This document shows, one piece after another, positions 1 to 64,000 of a stretch of DNA of 64,000 bases. The notes below the pieces were generated by a model. It did not search any database. It worked only from the letters and a program-made list of their open reading frames with translations, and was not told the DNA's origin. The position numbers were made by a program, and so were the translations under genes. This stretch comes from Bacteroidota bacterium (lineage in GTDB: Bacteria; Bacteroidota; Bacteroidia; Chitinophagales; Chitinophagaceae): positions 104,027 through 168,026 of the forward strand of contig VBAT01000014.1 of assembly GCA_005884665.1 (NCBI GenBank), written 5' to 3'. Position 1 is the stretch's first letter, and each line of letters starts with the position of its first letter.

Positions 1-307
1 TACTCTTACTTACATCCATGGCTATTACAACATCGATACCTTTCCTGGACAAGCTATCAGAATCAGCAGGTCTCCGCAAATTCATGATCGTAATGACTCC
101 GGCTATCAATGCCAGCAAAAGGAGGATAAATTTCAAATTGAACAGCCGTGGTGAAAAATTATTTGTCAACTCGTTTACGAGTTTTTTATCACCCATTTTT
201 TTTACCACGTTTTTTTTCCATCTCAGCAATAAAATAAAGAGGAGGATACATACGGGGATCAGTACAAAGCCCCAGGCAAATTCGATATGTTGAAAACGGA
301 TATTCAA
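1..307 (-). CDS. BatA/BatB-like von Willebrand A domain membrane protein (5' part only)
   Basis: Only the N-terminal ~100 residues lie in the window; the gene continues beyond position 1. The protein starts with a short segment (about residues 4-14 read FQHIEFAWGFV), followed by a membrane helix, a basic stretch, a second hydrophobic helix (LKFILLLLALIAG) and then GIDVVIAMDVSKS. That last piece is the first part of a MIDAS metal site (DxSxS) of a VWA domain. This order matches the BatA/BatB proteins of Bacteroidota, which sit with MoxR ATPases in stress/aerotolerance operons. The reading frame is closed by a TAA directly before the TTG at 305-307, so TTG is the likely start. The rest of the operon would lie to the left of the window. 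Confidence 0.75.
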   Translation of the reverse strand, partial: MNIRFQHIEFAWGFVLIPVCILLFILLLRWKKNVVKKMGDKKLVNELTNNFSPRLFNLKFILLLLALIAGVITIMNLRRPADSDSLSRKGIDVVIAMDVSKS

Positions 308-378
308 TTAAGATTTATTGATGGTTCATCATTCAACAATTGCACCAAAACGAATGAATTATTTCTTCGTATTATTAC

Positions 379-1206
379 TTACATCTTGCCTTCAAAGAAA
401 CCAAGCTGTTTTAATATTTCTTTTAACATTTTTAACCTTGTCGTGGTCATATCGTAGTCATGATCGGGCGATTCTATGTTCAGCACAAAAAAATAGGGAT
501 GATTATTTTCCTCGATCCAGCCTACTATCCATCCTAGTGCATGCCCCTGTTCGGTAAAGCCCCAGCCTGTTTTATACGATAAGCGGTACGTGGTTTCATT
601 TTCAAATAACATGGCTCTTTTGACCATGTCCTGGTAAGTCGTAAAAAAGGGAAGTTCATCAAAGTACAACTTCCTGACCAGGCCCTGTTGTTCAGCCGGT
701 GATATCTTCATTGAGTTGTCGAGCCAAAAACTGTCTATGGCCGAGTGTATCCTGTAAGCCGTATCCTTTGGACCTGCAGCATATCCCAGGGTATCGAGCC
801 AATATTCCATGGTGTCCTTACCAATACGTCTGGCTACTTCCTGGAAATAAGGAACGGCCGAGACACGGAACGCTTTATACATGGTAAGATCCTGGTTCCA
901 TTCTTCCACGTTTCTTTTAACCCCATCCCATTTAATGATCATGCTGTCATTTGTGATCTTGCCGGTTTGCAAACCGATCAGCGAGTTAACGATCTTGAAG
1001 GTAGATGCTGGCAAATAGCTACTATCGGCATAACGGTGAAGGTTGTACACAGTGATCTTCCCGGTGCCGTTATTCATAAGGGCAAAACACCCATCTACTT
1101 TATTTTCGTCAAAATATTTCTTTAGGCTATTGTCTTTCTCCACATTATCCAATGAACAGGAGATTAGAAGAAAAACAAGGCTAAGGACTGAAAAACAAAA
1201 TTTCAT
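379..1206 (-). CDS. class D (OXA-type) beta-lactamase, lipoprotein
   Basis: 275 residues. A lipoprotein signal ends at Cys17 (LLISC). The serine beta-lactamase motifs are visible: PASTFK with the nucleophile Ser68 and Lys71 (the lysine carboxylated in class D enzymes), SAV at 116-118, FWL at 160-162 matching the conserved tryptophan of OXA enzymes, and KTG at 212-214. Where OXA enzymes normally carry Y-G-N, this one has Y142-A-A. The length fits the family. Expected role: hydrolysis of beta-lactams in the periplasm or at a membrane. A non-resistance role cannot be excluded, because the BlaR sensor domain is related, but no fused sensor part is present. It is a single gene with its own promoter and points away from the gene at 1318. 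Confidence 0.88.
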   Translation of the reverse strand: MKFCFSVLSLVFLLISCSLDNVEKDNSLKKYFDENKVDGCFALMNNGTGKITVYNLHRYADSSYLPASTFKIVNSLIGLQTGKITNDSMIIKWDGVKRNVEEWNQDLTMYKAFRVSAVPYFQEVARRIGKDTMEYWLDTLGYAAGPKDTAYRIHSAIDSFWLDNSMKISPAEQQGLVRKLYFDELPFFTTYQDMVKRAMLFENETTYRLSYKTGWGFTEQGHALGWIVGWIEENNHPYFFVLNIESPDHDYDMTTTRLKMLKEILKQLGFFEGKM

Positions 1207-1225
1207 GTAAAAAGAAAATTTTCGG

Positions 1226-1255
1226 CAAAGTTAACCGTCGCTGGCCGGTTTCAAA
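1226..1255 (-). promoter_or_regulatory. Bacteroidota-type promoter of the beta-lactamase gene
   Basis: Read on the minus strand: TTTG at 1255-1252, an 18-nt spacer, then TAACTTTG at 1233-1226, a full match to the TAnnTTTG -7 box. This places transcription start near 1220, about 14 nt before the ATG at 1206. Confidence 0.65.
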
Positions 1256-1317
1256 TAACATTAACCGCTAAGGAACAATTTTTCACATGTCTTTCCGTTT
1301 TTTCGGAAACCAGCTCA

Positions 1318-2229
1318 ATGATGCGTCTCGTTCTTCCCGCCTTCCTGATCCTTTTTTTTATTTCTTCCTGTAAAAAAGAAAAAAGCAACAGCAGCAGTGG
1401 ACCTAATCTTGTGCTCAAGTTCAAATTTGACCCTACGCAGGCCAGGCTTAATAACACAGGTCAACCGGAACTGGTGCCTGCAGGTCATGCTGGTCAAAGC
1501 CCGGACTTCAATAAAATGAGTGCGCATTATGTGGAATTAACACCGACCGCTTTTACCGCATTGGGTGGAGGCGCCGTGCTCTATAAAGCACCGGAGACTA
1601 CAGCCGGTGGCAACAATGCGATTGATTTTGATAAATCGAAATTTGCCGGTAATAATGAAACATTCTTTTCGATTCCATTAAAGGATATCACTCCCGGTAC
1701 ATATGAATGGCTGCGCATATCACTCGCCTACCAGAACTACAATATCAAATATTATATTGATACGGTTGTCGCGGGCATTCCCGTTCAGGAGGAATTCCCG
1801 GCAACGGTCGCTTCATTTATCGGGTTCAATACTTATATCAAAAATTACAAGATCAAAGACCAGAACATCGCCGTCAATGCCAATAAAAAACAAGGTTACT
1901 GGGGATTTGAGACGGTCATCAATTTTGGTGGAACTAATTATCCTTACAGCGCTACGGGCCAGGCGCCTGAAGGAGCTACAACAGTGGTTAATCCTTTATT
2001 TGCTACTTCGCCGATACCTGCCGGATCCTGTCTTGTAACGGCCGCCTTTATACCCGGCAAACTAACGATCACAGGCAAAGAAACAAGTGACATCGTTGTT
2101 GAGGTATCGTTATCCGTTAATAAAAGCTTTGAATGGATAGAGCAGGTCAACGATGGTAAATGGGAACCGGGTAAAGGGGAAGCCGTGGTGGATATGGGAA
2201 TACGGGGTATGATTCCTAAAATTCAATGA
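1318..2229 (+). CDS. hypothetical lipoprotein
   Basis: 303 residues (302 if the second ATG at 1321 is used). The N-terminus is a lipoprotein signal, LFFISSC with the Cys near residue 18, followed by Lys/Ser-rich linker residues typical of Bacteroidota lipoproteins. The remainder is beta-rich with repeated Gly/Thr/Pro, including PGTYEWLRISLAYQNYNIKY, and has no catalytic motif I recognise. It resembles the many uncharacterised secreted lipoproteins of this phylum. The gene stands alone and is followed at once by a strong hairpin terminator. Function unknown. Confidence 0.75.
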   Translation: MMRLVLPAFLILFFISSCKKEKSNSSSGPNLVLKFKFDPTQARLNNTGQPELVPAGHAGQSPDFNKMSAHYVELTPTAFTALGGGAVLYKAPETTAGGNNAIDFDKSKFAGNNETFFSIPLKDITPGTYEWLRISLAYQNYNIKYYIDTVVAGIPVQEEFPATVASFIGFNTYIKNYKIKDQNIAVNANKKQGYWGFETVINFGGTNYPYSATGQAPEGATTVVNPLFATSPIPAGSCLVTAAFIPGKLTITGKETSDIVVEVSLSVNKSFEWIEQVNDGKWEPGKGEAVVDMGIRGMIPKIQ

Positions 2230-2245
2230 ACCAGGTCATAAAAAA

Positions 2246-2276
2246 ATCCTCTCAAGATGAGAGGATCAATAAATTT
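2246..2276. terminator. bidirectional intrinsic terminator
   Basis: ATCCTCTC (2246-2253) pairs with GAGAGGAT (2259-2266) around a 5-nt loop. A-rich DNA lies on the left and a T-run on the right. It sits between convergent genes ending at 2229 (+) and 2294 (-) and can serve both. Confidence 0.8.
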
Positions 2277-2293
2277 TTTAATGTCGCCAGACA

Positions 2294-2422
2294 TTACAGG
2301 TAGAATCCACCTTTTTGTTTGTAGTGTTTGTTGCCCTGGCAATCTCTCTTTGTAGCAGCACAGGAAGACAACATGAACATTACTACCGCTCCCACGAGGA
2401 AGCAAAGAAATAACTTCTTCAT
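2294..2422 (-). CDS. tiny lipoprotein, 42 aa
   Basis: A 42-codon gene on the minus strand: MKKLFLCFLVGAVV, a hydrophobic stretch, the lipobox LSSC (Cys21), then AATKRDCQGNKHYKQKGG and the C-terminal FYL. A clean lipoprotein signal followed by a short polar tail with one further Cys is characteristic of very small Bacteroidota lipoproteins. The stop lies 18 nt from the shared terminator at 2246-2276, which supports a real transcript. Function unknown. Confidence 0.75.
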   Translation of the reverse strand: MKKLFLCFLVGAVVMFMLSSCAATKRDCQGNKHYKQKGGFYL

Positions 2423-2643
2423 TACTCAGTTTTTTCGGGTTCAATAAATTTGTTAGGGGAGATTCAAAGGAACGTCGGTAGAGTTAGTCCATCACAGGAG
2501 AAAACGAAATTAACAACCTTAAATTGCTTGTCAAAACATCTGCGCTTATTTTTTATTTGAGTATTCGGAAAACTACTATGTAATTCCTTTTACTCGTAAA
2601 AACACGAATTTGTTTAGATTTATCCCCTCAATGAATAAAGATC

Positions 2644-3222
2644 ATGAAACAGTTTTTAATTCTTATCACGGCAACACTTTGTATGATAGTTTCATGCAAT
2701 AACAACAAAACCGGTAATTCAGCTGCCGATACCACAAGTAAAAAAACAGATGCAGCAGGTGCAGACGATGATCAAATGAAAACAGCACGTATGAAGGGCT
2801 TGAAAGGTCTGACCGCCGGCGAAATAAAGGCACTGTTCCCCGGAGAGCTGGCAGGATTGCAACAAACAGAATACCGGGCAATTAATGATGAAGGGTATGA
2901 AGTGGGCGAAGCTGTTTACACCGCTGAAGATGGAAAGGAACTGGACATGGCCATTTTCGATTGCGTAGGTGATGCAGGTGTCGGCAAATACAACATTATG
3001 TACCTGTCGGCTGTAAATACGCAATCTGAAGACGGGCAGGACTACCAAAAACCGGTCGATTTCGAAGGTGTCCGTGCAATAGAAACTTACCAGGCAAAAC
3101 AAAACAGGTATTCCCTTTTATTTCCCTCTGGTGATCGTTTACTGGTAAAAGTAGAAGGCATTAAAACCGGGCCCGGGCTGGTGAAAAAGGCAGCCGGTAG
3201 TCTCTCGCTGAAGGTAAATTGA
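2644..3222 (+). CDS. hypothetical lipoprotein
   Basis: 192 residues. A lipoprotein signal is followed by Cys18 (CMIVSC), then a low-complexity Asn/Thr/Ala/Asp linker (about 19-45). The C-terminal domain has the phrase LTAGEIKALFPGELAGL and alternating hydrophobic strands. No known catalytic motif is seen. The gene stop is 14 nt from the stop of the convergent membrane protease at 3237. Function unknown. Confidence 0.75.
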   Translation: MKQFLILITATLCMIVSCNNNKTGNSAADTTSKKTDAAGADDDQMKTARMKGLKGLTAGEIKALFPGELAGLQQTEYRAINDEGYEVGEAVYTAEDGKELDMAIFDCVGDAGVGKYNIMYLSAVNTQSEDGQDYQKPVDFEGVRAIETYQAKQNRYSLLFPSGDRLLVKVEGIKTGPGLVKKAAGSLSLKVN

Positions 3223-3236
3223 TAGCAATTTCGCGT

Positions 3237-3767
3237 TTAAGCAAGGATCGATATTATAAGATTAGGCAATCCCACTGCTATGCCAACTCCATAAATAAGA
3301 TCAAGCCAGAAAAAACTCCCAAAAGCCCCCAGGTAGATCAGACCGACAATTGGATAGCCGACAATTTTTATCAATACAGGTGTCGATTTATCTTTTACCT
3401 GCCGCCATATGACATTGGCATCGCCGGTACTGGGAAAAGCATGCATGGCGATGGACACACCCAGATAGATGAGTAGATAATCAAGTGGTCCGGCCGTATT
3501 AAATTTAAACACGGGCAGCGCCGCCGGGAAAGCTACCAGTGCACCAACGAGGCTGTTTATGATAAAAGGCCCAATACTGATCATAATGCTCTGCCATTTC
3601 CTCGAAGGGACTTCATGGAGCACATAACCAACCGGGTTGGAAAGCTGGAAGTAGACCACTTTAAATACCGGTACCTTGAACCAGCGGCAGAAAAGCTGAT
3701 GTGCCAACTCGTGTACGATAACGCCTGGAAATGTAACGAGACTTATTAAAAAACCTGGAATAATCAT
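3237..3767 (-). CDS. membrane zinc metallopeptidase (HELAH, M50/DUF3267-like)
   Basis: 176 residues, mostly hydrophobic with about four membrane segments. The first helix carries HExxH as His19-Glu20-Leu-Ala-His23. A later MHAFPSTGDA stretch (about 109-117) supplies an Asp, the usual third zinc ligand in site-2-protease-like families. I infer an intramembrane or membrane-bound metalloprotease; the substrate is unknown. Its start codon lies 19 nt downstream of the zinc-ribbon/TPR gene on the same strand, so the two probably form an operon and may act together. Confidence 0.7.
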   Translation of the reverse strand: MIIPGFLISLVTFPGVIVHELAHQLFCRWFKVPVFKVVYFQLSNPVGYVLHEVPSRKWQSIMISIGPFIINSLVGALVAFPAALPVFKFNTAGPLDYLLIYLGVSIAMHAFPSTGDANVIWRQVKDKSTPVLIKIVGYPIVGLIYLGAFGSFFWLDLIYGVGIAVGLPNLIISILA

Positions 3768-3786
3768 ACTATGATAAGTTTATTAT

Positions 3787-4812
3787 TTATCTGAATTTTT
3801 CTTTGCCGCTGATCACGTCATTCACATAAGACATGTATGTCATTTGAACGGAATCTTTGTTGGCCGTTGCCATTATCTTATCGCGGTCCGGAACCCTGTT
3901 ATTAAAATGATAAGCCAGGGCGAGTGTTGCAATAGAATAAGGATCATTTTTTCGCAGCTCAAAATTCCGTAAAGCCCAGTCCATTCCTTCTTTATCCTTT
4001 TTCTGTTTCAGAAAGGTCCGTGCTTTTGAGGCCGTTCCATAAAAAGATTCATTGTTCAGGGACAGCAGTCTGTCGCAATAATAATGTGATGAATCCAGTT
4101 GGTTTAGCTCTCTTTTCAGCGTTGATTTGATCATTAATGCCGGAGTATAATCATGATCTTGCTCGAGTACCTCTGTTAGCACGCTATCACAGGCGGAGAA
4201 ATTCTTCTGATCAAATAACATCGAAGCATATTGCCAGGAAGGAAATACTTCTGCAATGTGAGTCGGGATGTATTCCCGGTAGACAGCAACCGGGATGCTG
4301 TCAAGCGAATGATATTTTTCCGCAATGGCCATCAGTGAGTCGCTTGGAAAATATTCCGGTGCATGGTTGGCCATTTGTTTTATTTCGCTGTATAAGCTTA
4401 GATCCTCTACCTGCTTTCCTTCCAGTTCCTGGAGCAGCGAGAAAAAAGTTGGAATGTCCTGGTTGCGAAAGGAAGCAATGACCATGTATTCTTTTGCGTC
4501 ATTAAATTGCGGAAAGTTTTTTATCACCGAACTCAACTCTTTCCTCGCAGTAGCATATTTTGAATGCTCTATTGCTTCTTTTCCTCTTTCATAGTGAATA
4601 GCTGTCGACAAGTTGCGGGGAAGATTAGCCATCGCGAAAATCAGGATCACCAACACCAACCCAGCGAATATCCTGATCGGCCAGGGAATTGGGAATTTGA
4701 TGAATTTTGTCCGGCATTCTGTGCATAGTGGCGTGGGATGTCCATGTTCTATGATCATGTGCCCACAGTTAGCGCAACCTGGCTGTGAGGCTGCCTCTAG
4801 GTCCTGTTCCAT
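3787..4812 (-). CDS. zinc-ribbon, single-TM, TPR-repeat protein
   Basis: 341 residues. The N-terminus carries a four-cysteine zinc ribbon (Cys13-x2-Cys16 and Cys30-x2-Cys33). One membrane helix follows at about 44-63. A long alpha-helical region after it has TPR-like helical pairs (for example YERGKEAIEHSKYATARKEL). The likely topology is a cytoplasmic ribbon and an extracytoplasmic TPR scaffold, though orientation cannot be proven from sequence. It is upstream of, and likely co-transcribed with, the HELAH protease at 3237-3767, so it could be its substrate adaptor. I recognise no named family. Confidence 0.7.
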   Translation of the reverse strand: MEQDLEAASQPGCANCGHMIIEHGHPTPLCTECRTKFIKFPIPWPIRIFAGLVLVILIFAMANLPRNLSTAIHYERGKEAIEHSKYATARKELSSVIKNFPQFNDAKEYMVIASFRNQDIPTFFSLLQELEGKQVEDLSLYSEIKQMANHAPEYFPSDSLMAIAEKYHSLDSIPVAVYREYIPTHIAEVFPSWQYASMLFDQKNFSACDSVLTEVLEQDHDYTPALMIKSTLKRELNQLDSSHYYCDRLLSLNNESFYGTASKARTFLKQKKDKEGMDWALRNFELRKNDPYSIATLALAYHFNNRVPDRDKIMATANKDSVQMTYMSYVNDVISGKEKFR

Positions 4813-4889
4813 TGGTTCGATTTAGCTACTAATATAGAAATATTTGCTAAAGATGGAAATGATCTTACAGGTGTTTGAGTTGGATCAAT

Positions 4890-4934
4890 GTTATGGTTAG
4901 CGTCGTTATGGTTAGTGTCCACACTAACCATAAC
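4890..4934. repeat. tandem copy plus perfect palindrome GTTATGGTTAGTGT
   Basis: GTTATGGTTAGCGTC (4890-4904) is followed directly by GTTATGGTTAGTGT (4905-4918), two bases, and its exact reverse complement ACACTAACCATAAC (4921-4934). The 14-bp arms lie just downstream of the kbl stop codon and could act as a 3' stem-loop. A related palindrome occurs at 43416-43444. Confidence 0.75.
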
Positions 4935-4942
4935 GCAGACAA

Positions 4943-6115
4943 CTATTTCAACACTCCCAGTTCCTTACCAACTTTTGTAAACGCTGCAATGGCTTTATCC
5001 AGATGCTTTCTTAACTGCACCCTTATCCTTGCCTGCCCTTTCGGTACCACGGGAAAAAAGAACCCGATCACATAGATACCCTCATCAAGCAATTTGGATG
5101 CAAAGTTCTGAGCGAGCACCGCATCATAAAGCATGATCGGAACGATAGGATGGTCACCGGGCTTTATATCAAAACCGGCCTCAGTCATTTTTTTGCGGAA
5201 ATATTTTGTGTTGTTTTCCAGTTTATCCCGCAGCTCTGTAGTTTCAGTTAGCATATCCAATACAGCAATGGAAGCACCGACAATAGATGGAGCCAGGGTA
5301 TTGCTGAATAAGTACGGTCTTGATTTTTGGCGGAGCATATCGATTACCTCTTTTCTTCCGGAAGTAAATCCACCGGAAGCGCCGCCCAATGCCTTACCCA
5401 ATGTGCCGGTGATGATATCGATCTTTCCCATCACCCCGCGATATTCATGAGTACCTCTTCCGCTCTTTCCCAAAAAACCCGATGAATGACATTCGTCGGT
5501 CATAACGGCTGCATCATATTTTTCTGCCAGCTCAACGATCTTGTCCAATTGGGCAATCGTTCCATCCATGCTGAATGAGCCATCTGTAACGATGATCCGG
5601 CTACGGCAACCTGATGCTTCTTTTAATTTGGCTTCAAGATCAGCCATGTTATTATGTTCATAACGGAAACGCTGGGCTTTGCACAAGCGAACTCCATCGA
5701 TGATCGAAGCATGATTGAGGGCATCGGAGATAATAGCATCTTCTTCATTGAACAATGGCTCGAACACGCCACCGTTGGCATCAAAAGCAGCCGCATACAA
5801 AATGGTATCCTCGGTTCCCAGGAAAGTGGCTATTTTTTTTTCCAGCTCTTTATGTGTATCCTGGGTTCCGCAGATGAACCGTACACTGCTCATCCCATAC
5901 CCATGACTATCGATGGCTTTTTCGGCAGCCTCGATGACTTTAGGATGAGAGGACAGTCCAAGGTAGTTGTTGGCGCAAAAATTCAAAACAGTTTTCCCCC
6001 CGACGGTGATTTCTGCGCCCTGCGGACTTGAAATAATTCTTTCTGTTTTATAGAGCCCGGAAGCTCTGATTTCTTCTACTTCTTTGGCTATTCGGCTTAC
6101 AAGTTTATCGTTCAT
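4943..6115 (-). CDS. kbl: glycine C-acetyltransferase (2-amino-3-ketobutyrate CoA ligase)
   Basis: 390 residues, full length for Kbl (about 398 in E. coli). It is a PLP enzyme of the alpha-oxoamine synthase family that interconverts 2-amino-3-ketobutyrate + CoA and glycine + acetyl-CoA in threonine breakdown. Visible marks are [13 protein letters not shown] near 47-58, [10 protein letters not shown] at 207-216 and the PLP lysine in [12 protein letters not shown] (Lys241). The start ATG is preceded by a good -7 box. No tdh (threonine dehydrogenase) is adjacent, so the partner must be encoded elsewhere. The close relatives BioF and HemA are less likely, given the overall match to Kbl. Confidence 0.9.
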
Positions 6116-6132
6116 ATCGGCTGTTTAAAGCG

Positions 6133-6140
6133 CAAATATA
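6133..6140 (-). promoter_or_regulatory. -7 promoter box for kbl
   Basis: TATATTTG on the minus strand (6140-6133) is a perfect TAnnTTTG box, with the kbl ATG about 18 nt beyond it. I see no clear TTTG -33 box at the expected distance, so this is a partial match. Confidence 0.45.
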
Positions 6141-6379
6141 ACTGAGCCGGTGGAACCGGTCAGGCCGGTGCCGATCAGGTCGATCAAATAGATGACAATG
6201 ACCTAAACTGGGTATCGACCAGATCCGTCAGGCTGATCGGCACGATCCGCACTCCTTTTTATGCATTTCGACGCCAGAAAACAGCATTTGGTCAACTATC
6301 CCCTTTTTCCCGGAAAAACAGGGATTAGCTTTACTGTAACATTTGATCGGTTAGTGGCGTCAAATGGAAGAAATCAACT

Positions 6380-6580
6380 ATGAGAAGAAGGAATACCATA
6401 CGACTTGCGATCCTGGCGGTAGTGCTGACCAGTGCCTTCTTCGTTTTTAATTCCACAGCTTCTACAGGCAAAAACAAGACCTGCAGAGAGACAATGGAAC
6501 CGTGCTGCAAGAAAAAGCGGGGCGCAACGGTTAATGCCGGGTGGGAAAGCCTTTCACAGCATTTTTTCTCCTCTATCTGA
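6380..6580 (+). CDS. small Cys/Lys-rich exported or membrane peptide
   Basis: 66 residues. A basic start (MRRRNTIR) is followed by a hydrophobic segment (about 9-24), then a polar part with the cluster CRETMEPCCKKK and a C-terminal aromatic stretch (about 54-66, GWESLSQHFFSSI). The pattern of a signal or anchor plus a short Cys-rich tail recurs among small uncharacterised proteins of Chitinophagaceae. It lies upstream of the ECF sigma gene on the same strand, but a 110-nt gap makes co-transcription uncertain. Function unknown. Confidence 0.5.
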   Translation: MRRRNTIRLAILAVVLTSAFFVFNSTASTGKNKTCRETMEPCCKKKRGATVNAGWESLSQHFFSSI

Positions 6581-6693
6581 TCCGCCGCGGCGGAGAATTT
6601 TTAGCCCGTTTGTAACTTTTTACCATAACTTATCGTATAACCTTAAATCTGGGTCTTCGTGTGTACTTTTGGGAGGCCTTTTCCCGGCTGTTT

Positions 6694-7179
6694 ATGACTG
6701 AACGAGAATATAATGAATGTGTTAAAACGTACGCAGACAATGTGTACCGCTTTATCCTAAAAAACCTCCGGCATGAGGAAGATGCAAAGGATGTGGTCCA
6801 AACGGCGTTTGAAAAAATGTGGCGCAACCGGGAAGATATTGATGCTACAAAATGTAAGTCCTACCTTTTTACCGTGGCCTATCACCAGATGATCGACCAT
6901 ATCCGCAAGGTAAAACGGGTGCAGCTGAAGGAAGAATTCAATGCTGATCTGAAAGTGCAGGACAGGCCGGCCAATAACTTAAAGAAAGTGCTGGAAGATG
7001 CTCTGGCCCGGCTAAGCGAAACACAACGATCATTGGTATTATTAAAAGATTATGAAGGATATAGTTACGACGAAATAGGAAAGATAACAGGACTTAGTGA
7101 AAGCCAGGTAAAAGTATACCTGCACAGGGCCAGGGTCCAACTGAAAGAGTATCTTGTAAAAATCGAAAACGTGATGTAA
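6694..7179 (+). CDS. ECF RNA polymerase sigma factor
   Basis: 161 residues from ATG 6694; an in-frame GTG at 6661 would add eleven unconvincing residues. Region 2 is visible as DAKDVVQTAFEKMWRNRE. Region 4 follows as LSETQRSLVLLKDYEGYSYD and then a helix-turn-helix (EIGKITGLSESQVKVYLHRA). It directs RNA polymerase to a small regulon. The stop is 2 nt from the start of the membrane protein at 7182, which is almost certainly its anti-sigma partner, and the beta-barrel gene at 8331 completes the unit. The signal it answers is not evident. Confidence 0.88.
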   Translation: MTEREYNECVKTYADNVYRFILKNLRHEEDAKDVVQTAFEKMWRNREDIDATKCKSYLFTVAYHQMIDHIRKVKRVQLKEEFNADLKVQDRPANNLKKVLEDALARLSETQRSLVLLKDYEGYSYDEIGKITGLSESQVKVYLHRARVQLKEYLVKIENVM

Positions 7180-7181
7180 GA

Positions 7182-8306
7182 ATGAAACTCAACCGCTATA
7201 ATTACGAAGAATTTTTTATCCTTTACCTCGATAATGAACTCGACGAGGAAAGTCGCCGGGAGGTGGACGCTTTTATACAGGCAAACCCGGATCTTAAGGC
7301 AGAACTGGACATCTTACTGCAAAGCAAACTGGCTCCTGATGCCGATATCAGTTTCGTGGATAAAGGTTCTTTATTACGTTTTGGTAGTTCTTCAACCAGC
7401 CTTGCCAACTATGAAGAAAGGCTGATCTCCTATATCGACAATGAATTGACCGGAGAAGATAGAGAAGATGTTGAAAAATTCGTTGCCAGCCATCCTGCCG
7501 TTCAAAAGGAATTGAATCTTTTGCAGCAAACAAAATTGCAGGTTGAAACAATTGTTTTCCCGGGTAAAGAATCATTATATCGTAAGGAAGAAAAGGCCAG
7601 GGTGATTTCCGTGCGTTGGATGAGAATAGCAGCAGCGGCAATCTTGTTGTTTGCTATAGGAACTACAGCAATTATTTTACTGAATAAAAAAGGTAATAAT
7701 TCGGGTGGAGAAGTGGTTGTTGCTGATCCGAAGCAATCGAAGCCGGAAAAGAATACTGCTGTACCAAAAAATGAATCTTTGCCGACTCCTTCCAATAGCC
7801 AGGGAATTGCTTCAACAAACCATGGCGAAAATAAAAATCCTGAACATACAGGTAAGAGTGCGATAGCCAAAAGCCAAAATGATAAAGTGATAGAAAGAAA
7901 AGAGGCGGAACAAGGTCAAAAAAATGAACGAGCTCTAGCAAGCACCGATGTGGTTCCAAAGCCAACCAATAATTTACCCACGACTGGTGATCAATATCCG
8001 GATGTCACTCGTGTCAAAGGCACTCCTACGCCAACAACAGGTGGTGATGATCCATTGCCAACTGGTAAAGAAAAAACAGAACCAAAAGTTGTAACATCTG
8101 GACCTACCGATACGTATATTAATACAAAGGGATTAGCCAACGAGAATGATAATCCCGATAGGCAATTCGCCAGCGAAAACAGTGGTAACAAAGGTCTCCG
8201 TGGTTTCTTACGCAAAGTGACGCGGACATTTGAAAAGAGGACCAACATTAAAGCAACCGATGACGATCGTTTGCTGATCGCAGGGCTGGCCATTAAAATG
8301 AATTAA
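7182..8306 (+). CDS. membrane anti-sigma-like protein with duplicated N-terminal domain
   Basis: 374 residues. Residues 1-50 and about 76-125 are two copies of a short helical domain with the shared pattern YEE...YIDNEL...R..VE.F....P....EL..L, which resembles anti-sigma N-terminal domains but lacks zinc-binding His/Cys. One membrane helix follows (about 147-167: IAAAAILLFAIGTTAIILL). A long Pro/Thr/Lys-rich extracytoplasmic linker and a short conserved C-terminal piece (GLRGFLRKVTRTFEKRTN) complete it. Its position 2 nt after the ECF sigma gene and the domain order make it the likely membrane anti-sigma factor. Binding to the sigma factor is inferred, not shown. Confidence 0.75.
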   Translation: MKLNRYNYEEFFILYLDNELDEESRREVDAFIQANPDLKAELDILLQSKLAPDADISFVDKGSLLRFGSSSTSLANYEERLISYIDNELTGEDREDVEKFVASHPAVQKELNLLQQTKLQVETIVFPGKESLYRKEEKARVISVRWMRIAAAAILLFAIGTTAIILLNKKGNNSGGEVVVADPKQSKPEKNTAVPKNESLPTPSNSQGIASTNHGENKNPEHTGKSAIAKSQNDKVIERKEAEQGQKNERALASTDVVPKPTNNLPTTGDQYPDVTRVKGTPTPTTGGDDPLPTGKEKTEPKVVTSGPTDTYINTKGLANENDNPDRQFASENSGNKGLRGFLRKVTRTFEKRTNIKATDDDRLLIAGLAIKMN

Positions 8307-8330
8307 AAATTACTATTAAAAATTAAAACG

Positions 8331-9173
8331 ATGAAAAGGATAGTTACTCTGTGCATAGGAATATGCACACTGATGACGGGTTTTGCTCAGACAGACAGTA
8401 CGAAAGCCGCACCCGACACCATTCAAGTAGGCAGCATGACCATAATTCGTGAAAAAGGAAGTCAGCCCGCCAAGGAAAGCCATCATAAAAATGCTTATAT
8501 CCCCCATAGGCATAATGACAGGCCTTCCAATATTAGCACCAATTGGTGGATCTTTGATTTCGGTTTTTCTAACTGGAACGATCAAACCAATCCTCATTCC
8601 CAGGCTGCAATTGATTTTGCAGGGGCGGCATATGCAAAAAACCCGGACTGGGCAAAATTGCTTTCAGGAAAATCACGCAATATCAATATCTGGCTGTTCA
8701 TGCAACGGCTTAATATGGTAAAACATGTTTTAAATCTTAAATATGGTGTGGGTATTGAGTGCAACAATTATTTCTACGACGATGTAAGAGTACGGTATAC
8801 AAAAAATCCTACAACTGTTGTCCTGGATTCAAATCTTACTTCAGCAAAAAAGAACAAGTTGGCAGTAGACTATCTCACTGTTCCCCTGATGTTGAACTTC
8901 AATTTTACGCCGGGTAAAAGACAAAGGACGCTTGGTTTTAGCGTTGGTGTAAGTGCTGGTTACCTCTACAGTGCACGTCAGAAAACGAAGACAGATGGAC
9001 AGGTTTCAAAAACGCACAGCGACTATGATATTGAACGCTGGAAGATCTCATATGTAGGCGAAATATTATTAGGCCCGGTAAAATTCTATGGAAGCTATGC
9101 CTTTAAGAATATGTGGGAAAAAGGATTGGATCAAACGCCTTATACCGTAGGTTTCCGACTCAGCACATGGTAA
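8331..9173 (+). CDS. outer-membrane beta-barrel protein
   Basis: 280 residues. A signal peptide ending near MTGFAQ (about residue 20) is followed by a polar segment and then a series of amphipathic strands with aromatic girdles (WWIFDFGFSNW, LGFSVGVSAGYLYS, FYGSYAFKNMW) ending in GFRLSTW, as expected for a small outer-membrane barrel (PorT/OMP_b-brl type). It follows the sigma/anti-sigma pair at a short distance and closes with a good terminator, so the three genes probably form one unit. Ligand or cargo unknown. Confidence 0.75.
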   Translation: MKRIVTLCIGICTLMTGFAQTDSTKAAPDTIQVGSMTIIREKGSQPAKESHHKNAYIPHRHNDRPSNISTNWWIFDFGFSNWNDQTNPHSQAAIDFAGAAYAKNPDWAKLLSGKSRNINIWLFMQRLNMVKHVLNLKYGVGIECNNYFYDDVRVRYTKNPTTVVLDSNLTSAKKNKLAVDYLTVPLMLNFNFTPGKRQRTLGFSVGVSAGYLYSARQKTKTDGQVSKTHSDYDIERWKISYVGEILLGPVKFYGSYAFKNMWEKGLDQTPYTVGFRLSTW

Positions 9174-9215
9174 AAACTCCTTTTATTTCTCAATAACAGT
9201 ATTTTAGTTTTCCAC

Positions 9216-9246
9216 ATCCCGTTGAAATTTTCAACGGGATTTTGCT
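9216..9246 (+). terminator. intrinsic terminator
   Basis: ATCCCGTTGA (9216-9225) pairs with TCAACGGGAT (9231-9240) and is followed by TTTGCTTTG. It ends the sigma factor / anti-sigma / beta-barrel unit. Confidence 0.8.
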
Positions 9247-9360
9247 TTGCGTCATTCCCGCTAATTGTGTAAAATTGTAAAGCCATCGTTAAAATAGTTT
9301 CCGCCTAAAAATAAAAAACTGTAGTAGCCCGTTTTGAATCCGGACGGATAACAAACAACT

Positions 9361-9933
9361 ATGAAACACGCAGTCGTACTCACTACCCTTTTACTGGGAA
9401 GCGGACTCCTGGTACTTAATACTTCATCCCCCTCCTCTAAAACCGGGATGAAAAGAGTTTCCAAAAGATTTAATGCAGGCGAAAGCCCGGCGGGCAATGT
9501 TTCCATCATAATCGATAAATCAGATTACGAACTAAGCGTATATGATAGTAAAGGTTGGTATGCTACTTACCAGGTTGTATTTGGTAACAATAGTCTTGAT
9601 GATAAAAAAGTAGCCGGCGATAAAAATACTCCCGAAGGCAGCTTCCGTATTCAAAATAAACGCGTGCACGATAAATGGGATCGCTACATGGGCATCGACT
9701 ATCCGACCCAGGAAAGCTGGGATAAATTCAAACAGCGCAAACAAAGAGGTGAAATACCCCAGAATGCAAGCATCGGTGGCGCTATTGGTATTCATGGTAC
9801 CTGGCCGCATGAAGATTTTGTCGTAGACAAATATCAAAACTGGACAATGGGATGTATTTCGATGAAATGTAGTGATGTGGAAGAAATATACAACTTCACT
9901 CCGGTAGGTACAAAAGTCACGATCCAAAAGTAA
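9361..9933 (+). CDS. L,D-transpeptidase (YkuD domain)
   Basis: 190 residues with an N-terminal signal or anchor (about 4-20). The YkuD catalytic pattern is clear: HGTWPHEDF with His145, then MGCISMKCSD with Cys165 as nucleophile. Upstream, DKNTPEGSFRI is the usual substrate-side strand. The expected role is cross-linking peptidoglycan stems or attaching proteins to them in the periplasm. The insert at about 115-135 is longer than in minimal YkuD proteins. It converges with the hydrolase gene 5 nt away. Confidence 0.85.
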   Translation: MKHAVVLTTLLLGSGLLVLNTSSPSSKTGMKRVSKRFNAGESPAGNVSIIIDKSDYELSVYDSKGWYATYQVVFGNNSLDDKKVAGDKNTPEGSFRIQNKRVHDKWDRYMGIDYPTQESWDKFKQRKQRGEIPQNASIGGAIGIHGTWPHEDFVVDKYQNWTMGCISMKCSDVEEIYNFTPVGTKVTIQK

Positions 9934-9938
9934 CCCGT

Positions 9939-10877
9939 TCAATCATTCAAAAAAGCTTTCACTTCCCTATTCCAGGTTGCAGGATCATGTTTCAAAAAAG
10001 AACCATGACCCGCATCATTATATGTTACCAATTTTTTATTGGTAGTACTGATCGCTTCATAGATCTCATTTGTTTCATATTGTAATACCAGTGGATCCCT
10101 GTTGCCATATTGCATTAGCACGGGACAATGGACATTCTTTGCATAATCCGGCGTCCTGAACCTCCAACCGGCAAATCCCTGTTCGACTCCTATCCAGAAA
10201 CTGGTCAGAAATCCAAAAGGCTGATCGGGAAAACCCGTCATGCGGGCCCTGCCTTCCAGGTGCGACTGTAAAGACAGGAAGGGCATTTCAACAATAACTC
10301 CCGAAGGATTCAACTGGTAGTCGGAAACAGCTTTTATAATCTCGACGGCCCCGAGGGAAGCTCCCCAGAGGAAAATTTTTTTTTCGCCGGTTTGAAGGAT
10401 ATGATCATAGGCCAGTTTGACTTCTTCGGCTTCCCTGTATCCCATCGTTGTCACCCTGCCGCCGCTGTTACCGTGATCACGTACATCTACCATCATCACG
10501 TTGTATCCAAAATTCCTGAAAGCTTCAGCTTCGTCAGCGATCAGTCCTTTGTGACCCATCAATCCATGAAATAATATGACAGTCCCTTTAAAGGAGCTGT
10601 CTGCCCTGCTATACCAGGCTTCGACAGCAATATTGTTTTTTGTTTTAAGGAGGACCGTTGAAACCGGGAATGATGGCTTTCCGGTCAACACCTTTCGATA
10701 CAAAGTGACGCCGGAGAATAACCTCCTCCAGGTATCGGGGCCAGGACTGCGTAAATGAGTCAGCTTATATGCATGGAGGGAAGCGCTGATATTGATGAGT
10801 ATGAACTGCGCCAATAATGCCCACAACGCCCAGTTCAACACAGACCGGTATCGCCTTTTCGTTTTTTTGACCTGCAT
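9939..10877 (-). CDS. membrane-anchored alpha/beta hydrolase
   Basis: 312 residues. An N-terminal membrane helix (about 14-34) follows a basic start. The hydrolase core shows LFHGLMGHKG (oxyanion side, 102-111), the nucleophile elbow WGASLGA with Ser174, the acid in GNRDPLV (Asp261) and the base in DAGHGSF (His291). The likely orientation puts the catalytic domain on the extracytoplasmic side. This belongs to the serine aminopeptidase/BAAT-like hydrolases; the substrate cannot be read from sequence. The start is ATG (ATGCAGGTC). Confidence 0.8.
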   Translation of the reverse strand: MQVKKTKRRYRSVLNWALWALLAQFILINISASLHAYKLTHLRSPGPDTWRRLFSGVTLYRKVLTGKPSFPVSTVLLKTKNNIAVEAWYSRADSSFKGTVILFHGLMGHKGLIADEAEAFRNFGYNVMMVDVRDHGNSGGRVTTMGYREAEEVKLAYDHILQTGEKKIFLWGASLGAVEIIKAVSDYQLNPSGVIVEMPFLSLQSHLEGRARMTGFPDQPFGFLTSFWIGVEQGFAGWRFRTPDYAKNVHCPVLMQYGNRDPLVLQYETNEIYEAISTTNKKLVTYNDAGHGSFLKHDPATWNREVKAFLND

Positions 10878-11042
10878 AAAGAGCGGTTGGAGTTTTCTAA
10901 GGGTTACCCATCAAAAATAATTTTTACCGGCCAAACGGCTTAATTTTTTTCTCTTTAAAAAATCAAAAAACGGTGTTGGGTACAATTTTTGAAGTTTTTC
11001 AGGCAGCAAAGCATTGTTCTACATTATTTCGAAAAACCTCTT

Positions 11043-11110
11043 AAAGCAGCTTATCCGGCTGCTTTATTTTTTTATTTAAACCTATGGGGTCTTAAAGACC
11101 TTATAGGTTT
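11043..11110. terminator. two adjacent hairpins downstream of acsA
   Basis: Hairpin 1: AAAGCAGC (11043-11050) / GCTGCTTT (11058-11065), followed on the plus strand by ATTTTTTTT. Hairpin 2: AAACCTAT...GGTCTT (11078-11093) pairs with AAGACC...ATAGGTTT (11095-11110), nearly 16 bp including G-T pairs. They lie just past the acsA stop codon (minus strand). The T-run of hairpin 1, however, faces the plus strand, where no gene is seen upstream. Confidence 0.65.
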
Positions 11111-11114
11111 AAAT

Positions 11115-13061
11115 TTAAATTTTTCCTTTCTTAATCTCTTCTACAACAGCCGGATCGAGGAGTGTCGTAGTATCTCCAAGGTTAGAGATCTCGCCTTCAG
11201 CTATTTTTCTTAAGATACGTCGCATGATCTTGCCGCTTCTTGTTTTGGGCAAACCTGGAACAAACTGGACCTTATCCGGCTTGGCTATAGGGCCTATCAC
11301 GCGACTGACTGTCTGTAATATATCTTTCCGGGTCAGGTCTTCGTCGCCATGTTTCGGTCCAAAAACGACGTAGGCATAGATGCCCTGTCCTTTTATATCG
11401 TGCGGATAACCAACAACGGCGCTTTCAACTACTCCTGCATGCATGTTGATCGCGTTTTCTACTTCCGCTGTACCTATCCGATGGCCGCTTACATTCAGTA
11501 CATCATCAACTCTTCCCGTGATCCTGTAATTCCCTTTTTCATCTTTCAAAGCTCCATCGCCGGTAAAGTATAAGTTCGGGTATGCTGCAAAATAATTTTG
11601 CCTGCACCGTTCATGATCACCCCAGGTCGTTCGTAATATGCCGGGCCATGGAAATTTTATACATAGATTTCCAGAAGCTATCAATTTCCCGTTTTCAGAA
11701 GGTGTAGGCAAAACCTCTTTTCCATTTTCATCAACAAGCAATGGCTGCACTCCCGGCAACGGCAGGCTGGCCCAACTGGGTATTGCCGGAGTTACTCCTG
11801 CAAGATTTGATATTAATGTTCCTCCGGTCTCTGTTTGCCACCAAGTATCCACGATCGGGCATTTTTTCTTTCCCACATTTTCATCATACCAGTGCCAGGC
11901 TTCTTCATTGATGGGTTCGCCAACTGTGCCGAGAATTTTTAAGGAAGAAAGATCTTTTCCTTTTAATGGCTCGAGTCCAAAGCCCATCAGGCTGCGGATA
12001 GCCGTCGGAGCCGTATAAAGAATATCCACTTTGTGCTTGTCAACGATGTCCCAAAATCTTCCGGCGTCAGGCCAGGTAGGAATTCCTTCAAACATGACGG
12101 AAGTGGCTCCGGCGCTCAATGGACCATAAACAATATAACTATGTCCGGTGATCCAGCCGATATCGGCTGTACAAAAATGAATGTCGCCGGGCTTGTACTG
12201 GAATACATTCACAAAAGTATAAGTCGTCCAAATCATATAACCAGCACAGGTATGTACCACTCCTTTTGGTTTGCCTGTGCTGCCAGACGTATATAATATA
12301 AATAAGGGATCTTCTGCATCCATCTCTTCCGCGGAAAATGAAACAATGCCATCTTTTTCCACTTGTGTTTCCGCGTATTCCATCTCGTCTTCCCACCATA
12401 CATCTCTTCCCTTGATCATGGATACCGGCGTTCTGGTTCTTGTATAAACGATGACGCGCTTAACTGTTTTATTACCGATCAAGGCATCATCAATCACGCT
12501 TTTTAAAGGGATGTCTTTTCCGCCGCGGAAGGCCCCATCGCAGGTCACAATATATTCAGCCTTTGCATCGTCCAGCCTGTCGGCTATGCTTTGGGCGGAG
12601 AAACCGCCGAAAATAACACTATGGATAGCGCCTATTCGTGCGCATCCCAAAACGGCATAAGCTAACTCGGGTATCATACCCATATAAATACAAACACGGT
12701 CGCCCTTCTTTACCCCATTGTTCTTTAATACCTGTGCAAACTGGCAAACCCTTTTATGCAGGCGGTTGTAAGTAACTACCCTCACGCGGTCATCGGGGCT
12801 ATTAGGTTCCCAGATGAAGGCCGGCTTGTCGCCCAGTGTTTCGAGGTGGCGATCGATACAATTCTCTGTAATATTAAGTTTGCCGCCTTTGAACCATTCT
12901 ATCTTCGGTTCCGTAAAATTCCATTCAAGAACTTTGTTCCATTTTTTTCTCCATTTAAAATTCTCTGCAACCGATGCCCAGAATGCCTCAGGTTCATCAA
13001 CACTTGCCTTGTAGGCTTTTTCATATTGCTCCATACTGCGTACCTGGAAAGGATATGACAT
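11115..13061 (-). CDS. acsA: acetyl-CoA synthetase (AMP-forming)
   Basis: 648 residues, the normal full length. It activates acetate to acetyl-AMP and then acetyl-CoA in the cytoplasm. Visible features are the AMP-binding P-loop YTSGSTGKPKGVVH (about 265), TWWQTETGG (about 410), YFTGDGALKDEKGNYRITGR and the C-terminal PKTRSGKIMRR. The Lys of that last motif (near 611) is the residue acetylated by Pat-type enzymes in this family. It is transcribed alone, with a repeat element behind its promoter region and hairpins after its stop. Confidence 0.95.
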   Translation of the reverse strand: MSYPFQVRSMEQYEKAYKASVDEPEAFWASVAENFKWRKKWNKVLEWNFTEPKIEWFKGGKLNITENCIDRHLETLGDKPAFIWEPNSPDDRVRVVTYNRLHKRVCQFAQVLKNNGVKKGDRVCIYMGMIPELAYAVLGCARIGAIHSVIFGGFSAQSIADRLDDAKAEYIVTCDGAFRGGKDIPLKSVIDDALIGNKTVKRVIVYTRTRTPVSMIKGRDVWWEDEMEYAETQVEKDGIVSFSAEEMDAEDPLFILYTSGSTGKPKGVVHTCAGYMIWTTYTFVNVFQYKPGDIHFCTADIGWITGHSYIVYGPLSAGATSVMFEGIPTWPDAGRFWDIVDKHKVDILYTAPTAIRSLMGFGLEPLKGKDLSSLKILGTVGEPINEEAWHWYDENVGKKKCPIVDTWWQTETGGTLISNLAGVTPAIPSWASLPLPGVQPLLVDENGKEVLPTPSENGKLIASGNLCIKFPWPGILRTTWGDHERCRQNYFAAYPNLYFTGDGALKDEKGNYRITGRVDDVLNVSGHRIGTAEVENAINMHAGVVESAVVGYPHDIKGQGIYAYVVFGPKHGDEDLTRKDILQTVSRVIGPIAKPDKVQFVPGLPKTRSGKIMRRILRKIAEGEISNLGDTTTLLDPAVVEEIKKGKI

Positions 13062-13084
13062 ACTCGTGCTTTTGGGACGCTAAA

Positions 13085-13440
13085 AGTAAGAACCAAGAGC
13101 CAAATGACAAGAACCAAATAAATCCGAAATAAGAAATTTAAAATTCGAAAATTTGTCAGAATCTTCCGGCTACATATTTTGGCCCTGGATTTCTTTCTTT
13201 CACCGTGTTGATGAATTGAGTCTTCGAAAAAGCAGCCAGAACCAAAAAATCCGAAGGGCCCCTACGGCTATCAGGGAAGAAATCCGAAAATGAAGGTCAG
13301 GAAGCATCGTTCGATAAAACCGAGGAATTGAAAAGGATGAAAGCATAAAAACTTAAATAAAAAATCCTGAATGATCGATGGCCTTTTCGATTTTCGAGTT
13401 TAAAAATTCGAATTTATTTGGCTCCTGGTTCTTGTTATTT
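13085..13440. repeat. MITE-like element, copy A (AAGAACCAAATAAAT family)
   Basis: This intergenic stretch is bounded by imperfect inverted repeats: CAAGAACCAAATAAATCCGA near 13109-13128 and its complement near 13412-13436. No coding capacity is seen inside. Its interior (CTTCCGGCTACATATTTTGG and later CCTGAATGATCGATG) matches the reverse complement of the element at 35577-35870, so these are two copies of one non-coding repeat. It fills the acsA-MFS intergenic region. Confidence 0.75.
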
Positions 13441-13498
13441 ACTACCTGCTCTCACAACTTCGTGCTTTAAAATCCAAATCTATTCGTATTTTAATTGC

Positions 13499-15088
13499 AT
13501 GAATGACTCTTTTAATATTCGCAAGGTCATCGCAGCTTCTTCAGTAGGTACGATGATCGAATGGTATGATTTCTACATTTTCGGGATGCTTGCCAAAACC
13601 ATTTCCACGCAATTTTTTCCGGGGACTAATCCGACAGCTGCTTTGCTGAGTACGTTGGCTGTTTTTGCCGCCGGCTTTATAGTAAGACCATTCGGTGCAT
13701 TGGTGTTTGGGCGACTGGGTGATCTTATTGGAAGGAAATATACTTTCCTGCTGACATTAGTATTGATGGGAGGCTCTACTTTCCTAATCGGGCTTGTACC
13801 AAGCTATAAAGCTATCGGTATCGCCGCTCCTTTGCTTGTATTGGCACTCCGGTTGATCCAGGGTCTTGCGTTAGGAGGTGAATACGGGGGAGCAGCTACT
13901 TATGTCGCCGAACATGCTCCCGCAGGTAAAAGAGGTTATTATACGAGCTGGATACAAACGACGGCAACATTAGGTTTGTTTGTTGCACTCGGGGTGATCA
14001 TGGCAGTGAAATTAAATATGCCCGACTCAGAGTTCAATGCCGAATGGGGTGGCTGGAGATACCCGTTCTGGATCTCTATTATTTTAGTCATCATATCGGT
14101 GTATATCAGGTTAAAAATGAAAGAATCACCTTTATTCGCCCGGTTGAAAACGGAAGGAAAGACCTCTTCAAATCCTTTAAAAGAAAGTTTTGGCCGCAAA
14201 GCAAATTTTAAGATGGTCTTGCTGGCTCTATTCGGAGCTGTTATGGGACAGGGAGTGATCTGGTATACCGGGCAGTTCTACGCACAGAGTTTCCTGGAGA
14301 ATACATGCAAACTTGAATTTGAACAAAGCCGAACGATCATGCTATGGGCGATCGCATTTGGTACTCCTTTCTTCTTGTTTTTTGGATGGTTGAGCGATAA
14401 GATTGGGAGAAAATGGATCATGATGGCGGGCATGCTGCTGGGAGTTGTTTGTTACCGTCCAATTTTTAAAACGTTTCTGGATGATACGAATGTAAAAGAA
14501 TGGATAAAATCTGATAGGGATTTAGTACTCAATGGAGACAAAAAGGTTAAAATGGATTCAATCATTAAAAAAGACACTCTGAAACTAATAGTGACCAGCG
14601 AGAGTCGCTGGAACTATAAGCGTACTGGCTTCACTGAAAAGAATGATGACACGTTGGGATTCATCGGGGAGAGTTGGACGGTTCATCCGCCGCTTAGCTC
14701 CCTGGCCGAAAATTCAGGGGCCAGGAGTTTTAAAAGAACAGCTTCGCCTGTTTATTCAAACGTACACCTGTCTTCCGGGTTGTACTGGAAATTTGTTTTC
14801 CTCGTTTGGATAATGGTGATGCTGGTGACAATGGTCTACGGCCCTATCGCCGCATTCCTGGTAGAAATGTTTCCGACAAAGATCCGTTACACTTCTATGT
14901 CGCTACCATACCATATCGGCAATGGAGTGTTTGGAGGGCTTGTTCCTTTTATCGGCCTGTTATTGACAACGATGTATAAAAAAGACCCATTGGTTGGGCT
15001 TTGGTATCCAATTGGCGTAGCGGCCTTGTGTTTCATCATAGGCACGATTTATCTTAAAAACAAAATTGACAAAGATGTGACCGATTAA
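13499..15088 (+). CDS. MFS transporter, metabolite:H+ symporter (MHS) family
   Basis: 529 residues from ATG 13499; the longer open frame upstream runs through the repeat element and was not used. The opening SSVGTMIEWYDFYIFG and FGRLGDLIGRKY are MHS/ProP/ShiA signatures, and GWLSDKIGRKW repeats the MFS loop motif in the second half. An extra hydrophilic stretch of about 100 residues (roughly 324-433) lies between helices of the C-terminal half, longer than in ProP. The substrate is probably an organic acid or osmolyte, not determinable here. It is followed by the small DUF6814-like gene. Confidence 0.88.
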   Translation: MNDSFNIRKVIAASSVGTMIEWYDFYIFGMLAKTISTQFFPGTNPTAALLSTLAVFAAGFIVRPFGALVFGRLGDLIGRKYTFLLTLVLMGGSTFLIGLVPSYKAIGIAAPLLVLALRLIQGLALGGEYGGAATYVAEHAPAGKRGYYTSWIQTTATLGLFVALGVIMAVKLNMPDSEFNAEWGGWRYPFWISIILVIISVYIRLKMKESPLFARLKTEGKTSSNPLKESFGRKANFKMVLLALFGAVMGQGVIWYTGQFYAQSFLENTCKLEFEQSRTIMLWAIAFGTPFFLFFGWLSDKIGRKWIMMAGMLLGVVCYRPIFKTFLDDTNVKEWIKSDRDLVLNGDKKVKMDSIIKKDTLKLIVTSESRWNYKRTGFTEKNDDTLGFIGESWTVHPPLSSLAENSGARSFKRTASPVYSNVHLSSGLYWKFVFLVWIMVMLVTMVYGPIAAFLVEMFPTKIRYTSMSLPYHIGNGVFGGLVPFIGLLLTTMYKKDPLVGLWYPIGVAALCFIIGTIYLKNKIDKDVTD

Positions 15089-15110
15089 TAAGGTCATTTA
15101 AAATAATATT

Positions 15111-15356
15111 ATGAAGCAGGTAAAAAGATATTTAGGCATCGTTTGGATCCTTCTCGCTCCCACAGTGATCTATTTCTTACTCAGCAGTGCGATCGAACAT
15201 ATTGATTCAAAGAAAAAGGACCCGATCAATGATCCCGTCATATGGATCATTATCCTGGCGATATTTACTCCTATCACTATCGGGTTGATGATATTCGGCT
15301 GGTATGCCCTAAAAGGAGAATACAATCGTTTGCCTGAAAATTCGAAGGATAGCTAG
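15111..15356 (+). CDS. small two-helix membrane protein (DUF6814-like)
   Basis: 81 residues. Helix 1 is YLGIVWILLAPTVIYFLLSS; a charged loop (HIDSKKKDPINDP) and helix 2 (about 43-65) follow, then WYALKGEYNRLP. This pattern matches the small DUF6814 proteins that I recall being encoded next to MHS transporters in Bacteroidota. Here it starts 22 nt after the transporter stop, consistent with an accessory subunit. Function inferred from context only. Confidence 0.7.
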   Translation: MKQVKRYLGIVWILLAPTVIYFLLSSAIEHIDSKKKDPINDPVIWIIILAIFTPITIGLMIFGWYALKGEYNRLPENSKDS

Positions 15357-15357
15357 T

Positions 15358-15401
15358 GGTCAGGCCACTAGAGTGGCCTGACCGCTCATTCTCGCCTTTT
15401 T
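15358..15401 (+). terminator. intrinsic terminator
   Basis: GGTCAGGCCAC (15358-15368) pairs with GTGGCCTGACC (15373-15383) around TAGA, with a T-run at about 15397-15401. It starts directly after the stop codon of the DUF6814-like gene. Confidence 0.75.
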
Positions 15402-15422
15402 GGACTATTTTTACAGCCCGTA

Positions 15423-15794
15423 ATGAAGCGTAACAAACAAATATTTCGCCCCGAACATAAAGTAACAGCCATTTTTATGGTGATTACGCTTCTATGGCTT
15501 ACCATTAGCACACCGTTTATCTATGCTGCATCGCAACAACAGCAGCAGACCTGTGCCAGTAATACGGCTGCCGATGAAGAATCTCCTCCTGATGAAACCA
15601 ATCCATTCGGTAACACCACTGAAGAAAAAGCTGAATCCGCATCCAACAGCATATCCGAGTACCTTCATCATATGCACGAATTGGTTCATCCCATTGGCTC
15701 ATTACATAAACATAACAGTTCCCACAATGTAGATGTTTATGTTGCTTTCCACGGCGAACTATTAACGCCTCCTCCCAATTTCATCCTTTCCTGA
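15423..15794 (+). CDS. hypothetical single-TM protein with His-rich tail
   Basis: 123 residues. One hydrophobic segment (about 14-35, ending at IYAAS) may be a signal peptide or anchor. A Gln run and an acidic Pro/Glu region follow, then a tail rich in His (YLHHMHELVHPIGSLHKHNS). The His pattern could bind metal, but nothing proves it. It lies just upstream of the carbonic anhydrase / SulP genes on the same strand, separated by a structured intergenic region. I do not recognise the family. Confidence 0.65.
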   Translation: MKRNKQIFRPEHKVTAIFMVITLLWLTISTPFIYAASQQQQQTCASNTAADEESPPDETNPFGNTTEEKAESASNSISEYLHHMHELVHPIGSLHKHNSSHNVDVYVAFHGELLTPPPNFILS

Positions 15795-15797
15795 TCT

Positions 15798-15885
15798 TCT
15801 TACGGCTAACTCATGGTCACTGTTCAATCCAACGATTGGACCATATATTATTTCATATGCTTCATTGACGTATGTGGCCGTAAGA
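15798..15885 (+). promoter_or_regulatory. nested inverted repeats in the carbonic anhydrase leader
   Basis: An outer stem TCTTACGGC (15798-15806) / GCCGTAAGA (15877-15885) encloses ATGGTC (15813-15818) / GACCAT (15839-15844) and an inner CAATC (15825-15829) / GATTG (15834-15838). No T-run follows, so it is not a plain terminator. It may be a structured 5' leader for the gene at 15936. Base pairing is read from sequence; any role is inferred. Confidence 0.45.
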
Positions 15886-15935
15886 GCGTATTAAAAATCT
15901 TAAGCTTTTTTTTTACAACTCTTAATTGAACAAGG

Positions 15936-16598
15936 ATGAAAACACATACAAAAGAATTCCAGGAGCACATGACTCCTGAACAGGCCTTTGAAGTATTGGT
16001 AGAAGGCAATAAAAGATTTATCAATAACCTGAAAGTAAACCGTAACCTCCAGCAACAATTACACGACACCCAGCATGGCCAGTATCCTTTTGCCGTTGCA
16101 TTGAGTTGTATGGATAGCCGCACCTCGGTCGAACTGATCTTCGACCAGGGACTGGGAGATATTTTCAGTATTCGTGTGGCGGGCAATATTGTCAACGACG
16201 ATATCGTGGGCAGTATGGAATATGCCTGCCAGGTTGCAGGCTCTAAATTGATCGTTGTCCTGGGACATACCAAATGCGGAGCCATCACCGGTGCCTGTGA
16301 TAGCGTTGAGATGGGAAATCTTACCGGCCTGCTGGAGAAAATAAAACCTTCCATTGAAAAAACAAGACAACATAACGATCCGGGAGACGCTCGTCCGGAC
16401 ATTGAAAAAGTAGCATCGATAAATGTGCTTCACAGCATAGAAGAGATCCTGGAAAGAAGCTCTATCCTGCGTGCCCTTTTGCGCGAAGGGAAGATCGGTA
16501 TTGCCGGCGGCATGTACAGTATCGAAAATGGAAGAGCTCATTTTATCGAAAAAATGTTTGCCGAACCACAACTGGAAAATGCGCGGCGAACGGCTTAA
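15936..16598 (+). CDS. beta-carbonic anhydrase
   Basis: 220 residues. It catalyses CO2/HCO3- interconversion. The zinc site of beta-class enzymes is complete: Cys58-Met-Asp60-Ser-Arg62 and His111-Thr-Lys-Cys114. It has no signal peptide, so it acts in the cytoplasm. It is followed after 75 nt by a SulP transporter gene and then by a second carbonic anhydrase, which suggests a bicarbonate uptake or pH-balance unit. Confidence 0.9.
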   Translation: MKTHTKEFQEHMTPEQAFEVLVEGNKRFINNLKVNRNLQQQLHDTQHGQYPFAVALSCMDSRTSVELIFDQGLGDIFSIRVAGNIVNDDIVGSMEYACQVAGSKLIVVLGHTKCGAITGACDSVEMGNLTGLLEKIKPSIEKTRQHNDPGDARPDIEKVASINVLHSIEEILERSSILRALLREGKIGIAGGMYSIENGRAHFIEKMFAEPQLENARRTA

Positions 16599-16673
16599 AC
16601 ATTTACCAGGATCAAATCACTCCTGATCATGAAACAGGTTAAGATCAACAATCTTCAAATTAAATTTTTTACA

Positions 16674-18017
16674 ATGAAACAGGAAACATTAATACAGCGA
16701 TTGAAATTTTATTTTACTCCCAATGACGGTCGCTATGAAGACCTGAAAAAAGGAAATCTCGCAAAAAATATTGCTAAGGATCTGACGGCGGGGTTGATCG
16801 TAGCAGCAGTGGCAATTCCGCTGGCTATGGGTTTTGCCATGGCAAGCGGGTTAAGACCCGAGCAGGGAATTGTGGGTGGTGCAATAGCCGGGTTATTCGG
16901 CGCTTTGTTCGGCGGTTCCAAATACCAGGTGTATGGACCTACTGCCGCATTTATCCCCGTGATTGCAGGACTGATGGCGATTTACAGTCACGGCTTTCTT
17001 GTGCTCGCTGCATTGGTTGCAGGCGTATTGCTTTTGTTATCAGGCCTCTTCCGTTTTGGCCGCATCGTCGAAAAAGTCCCGCATTCGATCGTTGTCGGAT
17101 TCACGATCGGTATCGCCATTGTCATCGCGTTTTCGCAGATAGGTGAAGTATTGGGATTTAAAGAAAAGATCGGCTATGGTATCATCGACCAGGTAGGATT
17201 TGTGATATCTCATATTGGCGAAGCGAATTTTTTCGCGGTGCTCATAGCATTGATAACTTTTATACTGTGCAAAATATTCCTGAAAGTATCAAGCTTTATT
17301 CCCGGCCCGTTGATCGCATTGGCATTTGGCTTTATAGCTGGCCAGACATTCTGGGCCGACAAGGGATTGATCCTAATCGCTGATAAGTTCGGAAGTATTC
17401 CGACAGACTTTTCAAAGATCACACCACCGGTGTTGCCTGAAGCATGGAGCGGCAAAGTTGTATTTGATCTTTTGTATTTCGCTTTTGCTATCTATATCGT
17501 ATCGGCAATTGAAAGCCTGCTATGCTCCCGGATGGCCGATCGTCTTGCCAATAACAAAGGCATCCCATTCAACCCCAACAAAGAATTATGGGGACAGGGT
17601 ATGGTAAACATTTTCACACCACTTTTTAATGGATTCCCTCATACCGGGGCGTTGGCAAGAACAGCCGTAAATATTCGCTTAGGCGCTGTTTCACCGCTGG
17701 CAGGTATAGCCAAGTTCGCATTCAAACTCGGACTCGCGGCTTTCCTGGCTATTTATCTTGAACAGGTGCCAATGGCATGCATCGGCGGTATTCTCCTTTA
17801 TGTAGCAACCGGCATGGTGAAAGTAAAAGAGATAAAAGAAGTATTAGGCATGAGTAAATTCCATATCGCATTAATGGTGTACACAGCAGCTATGGTCCCC
17901 TTATTTGGCTTTATGCCTGCTGTTGTTTCGGCTATTGTCATTTATGCGATCGCTTATCGCTGGCTCAAAAAGGAACAAAAGGCCATGCCGATGAATGAGC
18001 AGGAACTTGCTGCATAA
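16674..18017 (+). CDS. SulP-family anion transporter, probable bicarbonate carrier
   Basis: 447 residues from ATG 16674; an ATG at 16629 would add fifteen residues. It has ten or more hydrophobic segments, and DLTAGLIVAAVAIPLAMGFA near the start is the SulP signature. QVYGPTAAFIPVIAG and NGFPHTGALARTAVNIR are conserved core helices. It ends without a STAS domain, unlike many SulP proteins. Its position between two beta-carbonic anhydrases argues for bicarbonate rather than sulfate as substrate, but this is context only. A strong terminator follows. Confidence 0.85.
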   Translation: MKQETLIQRLKFYFTPNDGRYEDLKKGNLAKNIAKDLTAGLIVAAVAIPLAMGFAMASGLRPEQGIVGGAIAGLFGALFGGSKYQVYGPTAAFIPVIAGLMAIYSHGFLVLAALVAGVLLLLSGLFRFGRIVEKVPHSIVVGFTIGIAIVIAFSQIGEVLGFKEKIGYGIIDQVGFVISHIGEANFFAVLIALITFILCKIFLKVSSFIPGPLIALAFGFIAGQTFWADKGLILIADKFGSIPTDFSKITPPVLPEAWSGKVVFDLLYFAFAIYIVSAIESLLCSRMADRLANNKGIPFNPNKELWGQGMVNIFTPLFNGFPHTGALARTAVNIRLGAVSPLAGIAKFAFKLGLAAFLAIYLEQVPMACIGGILLYVATGMVKVKEIKEVLGMSKFHIALMVYTAAMVPLFGFMPAVVSAIVIYAIAYRWLKKEQKAMPMNEQELAA

Positions 18018-18051
18018 CCTTCCGTGTGGTTTTGGTGGTGTCCGTGCCCTC

Positions 18052-18096
18052 AACATCGTTTGACATATCGAAAGATATGCTCAGACGATGTTTTTT
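18052..18096 (+). terminator. intrinsic terminator after the SulP gene
   Basis: AACATCGT (18052-18059) pairs with ACGATGTT (18085-18092), and CATATC (18064-18069) with GATATG (18074-18079) around a GAAA loop; T6 follows from 18091. The hairpin overlaps an upstream start option for the next gene, which supports ATG 18130 as its true start. Confidence 0.85.
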
Positions 18097-18129
18097 AATT
18101 TATCTTGCCGCCAGTCTAAACCGGGTTGT

Positions 18130-18765
18130 ATGAAAGCATATGAAAAACTGCTGGTTGAAAATAAAAAATGGGCAGGTGATAAAGTAAAAGAAGATCCTCA
18201 TTATTTCGACAGGCTGGAGCATTTGCAAACACCGGAATTCTTATGGATCGGTTGCAGCGATAGCCGTGTGCCTGCCAATGAGATCACAGGTACACAGCCG
18301 GGTGAAATATTTGTTCACCGCAATGTGGCCAACCTCGTGATCAATAACGATGTCAACCTGCTAAGCGTGCTGGACTATGCAGTCAATCACCTCAAGGTGA
18401 AACATGTTATCGTATGCGGGCATTATGGATGTGGCGGTATCAAGTCTGCATTGACCAATCACGATTTTAAAGCCGTACTGAATATGTGGCTGAGAAGCAT
18501 CAAAGATGTTTACCGAATACATCGTTCAGAGCTTGATAGTATCACAAATGAAGATAAGAAAACAGATCGTCTCGTTGAACTGAATGTGCAGGAGCAAATA
18601 TTTAACCTGGCCAAAACATCTATCGTTCAACGGGCATGGAAGAACGAACAGCGGCCGCACCTGCATGGCTGGGTATACGGATTAAAGGATGGATTGATCA
18701 AACCGGTTTGCGAAATGAATGCCGGTACTCATATCGATCCATTGTATGAATACGACGATTTGTGA
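18130..18765 (+). CDS. beta-carbonic anhydrase, second copy
   Basis: 211 residues from ATG 18130, chosen because the longer frame starts inside the preceding terminator. The zinc ligands are present: Cys42-Ser-Asp44-Ser-Arg46 and His98-Tyr-Gly-Cys101. The sequence (FLWIGCSDSRVPANEITG, CGHYGCGGI) is closer to the E. coli Can / plant-type beta class than the first copy, so the two are diverged paralogues and not a recent duplication. Cytoplasmic. Confidence 0.92.
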   Translation: MKAYEKLLVENKKWAGDKVKEDPHYFDRLEHLQTPEFLWIGCSDSRVPANEITGTQPGEIFVHRNVANLVINNDVNLLSVLDYAVNHLKVKHVIVCGHYGCGGIKSALTNHDFKAVLNMWLRSIKDVYRIHRSELDSITNEDKKTDRLVELNVQEQIFNLAKTSIVQRAWKNEQRPHLHGWVYGLKDGLIKPVCEMNAGTHIDPLYEYDDL

Positions 18766-18826
18766 TCAGGTGTCAGCTGTCAGGTTGCCAGGTGTCGTTA
18801 ATTGGTTAATTTGTTAATCCGTCAGT

Positions 18827-18935
18827 GTCTTGGCGTTTTTTTCGTAGCCCTTCTGCACTTTGCTATAGTTCTTGTATCGAGGAACGCGAAGAACCGCAAG
18901 GATCGCAAAGTTTCTTAAAATATCAGTAGCTAATC
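18827..18935. repeat. dispersed repeat, copy 1 (CACTTTGC / GCAAAGT)
   Basis: The stretch contains GCACTTTGCTATAGTTCTTG, then TATCG, then CGCAAGGATCGCAAAGTTTC and ATATCAGTAGCTA. A clearly related sequence lies at 46950-47035. The CACTTTGC and GCAAAGT parts are also complementary, giving a weak hairpin. No coding potential is seen. Confidence 0.6.
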
Positions 18936-18961
18936 CCCTATGTAAAAAGAATTCCTGCTTT

Positions 18962-20050
18962 ATGCGTTTACTTTCGTTTATACTCGTCGTATCTATTTTT
19001 GCCAGTTGTAATAGTTCTACATCAAAAGAAACGACAAGCAATGGAGATTGGACACTTGTTCCTTTTGTAAAAGCGGACGAAGTCAATCCTGTCCTGATCC
19101 CCGATTCCACTACAACTTTCAACTGTCCAATCATTGGCAATGTAAAATGGGAAGCCAAGGACGTTTTCAATCCGGCAGTCGTGGTACGACACGATACCAT
19201 TTTTCTTTTGTACCGCGCCGAAGACAAGGTTGGAAAATTTGCCGGCACTTCCCGGATCGGCCTGGCCTGGAGCAATGATGGATTGCATTTTACCAGGCAT
19301 CCGGTACCAGTTTTATATCCCGACAACGATTCCCAGAAAAAATATGAATGGGAAGGTGGTTGTGAAGATCCCAGGGTAGTGGAAGATGAAAATGGGACTT
19401 ATTTTATGAGCTACACCGCATACGACGGGGATAAAGCAAGATTAATGGTTGCATCGTCCAAAGACCTTTATCATTGGCAAAAACACGGATTGGCATTTAG
19501 CCCGGGAACGATTGAATCGGGCTGGAGCAAGTCTGGCTCAATCGTCAGCAGCTATAAAAACGGAACCCCGGTAGCCACCAGGATCAACGGCAAGTACTGG
19601 ATGTATTGGGGCGATACACATATCTTTCTTGCAGTATCAGACGACCTTAAATATTGGAATGTCCTGGTATCGTTGCAAAGTGGTCCTATATCTTTTCTTC
19701 CCCCGAGACCGGGAAAATTTGATAGCGATCTTGTTGAACCCGGACCACCCGCAATGATCACCGATAGCGGTATCCTTCTTTTATATAATAGCCGGAATGT
19801 TCATTCAAAGGGAGATTCAACACTTCCGGAGGGCACCTATACCGCCGGCCAGGCCCTTTTCGACAAAAACGATCCGCGGGAAATACTTCATCGTGTGGAT
19901 ACACCGTTTATGAAACCTGACAAACCGTATGAAATAAACGGGCAGGTAAACAATGTCTGTTTTATTGAAGGTCTTGTAAAATATAAAGGCAAATGGTTCC
20001 TGTACTACGGGACTGCCGACTCAAAGATCGCCGTTGCAGTAAAGCAATAG
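18962..20050 (+). CDS. GH130-family glycoside phosphorylase/hydrolase, lipoprotein
   Basis: 362 residues from ATG 18962, which gives a clean lipoprotein signal (IFASC, Cys16). The fold is a five-bladed propeller family with FNPAVVVRHDTIFLLYRAED, IGLAWSNDGLHF and the hallmark EGGCEDPRVV. Asp136 of EDPR is the general acid position in GH130. C-terminal INGQVNNVCFIEGLVKYKGK and YYGTADSKIAVA fit the family. Most GH130 members act on beta-mannosides; lipidated surface or periplasmic members are often hydrolases. The exact linkage cannot be assigned. Confidence 0.85.
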   Translation: MRLLSFILVVSIFASCNSSTSKETTSNGDWTLVPFVKADEVNPVLIPDSTTTFNCPIIGNVKWEAKDVFNPAVVVRHDTIFLLYRAEDKVGKFAGTSRIGLAWSNDGLHFTRHPVPVLYPDNDSQKKYEWEGGCEDPRVVEDENGTYFMSYTAYDGDKARLMVASSKDLYHWQKHGLAFSPGTIESGWSKSGSIVSSYKNGTPVATRINGKYWMYWGDTHIFLAVSDDLKYWNVLVSLQSGPISFLPPRPGKFDSDLVEPGPPAMITDSGILLLYNSRNVHSKGDSTLPEGTYTAGQALFDKNDPREILHRVDTPFMKPDKPYEINGQVNNVCFIEGLVKYKGKWFLYYGTADSKIAVAVKQ

Positions 20051-20065
20051 TATTAATTTCGCACT

Positions 20066-20968
20066 ATGTCAATTGAAGTAAAGAACCTTTTGAAAGAATA
20101 CGGTGAACAAAAAGCCGTCAACGATATTTCTTTTAAAGTTGGAAAAGGTGAGATCGTTGGTTTCCTGGGACCAAATGGCGCCGGTAAGTCGACCACTATG
20201 AAGATCATTACCGGTTATCTCCAACAAACCGCCGGTGAAGCCTTTGTTTCGGGGATCAATGTAAACGAAGAACCCCTGCAAACGAAAAGGAAGATCGGTT
20301 ATCTGCCGGAATCCAATGCGCTGTACTACGACATGTATGTAAGGGAATATCTTGGATTCGTAGCAGAGGTGCATCAAATAAGCCAAAAACAACAGGCAAT
20401 AGATAAAGCGATAGAAACAGTAAAATTGAACGTGGAGGCAAAAAAGAAAGTAGGGCAATTATCCAAAGGTTATAAGCAAAGAGTTGGACTTGCCGCTGCA
20501 CTTATACATGACCCCGAAGTATTGATCCTGGATGAACCCACTTCAGGTCTCGATCCCAACCAGATCATAGAAATACGGGAGGTGATCAGGCAGCAGGGAA
20601 AGAACAAGACGGTCCTGTTCTCTTCTCATATCTTACAGGAAGTGGAAGCTATATGTGATCGCGTGATCATTATCAATAAAGGCCAACTGGTCGCCGATGA
20701 TAAATTGACCAATCTGCGCAAAAACTCAACGGGGCAGACAAAAGTAATTTTAGAATTAAAAGAAACTGTTGACGAAGAAGTGATGAGTTCTGTTTTTGGT
20801 AAAAGTGTCAGCCGCATCAATCCCAATTCGTGGAGATTTGATACCCATGATCCGGAAAAACTAAAGAAAGAAATACTGCAGCTCACCCTGCAAAACAATC
20901 TTAACATAGTTTCGCTACAAAGTGAAACGACGAACTTGGAAGATGTATTCAGAGGCCTAACAGCTTAA
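20066..20968 (+). CDS. gldA: GldA-type ABC transporter ATP-binding protein
   Basis: 300 residues. Walker A is GPNGAGKST (35-43), the signature is LSKGYKQRVGLAAAL (132-146), and Walker B is VLILDEPTSGLD with Asp156-Glu157. The C-terminal extension after about 220 is the length seen in GldA, the ATPase of the GldAFG transporter linked to gliding motility and to type IX secretion organisms. No gldF/gldG follows here, so the permease is elsewhere or the protein serves another ABC-2 exporter. The symbol is therefore given with moderate confidence. Confidence 0.8.
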   Translation: MSIEVKNLLKEYGEQKAVNDISFKVGKGEIVGFLGPNGAGKSTTMKIITGYLQQTAGEAFVSGINVNEEPLQTKRKIGYLPESNALYYDMYVREYLGFVAEVHQISQKQQAIDKAIETVKLNVEAKKKVGQLSKGYKQRVGLAAALIHDPEVLILDEPTSGLDPNQIIEIREVIRQQGKNKTVLFSSHILQEVEAICDRVIIINKGQLVADDKLTNLRKNSTGQTKVILELKETVDEEVMSSVFGKSVSRINPNSWRFDTHDPEKLKKEILQLTLQNNLNIVSLQSETTNLEDVFRGLTA

Positions 20969-21001
20969 ATCCGAAGAAAGAATATCGAAACCCGAAAAGA
21001 A

Positions 21002-21042
21002 AAACCCGAAAATGTGGCCACCTGGGAAACATTTTCGGGTTT
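21002..21042. terminator. bidirectional terminator between gldA and the M16 protease
   Basis: AAACCCGAAAATGT (21002-21015) pairs with ACATTTTCGGGTTT (21029-21042), a 14-bp stem between two convergent genes, with A/T-rich ends for both directions. Confidence 0.75.
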
Positions 21043-21065
21043 CGGAATTAAGGTCTTTGGATCTT

Positions 21066-23795
21066 CTAAAAGGCTTTCTTCTGGAAATCACCCGAAAAAA
21101 TCAGTACCAGTTTTGATTTATCAAAATACTTACTCATGGCTGCATTGACAGCCGCCAGGTTTAAAGCTTTGATCCTGGCTTCAAAACCTGTGTATTCATC
21201 CAGGTTGCGATCATCCCGCAAATAAACGCGCAGCAAGTCGGCCAGGTAAGCATTATCGCCCAAAGAAGTTTTGTTTTGTTCCAGCCAGGCTTTTACCGAG
21301 TTTTTTAATTCGTCTTCAGTAAAACCCGCTCCAATGGCTTTATCAATCTCCTGGCGCAACGCAGAATCAAGCCGTCCTTTATAAATGGGATTGTAAGCAG
21401 CATATAATCCCCAGTTAGTAACATCATATTTATATTCCGAATTGATAAAGGTCCCGGCTCCATAGCTCATGCCTTCATTTTCCCTGAGACGCTGCGGTAT
21501 TCTTGACGAAAGAAATGCGCCGCCGCCCAATAATTCGTTTGCCATAAATAAAGCAGGATAATCGGCGTGTTTTTCCGAAATATTCAGGTTGATATTTCCA
21601 ATCAGGGCTGCATTTGTTTTGTCCGGAGTCGCAACGGATTCTATTGTCGCCGGTACATCAAAATATTTTGGTTCCACTGCCTTATACGTCATCTTGCTGT
21701 TCCATTTGCCAAAGGAACTTTGTAAGAAATCCGTCACCTGCTTCTTATCGATCTCACCTACAAATGAAGAAAGCGAATTATTGGCGCCATAAAAATCTGC
21801 ATAGAATTTCTTTACGTCTTCCAGTTTTATTTTTTTCAGGTCCTGCAGGCTCTCATCGACATCGGAAGCATAAAGCGGATGGCCCTTAGGATACTTTGTC
21901 GTTATCTTTTGAAGTTTGGTGAACGCAGCATTGAAAGGTTCATTCCTGTTTGCCTCATAGTTCGCTTTGGTATCCAAAACGACTTTATCAAACTCCGCTG
22001 CATCGAATTTTGGGTGATGCAGGATATCATCCAGCAAGACGATCGCGGCCGGAAGATTTTGCTTGTCGGTACTTAGGGCAATAACAATTCCGGTAGAACT
22101 GCCATAAATTGAAATGTCCGTTTTAAGACGGTCCAGCTCATCACTGATCTGTTTTTTTGTTCGGGAGGTGGTCCCTGTTTTAAGCATGGCGGCTGTTACC
22201 TGGGCTATCTCAGTTTTATTCATCAGGCTGTTCTCATCACCCATTCGCAAAGAGACCCTGGCATTTATTTTATCTCCCTTGGTTGGCTTTTCAAGCAATA
22301 CATATTTACCTCCATTGGGCAGCTTGCCATATACCGCGTTCTTCCTGATATTTTCAATGCTGTTTTCAAAATCTGCTTTTTGTGCAGCCACTGCTTTTCC
22401 TTTATATCCATCCAGCAATTTGGCGATATCGGGTGTTTCATCCACCCTGGTGCGCTCAGGCGTATTAGTTTCGGGTATGAAAACACCATAAGTACGGTTG
22501 GAAGTTTTATAATATCTCCTCGCCGCTTCTTTGACATCGGCAACCGTCAGTTTCTCCAACTGGTCGCGGTACCAGAACCATAGTCTCCAGTCGCCTGCCC
22601 CAATCGCCTCGGTAAGAGCGATGGCCAGGTCCATTGTCTTGTTTATTGTATTCTCCAAAAATTTGATCCGATTGTTTCTTGCGCGGGCAAGGTCTTCGTC
22701 GGTGATATTCATAACAGGTATTTCATCCGCTGCATGAAGCAGGACCCATTTGGCGCTATCAAGGCTTTTGTCTTTTGGCACTTCTACCTGGAAGTACGTG
22801 TAGCCCGGATCATGCAGGGTCTGGGAATAGCCGAAGAGCTTCGAAGCCATTTTTGTCTCCACCAGTTTTTTATAAAATACACCTGAAGGATCATTGGTGA
22901 GAATTTCAACCAGCGCATCATTGGCTGCATAATCTTTATCAGCAACCGAAGGAGTGTGATAAGCCATACCGATATACTGAATATCGCCAGCCCTGCGAAG
23001 TTCCACATTTCTTTCTCCATCCTGCGGAGGCTCTACTGTATAAGTTGGTTGCAATACACGGGAAGGTTTGGGGATTGGTCCAAAGAATTGTTTGACATAA
23101 TCTAGCGCTTTCTTTTCATCAAATTTTCCGGCAATGATCAGGACCGCATTATCGGGTTGATAATATTTTTTATAAAATGCCCTGAGATTATCAGCCTTTA
23201 CCCGTTCAATATCTTCTTTGCTGCCAATAGTCGATTTGCCATAGTTATGCCAGAGATACATGGCGGAGAGTATTCGCTCATTGAGAACATTGCTTGGATA
23301 GTTTTCGCCAATTTCAAATTCATTACGGACAACACTGAACTCTTTAGCCAACTCTTCCGGCAATATCTTGGAATGTATCATGCGATCAGCTTCCATATCG
23401 ATCGCCCAGCTCAGGTTTTCGTCAGAGGCCGACAATATTTCATAATAATTGGTGCGATCATACCAGGTCGTTCCGTTTGCAGAGGCGCCTTTATCGGCAA
23501 TTGCTTTCTTGATGTCTGTGAATTTCTCGCATTGCTTGAACAGCATATGTTCTATCAGGTGGGCCATTCCTGTTTCGCCATATCCTTCGTGGCGGGAGCC
23601 GACCTTGTAAACTATATTGATGGCTATGTTTGTTTGCGAACCATCTGGAATAAGCAGGACACGCAGGCCATTATCCAGTTCGTATTCTTTAATACCCTCG
23701 ACAGTTGTCACCAGTTTTGGCGTTGACTGTGTTAACCCGCTTTTAAAACTCAATAAAAGAAGGCTGAAAGCAACAAAGAAGGTGGTGTATCTCAT
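21066..23795 (-). CDS. M16-family zinc protease, two tandem domains
   Basis: 909 residues with an N-terminal signal peptide (about 1-22). The inverted zinc motif is His79-Leu-Ile-Glu82-His83, in MAHLIEHMLF, so the first half is catalytic. The second half, from about 480, repeats the fold without the zinc motif (RVSLRMGDENSLMNKTE), as in pitrilysin/PqqL-type proteins. Expected location is the periplasm, cutting peptides. It is transcribed alone. A 121-bp tandem repeat lies directly upstream of its start. Confidence 0.9.
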   Translation of the reverse strand: MRYTTFFVAFSLLLLSFKSGLTQSTPKLVTTVEGIKEYELDNGLRVLLIPDGSQTNIAINIVYKVGSRHEGYGETGMAHLIEHMLFKQCEKFTDIKKAIADKGASANGTTWYDRTNYYEILSASDENLSWAIDMEADRMIHSKILPEELAKEFSVVRNEFEIGENYPSNVLNERILSAMYLWHNYGKSTIGSKEDIERVKADNLRAFYKKYYQPDNAVLIIAGKFDEKKALDYVKQFFGPIPKPSRVLQPTYTVEPPQDGERNVELRRAGDIQYIGMAYHTPSVADKDYAANDALVEILTNDPSGVFYKKLVETKMASKLFGYSQTLHDPGYTYFQVEVPKDKSLDSAKWVLLHAADEIPVMNITDEDLARARNNRIKFLENTINKTMDLAIALTEAIGAGDWRLWFWYRDQLEKLTVADVKEAARRYYKTSNRTYGVFIPETNTPERTRVDETPDIAKLLDGYKGKAVAAQKADFENSIENIRKNAVYGKLPNGGKYVLLEKPTKGDKINARVSLRMGDENSLMNKTEIAQVTAAMLKTGTTSRTKKQISDELDRLKTDISIYGSSTGIVIALSTDKQNLPAAIVLLDDILHHPKFDAAEFDKVVLDTKANYEANRNEPFNAAFTKLQKITTKYPKGHPLYASDVDESLQDLKKIKLEDVKKFYADFYGANNSLSSFVGEIDKKQVTDFLQSSFGKWNSKMTYKAVEPKYFDVPATIESVATPDKTNAALIGNINLNISEKHADYPALFMANELLGGGAFLSSRIPQRLRENEGMSYGAGTFINSEYKYDVTNWGLYAAYNPIYKGRLDSALRQEIDKAIGAGFTEDELKNSVKAWLEQNKTSLGDNAYLADLLRVYLRDDRNLDEYTGFEARIKALNLAAVNAAMSKYFDKSKLVLIFSGDFQKKAF

Positions 23796-23848
23796 AAATA
23801 TTCAGTTTGACTAAAGGTAGTGCTTTATGCAAACGAACATTCGCCGAT

Positions 23849-24121
23849 TTATTGATGCAACAAAATTTTGAGGCCACAGAGAGCCGCTGAGGAGACGAGA
23901 GGGCCACAGAGTAATACTTCTGAATCAGTTCAGACCGTCTTATCTTATTCAATTCCAGCTATGCCGTTCTTATTGATGCAACAAAATTTTGAGGCCACAG
24001 AGAGCCGCTGAGGAGACGAGAGGGCCACAGAGTAATACTTCTGAATCTGTATAGCCGTCTTATTTTATTCAATTCCATCTCCGCGGCTCTCTGCGTAGTC
24101 TCCGCTATTCTCTGTGGCCTA
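23849..24121. repeat. 121-bp direct repeat plus ACAGAG-rich palindrome
   Basis: TTATTGATGCAACAAAATTT begins at 23849 and again at 23970, giving two near-identical units of about 121 bp. Each contains GGCCACAGAGAGCCGCTGAG and GGGCCACAGAG. The end of the second unit runs into TCCGCGGCTCTCTGCG and CTCTGTGGCC (to 24121), the reverse complement of the unit's core, so a long hairpin is possible. No coding potential. It fills the gap between the M16 protease and enolase. Confidence 0.8.
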
Positions 24122-24127
24122 ATGCTT

Positions 24128-24158
24128 TTTGCTACAATGCCTGAAAACTGTTTCTTTG
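24128..24158 (+). promoter_or_regulatory. promoter of eno
   Basis: TTTG at 24128-24131, a 19-nt spacer, then TTTCTTTG at 24151-24158 (TAnnTTTG with one mismatch). Transcription would start near 24164, about 78 nt before the ATG. Confidence 0.5.
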
Positions 24159-24226
24159 CAGCACGAATACGGTCATTTGATAATTATCAACGCCTGCTGC
24201 CATCGCAATCTAATCATCAATCTTAA

Positions 24227-25531
<1,305 letters not shown>

Positions 25532-25536
25532 GATTT

Positions 25537-25713
25537 GCCCACAGAGAGACGCAGAGCTTTTACCCAGTGGTCTTAATGGCAAAACAAAAAAAAGAAACAT
25601 GGTGGCTTTGTTTGAAAAGTTGGATTAGCTGGGAGAGCCACAGAGCTTTTTCTCTGTTGTCTTCATAGTTTTTCTCTGAGGCTCTCTGTGTCTTCTCAGC
25701 GGCTCTCTGTTGT
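25537..25713. repeat. ACAGAG-rich degenerate palindromic repeats
   Basis: Repeated CCACAGAG / CTCTGTG elements after enolase: CCCACAGAGAGACGCAGAGC at the left, GAGAGCCACAGAGC in the middle, then GAGGCTCTCTGTGTCTTCTC and GCGGCTCTCTGTTG at the right. They resemble the elements at 23849-24121 and can pair with each other. No ORF. Confidence 0.65.
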
Positions 25714-25795
25714 TAATGACTGAAAATGTGTAAAAGAAAAATTGATGCAATTGATCACCGAAAGTGAAAATGATTAACTTTATTGTGCAGTCAAT

Positions 25796-26110
25796 ATGAA
25801 ATTGCTAACCAACATTCCCGCCTGGATCACTAACAAATTCTTCATCGCTACCGCTGTGTTTGCAGCTATCATGTTGTTTTTGGATAAAAATGATTTGTTT
25901 ACCCGGGTGGACCGTGACCGGCAGTTACGGGAATTAGTCAAAAGCAAACAGTACCTGATAGGCCAAATCGCGGCGGAACAGGCTGTCCTGGATAAAATGA
26001 AGACCAACCCCGGTACCCTGGAAAAATACGCCCGCGAAAAATACCTGATGAAACGCGATAACGAGGACCTGTATATTATCCCTGAAAATTCCCCAGAGCC
26101 CAAGAATTAG
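25796..26110 (+). CDS. FtsB/DivIC-like septum formation initiator
   Basis: 105 codons including stop. A short cytoplasmic start, one membrane helix (about 14-29, FFIATAVFAAIMLFLD) and a coiled-coil segment (VDRDRQLRELVKSKQYLIGQ) are followed by the family end LEKYAREKYLMKRDNEDLYI. This is the layout of FtsB/DivIC, a bitopic divisome protein that bridges FtsL and FtsQ. Placement after enolase is a very common arrangement for ftsB in bacteria. A possible promoter is TTG (25751) with TAACTTTA (25775-25782). Confidence 0.88.
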   Translation: MKLLTNIPAWITNKFFIATAVFAAIMLFLDKNDLFTRVDRDRQLRELVKSKQYLIGQIAAEQAVLDKMKTNPGTLEKYAREKYLMKRDNEDLYIIPENSPEPKN

Positions 26111-26202
26111 ACTTTTTTGCACAATAAGGATACGGCCATGCCGTTTTATATCTGACATTCTCAAACTGGACATTTATTTTATTGGACATCAATGGTTTGC
26201 TC

Positions 26203-26433
26203 ATGACAAATTTTACACCTGAGGATCTTTTACTGTACCTGTACAAAGAAACCTCTTTGCAACAAACTGCTGACATCGAGGAGGCTTTATCGAAGGATTG
26301 GGCCCTCCGCGAAAAGCTGTCTGTTTTGAAGACATCAATGCAAAGACTGGACAAATTAGTTGTGGCTCCCCGTACTGAAATAGTACTGAATGTACTAAAT
26401 AAGGCCAGGGAAGAATCCACCGAACAGGTTTAA
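26203..26433 (+). CDS. small hypothetical protein
   Basis: 76 residues from ATG 26203; a TTG at 26182 would add seven. It begins MTNFTPEDLLLYLYKETS and continues as a charged helix ending in LNVLNKAREESTEQV. The N-terminal pattern (EDLLLYLYKE..., then EEALSKDW.LREKL) resembles the short helical domain of anti-sigma-like proteins, but there is no membrane segment. It is followed by a very strong terminator. Function unknown. Confidence 0.65.
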   Translation: MTNFTPEDLLLYLYKETSLQQTADIEEALSKDWALREKLSVLKTSMQRLDKLVVAPRTEIVLNVLNKAREESTEQV

Positions 26434-26457
26434 ACATCCTCTTCGATCATCTATTTG

Positions 26458-26486
26458 GCATCGCGCCCTCGGCGCGATGCTTTTTT
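26458..26486 (+). terminator. strong intrinsic terminator
   Basis: GCATCGCGCC (26458-26467) pairs with GGCGCGATGC (26471-26480) around CTC, followed by TTTTTT. It ends the ftsB-like unit and lies upstream of the chosen nth start at 26572. Confidence 0.92.
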
Positions 26487-26571
26487 ATTTCCGCTACTTT
26501 GCTTTTTAAGACAACTCCAGGGCAAAACAACCGGGTTGGAAGATATAACCCACTCCTTAGCTTTGCAAACT

Positions 26572-27234
26572 ATGACCCGAAAAGAACGCTACCAATTCGT
26601 CATTAATTATTTTCTTGAACATAGCCCGGAAGCCGAAACCGAACTGATCTATTATAATCCCTACGAGCTATTGGTAGATGTGATCCTGTCTGCCCAATGT
26701 ACCGACAAACGGGTCAATGAAACGACACCAGCCCTGTTCAGGAAATATCCTACAGTCGAATCGTTGAGCAAAGCCACATTTGAAGAAGTATTTCCTTTCA
26801 TAAAAAGTATCAGCTACCCAAACAATAAAACGAAACACCTGATCGGCATGGCAAAAATGGTCATGGATAAATTCAATGGAAATATTCCCATGACTGTGGA
26901 AGAACTGATGCAACTACCTGGAGTGGGAAGAAAGACCGCTAATGTAATCACCTCTGTAATAGACCAGCAACCCAATATGGCCGTGGATACACATGTTTTC
27001 AGAGTTAGCAAAAGGATCGGGCTCGTTCCTCAAACCGCTTCGACTCCTTATGCTGTAGAAACAGAACTGGTAAAGAACTTCCCGGTTGAATTAATCCATA
27101 AAGCGCACCACTGGCTCATCCTGCATGGACGTTATATCTGCGTGGCGAGATCTCCTAAATGCGAGCAATGCGGGATCAGACCTGCCTGTCATTATTATAA
27201 CACGAAGGTTAAGCCATCCCTTCAAAAGCAGTAA
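26572..27234 (+). CDS. nth: endonuclease III (DNA glycosylase/AP lyase)
   Basis: 220 residues from ATG 26572. The open frame extends upstream through the terminator, so a later start was chosen. It removes oxidised pyrimidines and cuts abasic sites. The helix-hairpin-helix is LPGVGRKTA with catalytic Lys121, and the catalytic Asp139 is in AVDTHVFR. The [4Fe-4S] cluster ligands are Cys190-x6-Cys197-x2-Cys200-x5-Cys206. All key residues are intact and the length is normal. Confidence 0.95.
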   Translation: MTRKERYQFVINYFLEHSPEAETELIYYNPYELLVDVILSAQCTDKRVNETTPALFRKYPTVESLSKATFEEVFPFIKSISYPNNKTKHLIGMAKMVMDKFNGNIPMTVEELMQLPGVGRKTANVITSVIDQQPNMAVDTHVFRVSKRIGLVPQTASTPYAVETELVKNFPVELIHKAHHWLILHGRYICVARSPKCEQCGIRPACHYYNTKVKPSLQKQ

Positions 27235-27426
27235 CTCTCCCCGCGAATACAGGAATCATTGATGAGAACAACATACATCAGCGGGAAAAAAGCCACAAAT
27301 TTTTCCACAAACACGGTTTTAATTTTTTTGAAGATAGTCTGCGTTCGCTTACATTTATTTATAATCCGCCTTGCATAACTGTCGTCCGTCCCTTCATGGT
27401 TTTAGCAATTTCAAAAGCCAATCCTG

Positions 27427-28338
27427 ATGACAAGGTTTTATGTAGTCCTGCTGGCGTGCCTGTGTATCTTGCGAACCTATCCTGCCCAAGCACAATATTA
27501 TTACTACAACGATAAATACTATGGTGGCGACTGGGTGGTCGAACTCGGCGGTACATTGGGCATCATGAACAGCCTTACCGACATCGGTGGCAACAAGGGG
27601 ATTGGGAAAAAATTCGTCAAGGATCTGAACTGGAAAATGACCAGGCCCAGTTTTGGGTTATATGCTATAGCGACCTACCACGAATTTTTGGGCGTCCGGG
27701 TGGAAGCCACATTTGGTAATGTCCAATCCTATGACAGCATCCTCAAAAAAGTAGGGCCTTCTACGTTTGGAAGGTATGAGCGTAATCTCAGTTTTAGAAG
27801 CACGGTCAGGGATTTTCAACTGGTAGCAGAATTCCATCCTTTATTTCTTAAAATCTATGATGAAAGCAAGGCGCCCCGATGGTCACCTTATGTGTCGGCC
27901 GGTATTGGCTGTTTCGTTTTTAACCCGCAGGCGAAATTGAATGATCAATGGTATTACCTGCATCCCCTGCGAACTGAAGGGCAGGGTTTTGCCGAATATC
28001 CCACCCGGAAGACCTATTCTCTTAGTCAGGTAAATATTCCGTTGGGCGTCGGGGTAAGATATGAAGTCTCTTCCGGGATGAATGCCCGGTTGGAATTTGC
28101 ATACCGCATTCTGTTCACCGACTACCTTGATGATGCAAGTAACAAAGACTATGTAAATCCGGCTCTTTTTTCCAGTTACCTGTCTCCCCATGATGCTCTA
28201 ATCGCTCAACAATTAGCTGACAGGAGAATTTCTACCGTGATCAACAATCAACGGGGTGATCCAAAAGACAACGATGCCTTTTTTACTATCCAGCTTAAAA
28301 TCGGGTTCACTATCCGGGCAGTGAGAAAGAAAAAATAG
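27427..28338 (+). CDS. outer-membrane beta-barrel protein (DUF6089/PorG-like)
   Basis: 303 residues. A signal peptide ends near AQAQ (about residue 23), followed by the tyrosine-rich QYYYYNDKYYGGDWVVELGG. Repeated amphipathic strands follow, with VGVRYEVSSGMNARLEFAYR and TDYLDDASNKDYVNP near the C-terminus, a phrase found in DUF6089/PorG-type proteins of Bacteroidota, some of which act in type IX secretion. The C-terminus is basic (RAVRKKK). The precise role here is unknown. Confidence 0.75.
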   Translation: MTRFYVVLLACLCILRTYPAQAQYYYYNDKYYGGDWVVELGGTLGIMNSLTDIGGNKGIGKKFVKDLNWKMTRPSFGLYAIATYHEFLGVRVEATFGNVQSYDSILKKVGPSTFGRYERNLSFRSTVRDFQLVAEFHPLFLKIYDESKAPRWSPYVSAGIGCFVFNPQAKLNDQWYYLHPLRTEGQGFAEYPTRKTYSLSQVNIPLGVGVRYEVSSGMNARLEFAYRILFTDYLDDASNKDYVNPALFSSYLSPHDALIAQQLADRRISTVINNQRGDPKDNDAFFTIQLKIGFTIRAVRKKK

Positions 28339-28399
28339 TGAACTGCCCGATCCTGTTGCCATAGAGTTTGAAAACTGATCTGCCTTTTAAAACTGCGGA

Positions 28400-28600
28400 A
28401 AATTTACCCCGCATCCGGCGGTTGGGGCATCCTGGTTTGAAAATACTCTCATGTCATTCCGCCCATTGGAGTACTAAGACGCAATGTATTTGCTGTCATA
28501 ATAAAGTGGTTGCGCTGCGCCTTCGCAAAGCTTCGGCGAAGCGAGGTCCCTATCCCGTCATTTGGCGGGATAGCGTGAAGTCAAAGTGCGGCTCTCCCCG
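28400..28600. repeat. intergenic inverted repeats
   Basis: The roughly 320-bp gap between 28338 and 28659 has no convincing gene. It contains GCTTCGGCGAAGC (28530-28542) and CTATCCCG (28550-28557) / CGGGATAG (28566-28573), plus a locally GC-richer stretch typical of dispersed intergenic repeats. No T-run follows, so neither hairpin looks like a simple terminator. Confidence 0.5.
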
Positions 28601-28658
28601 GCGGCATAGATTTTGTAACTTTAATGAAGAGAACTGATTACATATATATTATGCAAGA

Positions 28659-29543
28659 ATGCGGCACCATTTCATTAAAGACCTGTTGATCTCTTATCTG
28701 AATCTTTTACTTATTTCAATCCTTTGTCTTTTTACAACCTGTAAAAGTAAATTCGAGGTTTATTTGTCACCTCCGGAATATAATTTAAACAGACCCACAA
28801 CTGTCAAACTACCCTCGTATCTAAATGAGGTTTCGGGCTTAGCTTATTATCCCAGGGATAAAGCCGTGTTTGCTGTTAGCGATGAAAATCCCTGGCTGTA
28901 TAAAGTCTTTATCGCGGGTAATATGACGATCCAGAAATGGAAACTGGCGGAAAAAGCAGACTATGAAGATATCGTGCTTGCAGACAGCACATTTTATTTG
29001 TTGCAAAGCAAAGGGCATATTACCAGCCTGAAATTTGTTTCGCCTGATTCAGTAGCAATGAAGGAATATAAGCTTGATCTCGAGGGAAAGAACGAATTTG
29101 AGATACTTTACCTGGACAAAGAGCAAAACCGGCTGATCATGTTGTGCAAGGATTGCGAGGCCGATGATAAAAATTCTCTCAGTGCGTGGGCCTTTGATCT
29201 TGCTTCACAAAGTTTTTCAAAATCCCCGGTCTATGTGATCGACGTTCGTAAGATAGAAGACCTGATGCAGGAAAAGAAGTTGAAGTTCAAACCTTCGGCA
29301 GCAGGTGTCCATCCCCTAACAGGGCAACTGTATATAATTTCATCTTTAAATAAAGTCCTGGTGATCGCTGATAAAAATGGAGTGCCAGAAAAAGTGTACA
29401 GGGTAAGCCCGGGACTTTACAAGCAACCTGAAGGCCTGGCCTTTAGCCCCGAAGGCCACCTGATCATTTCTAATGAATCTGCTGGTACAGGTGCAGCGGA
29501 TATCATGGTATTTAAATACAATAAAGCACAATCGAACCGATGA
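28659..29543 (+). CDS. SdiA-regulated-type beta-propeller lipoprotein
   Basis: 294 residues. The N-terminus has a long hydrophobic segment with a probable lipobox (FTTC, Cys28). The body shows the SdiA-regulated family pattern: EVSGLAYYPRDKAVFAVSDE, YEDIVLADSTFYLL, PSAAGVHPLTGQLYIIS, then QPEGLAFSPEGHLIISNE. This is a six-bladed propeller related to phytase-like folds; no enzyme activity is established for the family. It overlaps the start of the next gene by 4 nt (ATGA), so the two are translationally coupled. Confidence 0.8.
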   Translation: MRHHFIKDLLISYLNLLLISILCLFTTCKSKFEVYLSPPEYNLNRPTTVKLPSYLNEVSGLAYYPRDKAVFAVSDENPWLYKVFIAGNMTIQKWKLAEKADYEDIVLADSTFYLLQSKGHITSLKFVSPDSVAMKEYKLDLEGKNEFEILYLDKEQNRLIMLCKDCEADDKNSLSAWAFDLASQSFSKSPVYVIDVRKIEDLMQEKKLKFKPSAAGVHPLTGQLYIISSLNKVLVIADKNGVPEKVYRVSPGLYKQPEGLAFSPEGHLIISNESAGTGAADIMVFKYNKAQSNR

Positions 29544-32500
29544 AAAGGATTTTTATTTGGATGGCTTTACTGCTCACAGCCTCTCATGAAACATTCGCAC
29601 AGGACAGCCTGTCCGCACGTATTGTATTGATCGGGGATGGGGGACAATTTACCGACGGGATACATCCTGTATCGGAAGCGATCAGGAGATCGGTTCCCAT
29701 GGATAATAAAACGGTAGTGATTTTTTTGGGTGATAATGTTTATAAAGTCGGCCTGCCTGATGACCAGGTGATCACTTACGCACTCGCGCACAATGTGCTC
29801 GATTCACAGATCTCTATAGTGGCAAATAGCAAAGCGCGGCTGTATATGATACCCGGCAACCATGACTGGAACAATGGCTCGGTCAATGGTATCCAGACCA
29901 TCCTGAGAGAACAGAATTATGTATCGCAACTTGGACTTGACAATGTAAGATTCTACCCAGAAGGCGGTTGCCCCGGTCCTGTTGAAGTGCCCATCAATGA
30001 TGATGTGGTGCTCGTTATTATCGATTCACAATGGTGGGTTCATCCTTACGATAAACCGGGAATCGAATCTGACTGTCCCTATAAAACCAAGGATGAAGTG
30101 ATCACGCAATTGCAGGATATACTGGCCAGGAATTATAAAAAACTGGTGCTCATTGCCACTCATCATCCTTTTCGAAGTAACGGCGTTCATGGTGGTTTCT
30201 TTGGATGGAAGCAACATCTTTTCCCATTTACCGATATGGTAAAGAACCTGTATATCCCTCTTCCTGTTATCGGTTCGATCTACCCCATTGCACGTGGAGT
30301 TTTTGGTACACCGCAGGATCTCAAGCATCCCGATTATACCAATATGGTCCACGATATTGAAGCCGTCACAAAGAGCCATCCGCATGTGATCTTTGTCGCC
30401 GGGCATGAACACACCCTACAACTGATAAAAGATTCCAGCAACTATTTTCTTATCTCCGGCGCCGGCTCAAAGACTTCGAGAGTAAGCAAAAGCAAAAGAA
30501 GCCTTTTTGTAGCGCAAAAAACGGGATTTGCTACTCTTGAAATTTCTAAAAATAAAAATGTCCGGGCTTCCTTCTATACTGTGACGGATTCTTTGAGAGT
30601 ACCTTTTTCTGAAAACATCTTAAACTTTTCAAAACTGCCAGAAGAAAATCAGGAGCCCGCTGTTAAAAAAGAAGACGCGGCATTCAAAGACACGGTAAAC
30701 ATAGCCGCAAGCGAAAAATATATCGATCCCAACTCCATACAAACATGGGTGATAGGGAATAACTATCGCGAGGAGTGGGCCACACTGATAAATATGAGAG
30801 TGTTTCATTTGCGGGAGGAAAAAGGAGGTCTAAGGATAACCGGGCTGGGTGGCGGAAAAAATACCCGGTCGCTGAAATTAGCCGATGCGAAAGGTGGTGA
30901 GTGGACTCTTCGAACCATTGATAAAGACCAGGCAAGAGCCATTCCTGAAAATTACCGAAGCACGATAGGCGATAAAGCGATAAGGGATCTCAGTTCGGCA
31001 GCCCATCCTTACGCTCCTCTTATCATTCCTGACCTGGCTGCAGCTATCAGCGTTTCAGTTGCCCAACCCCAATACTTCTTCGTCCCGGATGACCCTGCAC
31101 TTGGCGTGTACAGACCTCTGTTTGCGAACAGGGTTTGTGTGCTTGAGAACGATAACCCGACAGTCGATGCCACTGATTCAAAAAGTACGGGAAAGCTGTT
31201 GCAAAAGATGGTTGAGGACAATGATCAGCGGGCCGATCAAAATGCGGTCTTACGAGCTCGCCTCCTGGATATGCTGGTTGCCGACTGGGATCGTCATTTC
31301 GATCAATGGAAATGGGGTACCAGGGATACAGGAAGAGGCAAGATATTTTACCCGTTACCCAAGGACAGGGACCAGGCCCTGGCCTATTCGGATGGAGTCC
31401 TTGTAAAAGTCGCTTCAAACAATACACTTCCATTCCTAAAAGGATTCCGGAAAGATATTCCGAAGGTGAAATGGCTTAACTGGATGGCAAGGGATTTTGA
31501 CCGGGCCTTCCTGAATCAGCTTGACGACAAACAATGGAAAGAAATTATCGGAAATTTCCAGGCTTCTGTTACTGATAGCGTGATAGAAAAAGCAGTACAC
31601 CGTTTTCCGGCATTGGTATACGATATAGATGGTAAAATAATTGCCGATAAATTAAAAAGCAGGCGTGGACTGATGATGCAGGCGGGGATGAAATACTATC
31701 ATTTTCTATCTCATTATGTAAATGTCGTGGGTAGCAATAAGCGGGAATATTTTCGCATTAGCAGTGAGCCGGCTGGTAAGGTAAAAGTAGCTGTGTACGA
31801 ACGAAAAGACAATATGGATACGGCCTATCGTCTCTACCAGCGGGTATTTGATCATGCCGATACAAAAGAACTAAGATTGTATGGTTTGAATGGCAATGAT
31901 CTTTTTGTAATGGATCCTGATGTAAGTTCAAAAATTAAAATAAGGATCATTGGTGGCAGGGGAAACGATACATTCAATATCAGGGGCAATGTTCCAACCA
32001 TTCTCTATGATATCGATTCGTCGGGCAATTTCATAGCGGCTAAAAGCCATGCAAAGGTGAAATTCTCCACGAATCCGGAAATAAACAATTTCTACTGGAC
32101 GGAGAATGAGTACACAACCAGGCGGTATCCCCGCTTCCGGCCCCTGTACAATACCGACGATGGCGTCTTTATGAGCGTTGGTTACTGGCGGCAATCCTAT
32201 GGCTTCAGGAAAAATCCTTTTTCAACACGGAACCAGGCAAGGTTTACCTATGCGTTCAAAAAAGCGTACAAGATAGATTATGAGGGTGAATTCAACCAGG
32301 TCATTATGGGCAATGATCTCGTGGTAACTGGCAAATATGTTAATCCTACTCTCAATAATTTTTTCGGTTTTGGAAACAATACATCGATTGACCAAAGCAA
32401 GAACATCGGTTACTATGAGGCTCACTATAAATATGCGGAGTTAGCAGCAATGGCAAGAAAAAGATTCTACGATAAGGCGAGCATACTGATCGGACCTTAT

Positions 32501-33178
32501 TTTTACCAGTATTGGTTCAAACCCGAAAGTAACAAGGGCAAGGTCCTTCAATATCCTTCATTATTATCGCTTGATTCCGGCGGAGTCTACGACAATAAAA
32601 CGTACCTCGGCGGCAAACTGGTGATCGATATAAATAATCTCAATAACGAATTGTTCCCGACAAGGGGAATAAGCTGGACAACCGACTTGTCTTTTTTAGG
32701 AGGATTGTCAAAAAATGCGCATTCGGTAACCAAACTCACGTCTGACATGACTGTATATGCCAGCTTTAACTCGCCGGCAAGGGTAGTGGGAGTTTTGCGT
32801 TTAGGGGGCGGACATCTTTATGGCAACAATTTTGACTATTTCCAGGGGTATGATCTCGGTTCCAATAATTATCTCAGGGGATTCAGGAAAAACAGATTTA
32901 CCGGGTCGGCCATTGCCTATGGTAATCTTGAAGCCAGGGTAAAGCTGCTTACTTCAAGCTGGTATTTGTTGCCAGGAGATCTTGGACTGATCGCTTTCGA
33001 TGATATCGGGCGTATATGGATGAAACACAACACACCCGGCGGCTGGCACAATGCAGTGGGGGGCGGTATTTATTTTATCCCGTTCAATATGATGCTCATT
33101 TCAGCTACCGTCGCATTTTCTGATGAAGGACATATGATCAACATATCGACAGGCGCCAGGGTTAATATAAGTTTTTAA
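29540..33178 (+). CDS. metallophosphoesterase fused to an Omp85-type outer-membrane barrel
   Basis: 1212 residues. A signal peptide (about 1-20) is followed by a calcineurin-like phosphoesterase domain: LIGDGG (Asp33), FLGDNVY (64-68), IPGNHDW (105-110), THHPF (about 203) and GHEHT (about 290). A middle region of unknown fold (about 390-830) follows. The C-terminal third is a barrel with ELFPTRGISWTTDLSFLGG, SNNYLRGFRKNRFTGSAIAY and a terminal aromatic strand, as in BamA/TamA-like surface antigens. I infer an outer-membrane protein displaying a phosphatase. Substrate unknown. It is coupled to the propeller lipoprotein upstream. Confidence 0.82.
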   Translation: MKRIFIWMALLLTASHETFAQDSLSARIVLIGDGGQFTDGIHPVSEAIRRSVPMDNKTVVIFLGDNVYKVGLPDDQVITYALAHNVLDSQISIVANSKARLYMIPGNHDWNNGSVNGIQTILREQNYVSQLGLDNVRFYPEGGCPGPVEVPINDDVVLVIIDSQWWVHPYDKPGIESDCPYKTKDEVITQLQDILARNYKKLVLIATHHPFRSNGVHGGFFGWKQHLFPFTDMVKNLYIPLPVIGSIYPIARGVFGTPQDLKHPDYTNMVHDIEAVTKSHPHVIFVAGHEHTLQLIKDSSNYFLISGAGSKTSRVSKSKRSLFVAQKTGFATLEISKNKNVRASFYTVTDSLRVPFSENILNFSKLPEENQEPAVKKEDAAFKDTVNIAASEKYIDPNSIQTWVIGNNYREEWATLINMRVFHLREEKGGLRITGLGGGKNTRSLKLADAKGGEWTLRTIDKDQARAIPENYRSTIGDKAIRDLSSAAHPYAPLIIPDLAAAISVSVAQPQYFFVPDDPALGVYRPLFANRVCVLENDNPTVDATDSKSTGKLLQKMVEDNDQRADQNAVLRARLLDMLVADWDRHFDQWKWGTRDTGRGKIFYPLPKDRDQALAYSDGVLVKVASNNTLPFLKGFRKDIPKVKWLNWMARDFDRAFLNQLDDKQWKEIIGNFQASVTDSVIEKAVHRFPALVYDIDGKIIADKLKSRRGLMMQAGMKYYHFLSHYVNVVGSNKREYFRISSEPAGKVKVAVYERKDNMDTAYRLYQRVFDHADTKELRLYGLNGNDLFVMDPDVSSKIKIRIIGGRGNDTFNIRGNVPTILYDIDSSGNFIAAKSHAKVKFSTNPEINNFYWTENEYTTRRYPRFRPLYNTDDGVFMSVGYWRQSYGFRKNPFSTRNQARFTYAFKKAYKIDYEGEFNQVIMGNDLVVTGKYVNPTLNNFFGFGNNTSIDQSKNIGYYEAHYKYAELAAMARKRFYDKASILIGPYFYQYWFKPESNKGKVLQYPSLLSLDSGGVYDNKTYLGGKLVIDINNLNNELFPTRGISWTTDLSFLGGLSKNAHSVTKLTSDMTVYASFNSPARVVGVLRLGGGHLYGNNFDYFQGYDLGSNNYLRGFRKNRFTGSAIAYGNLEARVKLLTSSWYLLPGDLGLIAFDDIGRIWMKHNTPGGWHNAVGGGIYFIPFNMMLISATVAFSDEGHMINISTGARVNISF

Positions 33179-33187
33179 TAATTCTCT

Positions 33188-34432
33188 ATGGAATACACTA
33201 GCATCGCTTATAAAGCGGAATATTTCGTAACAACGCTGTTTGAAAAAAACCAGCAGGACTTCTTATTGTACCATAACCTGGAGCATACGCGCAACGTGGT
33301 AACCAGGGCCAGGGAGATCGCCGGGCAGTATGATCTGTCCGAAAAGGACCAGGCCATTCTTTATGTAGCCGCCTGGTTTCATGACACAGGTCATTTATTT
33401 GTTGAGCCCGCAATGCACGAAATAAAAAGCATTGAATTGATGAAAACCTTCTTTGCCAATGAAGCGACAAAAGAAGAACAGGAACAGTTGATGCCGGCGA
33501 TCGAGAAATGTATCATGGCTACTCACAGGAACAATACCCCGAGATCGATTCCCGAACAGATCGTTGCCGATGCCGATACCTATCATCTCGGCACAAAAGA
33601 ATTTAAAGACACCAATAAAAGACTGAAAAAAGAATACATCCTCCGGCATTTGATCGCTCCAAATATCAACTGGAATAAAAAATCGCTGGAATTTCTTGAA
33701 TCTCACCGTTACTATACTCCTTATTGCATAGGGTTGCTCGAAGAAGGAAAACAAAAGAATATCGAGAAGCTGCGGGAAAAGAATATAAAAAATGAAATAA
33801 AGGTTGTTAATGAAGAGCCCAATGAAGACAAGAAACTGAGCAAAGAAGAGCTAAAGCAAAAAACCAGCCTGCTGAACAAAGGTATTCAAACGATGCTTCG
33901 GCTTACATCGGAAAACCATTTGCGCCTGAGCAGTCTTGCCGATGGAAAGGCGAATATCCTGATCTCTGTCAATGCAATTATCATTTCGGTTATTTTAACG
34001 GTATTGCTCCGTCGCCTGGAAGTAGACACTTATCTTGTATTCCCGACAGTTTTCTTCCTGCTATTTTCGCTGGTCACTATCGTTATTGCGATCATGGCTA
34101 CCCGGCCCAAAGTAAGCAGTGGTCATTTCAGTAAAGAAGACATCCTGAATAAAAAAACAAACCTTCTTTTCTTTGGCAATTTTCACAAAGCAACCCTGCA
34201 GGAATACGAATGGGGTATGCAGGAGATGATGAAAGACCAGGGGTATCTCTATAGTACGCTGGTAAAGGATATTTATTACCTCGGGGTAGTATTGGGGAAA
34301 AAATACCGGCTCCTGCGGCTGGCTTACGTCATTTTTATGGTAGGCATAATTATAGCAGTATTAGCTTTTAGCCTGGCTGTGATTTTGAACAGGAGTGGCG
34401 GCGCCACTAACTCCACAGCCATGCCTTTGTAA
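33188..34432 (+). CDS. HD phosphohydrolase domain fused to a PycTM (Pycsar effector) domain
   Basis: 414 residues. The N-terminal HD domain has metal-site residues in LYHNLEHTRNVV (His29, His33), WFHDTGH (His65-Asp66) and VADADTYHLG (Asp128 or Asp130). A charged linker runs from about 185 to 230. The C-terminal part begins LRLTSENHLRLSSLADGKAN, continues ILISVNAIIIS (helix at about 256-275), then a second helix (282-303) and a last one (377-400). This is the DUF5706/PycTM pattern of Pycsar effectors, which disrupt the membrane on sensing cCMP or cUMP. The HD part could hydrolyse a nucleotide signal. The cyclase gene follows after 31 nt. Confidence 0.82.
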   Translation: MEYTSIAYKAEYFVTTLFEKNQQDFLLYHNLEHTRNVVTRAREIAGQYDLSEKDQAILYVAAWFHDTGHLFVEPAMHEIKSIELMKTFFANEATKEEQEQLMPAIEKCIMATHRNNTPRSIPEQIVADADTYHLGTKEFKDTNKRLKKEYILRHLIAPNINWNKKSLEFLESHRYYTPYCIGLLEEGKQKNIEKLREKNIKNEIKVVNEEPNEDKKLSKEELKQKTSLLNKGIQTMLRLTSENHLRLSSLADGKANILISVNAIIISVILTVLLRRLEVDTYLVFPTVFFLLFSLVTIVIAIMATRPKVSSGHFSKEDILNKKTNLLFFGNFHKATLQEYEWGMQEMMKDQGYLYSTLVKDIYYLGVVLGKKYRLLRLAYVIFMVGIIIAVLAFSLAVILNRSGGATNSTAMPL

Positions 34433-34463
34433 TCACTTGATCTAATAAATTGTAACAACAGGT

Positions 34464-35567
34464 ATGAGAGCAGTGAATTTAAAATGGAGAAGAATACCTG
34501 TTGCCGCCAAATACAGGGCCATGGTGGTCTTGTACCTGGCACTGAGTTGGACATTACTGGACCTTATTTACCTGTTTGTCCGCGTCAGCCTGCCTGGAAT
34601 TTCACCCGACCGTGACCTCTTCAATTATGGAAGTTTGGGAGTGGTTTTCTTTCGTGCGGTAATCGTTTTCATTTTCAGCGGATCAATGGGTTTTGCTTTA
34701 TTTTACCAGGCTCACCGGAACACGATCGAATTACCGCTTGCGCTGAATTTCCTGTTGAAGATCGGGCTGCTGGTTGTGATCGCTTTCCTGATGAATTTTT
34801 TCCTTTATTATTTACATGCTATCCTGTTTTTGCACAAGGACCCGGTGCAGAGTTTCAGGAACTTTGCCTATTATGGCTTTCATACTACCTGGCTAATAAA
34901 AAAATTACCCGGCTGGCTGTTGACTTTTTCCCTGCTCCAGGTCGTGGTAGAAGTGATCAAAAAATACTCCCCGGATATTTTCCTTGACGTGCTGTTGGGA
35001 AGATACCGGCACCCGCAGGTGGAGAAGCGCATCGTAATGTTTATCGACCTGAAAGATTCCACACCTATCGCCGAAAAACTGGGACATGTCGAATACTTTA
35101 AATTCATACGCCAGTTCATTGAGATCGTTTCTACGGCGCTGATGCGATATCACGGGCGGATCTATCAATATGTCGGTGACGAAATAGTAGTTTCCTGGAT
35201 ATATAATGTAAAGAATGCAAAGCATTGCCTGGACGCACTGATCGATACAAGAAAACTCATACAACAAAACGGAGAGAACTTCAGGCGCGAGTTTGATATT
35301 GTACCTGATTTCAGGGTGGGTATACACATTGGCGAAGTCACGGTCGGCGAGATCGGCATCCTGAAAAAAGACCTGGCCATGAGCGGCGACACCATGAATA
35401 CGACGGCCCGCATCCGTAGCGCCTGCAGCGAGCTCAATCAAAAATTCATCGTATCGAAAGATGTGATCGATACCCTGGATCTAAAAGACTGGCAAAGTGA
35501 AAGCCTTGGTATAATTGATCTAAAGGGAAAGAAAATGGGAGTTGAACTATTCGCGCTTAAAATATAA
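34464..35567 (+). CDS. membrane-bound class III nucleotide cyclase
   Basis: 367 residues. Four membrane helices (about 18-40, 58-82, 97-123, 149-165) precede a class III cyclase catalytic domain (186-367). The metal-binding aspartates are Asp195 (VMFIDLKDST) and Asp239 (YQYVGDEIVV). The catalytic Asn312 and Arg316 lie in SGDTMNTTARI. The positions that usually choose adenine (Lys and Asp) appear as Gln235 and Ala305, so the product is uncertain. It lies 31 nt after the HD-PycTM gene on the same strand, so the two likely work as cyclase and sensor/effector. Confidence 0.88.
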   Translation: MRAVNLKWRRIPVAAKYRAMVVLYLALSWTLLDLIYLFVRVSLPGISPDRDLFNYGSLGVVFFRAVIVFIFSGSMGFALFYQAHRNTIELPLALNFLLKIGLLVVIAFLMNFFLYYLHAILFLHKDPVQSFRNFAYYGFHTTWLIKKLPGWLLTFSLLQVVVEVIKKYSPDIFLDVLLGRYRHPQVEKRIVMFIDLKDSTPIAEKLGHVEYFKFIRQFIEIVSTALMRYHGRIYQYVGDEIVVSWIYNVKNAKHCLDALIDTRKLIQQNGENFRREFDIVPDFRVGIHIGEVTVGEIGILKKDLAMSGDTMNTTARIRSACSELNQKFIVSKDVIDTLDLKDWQSESLGIIDLKGKKMGVELFALKI

Positions 35568-35576
35568 CGATAAGAA

Positions 35577-35870
35577 GATCCAAATCTCAAGAACCAATTC
35601 GCCAACTGGCGGGACAAATAAATCTCAAGCATCAAGAACCAAAGAAATTCGAAATTGTAAACGCGAAATTCGAAAAAAGGACATCTCGATCATTCAGGTT
35701 TCTGTTAAAACATTGTCGCCTTTTTGTTCTTGAATCCTTTTTTAAAAAACCCAAAACACAAACTGGCGCGTCAAAGAAATCAAAAGCCAAAATATGTAGC
35801 CAGAAGATCCCGACAATTATTTCGGATTTATAATTTCTTATTTCGGATTTATTTGGTTCTTGCTATTTTA
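35577..35870. repeat. MITE-like element, copy B (inverted relative to copy A)
   Basis: It starts with CAAGAACCAATTCGCCAACT and ends with TTTCGGATTTATTTGGTTCT. Read in reverse complement it follows copy A (13085-13440) closely, including GGCTACATATTTTGGC and CCTGAATGATCGA. It fills the gap between the cyclase and the META gene and contains no gene. Confidence 0.75.
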
Positions 35871-35872
35871 TT

Positions 35873-36313
35873 TCACTGCTTCTCAAACTCCAGGAGCATG
35901 CTGCTGTCTTTAAACAGCAACAGCGAATTTCCATTTACTTCATACCGGTTCACTTTTTGTAAAAAGGTGAAAAAGTAATTTTCTGTTGACTGAACTTCGT
36001 CGCAATACATCTTGGTAGAGAAAGTATGAGTGAAGCTGATGCTATCGCCCTTAACTGCCAGTGTCGAACCAAAAGAATTACAACTACCGTTGCCACCGGC
36101 TTTGTTGTTTTTTATGTCCAACCTGATAAATGCTCTTCGTGTTTGGACATCTACCATTCCGGAATCATGATGAATTTTTTTTAAGTACCATTTAACAGAA
36201 TCCTGTATGGCGGCAGCTTTATTCCCGGTTGGAAGACTCACATTCGAACCATGTTGTTTTTGAAAACACAGGAGTAAGCTGAATACAATCGCCGGTAAGA
36301 GTATGTTTTGCAT
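35873..36313 (-). CDS. META-domain (HslJ-like) exported protein
   Basis: 146 residues. The N-terminus is a hydrophobic signal (LLPAIVFSLLLCF). The body carries the META/HslJ pattern: GNGSCNSFGSTLAVKGDSIS followed by FSTKMYCDEVQSTENYFFTF, ending in LLLFKDSSMLLEFEKQ. META domains occur in heat-inducible and envelope proteins of unknown biochemical activity. It stands alone between two repeat elements. Confidence 0.8.
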   Translation of the reverse strand: MQNILLPAIVFSLLLCFQKQHGSNVSLPTGNKAAAIQDSVKWYLKKIHHDSGMVDVQTRRAFIRLDIKNNKAGGNGSCNSFGSTLAVKGDSISFTHTFSTKMYCDEVQSTENYFFTFLQKVNRYEVNGNSLLLFKDSSMLLEFEKQ

Positions 36314-36394
36314 AAAGTAGGATCTTAATTAGAAAGAAGATGCAGAAGAGGTAAGGAATGCATAAGCTGTTAAGGAATTTTGCAGTTTTTTAAA

Positions 36395-36462
36395 AAAGAA
36401 CCAAATTCCAAGATCCAATCCCGCCAAGTGGCGGGATTGCCATTTGGTTCTTGGTTCTTGTG
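36395..36462. repeat. MITE-like element, short copy D
   Basis: AAGAACCAAAT near the left end and ATTTGGTTCTTGGTTCTTG at the right form inverted ends around an inner hairpin CAATCCCGCC / GGCGGGATTG with loop AAGT. It is a very short member of the family seen at 13085, 35577 and 54206. Confidence 0.7.
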
Positions 36463-36506
36463 TGTAATTATCTTCATAATAGCATCCAGATGACAAATCA
36501 GTGCTT

Positions 36507-39500
36507 ATGTGGAGGATTATCTTGCCATTCAACTTTATCTTATTCTGCTGTATAAATGTAAATGCGCAACAACAGTGGGACAGGCCCATGGATCTTAAAA
36601 ACTGCTCCATCGATATTAAAGCCGATCTTTTTATTGCCACGACTTTTATTGAAATGGAGTTTTGTAATTCCAATGACCGCGATATTGAAGGCCTTTACCA
36701 GTTTGAATTGAAACCGGGACAGGTCATCACTTCGTTCCAACTCAGCCTGAACGGAAAATACCGTGATGGTTCTATCGAAGAAAGATGGAAAGCGGCCAAT
36801 GCTTACAATTCGGTGGTTGGAAAACGTATTGACCCGGCATTGCTGACCATGATCTATCCTGAACACTACACTCTACGGATCTATCCCATTCCTGCAAAAG
36901 GATGCCGTAAGGTAACGATGACCGTCCAGCAGTTGCTCAACGCTGAAAATAACAATCTCGTGTATTCTCTTCCTTTGAATATTGGCAACACGGTTGATCA
37001 TTTCGTGTTGAACATAGCAACAGACCGGAAAGCAACCCCAGCGACAAAGGCGGGACTTATTGCTGAGAAGCTTTTTGCAGCTGAAAATGAAAAATATGCA
37101 CTTCACTGGGAAGCCACGAATATATCTTTGAAAGGTCCAATCGCTTTTTCAATGGCACTAGCGCTTCCTTTCGCGCTTTGCACCCAATCGAACCAACAGC
37201 AAACATTTTTTGCACTCCGGTTTATGCCATCGCTCTCAGGAGAGAACCCGATTCACCCAAAGACGGCAACTATTTTCTGGGATGCTTCAGCTTCGCAGTC
37301 AAAAAGGGATATCAACAAAGAGATAAACTTTCTTAAACAATTTATTTCTTATCACCGTATTCCCGAGATGACGATAATACCCTTCAATCATAAACTGCTG
37401 GATACAGCTACCTTTCAAACAGAAAATAGTAATTGGCAACAGTATTTGCGGGATATTGATTATGATGGCGCCACTCAATTGGGCCTGATTGACCTGGCAA
37501 AGCTGAAGTCAGACATCTTTTTTTTATTTACCGATGGAAATAACACTTACGGTAAGTCCGGGCCGAAGACTGGCAGTGCATTGATAACCTGTGTTCATAC
37601 CTCGCCTGTAGCCAACCTTGAGTCCTTGCGAAAAATCGTCGGGGCAGGCGGCGGTAAGGTTATTGACCTGAATAAAGTAAGCATGAGCTCGGCGGTAAAC
37701 AGCTGCAGCCAGGCGGAAACCTGGCTGATGGACATTACCTCGGCAAGCAGAAAAGTGTTGATAGAACAAACCATGCCTGCCCGGCAACAAACAACGTTGC
37801 TGATCAATGGATCGATGCCAGCGGGGAATGATACGCTGTACTTCTATTATGGTAATAACAGCCGGGTCACACACATTGAAAGGATACCGGTCAGGTCAAC
37901 TGCTGGATGCACGGGTTCGGCAATTGACAGGATAACCATGCTGGGTAATTTTGATCGTGTCATTCGTCATTCTTCATGGAGCAACCTTATTGATTTTGGT
38001 TTGCGGGAAAAAATAGTGACGCCCAACACCGCCTACATCGTCCTGGAAAGGGTCGAAGATTATATCCGGTACAATATCGCTCCTCCCAAAGACCTGGAGC
38101 CCGAATGTGAGAAGATGAACTATGTAAAGCGTGATACCCGCAACGAAAGAAATAAAATTGACGAGGTAAGTGAGTATGATATTCTTAACAACGTGGCGAA
38201 TGCTTATAATGATCGTATAAAAAAATGGGATGTCAACGAAAGACCGGTGTATGTGATTCCCAAAGACATGGACAGGGGCGATAAAACTCCGGTGACGGTG
38301 GATTATTCACAGATGTCACTGCCTTTACGTGGAAATACATCAGAAGGGTTTTTTGGTGATGTGAGTGGTGGTGTTACAGGGGAACTATCGGAAGTTGTGG
38401 TTACGGGATACAGTTCAAAAAGAAGAAGTATGGCAGGATCAATAGCTGTCGTTACCGGTGCTGAGGTTTTTTCATCTGCGACCAGCATAGAGCAGGCCTT
38501 GCAGGGAAGAGTAGCGGGACTAGATATCAGTTCATCCGGCGTACCGGGCGGAGCTTCTGTGGTCACTATCCGTGGAATGGCAAGTATCGGGAGTAGCAGT
38601 GAACCGCTCTATGTGATAGACGGGATACCGGTGTCAGGTAATGTGAACGATTTTGTGAACGTTCACGATATTGAATCGATCATTGTGCTGAAAGACCAAA
38701 GTGCCTCGGCGATCTATGGCAGTCGCGCCGCTTCGGGAGCTATAGTGATAACGACCAAAAAAGGAAGAACAAATTATAGCAACTGGTATAACAATAAAGC
38801 CTACCGGTTAAAGGATATGCCAGATATGGAATACCTGGAGGAACTGAAGGCTGCGGATCGTTATGAAAAGATCGATGTGTATGAAAAACTAAGGGAGGAA
38901 TATGGTGGTGACGCAGGTTTTTATTTTGATGTCGCACAACATTTGTTTGAATGCGGGTTGAAAAAGAAAGCATTTGAAATACTGGTGAACGCTACTGAAG
39001 CGGCAAATGGTAGCCAGGCTGTGATAGTTGCAATAGCGTACACGTTGGAGAACTGGAAAGAATTTGAAGAAGCCATAAATATTTATGAGCAATTGGTTAA
39101 CGATAACCCTTTTAACCTGAATTTTTACCGGGACCTTGCCTGGGCACATTACCAGGCTGGTCATTACCAGCAGGCAGTTGATGTTTTATATGCAGCGATC
39201 AGCATGAATACAGCTCAGGAAAATATTAACATGTATGCAAAGGCTATGATGCTGGGTGACATGAACGCTATTATTGCCCTGCACGGGTCAGAGATTGCCA
39301 CTGGCGCTATTCCATCATCGATCATCAAATCCCTGCCTGTTGATATCCGACTTGAGATTGATTGTAACAAAGGCAATCTTTCCGGGATAAGTATCAATGA
39401 ACCCGACGGCCAGAACTGCAATTATACAAACCCGGTAACAAAGAACGGAGGAACAACACTACAGGGCTATTATTGGGGTTATAATACACCGTTTGAGTAC

Positions 39501-39695
39501 CAGATAAAGAGTGCACCGGCCGGGAAATATAAGATCAAAGTAAATTACTATGACTATTACTCAGGTTCGATACCCACGTTCATAAGGATCAGAAAAATTG
39601 TCAATTTCGGCAAACAGGACCAGGCGATCGAGGTGGAGAATGTGATCATGGATAATCAATATGGTGAAATAGAGATTGCTGAGATCACGCGATAA
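36507..39695 (+). CDS. VIT domain / VWA-like / SusC-type plug / TPR multidomain exported protein
   Basis: 1062 residues from ATG 36507 (a GTG at 36501 is also possible). A signal peptide ends near NVNAQ. The start of the mature part (about 20-140) matches a VIT domain (KADLFIATTFIEMEFCNSND, then IEGLYQFELKPG). A VWA-like region with LFTDGNNTYG follows (about 240-400). Residues about 624-753 are a TonB-receptor plug with SusC wording: SEVVVTGYSSKRR, LYVIDGIPVSG, AIYGSRAASGAIVITTKKG. TPR helices (about 770-920) and a C-terminal beta domain complete it. There is no outer-membrane barrel, so it cannot be a normal TonB receptor. Function unknown. Confidence 0.75.
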   Translation: MWRIILPFNFILFCCINVNAQQQWDRPMDLKNCSIDIKADLFIATTFIEMEFCNSNDRDIEGLYQFELKPGQVITSFQLSLNGKYRDGSIEERWKAANAYNSVVGKRIDPALLTMIYPEHYTLRIYPIPAKGCRKVTMTVQQLLNAENNNLVYSLPLNIGNTVDHFVLNIATDRKATPATKAGLIAEKLFAAENEKYALHWEATNISLKGPIAFSMALALPFALCTQSNQQQTFFALRFMPSLSGENPIHPKTATIFWDASASQSKRDINKEINFLKQFISYHRIPEMTIIPFNHKLLDTATFQTENSNWQQYLRDIDYDGATQLGLIDLAKLKSDIFFLFTDGNNTYGKSGPKTGSALITCVHTSPVANLESLRKIVGAGGGKVIDLNKVSMSSAVNSCSQAETWLMDITSASRKVLIEQTMPARQQTTLLINGSMPAGNDTLYFYYGNNSRVTHIERIPVRSTAGCTGSAIDRITMLGNFDRVIRHSSWSNLIDFGLREKIVTPNTAYIVLERVEDYIRYNIAPPKDLEPECEKMNYVKRDTRNERNKIDEVSEYDILNNVANAYNDRIKKWDVNERPVYVIPKDMDRGDKTPVTVDYSQMSLPLRGNTSEGFFGDVSGGVTGELSEVVVTGYSSKRRSMAGSIAVVTGAEVFSSATSIEQALQGRVAGLDISSSGVPGGASVVTIRGMASIGSSSEPLYVIDGIPVSGNVNDFVNVHDIESIIVLKDQSASAIYGSRAASGAIVITTKKGRTNYSNWYNNKAYRLKDMPDMEYLEELKAADRYEKIDVYEKLREEYGGDAGFYFDVAQHLFECGLKKKAFEILVNATEAANGSQAVIVAIAYTLENWKEFEEAINIYEQLVNDNPFNLNFYRDLAWAHYQAGHYQQAVDVLYAAISMNTAQENINMYAKAMMLGDMNAIIALHGSEIATGAIPSSIIKSLPVDIRLEIDCNKGNLSGISINEPDGQNCNYTNPVTKNGGTTLQGYYWGYNTPFEYQIKSAPAGKYKIKVNYYDYYSGSIPTFIRIRKIVNFGKQDQAIEVENVIMDNQYGEIEIAEITR

Positions 39696-39721
39696 AAGAT
39701 TTTAAAATTAGTTGCAATAAA

Positions 39722-39754
39722 TTTGGCACTATCGAAAAATTATTTTCATCTTTG
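39722..39754 (+). promoter_or_regulatory. promoter of the leader-AAA-rtcB unit
   Basis: TTTG at 39722-39725, a 21-nt spacer, then CATCTTTG at 39747-39754 (TAnnTTTG with one mismatch). Transcription would start near 39761, about 13 nt before the first tiny ORF. TGGCAC at 39724 recalls a sigma-54 -24 box, but no TTGC lies at the required spacing. Confidence 0.55.
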
Positions 39755-39773
39755 CATCCGCAAAACAAATTAA

Positions 39774-39863
39774 ATGCTCCGCAGACAACAATTACATATC
39801 GAATCAGTGAACCGGGTTAGTCCAGCAGGTGACTATACAGTTTGCGGGGTGTTGAATACATGA
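39774..39863 (+). CDS. leader peptide ORF 1 (29 aa)
   Basis: An ATG-started ORF of 29 codons reading MLRRQQLHIESVNRV... and ending ...GDYTVCGVLNT. No SD is visible, which is normal here. Its 3' end contains TTGCGGGG (39842-39849), identical to the right arm of the terminator that follows 26 nt after its stop. A ribosome at the stop codon would cover that element. I see it as a regulatory leader peptide and not a functional protein. There is no proof of translation. Confidence 0.5.
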   Translation: MLRRQQLHIESVNRVSPAGDYTVCGVLNT

Positions 39864-39914
39864 ATTAACGAATTCAATGAAATACAGGCCCCGCAAGCGA
39901 TTGCGGGGTTTTTT
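39842..39914 (+). promoter_or_regulatory. attenuator 1: antiterminator element plus intrinsic terminator
   Basis: Terminator: CCCCGCAA (39889-39896), loop GCGA, TTGCGGGG (39901-39908), then T6. An identical TTGCGGGG at 39842-39849, inside leader ORF 1, can pair with the same CCCCGCAA and prevent the terminator. The two structures are mutually exclusive. The upstream element ends 39 nt before the left arm. Confidence 0.7.
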
Positions 39915-40059
39915 GTTGAATATAAATCTCACGCTGAGGTGCAACGTATGGACTGCCGTAATAAGGTCGTTGCATGAAATTAGAAGGAAGCTAAATTTTT
40001 TCAAACTGATTTTATGTAAACGAAAACAAACTGAATCTGTAACGAAAGAAAAAATAAAA

Positions 40060-40206
40060 ATGCCGAATAAGATAAAACATACACGATTTACAAGACGCAG
40101 TAATAGAGCGCTATCGTCATTGGGCTATTGCCGTGTGCAGGCGAATATTGTGTGGATGACGGAAAATGATAGTGCTCATAAGCGACCAGGTTATGCCAAT
40201 TCATAA
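40060..40206 (+). CDS. leader peptide ORF 2 (48 aa)
   Basis: 48 residues from ATG 40060: a basic start (MPNKIKHTRFTRRSNRALSS) and a polar tail ending HKRPGYANS. The same frame is open back to an ATG at 39877, but that longer version would include terminator 1, so the short form is preferred. Its 3' end contains CGACCAGGTT (40183-40192), a near-copy of the right arm of the following terminator. The stop lies 24 nt before that terminator, matching the layout of ORF 1. Confidence 0.5.
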   Translation: MPNKIKHTRFTRRSNRALSSLGYCRVQANIVWMTENDSAHKRPGYANS

Positions 40207-40263
40207 AGTGTACACAACACTTTGAAGAGAAACCCGGTCGCAACAAACGACCGGGTTTTTTTA
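40183..40263 (+). promoter_or_regulatory. attenuator 2: antiterminator element plus intrinsic terminator
   Basis: Terminator: AACCCGGTCG (40231-40240), loop CAACAAA, CGACCGGGTT (40248-40257), then a T-run to 40263. The upstream CGACCAGGTT (40183-40192) can pair with AACCCGGTCG at 9 of 10 positions. It ends 38 nt before the left arm, against 39 nt in attenuator 1, and 14 nt before the ORF stop in both cassettes. Confidence 0.7.
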
Positions 40264-40279
40264 TTAGAAAAATTTAAAA

Positions 40280-40372
40280 ATGGAAATAACACTTGTACTG
40301 CACCTGGTAAGTGCGATCCTGGTGACGATCGCCAGGGCAACGGAAAAACCTCCACACAGATGGAGGAAATAA
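40280..40372 (+). CDS. tiny hydrophobic peptide ORF 3 (30 aa)
   Basis: 30 residues starting 17 nt after terminator 2. A hydrophobic N-terminal half (MEITLVLHLVSAILVTIA) is followed by a basic tail (RATEKPPHRWRK), the shape of a small membrane peptide. Its 3' end includes CCTCC...GGAGG (40349-40366), a hairpin that competes for pairing with the SD of the next ORF. Its stop codon (TAA, 40370-40372) overlaps that SD, so translational coupling is likely. Function unknown. Confidence 0.45.
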   Translation: MEITLVLHLVSAILVTIARATEKPPHRWRK

Positions 40373-40382
40373 GGAGGTAGTT

Positions 40383-40517
40383 ATGAAATTTATCATGATG
40401 GTATTGACGATCCGTTTTGTGGCTGAATTGATCACTGGCAAGAGAAAGGTGGTAAGGAATGATGTGTCTGCCGGAGGTCAACAGGTAATTCACCCGGCTG
40501 AATTCAATACAAGATGA
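40383..40517 (+). CDS. tiny peptide ORF 4 (44 aa) with a strong Shine-Dalgarno
   Basis: 44 residues: MKFIMMVLTIRFVAELITGK, then a basic and polar tail ending HPAEFNTR. It is preceded by AAGGAGG (40371-40377) with five bases to the ATG, a textbook SD that is rare in this phylum and in this window. The stop lies 26 nt before the third hairpin, the same spacing as in ORFs 1 and 2. Function unknown: leader peptide or small membrane protein. Confidence 0.5.
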   Translation: MKFIMMVLTIRFVAELITGKRKVVRNDVSAGGQQVIHPAEFNTR

Positions 40518-40543
40518 AGATATAATGTGCAGAGGAGGAAAAT

Positions 40544-40574
40544 AAGCGTTCCCGCGATGCAGCGGGGCGCTTTT
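40544..40574 (+). terminator. third hairpin, just before the AAA gene
   Basis: AAGCG (40544-40548) and CCCGC (40551-40555) pair with GCGGG (40562-40566) and CGCTT (40568-40572), followed by a short T-run. It ends 11 nt before the AAA ATG, leaving no room for a promoter between them, so AAA transcription must pass through it. I could not find a matching upstream antiterminator copy for this one. Confidence 0.6.
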
Positions 40575-40584
40575 CCAAAAATTA

Positions 40585-41682
40585 ATGAATGATTTAAATG
40601 TAAAAAAGATGGAAAATTTATTTACCCAGAAAGTTATCAATGCAAACAACGTTTTTGCCGACAATTTCCTGGATGTTAAGATGCTGTACCTGTATAATTT
40701 TAACAGGTTACCGAGCATACATTTTATCGGGAATATCGATGGTGAAAAAGCTTTTGCCGCGATTAAAGAAAAGCTTGCGGCGGAAATTATGAATATTCAC
40801 CAGCGGAAATGGTATAAAAAGAAGAAAAAAGTATTTGAGTTCGATAATACGGTAATCGTAATGAACGGGAATTGTATGTTGGAACTTGATGATAATTTTT
40901 GCGAGATATTGCATGATGGAAAGAACCCCGAGGGCATACAAATGGTAATTGACATCGTTCTCCAGTTTAAAGAAAAAGAACGAAGACAGCCCCTGGAAGT
41001 TAATCTTATCGTGCAGGGTAGAAACCGGCTGGAATTAAAGGCGATGGAGATTAAACGTACGAAACTCGACCTGGATCTTTTTTATGACGGGAATTTTAAA
41101 GAAACCGACGAAATAATCAGGAAAAGATTAAGCCGGAAGAACGATAAGGGTGTTGTGTTGTTGCACGGCTTGCCAGGTACCGGCAAAACGACTTACCTGC
41201 GCTACCTGGTTGGCAAGATTAAAAAAAGGGTTTTGATTTTATCGCCGTCCGTAGCCGATAATCTCATGAATCCTGAGTTCATTGAGCTATTGATCAACAA
41301 TCCAAATACGGTATTGATCATTGAAGATGCAGAAAATATCATAATGGAGAGGCGGCAAAGCAGTCGTTCATCCGTGTCCAATCTTTTAAATATATCAGAT
41401 GGATTGCTGGCGGACTTTTTGAATGTACAGTTGGTATGCACCTTCAACAATTCAATTGCAACCGTCGACAGTGCATTAACACGAAAAGGAAGATTGATCG
41501 CAGCATATGAATTTGGGAAGTTGAAAATAGCGAAGGCCCAGCAGCTAAGCGATCATTTTGGGTTTAATACGAGCATCAACAGACCGATGACTATTGCTGA
41601 AATCGCTAACCAGCACGAAGAAGAACAAAAGACCGGCCAAATGGAAATAATCGGATTCAAGTGGGAGACAGGATCGGCTTGA
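40585..41682 (+). CDS. AAA-family ATPase with unassigned N-terminal domain
   Basis: 365 residues from ATG 40585 (ATG 40609 is an alternative). Residues 1-180 form a mixed domain I do not recognise. The AAA module follows: Walker A GLPGTGKT (195-202), Walker B VLIIEDAENI with Glu247-Asp248, sensor-1 CTFNN (285-289), and arginines at 300 and 303 in the finger position. SVSNLLNISDGLL recalls BCS1-type AAA proteins. The RtcB gene follows 55 nt later, so it probably remodels RNA-protein complexes or assists RNA repair. That role is inferred from context. Confidence 0.8.
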   Translation: MNDLNVKKMENLFTQKVINANNVFADNFLDVKMLYLYNFNRLPSIHFIGNIDGEKAFAAIKEKLAAEIMNIHQRKWYKKKKKVFEFDNTVIVMNGNCMLELDDNFCEILHDGKNPEGIQMVIDIVLQFKEKERRQPLEVNLIVQGRNRLELKAMEIKRTKLDLDLFYDGNFKETDEIIRKRLSRKNDKGVVLLHGLPGTGKTTYLRYLVGKIKKRVLILSPSVADNLMNPEFIELLINNPNTVLIIEDAENIIMERRQSSRSSVSNLLNISDGLLADFLNVQLVCTFNNSIATVDSALTRKGRLIAAYEFGKLKIAKAQQLSDHFGFNTSINRPMTIAEIANQHEEEQKTGQMEIIGFKWETGSA

Positions 41683-41737
41683 ATTGACAGGATGAATTCC
41701 TGAGGAAGACAAGACTTAAATTAAAACTTGAAAGCAA

Positions 41738-43186
41738 ATGAGCAAACTTAAGATACGTGGCAAAGAGCTCCGGTCCATCGGTTACCCTGAAGGACCGGTC
41801 GTCAGCATTGCTATGAATATAATGGAAAAAAATTTCAAACACCTGCCGCACGGAGAGGCGATGGAGATACTGGGATCAATTCTCCAAAGTCCGAATGAAT
41901 ATGCAGGTGACCCGGTACTGGGCAATATTGCAAAAGCATTGCTGCCTAAGCCGGAAACGGACGGAGTAGCAATTTCCTTAAACAACAACGGTATTCAATT
42001 CAATGTTTTTGGAAGCGAGTACATCGAAGAAGGTGCGATGCATCAAATGTATACAGCCGCGAAATTGCCTGTTGCAGTAGCTGGGGCATTGATGCCAGAT
42101 GCACATTCAGGCTATGGATTGCCTATCGGGGGTGTGTTGGCAACAGAAAATGCCGTTATTCCTTATGGAGTAGGCGTGGATATTGGTTGCCGGATGTGCC
42201 TGAGCGTTTTTGATATTGATCCGAACGAATTAATTCAGAGGGAAAACTATTTCGCCCGGGAATTGAACCAAGCTACTTTGTTTGGAAGCGGCGCCCAGTT
42301 TCAGCAAGCGAAAGACCACGAAGTGATGGAAAGAATGGAATTTAATGAAGTCCCAATATTGAAAGCGTTGCATGGAAGAGCGTGGAAGCAACTGGGTTCA
42401 TCGGGTTCGGGAAATCATTTCGCGGAGTTTGGAATAGTTGAGATCAGCGAAAAAGATGCAATACTTGGCATCGATGCCGGATCTTATCTCGGATTGTTGT
42501 CACACTCGGGTTCAAGAGCATTGGGAGCAAACATTGCCAATCATTATACAAAGATCGCGAAGCAGAAAAGGCGTTTGCCCGGTGAAGCCAATAATCTAGC
42601 CTGGTTGAATCTCGACGAAGAAGAAGGGATCGAATACTGGATGGCGATGAACCTGGCAGGTGATTATGCATCCGCCAATCATCATATCATTCACCAGAAG
42701 ATCGCCAGGCAACTGGGACGAAAACCGTTAAAGGTGGTAGAGAACCATCACAATTTTGCCTGGAAAGAAACCTGGGAAGGAAAAGAACTGATCGTTCATC
42801 GTAAAGGAGCAACACCAGCGGGTAAGGATGTACTGGGTATCATTCCCGGATCTATGACTGCAGCAGGTTTTATCGTAAAAGGAAAAGGTGAATCTGCAGC
42901 TGTCAATTCCGCTGCCCACGGAGCAGGAAGAAAGATGAGCCGGACTGCTGCGATAAAATCCATCACGCATGAAGCATTGAAAGATGAATTGAAAAAGCAG
43001 GGTGTAAAACTGATCGGTGGCGGGCTGGATGAAGCGCCGTTTGCTTACAAGGATATCGAATCGGTCATGCGTTCGCAGAAAGCGCTGGTGGATATTGTTG
43101 GAAAGTTTATACCAAGGATAGTGAAGATGGATGGAGCGAAGCATAGGGTCTATGGAAAGAAAGGAGAAAAGGTAGAGGGTGAATAG
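41738..43186 (+). CDS. rtcB: RtcB-family RNA ligase
   Basis: 482 residues. RtcB joins RNA ends carrying 2',3'-cyclic phosphate or 3'-phosphate to 5'-OH, using GTP and Mn. Key residues are present: GVGVDIGCRM (Asp148, Cys151), GSSGSGNHFAEF (His227), LSHSGSR (His256), and the guanylylated histidine in AAHGAGRKMSR (His394). It is longer than E. coli RtcB (408 residues). It forms a two-gene unit with the AAA ATPase and sits behind the attenuator-rich leader. No rtcA or archease gene is nearby. Substrates could be tRNAs cut by toxins. Confidence 0.92.
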   Translation: MSKLKIRGKELRSIGYPEGPVVSIAMNIMEKNFKHLPHGEAMEILGSILQSPNEYAGDPVLGNIAKALLPKPETDGVAISLNNNGIQFNVFGSEYIEEGAMHQMYTAAKLPVAVAGALMPDAHSGYGLPIGGVLATENAVIPYGVGVDIGCRMCLSVFDIDPNELIQRENYFARELNQATLFGSGAQFQQAKDHEVMERMEFNEVPILKALHGRAWKQLGSSGSGNHFAEFGIVEISEKDAILGIDAGSYLGLLSHSGSRALGANIANHYTKIAKQKRRLPGEANNLAWLNLDEEEGIEYWMAMNLAGDYASANHHIIHQKIARQLGRKPLKVVENHHNFAWKETWEGKELIVHRKGATPAGKDVLGIIPGSMTAAGFIVKGKGESAAVNSAAHGAGRKMSRTAAIKSITHEALKDELKKQGVKLIGGGLDEAPFAYKDIESVMRSQKALVDIVGKFIPRIVKMDGAKHRVYGKKGEKVEGE

Positions 43187-43415
43187 TAAATTCGAAAATT
43201 CTACGAAGTGCTAAGCCATCGCTCTCGCTCTCATTCTGTGCCTCATTAGAAGATTTGGCCATGGCGAGTGTTCTTCCTTCACCCGCCATGAGCCACTATT
43301 TAGTTCCCCGTTCTTTGTAGCTTGTAGAAAGACCGGAGTACTATCTTTAAAGTACTGCCAGAGATTAATTCGATGGCAGGAAATGTTGACTATTAGATCT
43401 GTTTTTTCTATAAAT

Positions 43416-43444
43416 GTTATGGTTAGTTTCAAAGTAACCATAAC
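43416..43444. repeat. palindrome related to the one at 4890
   Basis: GTTATGGTTA (43416-43425) and TAACCATAAC (43435-43444) are inverted around nine bases. AATGTTATGGTTAG is shared with 4888-4901. It lies in the 343-bp gap between rtcB and the small minus-strand peptide gene. The rest of that gap holds no gene I can support. Confidence 0.7.
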
Positions 43445-43449
43445 TTGAA

Positions 43450-43480
43450 AAAAACAAAACCTCTGTAGAAACAGAGGTTT
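43450..43480 (-). terminator. terminator of the small peptide gene
   Basis: AAACCTCTGT and ACAGAGGTTT (43457-43466 / 43471-43480) with loop AGAA. On the minus strand the stem is followed by TGTTTTTTT. This is a strong intrinsic terminator for the gene at 43530-43712. Confidence 0.85.
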
Positions 43481-43529
43481 GAACCAAAACTAACTGCTTA
43501 TGAGAAAAATCTCTAAAAGCTATTTTATT

Positions 43530-43712
43530 TCAAGAGGAAATTAATTTCTTTTTAGCTACACCAATACCGAAGAAGCCACCTTCTCTTTCTTCCTGTTCAG
43601 TGATCACGAAATCTTCCGGGTAAGTAGAAAACCTTAATTTACTTATACGCTCTTTTTGCTGTCTTAATCTCCGGAGAGATGTTTTGATAAATTTCTGAAA
43701 AGACTTCTTCAT
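43530..43712 (-). CDS. small basic peptide with a Gly-Gly motif
   Basis: 60 residues. A basic N-terminal helix (MKKSFQKFIKTSLRRLRQQK) is followed by LRFSTYPEDFVITEQEEREG, then Gly-Phe-Phe-Gly-Ile-Gly and a short end KKKLISS. A Gly-Gly after an acidic segment near position 46 recalls double-glycine leader peptides of exported peptides, leaving a core of 14 residues. The terminator 50 nt downstream supports a real gene. No peptidase/ABC exporter or modifying enzyme is nearby, so a RiPP or bacteriocin role is only a possibility. Confidence 0.6.
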   Translation of the reverse strand: MKKSFQKFIKTSLRRLRQQKERISKLRFSTYPEDFVITEQEEREGGFFGIGVAKKKLISS

Positions 43713-43914
43713 AACATCATTATTTACGAACAGTTATAGTTTTCAATTTTCATGCCACGGCAAAAAAAGCAAGAATGCGTTTGCCTTGAGCGAGACCAAT
43801 TGTTGCATCCCGCTATATTTGGGCGAACGGTAATCTAAAAACGGGGTAAAAAATCTACAGGGCGTGACTTTTTAACTCGAATGCAGGGATATTCAGATGA
43901 TTTCCACAGACCTT

Positions 43915-45294
43915 TCACAGGTCTACCTGTATACCAGCATTTGCGAAAAACTGGATGTTGTCGGGCATCAACACCAACGTATTGTAATAAGTATAAGCAT
44001 GCATATTTTTTGAATAGTTGGCTCCCAGGTTACAGGTAAGCCTGGTCCTGTAACTGACAAAATAATTGATGTAGGCCGATAAGTTGGCTGTTCCGAAAAA
44101 GCCAGACTGAGCATCTACATCCTGGTAACCCGTTTTTGAATTAAGCGAAAAATTGAGGATAGTCCTTGTGTTGGGATAAATAGCATGTTCAAAAAATATG
44201 CTCAGATCCCCCTGCCTGAGAGTGGGATTGAACTCGTATTGACTAACAGGGCTACCGCCTCCAAAGTACTTGTTGCTTTCGTGATCTGAATTATAAATCA
44301 GATCGAGTGCAATTCCGTAATTATTCTGGTGCTGGAGACTTACCGGATTATACCGGCTGAGACCGGCCGAAAAAAGAACAGATTTGTTGTCAAACCTGCC
44401 TTTATAATCCATGCCGACAGGATCATTGATATCGTCGTTCATGGACTGGTTGATGGCAGGCGCAACCCGGACATAGATCTCTGTACCGGCTAACCGGGGC
44501 TGATTGATCGCGAAGAAAAGGATATCGTTAAGACCGCTGAAATACTTTATATCCGAGGCGGTCAAAACGTTTTTTTGCTGAAAGAATTTGTCGGTCGTTT
44601 CAAGTATGAATCTCGTCCGTCTTCGTGCATCCAATATGCGGGTATTATTCGCAAGCGTGATGGCCTGGCCCAATTCATTCAGTTCATCCGGCGTCAATGC
44701 CCGGGTCAGCCGTTGTTCATCCTGCAGATCCTTATAAAGCCATAAAGCGTTCTGCATATTGGTAACGTTTTCGAGTCTTCCTTTGCCAATGCCCAACACA
44801 ATAGCCATGTTGTAGTCAGTCCGTTTGACTTTGCCTGTAACATCAGGATTGATTAGATTATTATTCGTGTAACGGCTTTGCTGAAAGCTACCTGAGATGT
44901 CAGCCCCCAATTCTAAAAAACTCGTATTCCTGAACCATTGGTTGGTAAAGCTCAAACCGGGCGAAACAGTTAAGCTCCGGCTCTTGTTTTTTTCGTTGGG
45001 ATATTTAGCGCTGGCCGACCCGAAGCCCGATCCTATGTAAGAATATAGAGTAAAGAGTCTTTTATCAGTACTTGTTATACTGTAATAATTACCATTAAAG
45101 CTCCCATATGATGAATTGGTTGTATTATTTCCGGCAGCAGGATCTCTGTCTGCCCACTGACTGCCGCCGCCGAAATTAAAACTGATAGCCCTGTAATGAT
45201 CGATGCGGTATTTGAATGTCTTTAATAAGGCGTCCTGGCTGAAAAGATTAGTGCAGAGAAATAAGGTAATAAGGATAAGTATAGTTTTTCTCAT
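43915..45294 (-). CDS. hypothetical outer-membrane beta-barrel protein
   Basis: 459 residues from ATG 45294; the frame extends eight residues further, but this start gives a clean signal peptide (MRKTILILITLFLCTNLFSQ). The mature part is made of alternating strands with Gly/Asn turns (GSFNGNYYSITSTDKRLFTL) and a charged helical stretch near the middle (LTPDELNELGQAITLANNTR). The likely location is the outer membrane. No family recognised. It is a single minus-strand gene. Confidence 0.7.
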   Translation of the reverse strand: MRKTILILITLFLCTNLFSQDALLKTFKYRIDHYRAISFNFGGGSQWADRDPAAGNNTTNSSYGSFNGNYYSITSTDKRLFTLYSYIGSGFGSASAKYPNEKNKSRSLTVSPGLSFTNQWFRNTSFLELGADISGSFQQSRYTNNNLINPDVTGKVKRTDYNMAIVLGIGKGRLENVTNMQNALWLYKDLQDEQRLTRALTPDELNELGQAITLANNTRILDARRRTRFILETTDKFFQQKNVLTASDIKYFSGLNDILFFAINQPRLAGTEIYVRVAPAINQSMNDDINDPVGMDYKGRFDNKSVLFSAGLSRYNPVSLQHQNNYGIALDLIYNSDHESNKYFGGGSPVSQYEFNPTLRQGDLSIFFEHAIYPNTRTILNFSLNSKTGYQDVDAQSGFFGTANLSAYINYFVSYRTRLTCNLGANYSKNMHAYTYYNTLVLMPDNIQFFANAGIQVDL

Positions 45295-45429
45295 AACGTG
45301 TGGTTTTAGTATGAGCAAGCTAAAACTCCGGATTAAAAATTGGTGTTAAATAGAAATGGTTTATTGTTAATGAAAGAAAAAAACAGGTGGTAGTTAATTT
45401 GGATTAGTTGCTCTTTAGATTGCGTCGGC

Positions 45430-45625
45430 AAGAGCTACTTATTTCAATTCGGCGTTCGGTGCCTCGCAAGGACGGGTCCGCGAGAGGTTACGGTCTGAGC
45501 GCATCGAGCACCCGGTGAAGGCTCTTGTATTCAACTTCTGTTGCTTCGCAAAGACGGGTCCGAGGGGTAGTGTCCAGTTGCTTCTCCGCAGCCGCGGCTC
45601 GTAATGACGAGATCGAGCACCCAAG
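45430..45625. repeat. two imperfect copies of a GC-rich intergenic repeat
   Basis: CTCGCAAGGACGGGTCCG near 45463 and TTCGCAAAGACGGGTCCG near 45545 are followed in each case by GA..GCATCGAGCACCC or GAGATCGAGCACCC. The spacing differs between the copies. The remainder of the gap 45295-45643 holds no ORF I can support. No coding potential. Confidence 0.55.
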
Positions 45626-45643
45626 ATTCAAAACAGTATCCAA

Positions 45644-46801
45644 TTATACCTTTACATAAATCTTTTTCTTATCCATCCAGTAACAGATGGCCCACATGAG
45701 TATGATGACGCAGATGGCATACAGTAATGAACCAATCCTTGGATCACCAGGAATACGCACCAATAGTTTTTGATACAACGCGTTCCAGGGATTGATATAT
45801 ACCATTTTCCCGTCTTTGAGATGATCAGGTATGCGGATCAAGGCCAGCGTCTTTGGTAAAAAAGCACTGAGTGCAAAAACGAACAAAGCGTTCTTACCGA
45901 ATACATCAAAGAACCGGGACATCCAACCTTTCACATTTTTGAATTCGATCAGGTAGATCATCGTGGCTATTGTAATAATTGCCAGTCCGGTTGTATACAC
46001 GGTATATGAACTGGTCCATATTTTTTTATTGATCGGGAAAACCATATCCCAGCAAAAACCTGTGAGGATCATGGCAACACCCGCCACAAACAGCCCGCTG
46101 AGCATTTCAAAATTTTTACCTTTTTTCTGAATATAATCACCGACCAGGTAACCAAAGATCACCTCCACAATAGCAGACATAGTGCTCATGATGCCTTCGG
46201 GATCGAAGGGAATGCCTTCACCTTTGTACATATGCGCTACACCCAGCACAGCCCTGTCAACTTTGTTTCCAAACCAGCCTGTCATAGTGTAATCGCCGAG
46301 GAGAAAACAAAGAGCCCAGTACAAAAGAAGCAGGAGCAGACCGATATAAAAAGCGCCTCTTAGTTTGGAATAGTAAATAATAATCGATGCGAAAAAATAA
46401 CAGATAGCGATCCTTGCCAGCACACCTAAGATACGTACGCCGCTTTCCGGATTTTTTGGATCTACCCATGGCCTGAATGAGAGGTGATCTCCTGTCCATC
46501 TTACAAACGGCCACCAGGTAAGAAAAAGACCGATGAGGTAAATGAGCAAGCTTCTTATGATGATTTTTTTCCAAAAAACCCGATCTCCGCCGGCCTGCAG
46601 GCGCGGCATAACAAACGACAATGCATTACCCACCGCAAAAAGAAAAAATGGAAATACAAGATCTGTGGGAGTCAGACCGTGCCATTCTGCATGGTCAAGT
46701 GGTGGATATATATGCGACCAGTTGCCGGGGTTATTTACAAGGATCATCAGGCAAACAGTAGCGCCACGGAATACATCGAGTGAATAAAAACGTTGGTTCA
46801 A
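45644..46801 (-). CDS. DUF5009 / HGSNAT-like membrane acyltransferase
   Basis: 385 residues with about ten membrane helices. The start is TTG, giving MNQRFYSLDVFRGATVCLMI; the SLDVFRG phrase near the N-terminus is characteristic of the family, and a TAA closes the frame shortly upstream. LVNNPGNWSHIYPPLDHAEW and GLTPTDLVFPFFLFAVGNAL are further signatures. Relatives include heparan-alpha-glucosaminide N-acetyltransferase, which moves acetyl groups across a membrane onto amino sugars. Here the acceptor could be a glycan, but this is not shown. Confidence 0.82.
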   Translation of the reverse strand: MNQRFYSLDVFRGATVCLMILVNNPGNWSHIYPPLDHAEWHGLTPTDLVFPFFLFAVGNALSFVMPRLQAGGDRVFWKKIIIRSLLIYLIGLFLTWWPFVRWTGDHLSFRPWVDPKNPESGVRILGVLARIAICYFFASIIIYYSKLRGAFYIGLLLLLLYWALCFLLGDYTMTGWFGNKVDRAVLGVAHMYKGEGIPFDPEGIMSTMSAIVEVIFGYLVGDYIQKKGKNFEMLSGLFVAGVAMILTGFCWDMVFPINKKIWTSSYTVYTTGLAIITIATMIYLIEFKNVKGWMSRFFDVFGKNALFVFALSAFLPKTLALIRIPDHLKDGKMVYINPWNALYQKLLVRIPGDPRIGSLLYAICVIILMWAICYWMDKKKIYVKV

Positions 46802-46949
46802 GCAATCGTGTTTTAGTGATTAAATGTAGTGAATTCAACCTGATAAATTTAGTATGTCCCATTTTGATTTCATCCCCCATTGGGAGGACGACGGCAAATT
46901 CGTTGTATGGCGATAAAATCGATTCCTATAGATATCGACGAATTTCTAG

Positions 46950-47035
46950 CGTTTTTTGTGAAGCCCCCGCCCACTTTGCGATAGTTCCTGTATCGCAAGG
47001 ATTGCAAAGTCTCTAAAGATATCCGTGACTATTCT
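46950..47035. repeat. dispersed repeat, copy 2
   Basis: CCCACTTTGCGATAGTTCCT followed by GTATCGCAAGGATTGCAAAG and ATATCCGTGACTA matches the element at 18827-18935, with the central AGGAACGCGAAGAAC of copy 1 missing. It lies in the divergent gap 46802-47116, which otherwise shows no gene. Confidence 0.6.
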
Positions 47036-47116
47036 TCAACTCTGTAACGTGAGATTTATTTTAACCAAGACATTACTTAAATTGGCAAAGCCTGCGCAAT
47101 GATTTATTTTGGTGGT

Positions 47117-47698
47117 ATGGAAGACAACGACGTTTTCGTTCATCCCAGTTCTATCATTGATAAAGGAGCACAAATCGGTAAAGGAACACGCATCTGGCAT
47201 TTCTGCCATGTTGCTTCAACAAGTAAGATCGGTGAAAGATGCAATATCGGCCAGAACGTATATATAGATAATAATACTGTCATAGGTAGTGATGTAAAGA
47301 TCCAGAACAATGTTTCTGTATATAACGGGGTGATCATTGAGGACAACGTCTTCCTGGGTCCTTCGATGGTATTTACCAATGTCATCAATCCAAGAAGCTT
47401 TATTGAAAGAAAGAACGAATTCCGGCAAACCATCGTCCGTAAAGGTGCAACCATCGGCGCCAATGCAACCATACTATGCGGCATCGAGATCGGCCGATAT
47501 GCAATGATTGGAGCGGGCGCAGTGGTCACAAAAAATGTTGCATCTTATTCCATCATGACAGGTAATCCCGCCCGGCCGGCTGGTTGGGTAAGTGAAGCAG
47601 GGATGAAACTGGATTTTAACGCCAACGGCACCGCCCAATGCAGCCAGTCCGGGAAGGTTTACAAATTAGAAAACGGCCGGGTTGAGCTGGCCGGTTAG
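47117..47698 (+). CDS. left-handed beta-helix sugar N-acetyltransferase (WbpD/WlbB-like)
   Basis: 193 residues from ATG 47117. Hexapeptide repeats form a left-handed beta-helix, for example [20 protein letters not shown] and [20 protein letters not shown]. The C-terminal phrases [20 protein letters not shown] and [13 protein letters not shown] match enzymes that N-acetylate UDP-2-acetamido-3-amino sugars. It is the first gene on this strand ahead of the polysaccharide locus, but a promoter lies between it and the NusG-like gene. Donor: acetyl-CoA. The exact sugar is uncertain. Confidence 0.82.
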
Positions 47699-47747
47699 TT
47701 ATCAACTCGTGGGGACAATTCATTCACAATCTGCCAATTTTATTCTC

Positions 47748-47777
47748 TTGTCAGTCCCATTCTTACTCCTATATTTG
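47748..47777 (+). promoter_or_regulatory. promoter of the polysaccharide operon
   Basis: TTG at 47748-47750, a 19-nt spacer, then a perfect TATATTTG at 47770-47777. Transcription would start near 47784, about 80 nt before the NusG-like start, leaving a leader on which an antiterminator could load. Confidence 0.7.
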
Positions 47778-47864
47778 CACCCGAAAAGGAAGCAAATAGA
47801 ACGTTTGTTTCCAGTCCTTTTTGCTGTTTAACCAGTCCATCCTAAAAAACTTCATGTGACTGAG

Positions 47865-48392
47865 ATGGCGAAGCCTTCCAAAAAAGTCTCCGTGTCCCGA
47901 AAATGGTTAGCGATTTATAGCCGGCCCCGCTGGGAAAAAAAAGTGAACCAGCTCCTTTTGGAAAAAGGGATCGAAAGCTATTGCCCGCTCAATAAAGTAA
48001 GACGGAAATGGAGCGACCGCATGAAGGTCGTGGAAGAGCCGTTGTTTAAATCCTATGTATTTGTAAAAGTAAAGGACGAAGACAGGACCGAGGTCCGGAT
48101 GACGCCAGGAGTGATCAATTTTGTTTACTGGGAAGGCCAACCTGCAGTCATAAAAGAAAAAGAGATCAATGCGATCAGGCGTTTTCTGAATGAGTATGAA
48201 AATGTGGAGGTGCAGCCGATGGACCTGCGGGTTCACCAACGGGTAAAGATCACGATGGGTCCATTGATGGACCATGAAGGAGAAGTAATAGGCCTGCAGC
48301 GCAAGGCAGTCAAGGTAGCTATCGATAGCCTGGGATATGTACTCGTTGCCTATATTGACAGAACTAAACTAACTTCGGCACGGCCTGAATGA
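47865..48392 (+). CDS. NusG/RfaH-like antiterminator (UpxY type)
   Basis: 175 residues from ATG 47865 (a GTG at 47856 is possible). The NGN domain is visible as KWLAIYSRPRWEKKVNQLLL with FKSYVFVKVK, and the end has a KOW-like stretch (VKITMGPLMDHEGEVIGLQR). Such proteins at the start of capsule or O-antigen operons in Bacteroidota bind paused RNA polymerase and allow it to transcribe the long operon. It overlaps the frame of the next gene by 4 nt, but the chosen start of that gene is 47 nt further on. Confidence 0.88.
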   Translation: MAKPSKKVSVSRKWLAIYSRPRWEKKVNQLLLEKGIESYCPLNKVRRKWSDRMKVVEEPLFKSYVFVKVKDEDRTEVRMTPGVINFVYWEGQPAVIKEKEINAIRRFLNEYENVEVQPMDLRVHQRVKITMGPLMDHEGEVIGLQRKAVKVAIDSLGYVLVAYIDRTKLTSARPE

Positions 48393-48439
48393 GACTGATG
48401 CTTATTTTTGCAGACCAAATATCCATCAAAGACACTTTA

Positions 48440-49213
48440 ATGAAACTGACCCGAACTGTATTGCTGCTCGCTATTCCGTTCTATTTTATTTCCTGCTCCA
48501 CACAAAAGACATTGCCCAATTATCTTGAGCAGGTCAAGGATACCGGTGACAAAAAGGAAGTGATCATTCCTGAATTGCGGATACAGAAAAACGATAATCT
48601 GTCTATCCAGATTTATAGCGCCAGCGTTGACCCGAGAGTTGATGAACTCTATAATTTAAGGTCTGGTGGCGCTGGCTCCCAGGCGGGTGCCTCTGCGGGT
48701 TTTCTCGTAGATGGCCACGGTAATATCGAATATCCACGTATCGGTATCATACATGCCGAGGGACTCACCAAGATTGAGCTGGCCGACGTTATAAAAAGAA
48801 GAATTAATGAAAAAGATTCAGTACTGACCGACCCTTCGGTCATAATCCGTTTCCTTAATTTCAAAATCTCCATACTGGGCGAGGTAAAAGCCCCCGGGGT
48901 AATGAATATACCCGCCGAACGTGTAACCATACTTGAGGCAATCGGTCTCGCCGGCGACGTAACCGAATTTGGTCTTAAGGACCAGGTGAAAGTTCTCAGG
49001 GAAGCAAATGGCAAGCGGGAGATTGGTATCGTTGATCTTTCCTCTGATTCCTTGTTCTTTTCACCGTATTATAATCTGATGCAGAACGATGTGGTGATGG
49101 TGGCCCCAACCAAGAAAAAAGCCAAGCAGGTAGAGCAGAACCTTGTGCTGCAAAGGGTCAGCCTTGGATTGAGTATTGTTACGGCTATCGCGCTACTCTA
49201 TAATCTCTTTTAG
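48440..49213 (+). CDS. Wza-like outer-membrane polysaccharide export lipoprotein
   Basis: 257 residues from ATG 48440, chosen because it yields a good lipoprotein signal (FYFISC). The Poly_export and SLBB domains are represented by RIQKNDNLSIQIYSASVDPR, LVDGHGNIEYPRIGIIHAEG and FKISILGEVKAPGVMNIPAE. A C-terminal hydrophobic segment (SLGLSIVTAIALLYNLF) may be the helical membrane part. It forms the export channel partner of the Wzc-like protein encoded next. Confidence 0.9.
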   Translation: MKLTRTVLLLAIPFYFISCSTQKTLPNYLEQVKDTGDKKEVIIPELRIQKNDNLSIQIYSASVDPRVDELYNLRSGGAGSQAGASAGFLVDGHGNIEYPRIGIIHAEGLTKIELADVIKRRINEKDSVLTDPSVIIRFLNFKISILGEVKAPGVMNIPAERVTILEAIGLAGDVTEFGLKDQVKVLREANGKREIGIVDLSSDSLFFSPYYNLMQNDVVMVAPTKKKAKQVEQNLVLQRVSLGLSIVTAIALLYNLF

Positions 49214-49243
49214 ATAAATGATCGCAAAATCCGAGATGTATTA

Positions 49244-51649
49244 ATGGAAGAACAACAACAGATAATAAATAGTAATAAAAGTGAGCTATGGAACCTTAGC
49301 CTGAAAGATCTATTCTATAAATATGTTCGTTTTCTTCCTTTGTTCCTGTTGTCTGTGGCTATCGCGCTGTTTCTTGCCTTTGCTTATCTCCGTTATACCA
49401 CACGGGTATATAGCGCAACCGGCTCCATGATGATCAGGAACGATCAGCCTGCGAACCGAACGGAAAAAGTGGATGAGATCCTGCTGGGTGGCAATCGCCC
49501 GGAAAATATCCAGAACGAGATCGAGGTATTAAGGTCGCGTCCCCTTATGGAAAGAGTTGTGAGAAAGCTGAACCTGGAATTCAATTATATAGCCAAGGGG
49601 AAGATCAAGGATTATAACATTTACAAACAAGGTCCTTTCATCATCGAAGCTTTTGAGCTGACCGATACCACGCAGAGCTTTTCCCAGAATATAAAATTCG
49701 CCAGTGCACAACAGTTCCGGGTCAACGACGAACCTACCCTGTTTAACGTAGGCCAGTTGTACAAAAACGAAAAAGGTGTATTCCGGTTGGTAAAACAGGC
49801 GCCTGCCGTTGCCGGCAATGAATACAATATAACCTGGATACCAACCAAGAGTGTGGCCGCTTCATTGGCTGCTGGAGTAAAAGTAAATCCAAAGACACCG
49901 GGGACAAGTATTCTCTCGATCACGTTGCAAAGCACCAATGCTCAAATGGCCGCAGATATCGTGAATACGTTGATTGTCGAGTACGATTCAATGACAATTG
50001 AATCAAACAATTATTCCAATCAGCAGATGCTCCAGTTCATAAAGGATCGATTGGCTGATATGGACATTCAACTGGATACCCTTAAATTGAAATTTTTACA
50101 ATACCGGCAAAAGCATAAACTTTTCAATGTAGATAAACAGCTGGAAACTTCACTGAATAAAGTTATTGAAGCCGATAAGGCATCGGCCGAGCAACAATTC
50201 AAGCTGGAGGTAGCGACCGAGATCAACAAATACATTACCGATAAAGAGCACCAGTATAGCGAAAAGACCCCGTCACCGCTCATTTTGGAAGATCCTACGC
50301 TAAACCTTTTGATTGGTCAGTACAACCAATTGCAACTCAGCCGTCGTGCCCTCATGGATGGAAACGTTCCGCGAAGTAACCCACTTGTAAAAGAAACAGA
50401 AGGCCAGATTGAGCAACTGCGTACAAAACTTATCGAAAATCTGAATAACATAAGATTATCTCTGGCCTCTTCTATTAATAGATTGAGAGGTGCCAGCGGA
50501 ACGGAACAAAGATCACTTCAGGATCTTCCCTATGAATTGAAGGATTATGTTGAATTGGAAAGAAAGATAGAAACCAAGCAGGCTTTGTATACTTTACTGG
50601 AGGCAAAACAGGCTGAAGTAGAAATACAGATGTCTTCCACTCCGTCCAATTCAAAAATTATCGACCAGGCATCCGCCTCCAACACACCGGTGAAACCCAA
50701 CCGCAAAACAATACAGATACTGGCAATCCTCGTAGGTATGGGGTTGCCCGCATTGATAATATTCGTGGGAGAGGTTTTAAATGATAAGATAAGCACCCGG
50801 TTTGATATCGAAAGACTGACCCAGGCGCCGATCCTCGGAGAGATAGGACATTCATTTGCTGACAGCACTCTGATCGTAAGCAAGACCAGCCGGACCATGG
50901 TGGCTGAGCAGTTCCGTATCATCCGATCGAATCTTCAATATGTCGTCAACAAACCGGACAAATCCGTCATACTTGTTACTTCATCATTCAGCGGCGAAGG
51001 CAAATCATTTATCAGCACCAATATGGCGGCAGTACTGGCGCTCGCCGGTAAAAAGACGATCATCCTGGAATTTGATATACGCAAACCCAAAGTCTTGTCG
51101 GGTTTGCATATTACAAAAAGACCCGGTATCACCAATTACTTAATGGGAAAGGCGACAATAGAGGAACTGATAACACCAGTGCCAGAGTATGAACATCTTT
51201 ATGTGCTCTCCTGTGGTCCTATTCCGCCCAATCCTTCGGAAATGCTGCTTGACACGAAAGTGGCCGAGCTGTTTGAAAAAGTAGGAAAAATGTTTGAAGT
51301 GATCGTGATCGATACTGCACCGGTGGGAATGGTCAGCGATGCATTAACACTGAGTAAGTTCGCGGATTGCACATTATATCTCGTGCGCCAGGGACACACT
51401 TTCAAAAAACAGATCGCCCTGATCGACGAACTCTACCGCGAAAGCAAACTACCCAAAGTTTCCATAGTCATCAATGACGTAAAAAATAAGCCGGGCTACG
51501 GCTATTATGGTTATGGACGTTACGGATACGGGTATGGTTACGGTTATGGCAGTAGTTATTATGAAGAAGAAAAGCCGCCCCTTACACTTTTAGAAAAAGT
51601 GTTCGCGACTTTAAACCCCCGGAAATGGCTACGTCGTTTCGGCAAATAA
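49244..51649 (+). CDS. Wzc-like chain-length regulator and BY-type tyrosine kinase
   Basis: 801 residues. A cytoplasmic start, a first membrane helix (about 30-48), a large periplasmic Wzz/coiled-coil region and a second helix (about 488-510) precede the kinase. The kinase has Walker A SSFSGEGKSF (near 580), IILEFDIRKPK as Walker A' and VIVIDTAPVGM as Walker B. The C-terminus carries a tyrosine cluster (GYGYYGYGRYGYGYGYGYG, about 746-770), the autophosphorylation site. It controls polymer length and export together with the Wza-like lipoprotein. Confidence 0.93.
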   Translation: MEEQQQIINSNKSELWNLSLKDLFYKYVRFLPLFLLSVAIALFLAFAYLRYTTRVYSATGSMMIRNDQPANRTEKVDEILLGGNRPENIQNEIEVLRSRPLMERVVRKLNLEFNYIAKGKIKDYNIYKQGPFIIEAFELTDTTQSFSQNIKFASAQQFRVNDEPTLFNVGQLYKNEKGVFRLVKQAPAVAGNEYNITWIPTKSVAASLAAGVKVNPKTPGTSILSITLQSTNAQMAADIVNTLIVEYDSMTIESNNYSNQQMLQFIKDRLADMDIQLDTLKLKFLQYRQKHKLFNVDKQLETSLNKVIEADKASAEQQFKLEVATEINKYITDKEHQYSEKTPSPLILEDPTLNLLIGQYNQLQLSRRALMDGNVPRSNPLVKETEGQIEQLRTKLIENLNNIRLSLASSINRLRGASGTEQRSLQDLPYELKDYVELERKIETKQALYTLLEAKQAEVEIQMSSTPSNSKIIDQASASNTPVKPNRKTIQILAILVGMGLPALIIFVGEVLNDKISTRFDIERLTQAPILGEIGHSFADSTLIVSKTSRTMVAEQFRIIRSNLQYVVNKPDKSVILVTSSFSGEGKSFISTNMAAVLALAGKKTIILEFDIRKPKVLSGLHITKRPGITNYLMGKATIEELITPVPEYEHLYVLSCGPIPPNPSEMLLDTKVAELFEKVGKMFEVIVIDTAPVGMVSDALTLSKFADCTLYLVRQGHTFKKQIALIDELYRESKLPKVSIVINDVKNKPGYGYYGYGRYGYGYGYGYGSSYYEEEKPPLTLLEKVFATLNPRKWLRRFGK

Positions 51650-51667
51650 TCAACTCATAGATCTCCC

Positions 51668-52618
51668 ATGCGCATTTTAGTTACTGGCGGCGCCGGTTTC
51701 ATCGGCTCTAACCTTGTTGAAAAATTATTACAGGACAACCGGGTGACCCTGGTCCGTGTACTGGATAATCTTGCTACAGGGTCATTAAAAAATATTGAAG
51801 CTTTTAACGCAGATCCGAAATTCGAATTCCTGGAAGGTGATATACGCAATTACGATACCTGTCTTGAGGCATGTGATACAATTGACCTGGTAACCCACCA
51901 GGCTGCATTGGGCTCAGTGCCCCGTTCCATCGCCGACCCGCTTACTACAAATGAGGTGAACATCACGGGTACACTTAATGTTTTTACGGCGGCAAAAGAA
52001 AAGAAAATCAAAAGAGTGGTATATGCAGCCAGTTCATCCACTTACGGTGATCATCCCGGTCTGCCTAAGGTAGAAGACAAGATCGGAAACCCGATTTCTC
52101 CTTACGCAGTAACGAAATACGTGATGGAGCTGTATGCAAGGGTTTATGCAAGTTTGTACAATATGCAATTTATTGGTCTTCGTTATTTCAATATATTCGG
52201 TCCAAGGCAAAACCCGATGGGAGCTTATGCAGCTGTGATCCCCCTGTTCGCAAAAGCATTGATTGAAAATAAACCACCGCTTATTAACGGCGATGGTAGT
52301 CATAGCCGCGACTTCACTTATGTCGACAATGCAGTCCAGGCGAACATTCTTTCTCTATTCACTAAAAATGATTCTGCGATTAACCAGGTATATAATATTG
52401 CCTGTGGTCACCAAACATCATTGCTTGAACTATTCAACCAACTAAAAAAGGAAGCTAAAAGCGATCTTCAGCCCATCCACGGTCCAGAAAGAACGGGCGA
52501 CGTGAAGCATAGCCTGGCAGATATTTCCAAAGCTGAAAAGCTCCTGGGTTATAGCCCGGCGGTGTCTATTGAAGAGGGGTTGAGGATGACGTACAGGTGG
52601 TACAGGAAGGAAGGTTGA
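51668..52618 (+). CDS. NAD-dependent sugar epimerase (UDP-GlcNAc 4-epimerase-like, SDR)
   Basis: 316 residues. The Rossmann motif is TGGAGFIGS (6-14). The catalytic set is Ser122-124 and Tyr146-x3-Lys150 (SPYAVTKYVMEL). LDNLATGSLKNI and YFNIFGPRQNP fit the WbpP-type 4-epimerases acting on UDP-N-acetylhexosamines. The last codons (GGT TGA) run into the hexanucleotide array that begins the next element, so the 3' end may have been shaped by that insertion. Confidence 0.88.
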   Translation: MRILVTGGAGFIGSNLVEKLLQDNRVTLVRVLDNLATGSLKNIEAFNADPKFEFLEGDIRNYDTCLEACDTIDLVTHQAALGSVPRSIADPLTTNEVNITGTLNVFTAAKEKKIKRVVYAASSSTYGDHPGLPKVEDKIGNPISPYAVTKYVMELYARVYASLYNMQFIGLRYFNIFGPRQNPMGAYAAVIPLFAKALIENKPPLINGDGSHSRDFTYVDNAVQANILSLFTKNDSAINQVYNIACGHQTSLLELFNQLKKEAKSDLQPIHGPERTGDVKHSLADISKAEKLLGYSPAVSIEEGLRMTYRWYRKEG

Positions 52619-52735
52619 GGATAAGGTTGAGGATAAGGTTGAGGATAAGGTTGAGGATAAGGTTGAGGTTGAGGATAAGGTTAAGGATAAGGATAAGGTT
52701 AAGGTTGAGGTTGAGGTTAAGGTTGAGACTAAGAA
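52613..52735 (+). repeat. hexanucleotide array (GGTTGA / GGATAA / GGTTAA)
   Basis: About twenty 6-bp units beginning GGTTGAGGATAA repeat here. The array starts at the stop codon of the epimerase and ends just before the four-helix-bundle gene. A shorter array in reverse orientation follows that gene at 53126-53157, so the pair forms imperfect inverted ends. Confidence 0.9.
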
Positions 52736-52746
52736 TTAAAGAGGAT

Positions 52747-53106
52747 ATGCCATTTTACGATTTTACTGAAATGCCAGTGTGGCAAAAGGCAAATGAAATC
52801 GTGGGAGATATTTATAAATTGACGGAAGGACTTCCTAAAAAAGAAGATTATGCGTTATGTGGACAAATTAGGGATGCCGCTCTCAGTATTGCAGCAAATA
52901 TTGCGGAAGGATTCGGTAGGAACCATACAAAGGATAAAATGAATTTTTATTATTATTCACGAGGAAGTTGTTTTGAAGTAAGAAGCCATCTTTATTGCGG
53001 TAGAACAGTTGGTTATTTTTCAACCGAACAAATGGAAATCCCAAATCAAAAATGTCTTGCAGTTATTGAAGAATTAAATAAAATAATTAAAGGGTTAAAA
53101 GGTTAA
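52747..53106 (+). CDS. four-helix bundle protein (S23 / intervening-sequence protein family)
   Basis: 119 residues from ATG 52747; the open frame upstream is only a Leu-Arg-Ile-Arg translation of the hexanucleotide array. The family pattern is clear: FTEMPVWQKANEIVGDIYKL, LCGQIRDAALSIAANIAEGF, RNHTKDKMNFYYYSRGSCFE and a final EELNKIIKGLKG. Members occur inside 23S rRNA intervening sequences and in small inverted-repeat-flanked insertions across many bacteria. Biochemical role unknown. It sits alone between two sugar-nucleotide genes and looks like an insertion. Confidence 0.88.
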   Translation: MPFYDFTEMPVWQKANEIVGDIYKLTEGLPKKEDYALCGQIRDAALSIAANIAEGFGRNHTKDKMNFYYYSRGSCFEVRSHLYCGRTVGYFSTEQMEIPNQKCLAVIEELNKIIKGLKG

Positions 53107-53125
53107 ATTGATAACTCCCTACTGT

Positions 53126-53157
53126 TAGCCTTAACCTTAACCTCAACCTCAATCTTA
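53126..53157 (+). repeat. inverted hexanucleotide array after the four-helix-bundle gene
   Basis: CCTTAACCTTAACCTCAACC and a few further bases are the reverse complement of the units at 52613-52735. They end four bases before the rfbB ATG. Confidence 0.85.
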
Positions 53158-53161
53158 GTAA

Positions 53162-54202
53162 ATGACCATCATAGTAACAGGAGGCGCAGGTTTCATCGGC
53201 TCACATGTGGTCAGGCGTTTTGTTACCAATTATCCCGGTTATCGCATTGTCAACCTGGATGCACTGACCTATGCAGGAAATTTGGAGAACCTTCGCGATA
53301 TTGAACAGGAACCGAATTATTTTTTTGAAAAAGGGAATATTCTGGATACGGGTGACCTGGAAAGAATATTCAGCCAGTATTCACCCGACGGCGTGATTCA
53401 CCTGGCAGCCGAAAGTCATGTGGACCGTTCTATTCTTTCGCCGCTCGATTTTGTGTATACCAATATCATTGGCACGGTAAACCTTTTGAGTGTTGCCAGG
53501 AAACACTGGACAGGTACAAAAGGCAAACGGTTTTATCATGTTTCCACAGACGAAGTGTATGGTGCATTGGGTGCTACCGGTTATTTTACGGAAGAAACAA
53601 AATATGATCCCCACTCGCCTTACAGCGCTTCCAAAGCATCGTCGGATCATTTTGTAAGGGCTTATGGCGATACCTATCAACTGCCCGTGATCGTTACGAA
53701 TTGTTCAAATAACTACGGCCCGAATCATTTCCCCGAAAAACTGATCCCGCTTTTTATCAATAATATCATTGAGAAAAAGCCATTACCTGTATATGGCGAT
53801 GGGTTGTATACCAGGGATTGGCTGTTTGTAAAAGATCATGCCGTGGCTATTGATCTTGTTTTTCATAAAGGAAAAGATTTCGAAACCTATAATATCGGCG
53901 GGTTCAATGAACGGAAAAATATCGATCTTGTTAAGCTGCTTTGCAAAATGATGGATGAAAAAATGGGCAATGCACCAGGTACAAGCGAAAAGCTGATCAC
54001 ATATGTAAAAGACAGGCCCGGGCATGACCGTCGTTATGCGATCGATGCATCTAAGATCAATAAGGAGCTTGGCTGGAAACCTTCTGTTACATTTGAAGAA
54101 GGCCTGAGCCAGACAATCGACTGGTATCTTCAGAATACCGAATGGCTTAAACATGTAACGTCCGGGGAATACCAGCAATACTATCAGAAACAGTACCAAT
54201 AA
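53162..54202 (+). CDS. rfbB: dTDP-glucose 4,6-dehydratase
   Basis: 346 residues, full length. It removes water from dTDP-glucose to give dTDP-4-keto-6-deoxyglucose, the precursor of rhamnose and other deoxysugars. Motifs: TGGAGFIGSH (6-15), HLAAESHVDRS (80-90), STDEVYG (128-134), and Tyr154-x3-Lys158 in HSPYSASKASS. Its natural partner rfbA in this window is damaged, and rfbC and rfbD are not seen. Confidence 0.95.
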   Translation: MTIIVTGGAGFIGSHVVRRFVTNYPGYRIVNLDALTYAGNLENLRDIEQEPNYFFEKGNILDTGDLERIFSQYSPDGVIHLAAESHVDRSILSPLDFVYTNIIGTVNLLSVARKHWTGTKGKRFYHVSTDEVYGALGATGYFTEETKYDPHSPYSASKASSDHFVRAYGDTYQLPVIVTNCSNNYGPNHFPEKLIPLFINNIIEKKPLPVYGDGLYTRDWLFVKDHAVAIDLVFHKGKDFETYNIGGFNERKNIDLVKLLCKMMDEKMGNAPGTSEKLITYVKDRPGHDRRYAIDASKINKELGWKPSVTFEEGLSQTIDWYLQNTEWLKHVTSGEYQQYYQKQYQ

Positions 54203-54205
54203 AAA

Positions 54206-54385
54206 AGAACCAGGCATCAAGCGCCAAGAACCAAATAAATCCGAATCACCAAATCCGAAAATCGAAAAAGGGAGCATCCCGATACATTCGGGATCGGATT
54301 TCGTATTTAAATATTCGTGCTTTTTTGGTTCTTGTTTTTGGTTCTTGTTTTTGGTTCTTGTCTTTGGTTCTTGTGATTTGGATCT
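54206..54385. repeat. MITE-like element, copy C with tandem GGTTCTTG units
   Basis: Left end CCAAGAACCAAATAAATCCG. An inner hairpin GATCCCGA/TCGGGATC-like follows around 54280. The right end consists of about four tandem units of TTTGGTTCTTGTTT. It shares its ends with the elements at 13085, 35577 and 36395 and separates rfbB from the glycosyltransferase at 54402. Confidence 0.75.
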
Positions 54386-54401
54386 TTAGAAGTAAGTAAA
54401 C

Positions 54402-55637
54402 GTGCAAAAAACGATTCTGTATATATCTTACGATGGAATGACCGACCAACTCGGTCAGAGCCAGGTATTGCCCTACCTCTGCGAACTAAAGAATTATGGA
54501 TTTGATTTTCACCTTATCAGTTGCGAGAAGCCGGAAAAATTCAAACAGCATAAAGGAATTATTGAAGCAATTTGTGAAAAGAATGGCATCCGCTGGTACC
54601 CGCTGGCTTACACCAAGAGACCACCGGTTTATTCCACGATAAAAGATATAAGGAACATCAGGCGCCTTGCCTTCCAGTTGCAAAAACAGCATCATTTCGA
54701 TATGGTGCATTGCAGGGGATATATCCCGGCACTGGTAGGTTTGCAATTAAAAAAGAAAGCAGGAGTACGTTTTCTCTTTGATATGCGCGGTCTTTGGGCC
54801 AATGAAAAAGTGGATGCCGGAAGCTGGAATCTCAACAATCCTCTTTACAGGTCGATATATAATCATTTCAAGAAAAAAGAAAGGCAATTCTTCGAAAATG
54901 CCGATTATACGATCAGTCTTACCCAGGCGGGGCAAAAAGAGATAGGTTCATGGAAATATATTGCTGATAATCCTGTAAAAATTGAAGTGATCCCTTGTTG
55001 CGCAGATCTTACGTTGTTTGATCCTGTGCGTGTAGAAGAAGACCTGGTGGCCAGGATCCGCAAAGACACCGGTATTCATAATGGTGAGCCCGTCCTTTCC
55101 TATCTGGGAAGTATCGGCAGCTGGTACATGCTTGATGAAATGCTTGATTTCTTCAATGTCTATTGCAGGAAATATCCCTCTGCCCGCTTCTTTTTTATTA
55201 CAGGTGACCAGCATGACCTGATACGTAATAAAGCAGCAGAAAAAAATATCGCTGCCGAAAAGATCATCATCCGGCCGGCGACGAGGAATGAAGTACCTGC
55301 AAGCATTTCGCTTAGCACCCATTCCGTTTTTTTTATACGGCCCACCTATAGCAAGATCAGCAGCAGTCCCACCAAGCAGGCTGAGCTCATGGGTATGGGT
55401 GTGCCCGTGATCAGCAATGCTGGAGTAGGAGATACTTCGGCCATTATTGAAAAATATAAAAGTGGTATTGTGATCAAAGATTTTTCTGAAATGTCTTATG
55501 ATGAAGCGATAGAAAGGTTGCAGCGTTTTTCCGAAGGCAGGGAAAGTATACGCAACGGCGCCCTTCAATATTTTTCCCTGGATGAGGGAGTAAAGAAATA
55601 TCTCCGGGTATACAAACACATACTGGATCAATACTGA
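54402..55637 (+). CDS. glycosyltransferase, GT4-like
   Basis: 411 residues with a GTG start, giving QKTILYISYDGMTDQLGQSQ right after it, which fits the N-terminal Rossmann domain of GT4 enzymes. The C-terminal half has LSYLGSIGSWYMLDEMLDFF and a nucleotide-sugar binding stretch near PTKQAELMGMGVPVISN. Cytoplasmic; it adds one sugar to the growing lipid-linked unit. Donor and acceptor are not predictable. Confidence 0.85.
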   Translation: MQKTILYISYDGMTDQLGQSQVLPYLCELKNYGFDFHLISCEKPEKFKQHKGIIEAICEKNGIRWYPLAYTKRPPVYSTIKDIRNIRRLAFQLQKQHHFDMVHCRGYIPALVGLQLKKKAGVRFLFDMRGLWANEKVDAGSWNLNNPLYRSIYNHFKKKERQFFENADYTISLTQAGQKEIGSWKYIADNPVKIEVIPCCADLTLFDPVRVEEDLVARIRKDTGIHNGEPVLSYLGSIGSWYMLDEMLDFFNVYCRKYPSARFFFITGDQHDLIRNKAAEKNIAAEKIIIRPATRNEVPASISLSTHSVFFIRPTYSKISSSPTKQAELMGMGVPVISNAGVGDTSAIIEKYKSGIVIKDFSEMSYDEAIERLQRFSEGRESIRNGALQYFSLDEGVKKYLRVYKHILDQY

Positions 55638-55643
55638 CCATCC

Positions 55644-55724
55644 ATGAAAAAGAAGCCCCTTGTTTTGTGTATCGATCGGCGAATACCAGCAGTATTAAAA
55701 AAAACAATATCAATCTTAAATTAA
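55644..55724 (+). pseudogene. possible remnant of a glycosyltransferase start (26 codons)
   Basis: ATG, then MKKKPLVLCIDRRIPAVLKK and six more residues before a stop. The opening resembles the first beta strand of a GT4 enzyme. It could be a degenerate gene start or chance. It fits between two genes with no other explanation for the ATG. Confidence 0.25.
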
Positions 55725-55728
55725 TCGT

Positions 55729-56742
55729 ATGCCAAAATCACTAGTTACCGGCGGCGCCGGTTTCATCGGTTCACATGTTGCCAGGCACTGCATGAAGCTT
55801 GGACATGAAGTAATTGCTGTTGATGATCTCAGTGGGGGATTTGACGATCATGTACCACCCGGCGCAACATTCATAAAAGGAAGCGTTACTGACGAAGGAT
55901 TTGTCAGCGATCTTTTTGCCAATCATAAATTTGATTACGTGTATCACCTGGCGGCTTATGCGGCCGAGGGACTGTCGCATTTTATTCGCCGTTACAACTA
56001 CAACACAAACCTGATCGGCAGTATTAACCTGATCAACGAATCGGTAAAACAAAAAGTAAAATGTTTTGTTTTTACCTCCTCGATCGCCGTATATGGCAAG
56101 GGCCAGCTACCGATGACTGAAGAAATGACCCCCGTACCGGAAGATCCCTATGGTGTTTCCAAATATGCTGTTGAACTGGACCTGCGTGCAGCCCATGAAA
56201 TGTTCGGATTGAACTACGTGGTCTTCCGTCCGCATAATGTATATGGAGAAAATCAGAATATCGGCGATAAATACCGGAACGTGATCGGTATCTTCATGAA
56301 CCAGATCATGCAGGGAAAACAACTGACTGTCTTTGGCGATGGCACTCAAACCCGCGCATTCAGTTATATTGACGATGTAGCTATTCCCATTGCGAAAAGC
56401 GTAACCATTCCCGCGGCCCAGAACGAGGTATTTAACATCGGCGCCGACAAACCTTATACCGTCAATGAGCTGGCGACAGTGGTATGCAATGAATTTGGCG
56501 TAAAAGCAGATATCAAACACCTGAGTGCCCGCAATGAAGTGCTTCATGCTTATTCAGATCATGCCAAGGCCCACCGCGTATTCGGTGAACCTACTGGTAT
56601 TACCCTGCAGGAAGGAATCAAAAGAATGGCAGCCTGGGCAAAGAAAACCGGCGCCAGGCAGGGACAGGAGTTTGAAAATATAGAGATCATAGAAAAATTG
56701 CCCGACGGCTGGAATCTCACAAAAAAACAAGCGACTCTCTGA
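55729..56742 (+). CDS. NAD-dependent epimerase/dehydratase (SDR)
   Basis: 337 residues. TGGAGFIGSH (7-16) binds NAD. The catalytic site is Tyr141-x3-Lys145 in PYGVSKYAVEL with the serines in FTSSIAVYG. DDLSGGFDDHVPPG follows the UDP-glucose/UDP-GlcNAc epimerase pattern. It likely supplies a UDP-hexose or UDP-uronic acid epimer to the pathway. The precise substrate is uncertain. Confidence 0.82.
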   Translation: MPKSLVTGGAGFIGSHVARHCMKLGHEVIAVDDLSGGFDDHVPPGATFIKGSVTDEGFVSDLFANHKFDYVYHLAAYAAEGLSHFIRRYNYNTNLIGSINLINESVKQKVKCFVFTSSIAVYGKGQLPMTEEMTPVPEDPYGVSKYAVELDLRAAHEMFGLNYVVFRPHNVYGENQNIGDKYRNVIGIFMNQIMQGKQLTVFGDGTQTRAFSYIDDVAIPIAKSVTIPAAQNEVFNIGADKPYTVNELATVVCNEFGVKADIKHLSARNEVLHAYSDHAKAHRVFGEPTGITLQEGIKRMAAWAKKTGARQGQEFENIEIIEKLPDGWNLTKKQATL

Positions 56743-56763
56743 TCCGCCCGATTTAATATCATT

Positions 56764-57849
56764 ATGAAGAAGAAAGTTCTTTTTATCTGCCTGCATCGGC
56801 CTGACCGTTCACCCGGCCAGCGTTTCCGTTTCGAACAATATCTCACTCATCTCGATGGGCACGGGTATGAATGCAAATTATCTTACCTGCTCAATGAAAA
56901 AGACGATAAAGCATTTTATTCAAAAGGGAAATTTTCAAAAAAAGTATTTATTTACCTGAAAACACTTCTCAAACGTACCGGCGACTGGCTGGGTATGAAT
57001 AAATACGATATCATTTTCATTTTCCGCGATGCATTGATGACGGGTTCAACTTTTTTTGAAAAAAGATTTGCCGGCTCCAAAGCCAAACTCATTTTTGATT
57101 TTGATGACGCGATATGGCTGCAAAATGTATCGGATGCGAATAAAAAACTTTCTTTTTTGAAAGATGCCGGGAAAACCGGCACCATTATCAGGCTTTGTGA
57201 CATGGTATTCGCCGGTAATCAATACCTGAAAGATTATGCTTCCCAATTCAACAATAACATCGTCATTGTTCCGACAACGATCGACACCGATCTTTATGTG
57301 TCTAAAAGAAAGAACAATGATTCACCGGTAGTTTGTATCGGGTGGAGCGGAAGTTTTTCGACCATCCAGCATTTTGCCCTGGCCATCCCTGCGCTGAGAA
57401 GGATAAAGGATAAATACGGCGATAAAGTGAAATTCAAGATCATTGGTGATGGAAGATATTATTGCGAGGAACTCAAAACGCAAGGCGTTCCCTGGATAGC
57501 AGCGACCGAACTCGAAGACCTCTCGGAAATAGACATCGGCGTGATGCCATTGCCCGATGATGAGTGGGCAAAAGGAAAATGCGGCTTGAAGGGATTACAA
57601 TATATGGCCCTGGGTATTCCTACACTCATGTCGCCGGTCGGGGTCAACTCTGAAATAATTCAAAACGGCGTAAATGGATACCTTCCTTCAACGGAAGACG
57701 AATGGGTGGATATGGTTTCGCTCCTGGTCGAGAATAAAGATTGCAGGATAAAGATTGGCTCGGCAGGAAGACAAACCGTGATCGACAGGTATTCGGTACA
57801 TGCATGGAAAGATAAATACGTAGAATATTTTAACCGGCTCACACAATGA
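56764..57849 (+). CDS. glycosyltransferase, GT4-like
   Basis: 361 residues. It starts MKKKVLFICLHRPDRSPGQR, with FDFDDAIWLQNVSDANKK in the middle and KCGLKGLQYMALGIPTLMSP toward the C-terminus. These are GT4/GT1-superfamily positions for donor binding. It lies 21 nt after the epimerase and 39 nt before the damaged rfbA gene. Confidence 0.85.
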   Translation: MKKKVLFICLHRPDRSPGQRFRFEQYLTHLDGHGYECKLSYLLNEKDDKAFYSKGKFSKKVFIYLKTLLKRTGDWLGMNKYDIIFIFRDALMTGSTFFEKRFAGSKAKLIFDFDDAIWLQNVSDANKKLSFLKDAGKTGTIIRLCDMVFAGNQYLKDYASQFNNNIVIVPTTIDTDLYVSKRKNNDSPVVCIGWSGSFSTIQHFALAIPALRRIKDKYGDKVKFKIIGDGRYYCEELKTQGVPWIAATELEDLSEIDIGVMPLPDDEWAKGKCGLKGLQYMALGIPTLMSPVGVNSEIIQNGVNGYLPSTEDEWVDMVSLLVENKDCRIKIGSAGRQTVIDRYSVHAWKDKYVEYFNRLTQ

Positions 57850-57888
57850 TGGCAGCAACTCAAAAATACCCGGTAACGGGATAGAGAT

Positions 57889-58691
57889 ATGAAAGGTATC
57901 ATTCTTGCAGGCGGCAGCGGCACACGGTTGTATCCGATCACCAAGGCGATCAGTAAACAACTCATGCCGATCTACGACAAACCGATGATCTATTATCCCC
58001 TGTCAACTTTGATGATGGCGGGGATAAAGGAAGTTCTGATAATAACAACCCCGGAAGACAATGCTCAATTCCAGCGATTGCTGGGAAATGGCAGTCATGT
58101 AGGTTGCCATTTTGAATATGCCACGCAGGCCACACCCAACGGATTGGCGCAGGCGTTCGTGATCGGGGCGAAGTTCATTGCCAGTTGCAAAAGTTGAATG
58201 ATATCCAGGGTGGTTATGTGTTTGCTTACCGTGTATCGGACCCGGAACGCTACGGCGTGATTGAATTCGATGATGATATGAATGCTGTTTCTATCGAAGA
58301 AAAACCTTCGCTGCCTAAATCAAGCTTTGCTGTTCCGGGTCTTTATTTTTATGATAACGAAGTGGTGAACATTGCAAAAGATCTCAAACCTTCTGCAAGA
58401 GGTGAGTACGAGATCACGGACGTAAATAAAGAGTATCTCCGTAAAGGAAAATTAAAGGTGGCAGTGCTCGACAGGGGTACAGCCTGGCTCGATACCGGTA
58501 CTTTTGATTCTTTAAGCGATGCCAGTGAATTTGTAAGGGTGATTGAAAAAAGACAAGGCACGAAGATCGGTTGCATCGAGGAAGTGGCCTTTCACAATGG
58601 CTTTATCACGAGGCAACAATTGCTCGAAAGCGCAGCCGCCCTGAGTAAAAGCGGCTATGGCGACTACCTGAAAAAAATCGTTCAGCAGTAA
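57889..58691 (+). pseudogene. rfbA: glucose-1-phosphate thymidylyltransferase, disrupted by internal deletion
   Basis: The N-terminal part (57889-58197) carries [20 protein letters not shown] but ends early at KFIASCKS-stop. The C-terminal part (frame 58185-58691) resumes at [20 protein letters not shown] and runs to the normal end. Compared with intact RmlA proteins, about 20-25 codons are missing between GAKFI and LQKLND, including the VLGDN segment with the catalytic, metal-binding Asp. The frame also shifts. The protein cannot be functional as read. A true mutation or an assembly error are both possible. Confidence 0.85.
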
Positions 58692-58692
58692 G

Positions 58693-59520
58693 ATGAGTTT
58701 TCATATCGTCATTGAACCGGGAAGGACGGAAAAAAATTACTGGAAAGATCTTTGGCGTTACCGCGAGCTGTTTTATATACTAAGCTGGCGCGACATAAAG
58801 GTCCGATATAAGCAGACTACGCTGGGTATCCTTTGGGCAATCCTTCGTCCGCTACTGACAATGCTGATCTTCACATTTGTTTTCGGGACGATTGCAGGGA
58901 TGAAATTCGCCAGCACGGTTCCTTACGCCATTATCGTTTTCGCAGGATTGCTGCCGTGGCAATTTTTTTCGAATGCACTTTCAGAAAGCGGGAATAGTTT
59001 GGTTGGGAATGAACGGCTGATCACAAAGGTTTATTTCCCCCGGATGATCATCCCGGCCAGCTCAGTCATTACAAGCTTTATCGATTTTTTTATTTCGTTT
59101 GTTATCCTGCTGGCATTGTTCGTTTATTACAGGTATGTTCCTCCTTTGCAGGTTTTCGTCATGCCCATCTTCTGGATCATGGCCTTTATAGCTTCTATCG
59201 GACCGGGTCTTTACCTGGCCGCGCTAAATGTAAAGTACAGGGATTTTCGCCATGTCATTCCATTTATCATCCAGTTCGGGTTGTTTATTTCGCCGGTAGG
59301 TTTCAGCAGCGAAATGATCCCGGCACAATGGCGATGGTTATATGCATTCAATCCGATCGCGGGCGTGATAGACGGTTTTCGCTGGTGCATCGTGCAGGAC
59401 GCGCCTAACCCGCTAGTGTATTATCCATTCTATATTTCCCTGACCGTGTCGCTGCTATTGTTAGGATTCTCTATTCGTCAATTCAGGAAAATGGAAAAAA
59501 ATTTTGCTGACCTGGTATGA
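58693..59520 (+). CDS. ABC-2 polysaccharide export permease (Wzm-like)
   Basis: 275 residues with six membrane helices. The N-terminal phrase ELFYILSWRDIKVRYKQTTL is the interface helix of Wzm/KpsM-type permeases, followed by GILWAILRPLLTMLIFTFVF and NPIAGVIDGFRWC. It moves lipid-linked polysaccharide across the inner membrane together with the ATPase encoded next, with which it overlaps by 4 nt. Confidence 0.92.
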   Translation: MSFHIVIEPGRTEKNYWKDLWRYRELFYILSWRDIKVRYKQTTLGILWAILRPLLTMLIFTFVFGTIAGMKFASTVPYAIIVFAGLLPWQFFSNALSESGNSLVGNERLITKVYFPRMIIPASSVITSFIDFFISFVILLALFVYYRYVPPLQVFVMPIFWIMAFIASIGPGLYLAALNVKYRDFRHVIPFIIQFGLFISPVGFSSEMIPAQWRWLYAFNPIAGVIDGFRWCIVQDAPNPLVYYPFYISLTVSLLLLGFSIRQFRKMEKNFADLV

Positions 59521-60758
59521 GTGATGTTGTTATTAAGGCTGAAGGGGTCGGAAAAAAATATATCATCCGGCATGAAGGCCAGGAAAGCTATACGGCTTTG
59601 CGGGATGTCATCGGACAAAAAACTAAAGGCGTTTTCAAAAAAAATAAACCGGCGAAAGAAGAGTTCTGGGCTTTAAAGAATGTAAGCTTTGAAGTAAAAC
59701 AGGGAGAAGCCATTGGCATCATCGGCCGCAATGGCGCTGGTAAAAGCACACTGCTCAAAATACTGAGCCGGATCACTGAGCCAACCGAAGGTCGCGTTAC
59801 TTTGAATGGACAGACCTCTTCATTACTGGAAATCGGCACTGGTTTTCATCCAGAGCTCACAGGAAGGGAAAACATTTTCCTGAACGGCGCGGTGCTCGGC
59901 ATGACCCGTTCGGAGATAAAAAAAAAGTTTGATTCCATTGTTGAATTTTCTGGCGTCGAAAAATTCCTGGACACACCGGTCAAGCGATACAGCAGCGGGA
60001 TGTACCTGCGGCTGGCTTTCGCGGTAGCAGCCTACCTTGAACCTGATATTTTAATAGTGGATGAAGTATTGGCTGTTGGCGATGCTGAATTCCAAAAAAA
60101 ATGTTTGGGAAAAATGGATGAAGTAAGTCGCAATGAAGGAAGGACGGTATTGTTTGTAAGCCATGATATGAGAGCTATCCAGCGGCTTTGTACCAAACTC
60201 ATTTATTTAAAAGATGGCCGGCTGGATTTTCAGGGAACGGTAGAAGAAGGAATAAATGCGTATGCCGGTAGCCTGCGTTTGCCTGCTGATGAACGAGCTC
60301 ATTTATTTACTAACAGGGATAATGGCAACAAAAAAGCATGGATAGCCGGCTTTGATGTCAGGCAGGCGGGTGATAATAAGACACTACAGCTTAGTGTTTT
60401 TATAGAAGCTACTGAACGCGTTGAAAAAACGGAGATAGCTGCCGGTATCAACGATGCATTAGGTACCCGTATCATTACATTGCATTCCCGTTTCATGGAC
60501 CAGCAATTTAACCTGGAAAAAGGCACGAATGAATTTATTTGTATGGTCAGTGATCTGGTGTTAAAACCGGGATCTTATACTCTTACTATTTTCCTGGGAA
60601 ATAAATATGAAACACTCGACTACCTGGATACCCCGGTAGATTTTGAATTGCGGGATCATTCTTTTTATCCCGGCGGCATAGTTCCCGACGGCTCACAGGG
60701 ATACCTGATGGCAAATCATAGCTGGACATTGAAATCAGCCGTTCATGCAGGAAGTTAG
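59517..60758 (+). CDS. ABC polysaccharide export ATPase with C-terminal sugar-binding domain (Wzt-like)
   Basis: 413 residues. The ABC domain (5-245) has Walker A GRNGAGKST (70-78), the signature YSSGMYLRLAF and Walker B ILIVDEVLAVGD. Residues about 265-405 form an added beta-rich domain with FLGNKYETLDYLDTPVDFEL, like the C-terminal domain of Wzt proteins that reads the modified non-reducing end of the O-chain. It overlaps both the permease (4 nt) and the methyltransferase (14 nt), so the three form a tight unit. Confidence 0.92.
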   Translation: MSDVVIKAEGVGKKYIIRHEGQESYTALRDVIGQKTKGVFKKNKPAKEEFWALKNVSFEVKQGEAIGIIGRNGAGKSTLLKILSRITEPTEGRVTLNGQTSSLLEIGTGFHPELTGRENIFLNGAVLGMTRSEIKKKFDSIVEFSGVEKFLDTPVKRYSSGMYLRLAFAVAAYLEPDILIVDEVLAVGDAEFQKKCLGKMDEVSRNEGRTVLFVSHDMRAIQRLCTKLIYLKDGRLDFQGTVEEGINAYAGSLRLPADERAHLFTNRDNGNKKAWIAGFDVRQAGDNKTLQLSVFIEATERVEKTEIAAGINDALGTRIITLHSRFMDQQFNLEKGTNEFICMVSDLVLKPGSYTLTIFLGNKYETLDYLDTPVDFELRDHSFYPGGIVPDGSQGYLMANHSWTLKSAVHAGS

Positions 60759-61560
60759 ACATACTCTTACTACAGAAGAGGAATTGTTTTGTACGAGATA
60801 TGAGTTGGAGATCCTGTCAGGCATCGTCAATTATAACCGGCTGGAGCGATGGGTTCCTGGCTTCTGCAATTCGCATACCCACCAGGAGCACGTGGCCCGG
60901 TATGATTGGGTGAAAGATTTTGTAAAAGACAAAATAGTACTGGATATCGCCTGTGGCACCGGCTTTGGTAGTTATAAGTTACTGGTAGAAGGCGGAGCAG
61001 CGAGCGTCACCGGCTATGATAATGATGAAAGAACGATCCGTTACGCATCTTTAAAAAACAGGCATGCGAATCTATTTTTTAAGTTGCAGGATGCCGAAAG
61101 CTTTGGCAGTGGTGAACAATACGATATCATCGTCAGCTTTGAAACTGTCGAGCATTTAAAGCAGCCGGAAAAATTTTTAACCAACATCAACCGGTCACTG
61201 GTTGCAAATGGAACCTGTTTTATTTCTACTCCAATATCCGGGACACCGGAAAACGATCACCCGGATAACATCTACCATCAAAGAGAATGGGGATTCGGAA
61301 GGTTCAGGGAGCTTGTCAAGAATTTTTTAACGATAGAAGAAGTTTACCTGCAGTTGAACGATGCCGGTATTACAAGAAATGACTTTCTTTCCAGGGTCTT
61401 GCAGAAGACGGGTCTGAAACAAAATGACCGGTTGCATGAAACGCTACAGCCCGAACCCCGGAAATGGGACCCGCAGGAAATAAAAGAAGAACTGGTAGGA
61501 ACACAATGGACAGGTTACCAGTTATTGCAATGCAGAAAGAAAACAGATGACGGGAGATAA
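60745..61560 (+). CDS. class I SAM-dependent methyltransferase
   Basis: 271 residues. Motif I is IVLDIACGTGFGSY (64-77), followed by an acidic motif (GYDNDERTIRYAS) and FETVEHLKQPEKFL. It likely methylates a sugar. Placed directly after a Wzt with an extended C-terminal domain, it may cap the chain end as a length and export signal, as known for some ABC-dependent O-antigens. That role is inferred. It overlaps both neighbours by 14 nt. Confidence 0.85.
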   Translation: MQEVRHTLTTEEELFCTRYELEILSGIVNYNRLERWVPGFCNSHTHQEHVARYDWVKDFVKDKIVLDIACGTGFGSYKLLVEGGAASVTGYDNDERTIRYASLKNRHANLFFKLQDAESFGSGEQYDIIVSFETVEHLKQPEKFLTNINRSLVANGTCFISTPISGTPENDHPDNIYHQREWGFGRFRELVKNFLTIEEVYLQLNDAGITRNDFLSRVLQKTGLKQNDRLHETLQPEPRKWDPQEIKEELVGTQWTGYQLLQCRKKTDDGR

Positions 61561-62194
61561 AATAACATTCATCATAACTTCTGTTATACATTTTTCTACA
61601 AAAAAACTGCCCGGCTCAACACCCCGATCGGTATTTGATCCGGCGGAACGCAGTTCACAAACAATAAAAACCATTGCCAGTATACGCAGCAAGATGCCCG
61701 GGGCGGATATCATTTTGCTGGAAATGGGAAATGAAAAATACATGACAGGCGAGCTAATTAAAATGGCTGATCGCTATGTTTACATCGGTGACCGGAAACG
61801 GGTTAGACGAGCCGTCAACGGGAAACATCGGGGTCTGGGTGAGGCAACCGGTTTGATCGCTGCCAGTAAGGAATTGAACACGGGTGCATCTTTCTTTTTT
61901 AAAATAAGCGGGCGGTATTTTTTGAACGAACAGTTTGATCCCCGGCTATGGCAGGGAGATTTTTTTCAGGCAAAAAAATATGAAATGGGTATTTCAACCC
62001 GCCTTTATGGTTTCAGTCGCCGGTTTTTCAACGATTGGCAAACTGCTCTGAAGCGATCATTGTGGAAATTATACTGGGGAAGTTCGATTGAAGATGTATT
62101 CCCTGCAAAATTTGGCCGTGACCGGATACAGGATATACAGCAACTGGGACTGTCCGGTTATGTAGCTAATGGTGGCGAATACCTGGAAGAATGA
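61547..62194 (+). CDS. hypothetical protein of the polysaccharide locus
   Basis: 215 residues, soluble, no signal. IIFIITSVI-like hydrophobic strand at the start, then ADIILLEMGNEKYMTGELIK, a middle phrase FFFKISGRYFLNEQFDPRLW and the end GLSGYVANGGEYLEE. KISGRYFL resembles a phrase in some uncharacterised glycosyltransferase-like (WavE-type) proteins, but I cannot assign a family. It overlaps the methyltransferase by 14 nt and the next glycosyltransferase by 4 nt, so it is certainly part of the operon. Confidence 0.65.
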   Translation: MTGDKITFIITSVIHFSTKKLPGSTPRSVFDPAERSSQTIKTIASIRSKMPGADIILLEMGNEKYMTGELIKMADRYVYIGDRKRVRRAVNGKHRGLGEATGLIAASKELNTGASFFFKISGRYFLNEQFDPRLWQGDFFQAKKYEMGISTRLYGFSRRFFNDWQTALKRSLWKLYWGSSIEDVFPAKFGRDRIQDIQQLGLSGYVANGGEYLEE

Positions 62195-63177
62195 AACCTC
62201 CGAAATTGACCGTTTTCACCGAACCCATACATGCTGAAGATCTTATTGGCCGAATCAAATCATTCCTGCGGCCGCTTAAGTATTTTCTGCAGGGACAAGA
62301 ATTGCCAGCGAAAAAAACATTTGGTGGTCATTATGCCGTGACAAGAAGCCTGGTGCAGGGTCTGAAAAAAACAGGGGTCGATTTTAATTATAACCCATCG
62401 CGCGAAAAAGATATTGCAGAAAACGTGATCGTCCTCGCAGGAGTAGAACGGTTAAAACAGGCGATCAACTTAAAAAATAAAGGCAAGATCAGGATGTTAC
62501 TGGCCGGACCGAACGTGGTCGAAGATGTTCGCTCCGAGAATGGGATCGTGGCTAATGAAGCGATTGACCGCTACATCGTACCTTCTGAATGGGTAAAGGA
62601 TCTGGTGATCGAAGACTGTGGCCGGTTAAAGGATCGTGTTCTTTGCTGGTCGGCAGGAGTAGATAGTGAATACTGGAAGCCAACTGTTGATGCAAAGGAC
62701 AGGAAACAGGTTTTAATCTACTGGAAAACCGAGCCGGAAGAGTTTTGCAATGAAGTGATAAAATTTGTACGGGAAGAAGGAATGAACCCGGCGTTGTTAC
62801 AATATGGAAAATACAGCGTGGAAGAATACAAACGACTGCTTGACCGTTCGGCATATGCCATCTTTATCAGCCGTAGCGAAAGCCAGGGAATTGCCTTGGC
62901 AGAAGCCTGGTCGATGAGCGTACCGACCCTGGTATTTGATCCCGGCGAATTCTTTTTTGGAGGCCGTACGATTTACAATGTTTCCGCCTGTCCTTATCTT
63001 ACCCCATCGACAGGTTTGAACTGGAAAACTCTCGCTGAACTAAGAAACATCATCCGGGATAAAAACTCTTTTACCGGTTTTAAACCGAGAGAATATGTGT
63101 TGAAACGGTTTACTGATGAATACTCTGCCACGAAGCTTGTCGAGAATTTGATCCCGCCTACGGGCGGGAGAAAATGA
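62191..63177 (+). CDS. glycosyltransferase, GT1/GT4-like
   Basis: 328 residues. MLLAGPNVVEDVRSENGIVA and YIVPSEWVKDLVIEDC lie in the N-terminal half. The donor-binding region is AIFISRSESQGIALAEAWSM near residue 225-245, a typical EX7E-like stretch. The protein is slightly short for GT4 enzymes but has both halves. It overlaps the preceding gene by 4 nt (ATGA). Confidence 0.78.
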   Translation: MKPPKLTVFTEPIHAEDLIGRIKSFLRPLKYFLQGQELPAKKTFGGHYAVTRSLVQGLKKTGVDFNYNPSREKDIAENVIVLAGVERLKQAINLKNKGKIRMLLAGPNVVEDVRSENGIVANEAIDRYIVPSEWVKDLVIEDCGRLKDRVLCWSAGVDSEYWKPTVDAKDRKQVLIYWKTEPEEFCNEVIKFVREEGMNPALLQYGKYSVEEYKRLLDRSAYAIFISRSESQGIALAEAWSMSVPTLVFDPGEFFFGGRTIYNVSACPYLTPSTGLNWKTLAELRNIIRDKNSFTGFKPREYVLKRFTDEYSATKLVENLIPPTGGRK

Positions 63178-63247
63178 GGTAATTTGAAAATGGGAGAAAC
63201 TCAAAGTATTTGAATGCTCAATAATTTTCAAATTTTCAAATTAGTTA

Positions 63248-64000
63248 ATGGTAGTTGTCAAATTGGAAGGCGGAATGGGAAACCAGTTGTTTCAATATGC
63301 GGCAGGAAGATATTTAGCTCAAAAACTGAATGCAGAACTAAAATTGGATATTGACATATACACGACGGAAAATAAGAGGCAATATGCTCTTCATCATTTT
63401 AATGTGCAAGAGGTTTTCAGTAAGGCCAGGGAAAGAAAGAATTTAAAACGAAAAGAATTTTTCAGGCGGCAGTTGAACAAGTTGGGAGCGGATCTGAAAT
63501 CTTATTGGTATACAGAACAGATCCCCGGATATGACATCAATGTCGAAAAATTGACGGACAATGTTTTCCTGGAAGGGTTCTGGCAGAGCGAAAAATATTT
63601 TAAACCAATAGAAAGCACCATTCGCAAGGAGTTCATAGTTAAAGACCAGCCTTCTGCTCTCAATCGTAAATACCTGGACGAAATAAGATCAGTCAATTCC
63701 ATTTCCATTCATGTCCGGCGAGGCGATTATGTGACTGACAAGGAAACCAACGCTGTACACGGAGTTTGTGATTTGGAATATTACAGGAAAGCGATCGACC
63801 GGATGTCCACAGAAATAAATGATCCGAGGTTTTATATTTTTTCCGATGATATGAAATGGACAAAGGAAAACATTTCCAGTTCTATCCATCCGTTTGCTTA
63901 TAGTGCTCATAACCAGGCAGCCCCCCATGAAGATCTCAGGCTCATGTATTCCTGCAAACACCATATTATCGCTAATAGTAGTTTTAGCTGGTGGGGCGCC
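63248..64000 (+). CDS. alpha-1,2-fucosyltransferase-like enzyme, GT11 (3' end cut by window)
   Basis: 251 residues are visible, with no stop before the window end. The GT11 marks are VVVKLEGGMGNQLFQYAAGR at the start, SISIHVRRGDYV (the HxRRGDY donor-binding motif) and ANSSFSWWGA at the cut end. It transfers fucose or a related deoxy sugar onto the glycan. GT11 enzymes use GDP-fucose, whose synthesis genes are not in the window. The true length is probably about 280-300 residues. Confidence 0.88.
   Translation, partial: MVVVKLEGGMGNQLFQYAAGRYLAQKLNAELKLDIDIYTTENKRQYALHHFNVQEVFSKARERKNLKRKEFFRRQLNKLGADLKSYWYTEQIPGYDINVEKLTDNVFLEGFWQSEKYFKPIESTIRKEFIVKDQPSALNRKYLDEIRSVNSISIHVRRGDYVTDKETNAVHGVCDLEYYRKAIDRMSTEINDPRFYIFSDDMKWTKENISSSIHPFAYSAHNQAAPHEDLRLMYSCKHHIIANSSFSWWGA

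Follow-up and report, generated by a model that had tools for sequence, protein, structure and literature searches.

Attenuation is the textbook case of a mechanism that senses one amino acid. The leaders of WhiB7 and PA5471.1 are short ORFs that sense ribosomes stalled by several causes, and these two, together with the TopAI-YjhQ leader, respond mainly to antibiotics and have other outputs; we know of no report that any of the three samples amino acids. The leaders described here, found ahead of RNA repair genes, are likewise short ORFs. In Escherichia coli, the uORF of TopAI-YjhQ is a short leader ORF that senses ribosomes stalled by several causes (PMC12121999). The Salmonella rsr-yrlBA-rtcBA operon is an RNA repair operon that responds to broken tRNAs (PMC7790460), which is also the signal proposed here; however, its control differs, in that RtcR binds tRNA halves and activation involves sigma-54, and neither “leader” nor “attenuat” occurs in the main text of that paper. 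In Anabaena, the trn operon, a silent tRNA array co-regulated with rtcB, is induced by translational stress, and the table of changed genes for the TrcR regulon includes an AAA ATPase and a slipin (PMC10272220). These functional parts (tRNA array, RtcB, AAA, and slipin) are shared with the loci described below, but control in Anabaena is exerted by a protein repressor, and the accessible sections of that paper do not mention a leader attenuator. Furthermore, in a literature search covering titles and the openings of abstracts, mostly of non-subscription articles and with the larger result sets covered in part, neither a pan-amino-acid leader nor attenuation of rtcB was apparent.

Two leader cassettes ahead of the AAA ATPase and RtcB genes

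The window analyzed here is a 64,000-nt stretch of contig VBAT01000014.1 (forward strand, positions 104,027–168,026) from assembly GCA_005884665.1, which comprises 5.7 Mb in 124 contigs and is 94.4% complete. On the + strand of the window, a promoter, cassette 1, cassette 2, two small ORFs, and a third hairpin are followed by the genes for an AAA ATPase (positions 40585–41682; PF00004, E = 1.5e−10) and the RtcB RNA ligase (positions 41738–43186; PF01139, E = 1.4e−83). The best profile matches of the AAA ATPase among solved structures were AFG2 and BCS1, and the 21 Pfam families matched by this protein, the one neighboring protein considered for an RtcR-type signature, included no CARF/RtcR or sigma-54 activator.

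Cassette 1 consists of leader ORF 1 (positions 39774–39863; MLRRQQLHIESVNRVSPAGDYTVCGVLNT, with 17 of the 20 amino acids), antiterminator element 1 (positions 39840–39850), which pairs with positions 39888–39898, an inner hairpin within the antiterminator (positions 39859–39879 in the MFE fold), and intrinsic terminator 1 with its U tract (positions 39886–39914), which has counterparts in the alignment of relatives described below. Cassette 2 has the same parts, namely leader ORF 2 (positions 40060–40206), whose 48 codons specify all 20 amino acids, all of them already within the 36 codons upstream of the element; antiterminator element 2 (positions 40182–40192), which pairs with positions 40231–40241; an inner hairpin (positions 40206–40222 in the MFE fold); and, by the terminator call, intrinsic terminator 2 with its U tract (positions 40226–40262). 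Because the reading frame of ORF 2 is open upstream as far as an ATG at position 39877, its start at position 40060 is likely, not proven. The antiterminator of cassette 1 was calculated at −23.3 kcal/mol versus −17.5 kcal/mol for the terminator, whereas that of cassette 2, at −17.5 kcal/mol, was less stable than its terminator (−21.8 kcal/mol). The first-pass annotation had proposed the same boundaries for both ORFs and had placed upstream copies of the terminator arms at positions 39842–39849 (TTGCGGGG) and 40183–40192 (CGACCAGGTT), each ending 14 nt short of the end of its own ORF and lying 39 and 38 nt, respectively, from the left arms; all of these were exact on rechecking, the left arms being CCCCGCAA (from position 39889) and AACCCGGTCG (from position 40231).

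A profile built from 12 AAA proteins yielded 80 homologous loci, the best 80 of 374; 198 of the 394 genomes of the family had a match to this profile at E ≤ 0.001, a count that takes in weak hits on other AAA proteins. The relatives that bear names belong to Niastella, Lacibacter, and Chitinophaga, all within the Chitinophagaceae of the phylum Bacteroidota, and many others are metagenome-assembled genomes. A cassette was counted when its terminator had a pairing score of at least 17 and its ATG ORF was within a set length. By this rule, 63 of the best 80 loci had a detectable cassette 1, 42 had a cassette 2, and 42 had both; the leader-1 ORFs of the relatives have 27–34 codons. Retention of the terminators with loss of the elements or the small ORFs, the pattern named in advance as speaking against the annotation, was sought and is not the pattern of these loci. 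The two matched cassettes first proposed are real, in their coordinates and in a pairing above chance in relatives, and conserved.

Among the same loci (best 80 of 374), the stretch examined upstream of the AAA gene contained at least one tRNA gene in 48, at least 5 in 30, and at least 10 in 17, the longest array having 16; a few loci have single tRNAs upstream of the leaders instead (e.g., L052 and L061). On the same strand, 44 of the 80 loci have an RNaseH-like gene (PF04308, assigned via the query protein), 39 have an SPFH gene, and 50 have RtcB. The usual layout is a leader pair, then a tRNA array, and then RNA repair genes in varying order. For example, a locus from the same genus as the window genome (L201) has leader 1, 18 tRNAs, RNaseH-like and SPFH genes, a further ORF, and RtcB in a row. 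In the window species, the leader pair, AAA, and RtcB are retained and the tRNA array is absent; an RtcB start located, as in the window, 0.9–1.7 kb past the AAA start was found in 13 of the 77 loci that extend far enough for this comparison. The window itself contains no tRNA genes, and a tRNA search of the whole genome gave 44 matches, the biggest group noticed being five in 2.3 kb; a long array elsewhere in the source genome was therefore rejected, at the assembly completeness given above. The RNaseH-like gene of this genome lies at a separate site (L142:8643; G000:C98:42645–43109), with neither a cassette nor a tRNA array in the 16 kb examined around it.

Between the cassettes and the AAA gene, the first small ORF (positions 40280–40372, 30 aa) had no Pfam match, and the second (positions 40383–40517, 44 aa), which has a hydrophobic start and an HPAEF motif near its C-terminus, had no Pfam or NCBIfam match. 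The HPAEF motif was present in a short ORF at 14 of the 80 loci (best 80 of 374). A pattern search recovered a third conserved RNA element (positions 40529–40574), composed of GCAGAGGAGG / GCAGAGGAGGAAAATAAGC and a hairpin with GATGCAGCGGGG, in 11 matches, i.e., the window and 10 of the best 80 of 374 loci. Shine-Dalgarno sites are seldom used by Bacteroidota, and the GGAGG of this element is odd for the phylum. The third hairpin (positions 40545–40574) was not a terminator by the calling rule used, and no leader cassette was seen there.

Promoter arrangement and pairing of the leader RNAs

A Bacteroidota-type promoter (positions 39723–39754, TTG ... CATCTTTG) precedes leader 1 and agrees with 8 of the 9 positions of what we take to be the Bacteroidota consensus. 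Of 62 regions upstream of leader 1, that of the window among them, 61 scored at least 8, against a shuffled mean of 6.3. The regions upstream of leader 2 scored like shuffled sequences; two of 43, one of them from the window, reached 8 or more. The candidate promoter of the window (positions 39970–39999, TTG ... TAAATTTT) is located downstream of terminator 1 and 60 nt from the ATG of leader 2, matches 8 of the 9 positions without the final G, equaling the leader-1 score, and is absent in most relatives. The claim that there is no room for a promoter held for the space before the AAA gene, whose ATG at position 40585 follows the third hairpin by 10 nt, but this candidate lies before leader 2. 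An independent start at this candidate promoter would break a series arrangement. Because the relatives have a promoter before leader 1 but not before leader 2, the two terminators probably act in series, as judged from the sequences. Read-through should then require a stall in each leader, which fits the amino-acid breadth that each leader has by itself.

An upstream partner of the terminator left arm exceeded dinucleotide shuffles at p ≤ 0.05 for 82 of 199 terminators upstream of AAA versus 10 of 183 controls, and at p ≤ 0.01 for 31 of 199 versus 2 of 183 (80 loci, best of 374). Furthermore, the elements tracked the terminator arm of their own locus. The pairing score with the own arm was 22.4, as compared with 20.2 with arms from other loci, for cassette 1 (n = 74, z = 6.8), and 19.3 as compared with 16.3 for cassette 2 (n = 58, z = 9.7), exceeding all 10,000 permutations for both cassettes in sets that include 10 and 15 cassettes failing a detection rule and of which most others were chosen by a pairing threshold. 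Column-by-column covariation of the elements with the left arms, a check that the first-pass annotation had suggested, did not exceed shuffles in a MAFFT alignment of 47 cassette-1 sequences of our own selection, designated A2, and so did not support the pairing; shifts of the arm register may mask covariation there.

In a co-transcriptional folding model, the left arm was captured by upstream RNA before synthesis of the right arm with a mean probability of 0.87–0.90 in cassette 1 (n = 64) when the ribosome was at least 14 codons before the stop, and of 0.14 when it was at the stop; the corresponding values were 0.82–0.84 and 0.24 in cassette 2 (n = 43). Shuffled upstream RNA captured the left arm with probabilities of 0.60–0.67 and 0.56–0.62, respectively. 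For the window, the model gave 0.89 versus 0.05 in cassette 1 and 0.75 versus 0.10 in cassette 2. At equilibrium with the full terminator, the terminator of cassette 1 dipped modestly, to a mean of 0.62 (0.01–0.03 in the window), and that of cassette 2 did not switch, with a mean of about 0.9 when the element was free and 1.0 throughout in the window. Thus, the alternative structures switch in the co-transcriptional model when the ribosome passes the element but, in cassette 2, not at equilibrium, and because cassette 2 is terminator-favored at equilibrium, it would need kinetic capture. Two properties of ribosome-mediated attenuators are present here: a short leader ORF follows the promoter motif, and the antiterminator and intrinsic terminator, which share one arm, exclude each other. 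That the position of the ribosome decides between them is a prediction of the folding model.

An Rfam scan of the window gave no match at the gathering threshold, T-box riboswitches included; Trp_leader (20.6 bits versus a gathering score of 41) and Leu_leader (19.8 versus 50) were below threshold, and an Rfam-described RNA was rejected as the identity of the leader.

Amino-acid breadth of the leaders and its relation to the tRNA arrays

The leader peptides are near-pangrams, a point new to this analysis. Leader 1 (73 cassettes from 64 loci, including the window) has 17.1 distinct amino acids in about 30 residues, as compared with 14.3 in real protein fragments of matched length; over 29 clusters at 50% identity, the values were 16.7 and 14.3 (z = 8.5). 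Leader 2 (44 cassettes, 43 loci) has 18.1 versus 16.3 expected (z = 8.0 over 33 clusters). Draws from the pooled composition of the leaders gave 15.2 for leader 1 and 17.2 for leader 2, less than observed, so the excess resides within each peptide, and the other two frames were near the null (14.2 and 14.8 for leader 1; 16.3 and 16.6 for leader 2). All 20 amino acids occurred in 6 of 73 leader-1 and 12 of 44 leader-2 peptides, and at least 19 in 21 of 73 leader-1 peptides versus 0.3% of the 1,862 other ORFs of 26–34 codons in the 80 loci (best 80 of 374), none of which held all 20. When the cassette rule was applied to other terminators, the small ORFs that it yielded were not enriched (z = −2.7, n = 22; z = 1.2, n = 48). 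Further loci repeated the breadth (z = 7.6, n = 15; z = 5.4, n = 11); these were found by a model built from the first set and share its ancestry, the kinship being covered partly by clustering.

We then defined a zone as the codons upstream of the ribosome position that covers the element, and scored one cassette per locus (64 and 43 loci). The zone of leader 1 was strongly enriched (z = 14.1; 7.8 in clusters), with no excess beyond it (z = −0.9 and −0.2). The zone of leader 2 was also enriched (z = 8.9; 8.6 in clusters), as was the remainder (z = 4.6; 3.8 in clusters), so that its breadth is not confined to the zone. In the window, leader 2 holds all 20 amino acids (P = 0.001 for the 36-codon zone and 0.012 for the whole peptide, against real protein fragments), and leader 1 is ordinary, with 17 distinct amino acids in 29 residues (P = 0.056) and 11 in the 17 of its zone, near the null. 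Among 221 leader-1 pairs, variation at the three codon positions was 0.24, 0.27, and 0.36, third positions varying most. Synonymous codon diversity in the leaders showed no clear excess, and sampling at the level of isoacceptors was accordingly not clearly found and was set aside.

The breadth of leader 1 followed the number of amino acids in the tRNA array of its locus (rho = 0.71 in 63 loci; 0.63 in 29 clusters, p = 2e−4), as did that of leader 2 (rho = 0.69 in 42 loci; 0.58 in 32 clusters). In 27 loci, 241 array amino acids were present in leader 1 versus 232.5 (SD 2.6) in shuffles. With tRNA-Met excluded, 238 of 260 array tRNAs had a codon in leader 1, versus 227 in shuffles and 178 in the +1 frame (29 loci). 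Where both leaders were present (23 loci), one leader or the other had a codon for 195 of 197 array tRNAs; neither this match nor that of leader 2 alone (184/197) was above shuffles. The loci in these comparisons share ancestry, and kinship was handled by clustering or not at all. ARAGORN found no tRNA-Thr in any of the 30 arrays that contain at least five tRNAs, and Thr was present in 25 of 27 leaders.

The same architecture serves amino-acid operons in this family. The second covariance-model match in the window genome (L221:983–1105; G000:C55:64782–64904) is a trp attenuator with a MRTIKINIQWWWHTNSFGVL leader containing WWW, a GGGG element, and a GGCCCCGG terminator, at a pairing score of 16, just below the cassette threshold; the best NCBIfam matches of the downstream ORFs were trpE (under the model cut-off), trpG, and trpD. 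Among 20 mid-scoring places in the family, seven combined a WWW leader with a trpE-like ORF downstream (identified by NCBIfam in one case and by eye in the rest), and two Phe/Tyr-rich leaders and one Ile/Val-rich leader preceded matching genes (L227, L237, and L240). Of the remainder, one had a trpE-like ORF without a detected leader, eight had nothing clear, and one combined an 18-amino-acid leader with what by eye is an RNaseH-like/SPFH pair. The trp, phe/tyr, and ilv attenuators, located before trpE, prephenate dehydratase, prephenate dehydrogenase, and ilvD genes, share with the RNA-repair leaders the short ORF, the element over the ORF end, and the terminator with a shared left arm. In contrast, their leaders repeat one or few amino acids (WWW, YFYFYF, and IIIVVVV), whereas the RNA-repair leaders come in pairs, contain almost every amino acid, and would have tRNA genes and RNA repair under their control. 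In the Chitinophagaceae, the codons placed in this architecture thus correspond to the pathway that is regulated, the RNA-repair leaders being the broad case. No enrichment of the codons of one regulated amino acid, and no single-residue run, was found in the RNA-repair leaders; they would represent a variant of the ribosome-mediated attenuator because breadth that follows the array replaces the control codons for a single amino acid.

Proposed signal, alternatives, and distribution of the leader family

We consider it quite likely that the two cassettes are tandem ribosome-controlled attenuators that poll nearly all tRNAs, the loss of any of which would lead to tRNA replacement and RNA repair. 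Transcription of both cassettes would start at the single conserved promoter. A ribosome that completes the short ORF would cover the element, so that the terminator forms and transcription ends, whereas after an early stall the element would stay exposed and capture the left arm of the terminator, and RNA polymerase would continue. With nearly every amino acid encoded before the element, as in many relatives and in leader 2 of the window, a shortage of almost any charged tRNA would bring about this release. Two attenuators in series would act as an AND gate that limits basal expression. What is switched on would be, in many relatives, spare tRNAs and varying sets of RtcB, AAA, RNaseH-like (PF04308), and SPFH proteins, and in the window species, AAA and RtcB. 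The attenuation reading of the first-pass annotation is supported by the conserved cassettes, the own-arm pairing, the folding model, and the amino-acid attenuators of the same design; its suggestion that the leader senses translation failure, such as that caused by cut tRNAs, gains weight from the tRNA arrays of the relatives and the near-complete amino-acid content of the leaders. Beyond this, we lean toward a universal sensor of tRNA integrity made of RNA and ribosomes alone, in which AND-gated leaders, their breadth evolving with the array, would restore the tRNA pool and repair RNA.

A leader cannot distinguish an uncharged tRNA from a cut one, and the leaders might instead constitute a general sensor of amino-acid starvation, responding to uncharged tRNAs when any amino acid is short, with tRNA damage not being the natural signal. 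Breadth at the level of amino acids rather than isoacceptors, and the sampling of Thr despite the lack of tRNA-Thr in all 30 arrays, would fit such a sensor. We nevertheless regard it as unlikely, since the recognized outputs lie outside amino-acid biosynthesis, being tRNA genes, an RNA ligase, and its associated proteins, and since leader breadth follows array breadth. It seems quite improbable that the leaders are translation-stress sensors of the TopAI-YjhQ, WhiB7, and PA5471.1 kind, triggered by ribosome-slowing antibiotics and with an incidental composition. The Anabaena tRNA array is reported to be induced by ribosome-targeting antibiotics (PMC10272220), and one such leader has a MATE transporter gene downstream (L212), but a sensor of this kind leaves the near-pangrams, the placement of leader-1 breadth upstream of the element, and the fit to the array unexplained. 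That these are ordinary terminators beside unrelated small protein genes, with complementarity arising by chance or from GC-rich arms, is hardly credible, because although such arms capture shuffled upstream RNA with a probability of about 0.6 and column covariation is not above shuffles, the excess of upstream partners over controls, the preference of the elements for their own arm, and the geometry conserved across loci all argue against it.

If the polling of nearly all tRNAs holds true, a leader selected for nearly all amino acids would be a general sensor of tRNA health, and a bacterium could detect tRNA cutting without a dedicated sensor protein. It would join tRNA arrays, RtcB, AAA, RNaseH-like, SPFH, and, at one locus, Ro60-like proteins in one regulon within one bacterial family. 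It would also supply a sequence test for locating such leaders elsewhere and direct predictions for tRNA-cutting toxins and phage defense.

At E ≤ 0.001, the covariance model of cassette 1 matched 111 of the 195 genomes searched in the family, and 73 places among the matches listed had E values below 1e−6. Twenty strong leader-1 matches were hand-picked, mostly from sites not next to an AAA gene or from genomes whose AAA matches were weak. Of these, 17 precede at least one of RtcB, AAA, RNaseH-like, and SPFH genes; the other three precede a MATE-like gene with nine tRNAs, a single tRNA, and nothing recognized, respectively. In a phylum search of 395 genomes, with strict filters and about seven candidates scored per genome, leader-1 matches with E values below 1e−6 were found only inside the Chitinophagaceae; outside the family, the best match had 41 bits, many matches covered the terminator half alone, and the presence of leader 1 there was rejected.

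Under this leader family, a Ro60/TROVE protein identified by Pfam (L220:1310–2830) occurs together with tRNAs and an RNaseH-like gene, and a MATE-family transporter, by Pfam at L212:2280–3695 and putative at L216:1339–2754, lies between the leader and the tRNA genes at two places. The Chitinophaga loci L098, L101, L102, and L104–L110 have no tRNAs, and their leader 1 contains 13–17 amino acids. Many of the Chitinophaga loci L098–L110, which lack tRNAs and have less broad leaders, contain an additional leader pair roughly 1.3 kb farther upstream (positions about 4200 and 5480), and in several of them what is presumably a DinB-like gene lies between the two leader pairs.
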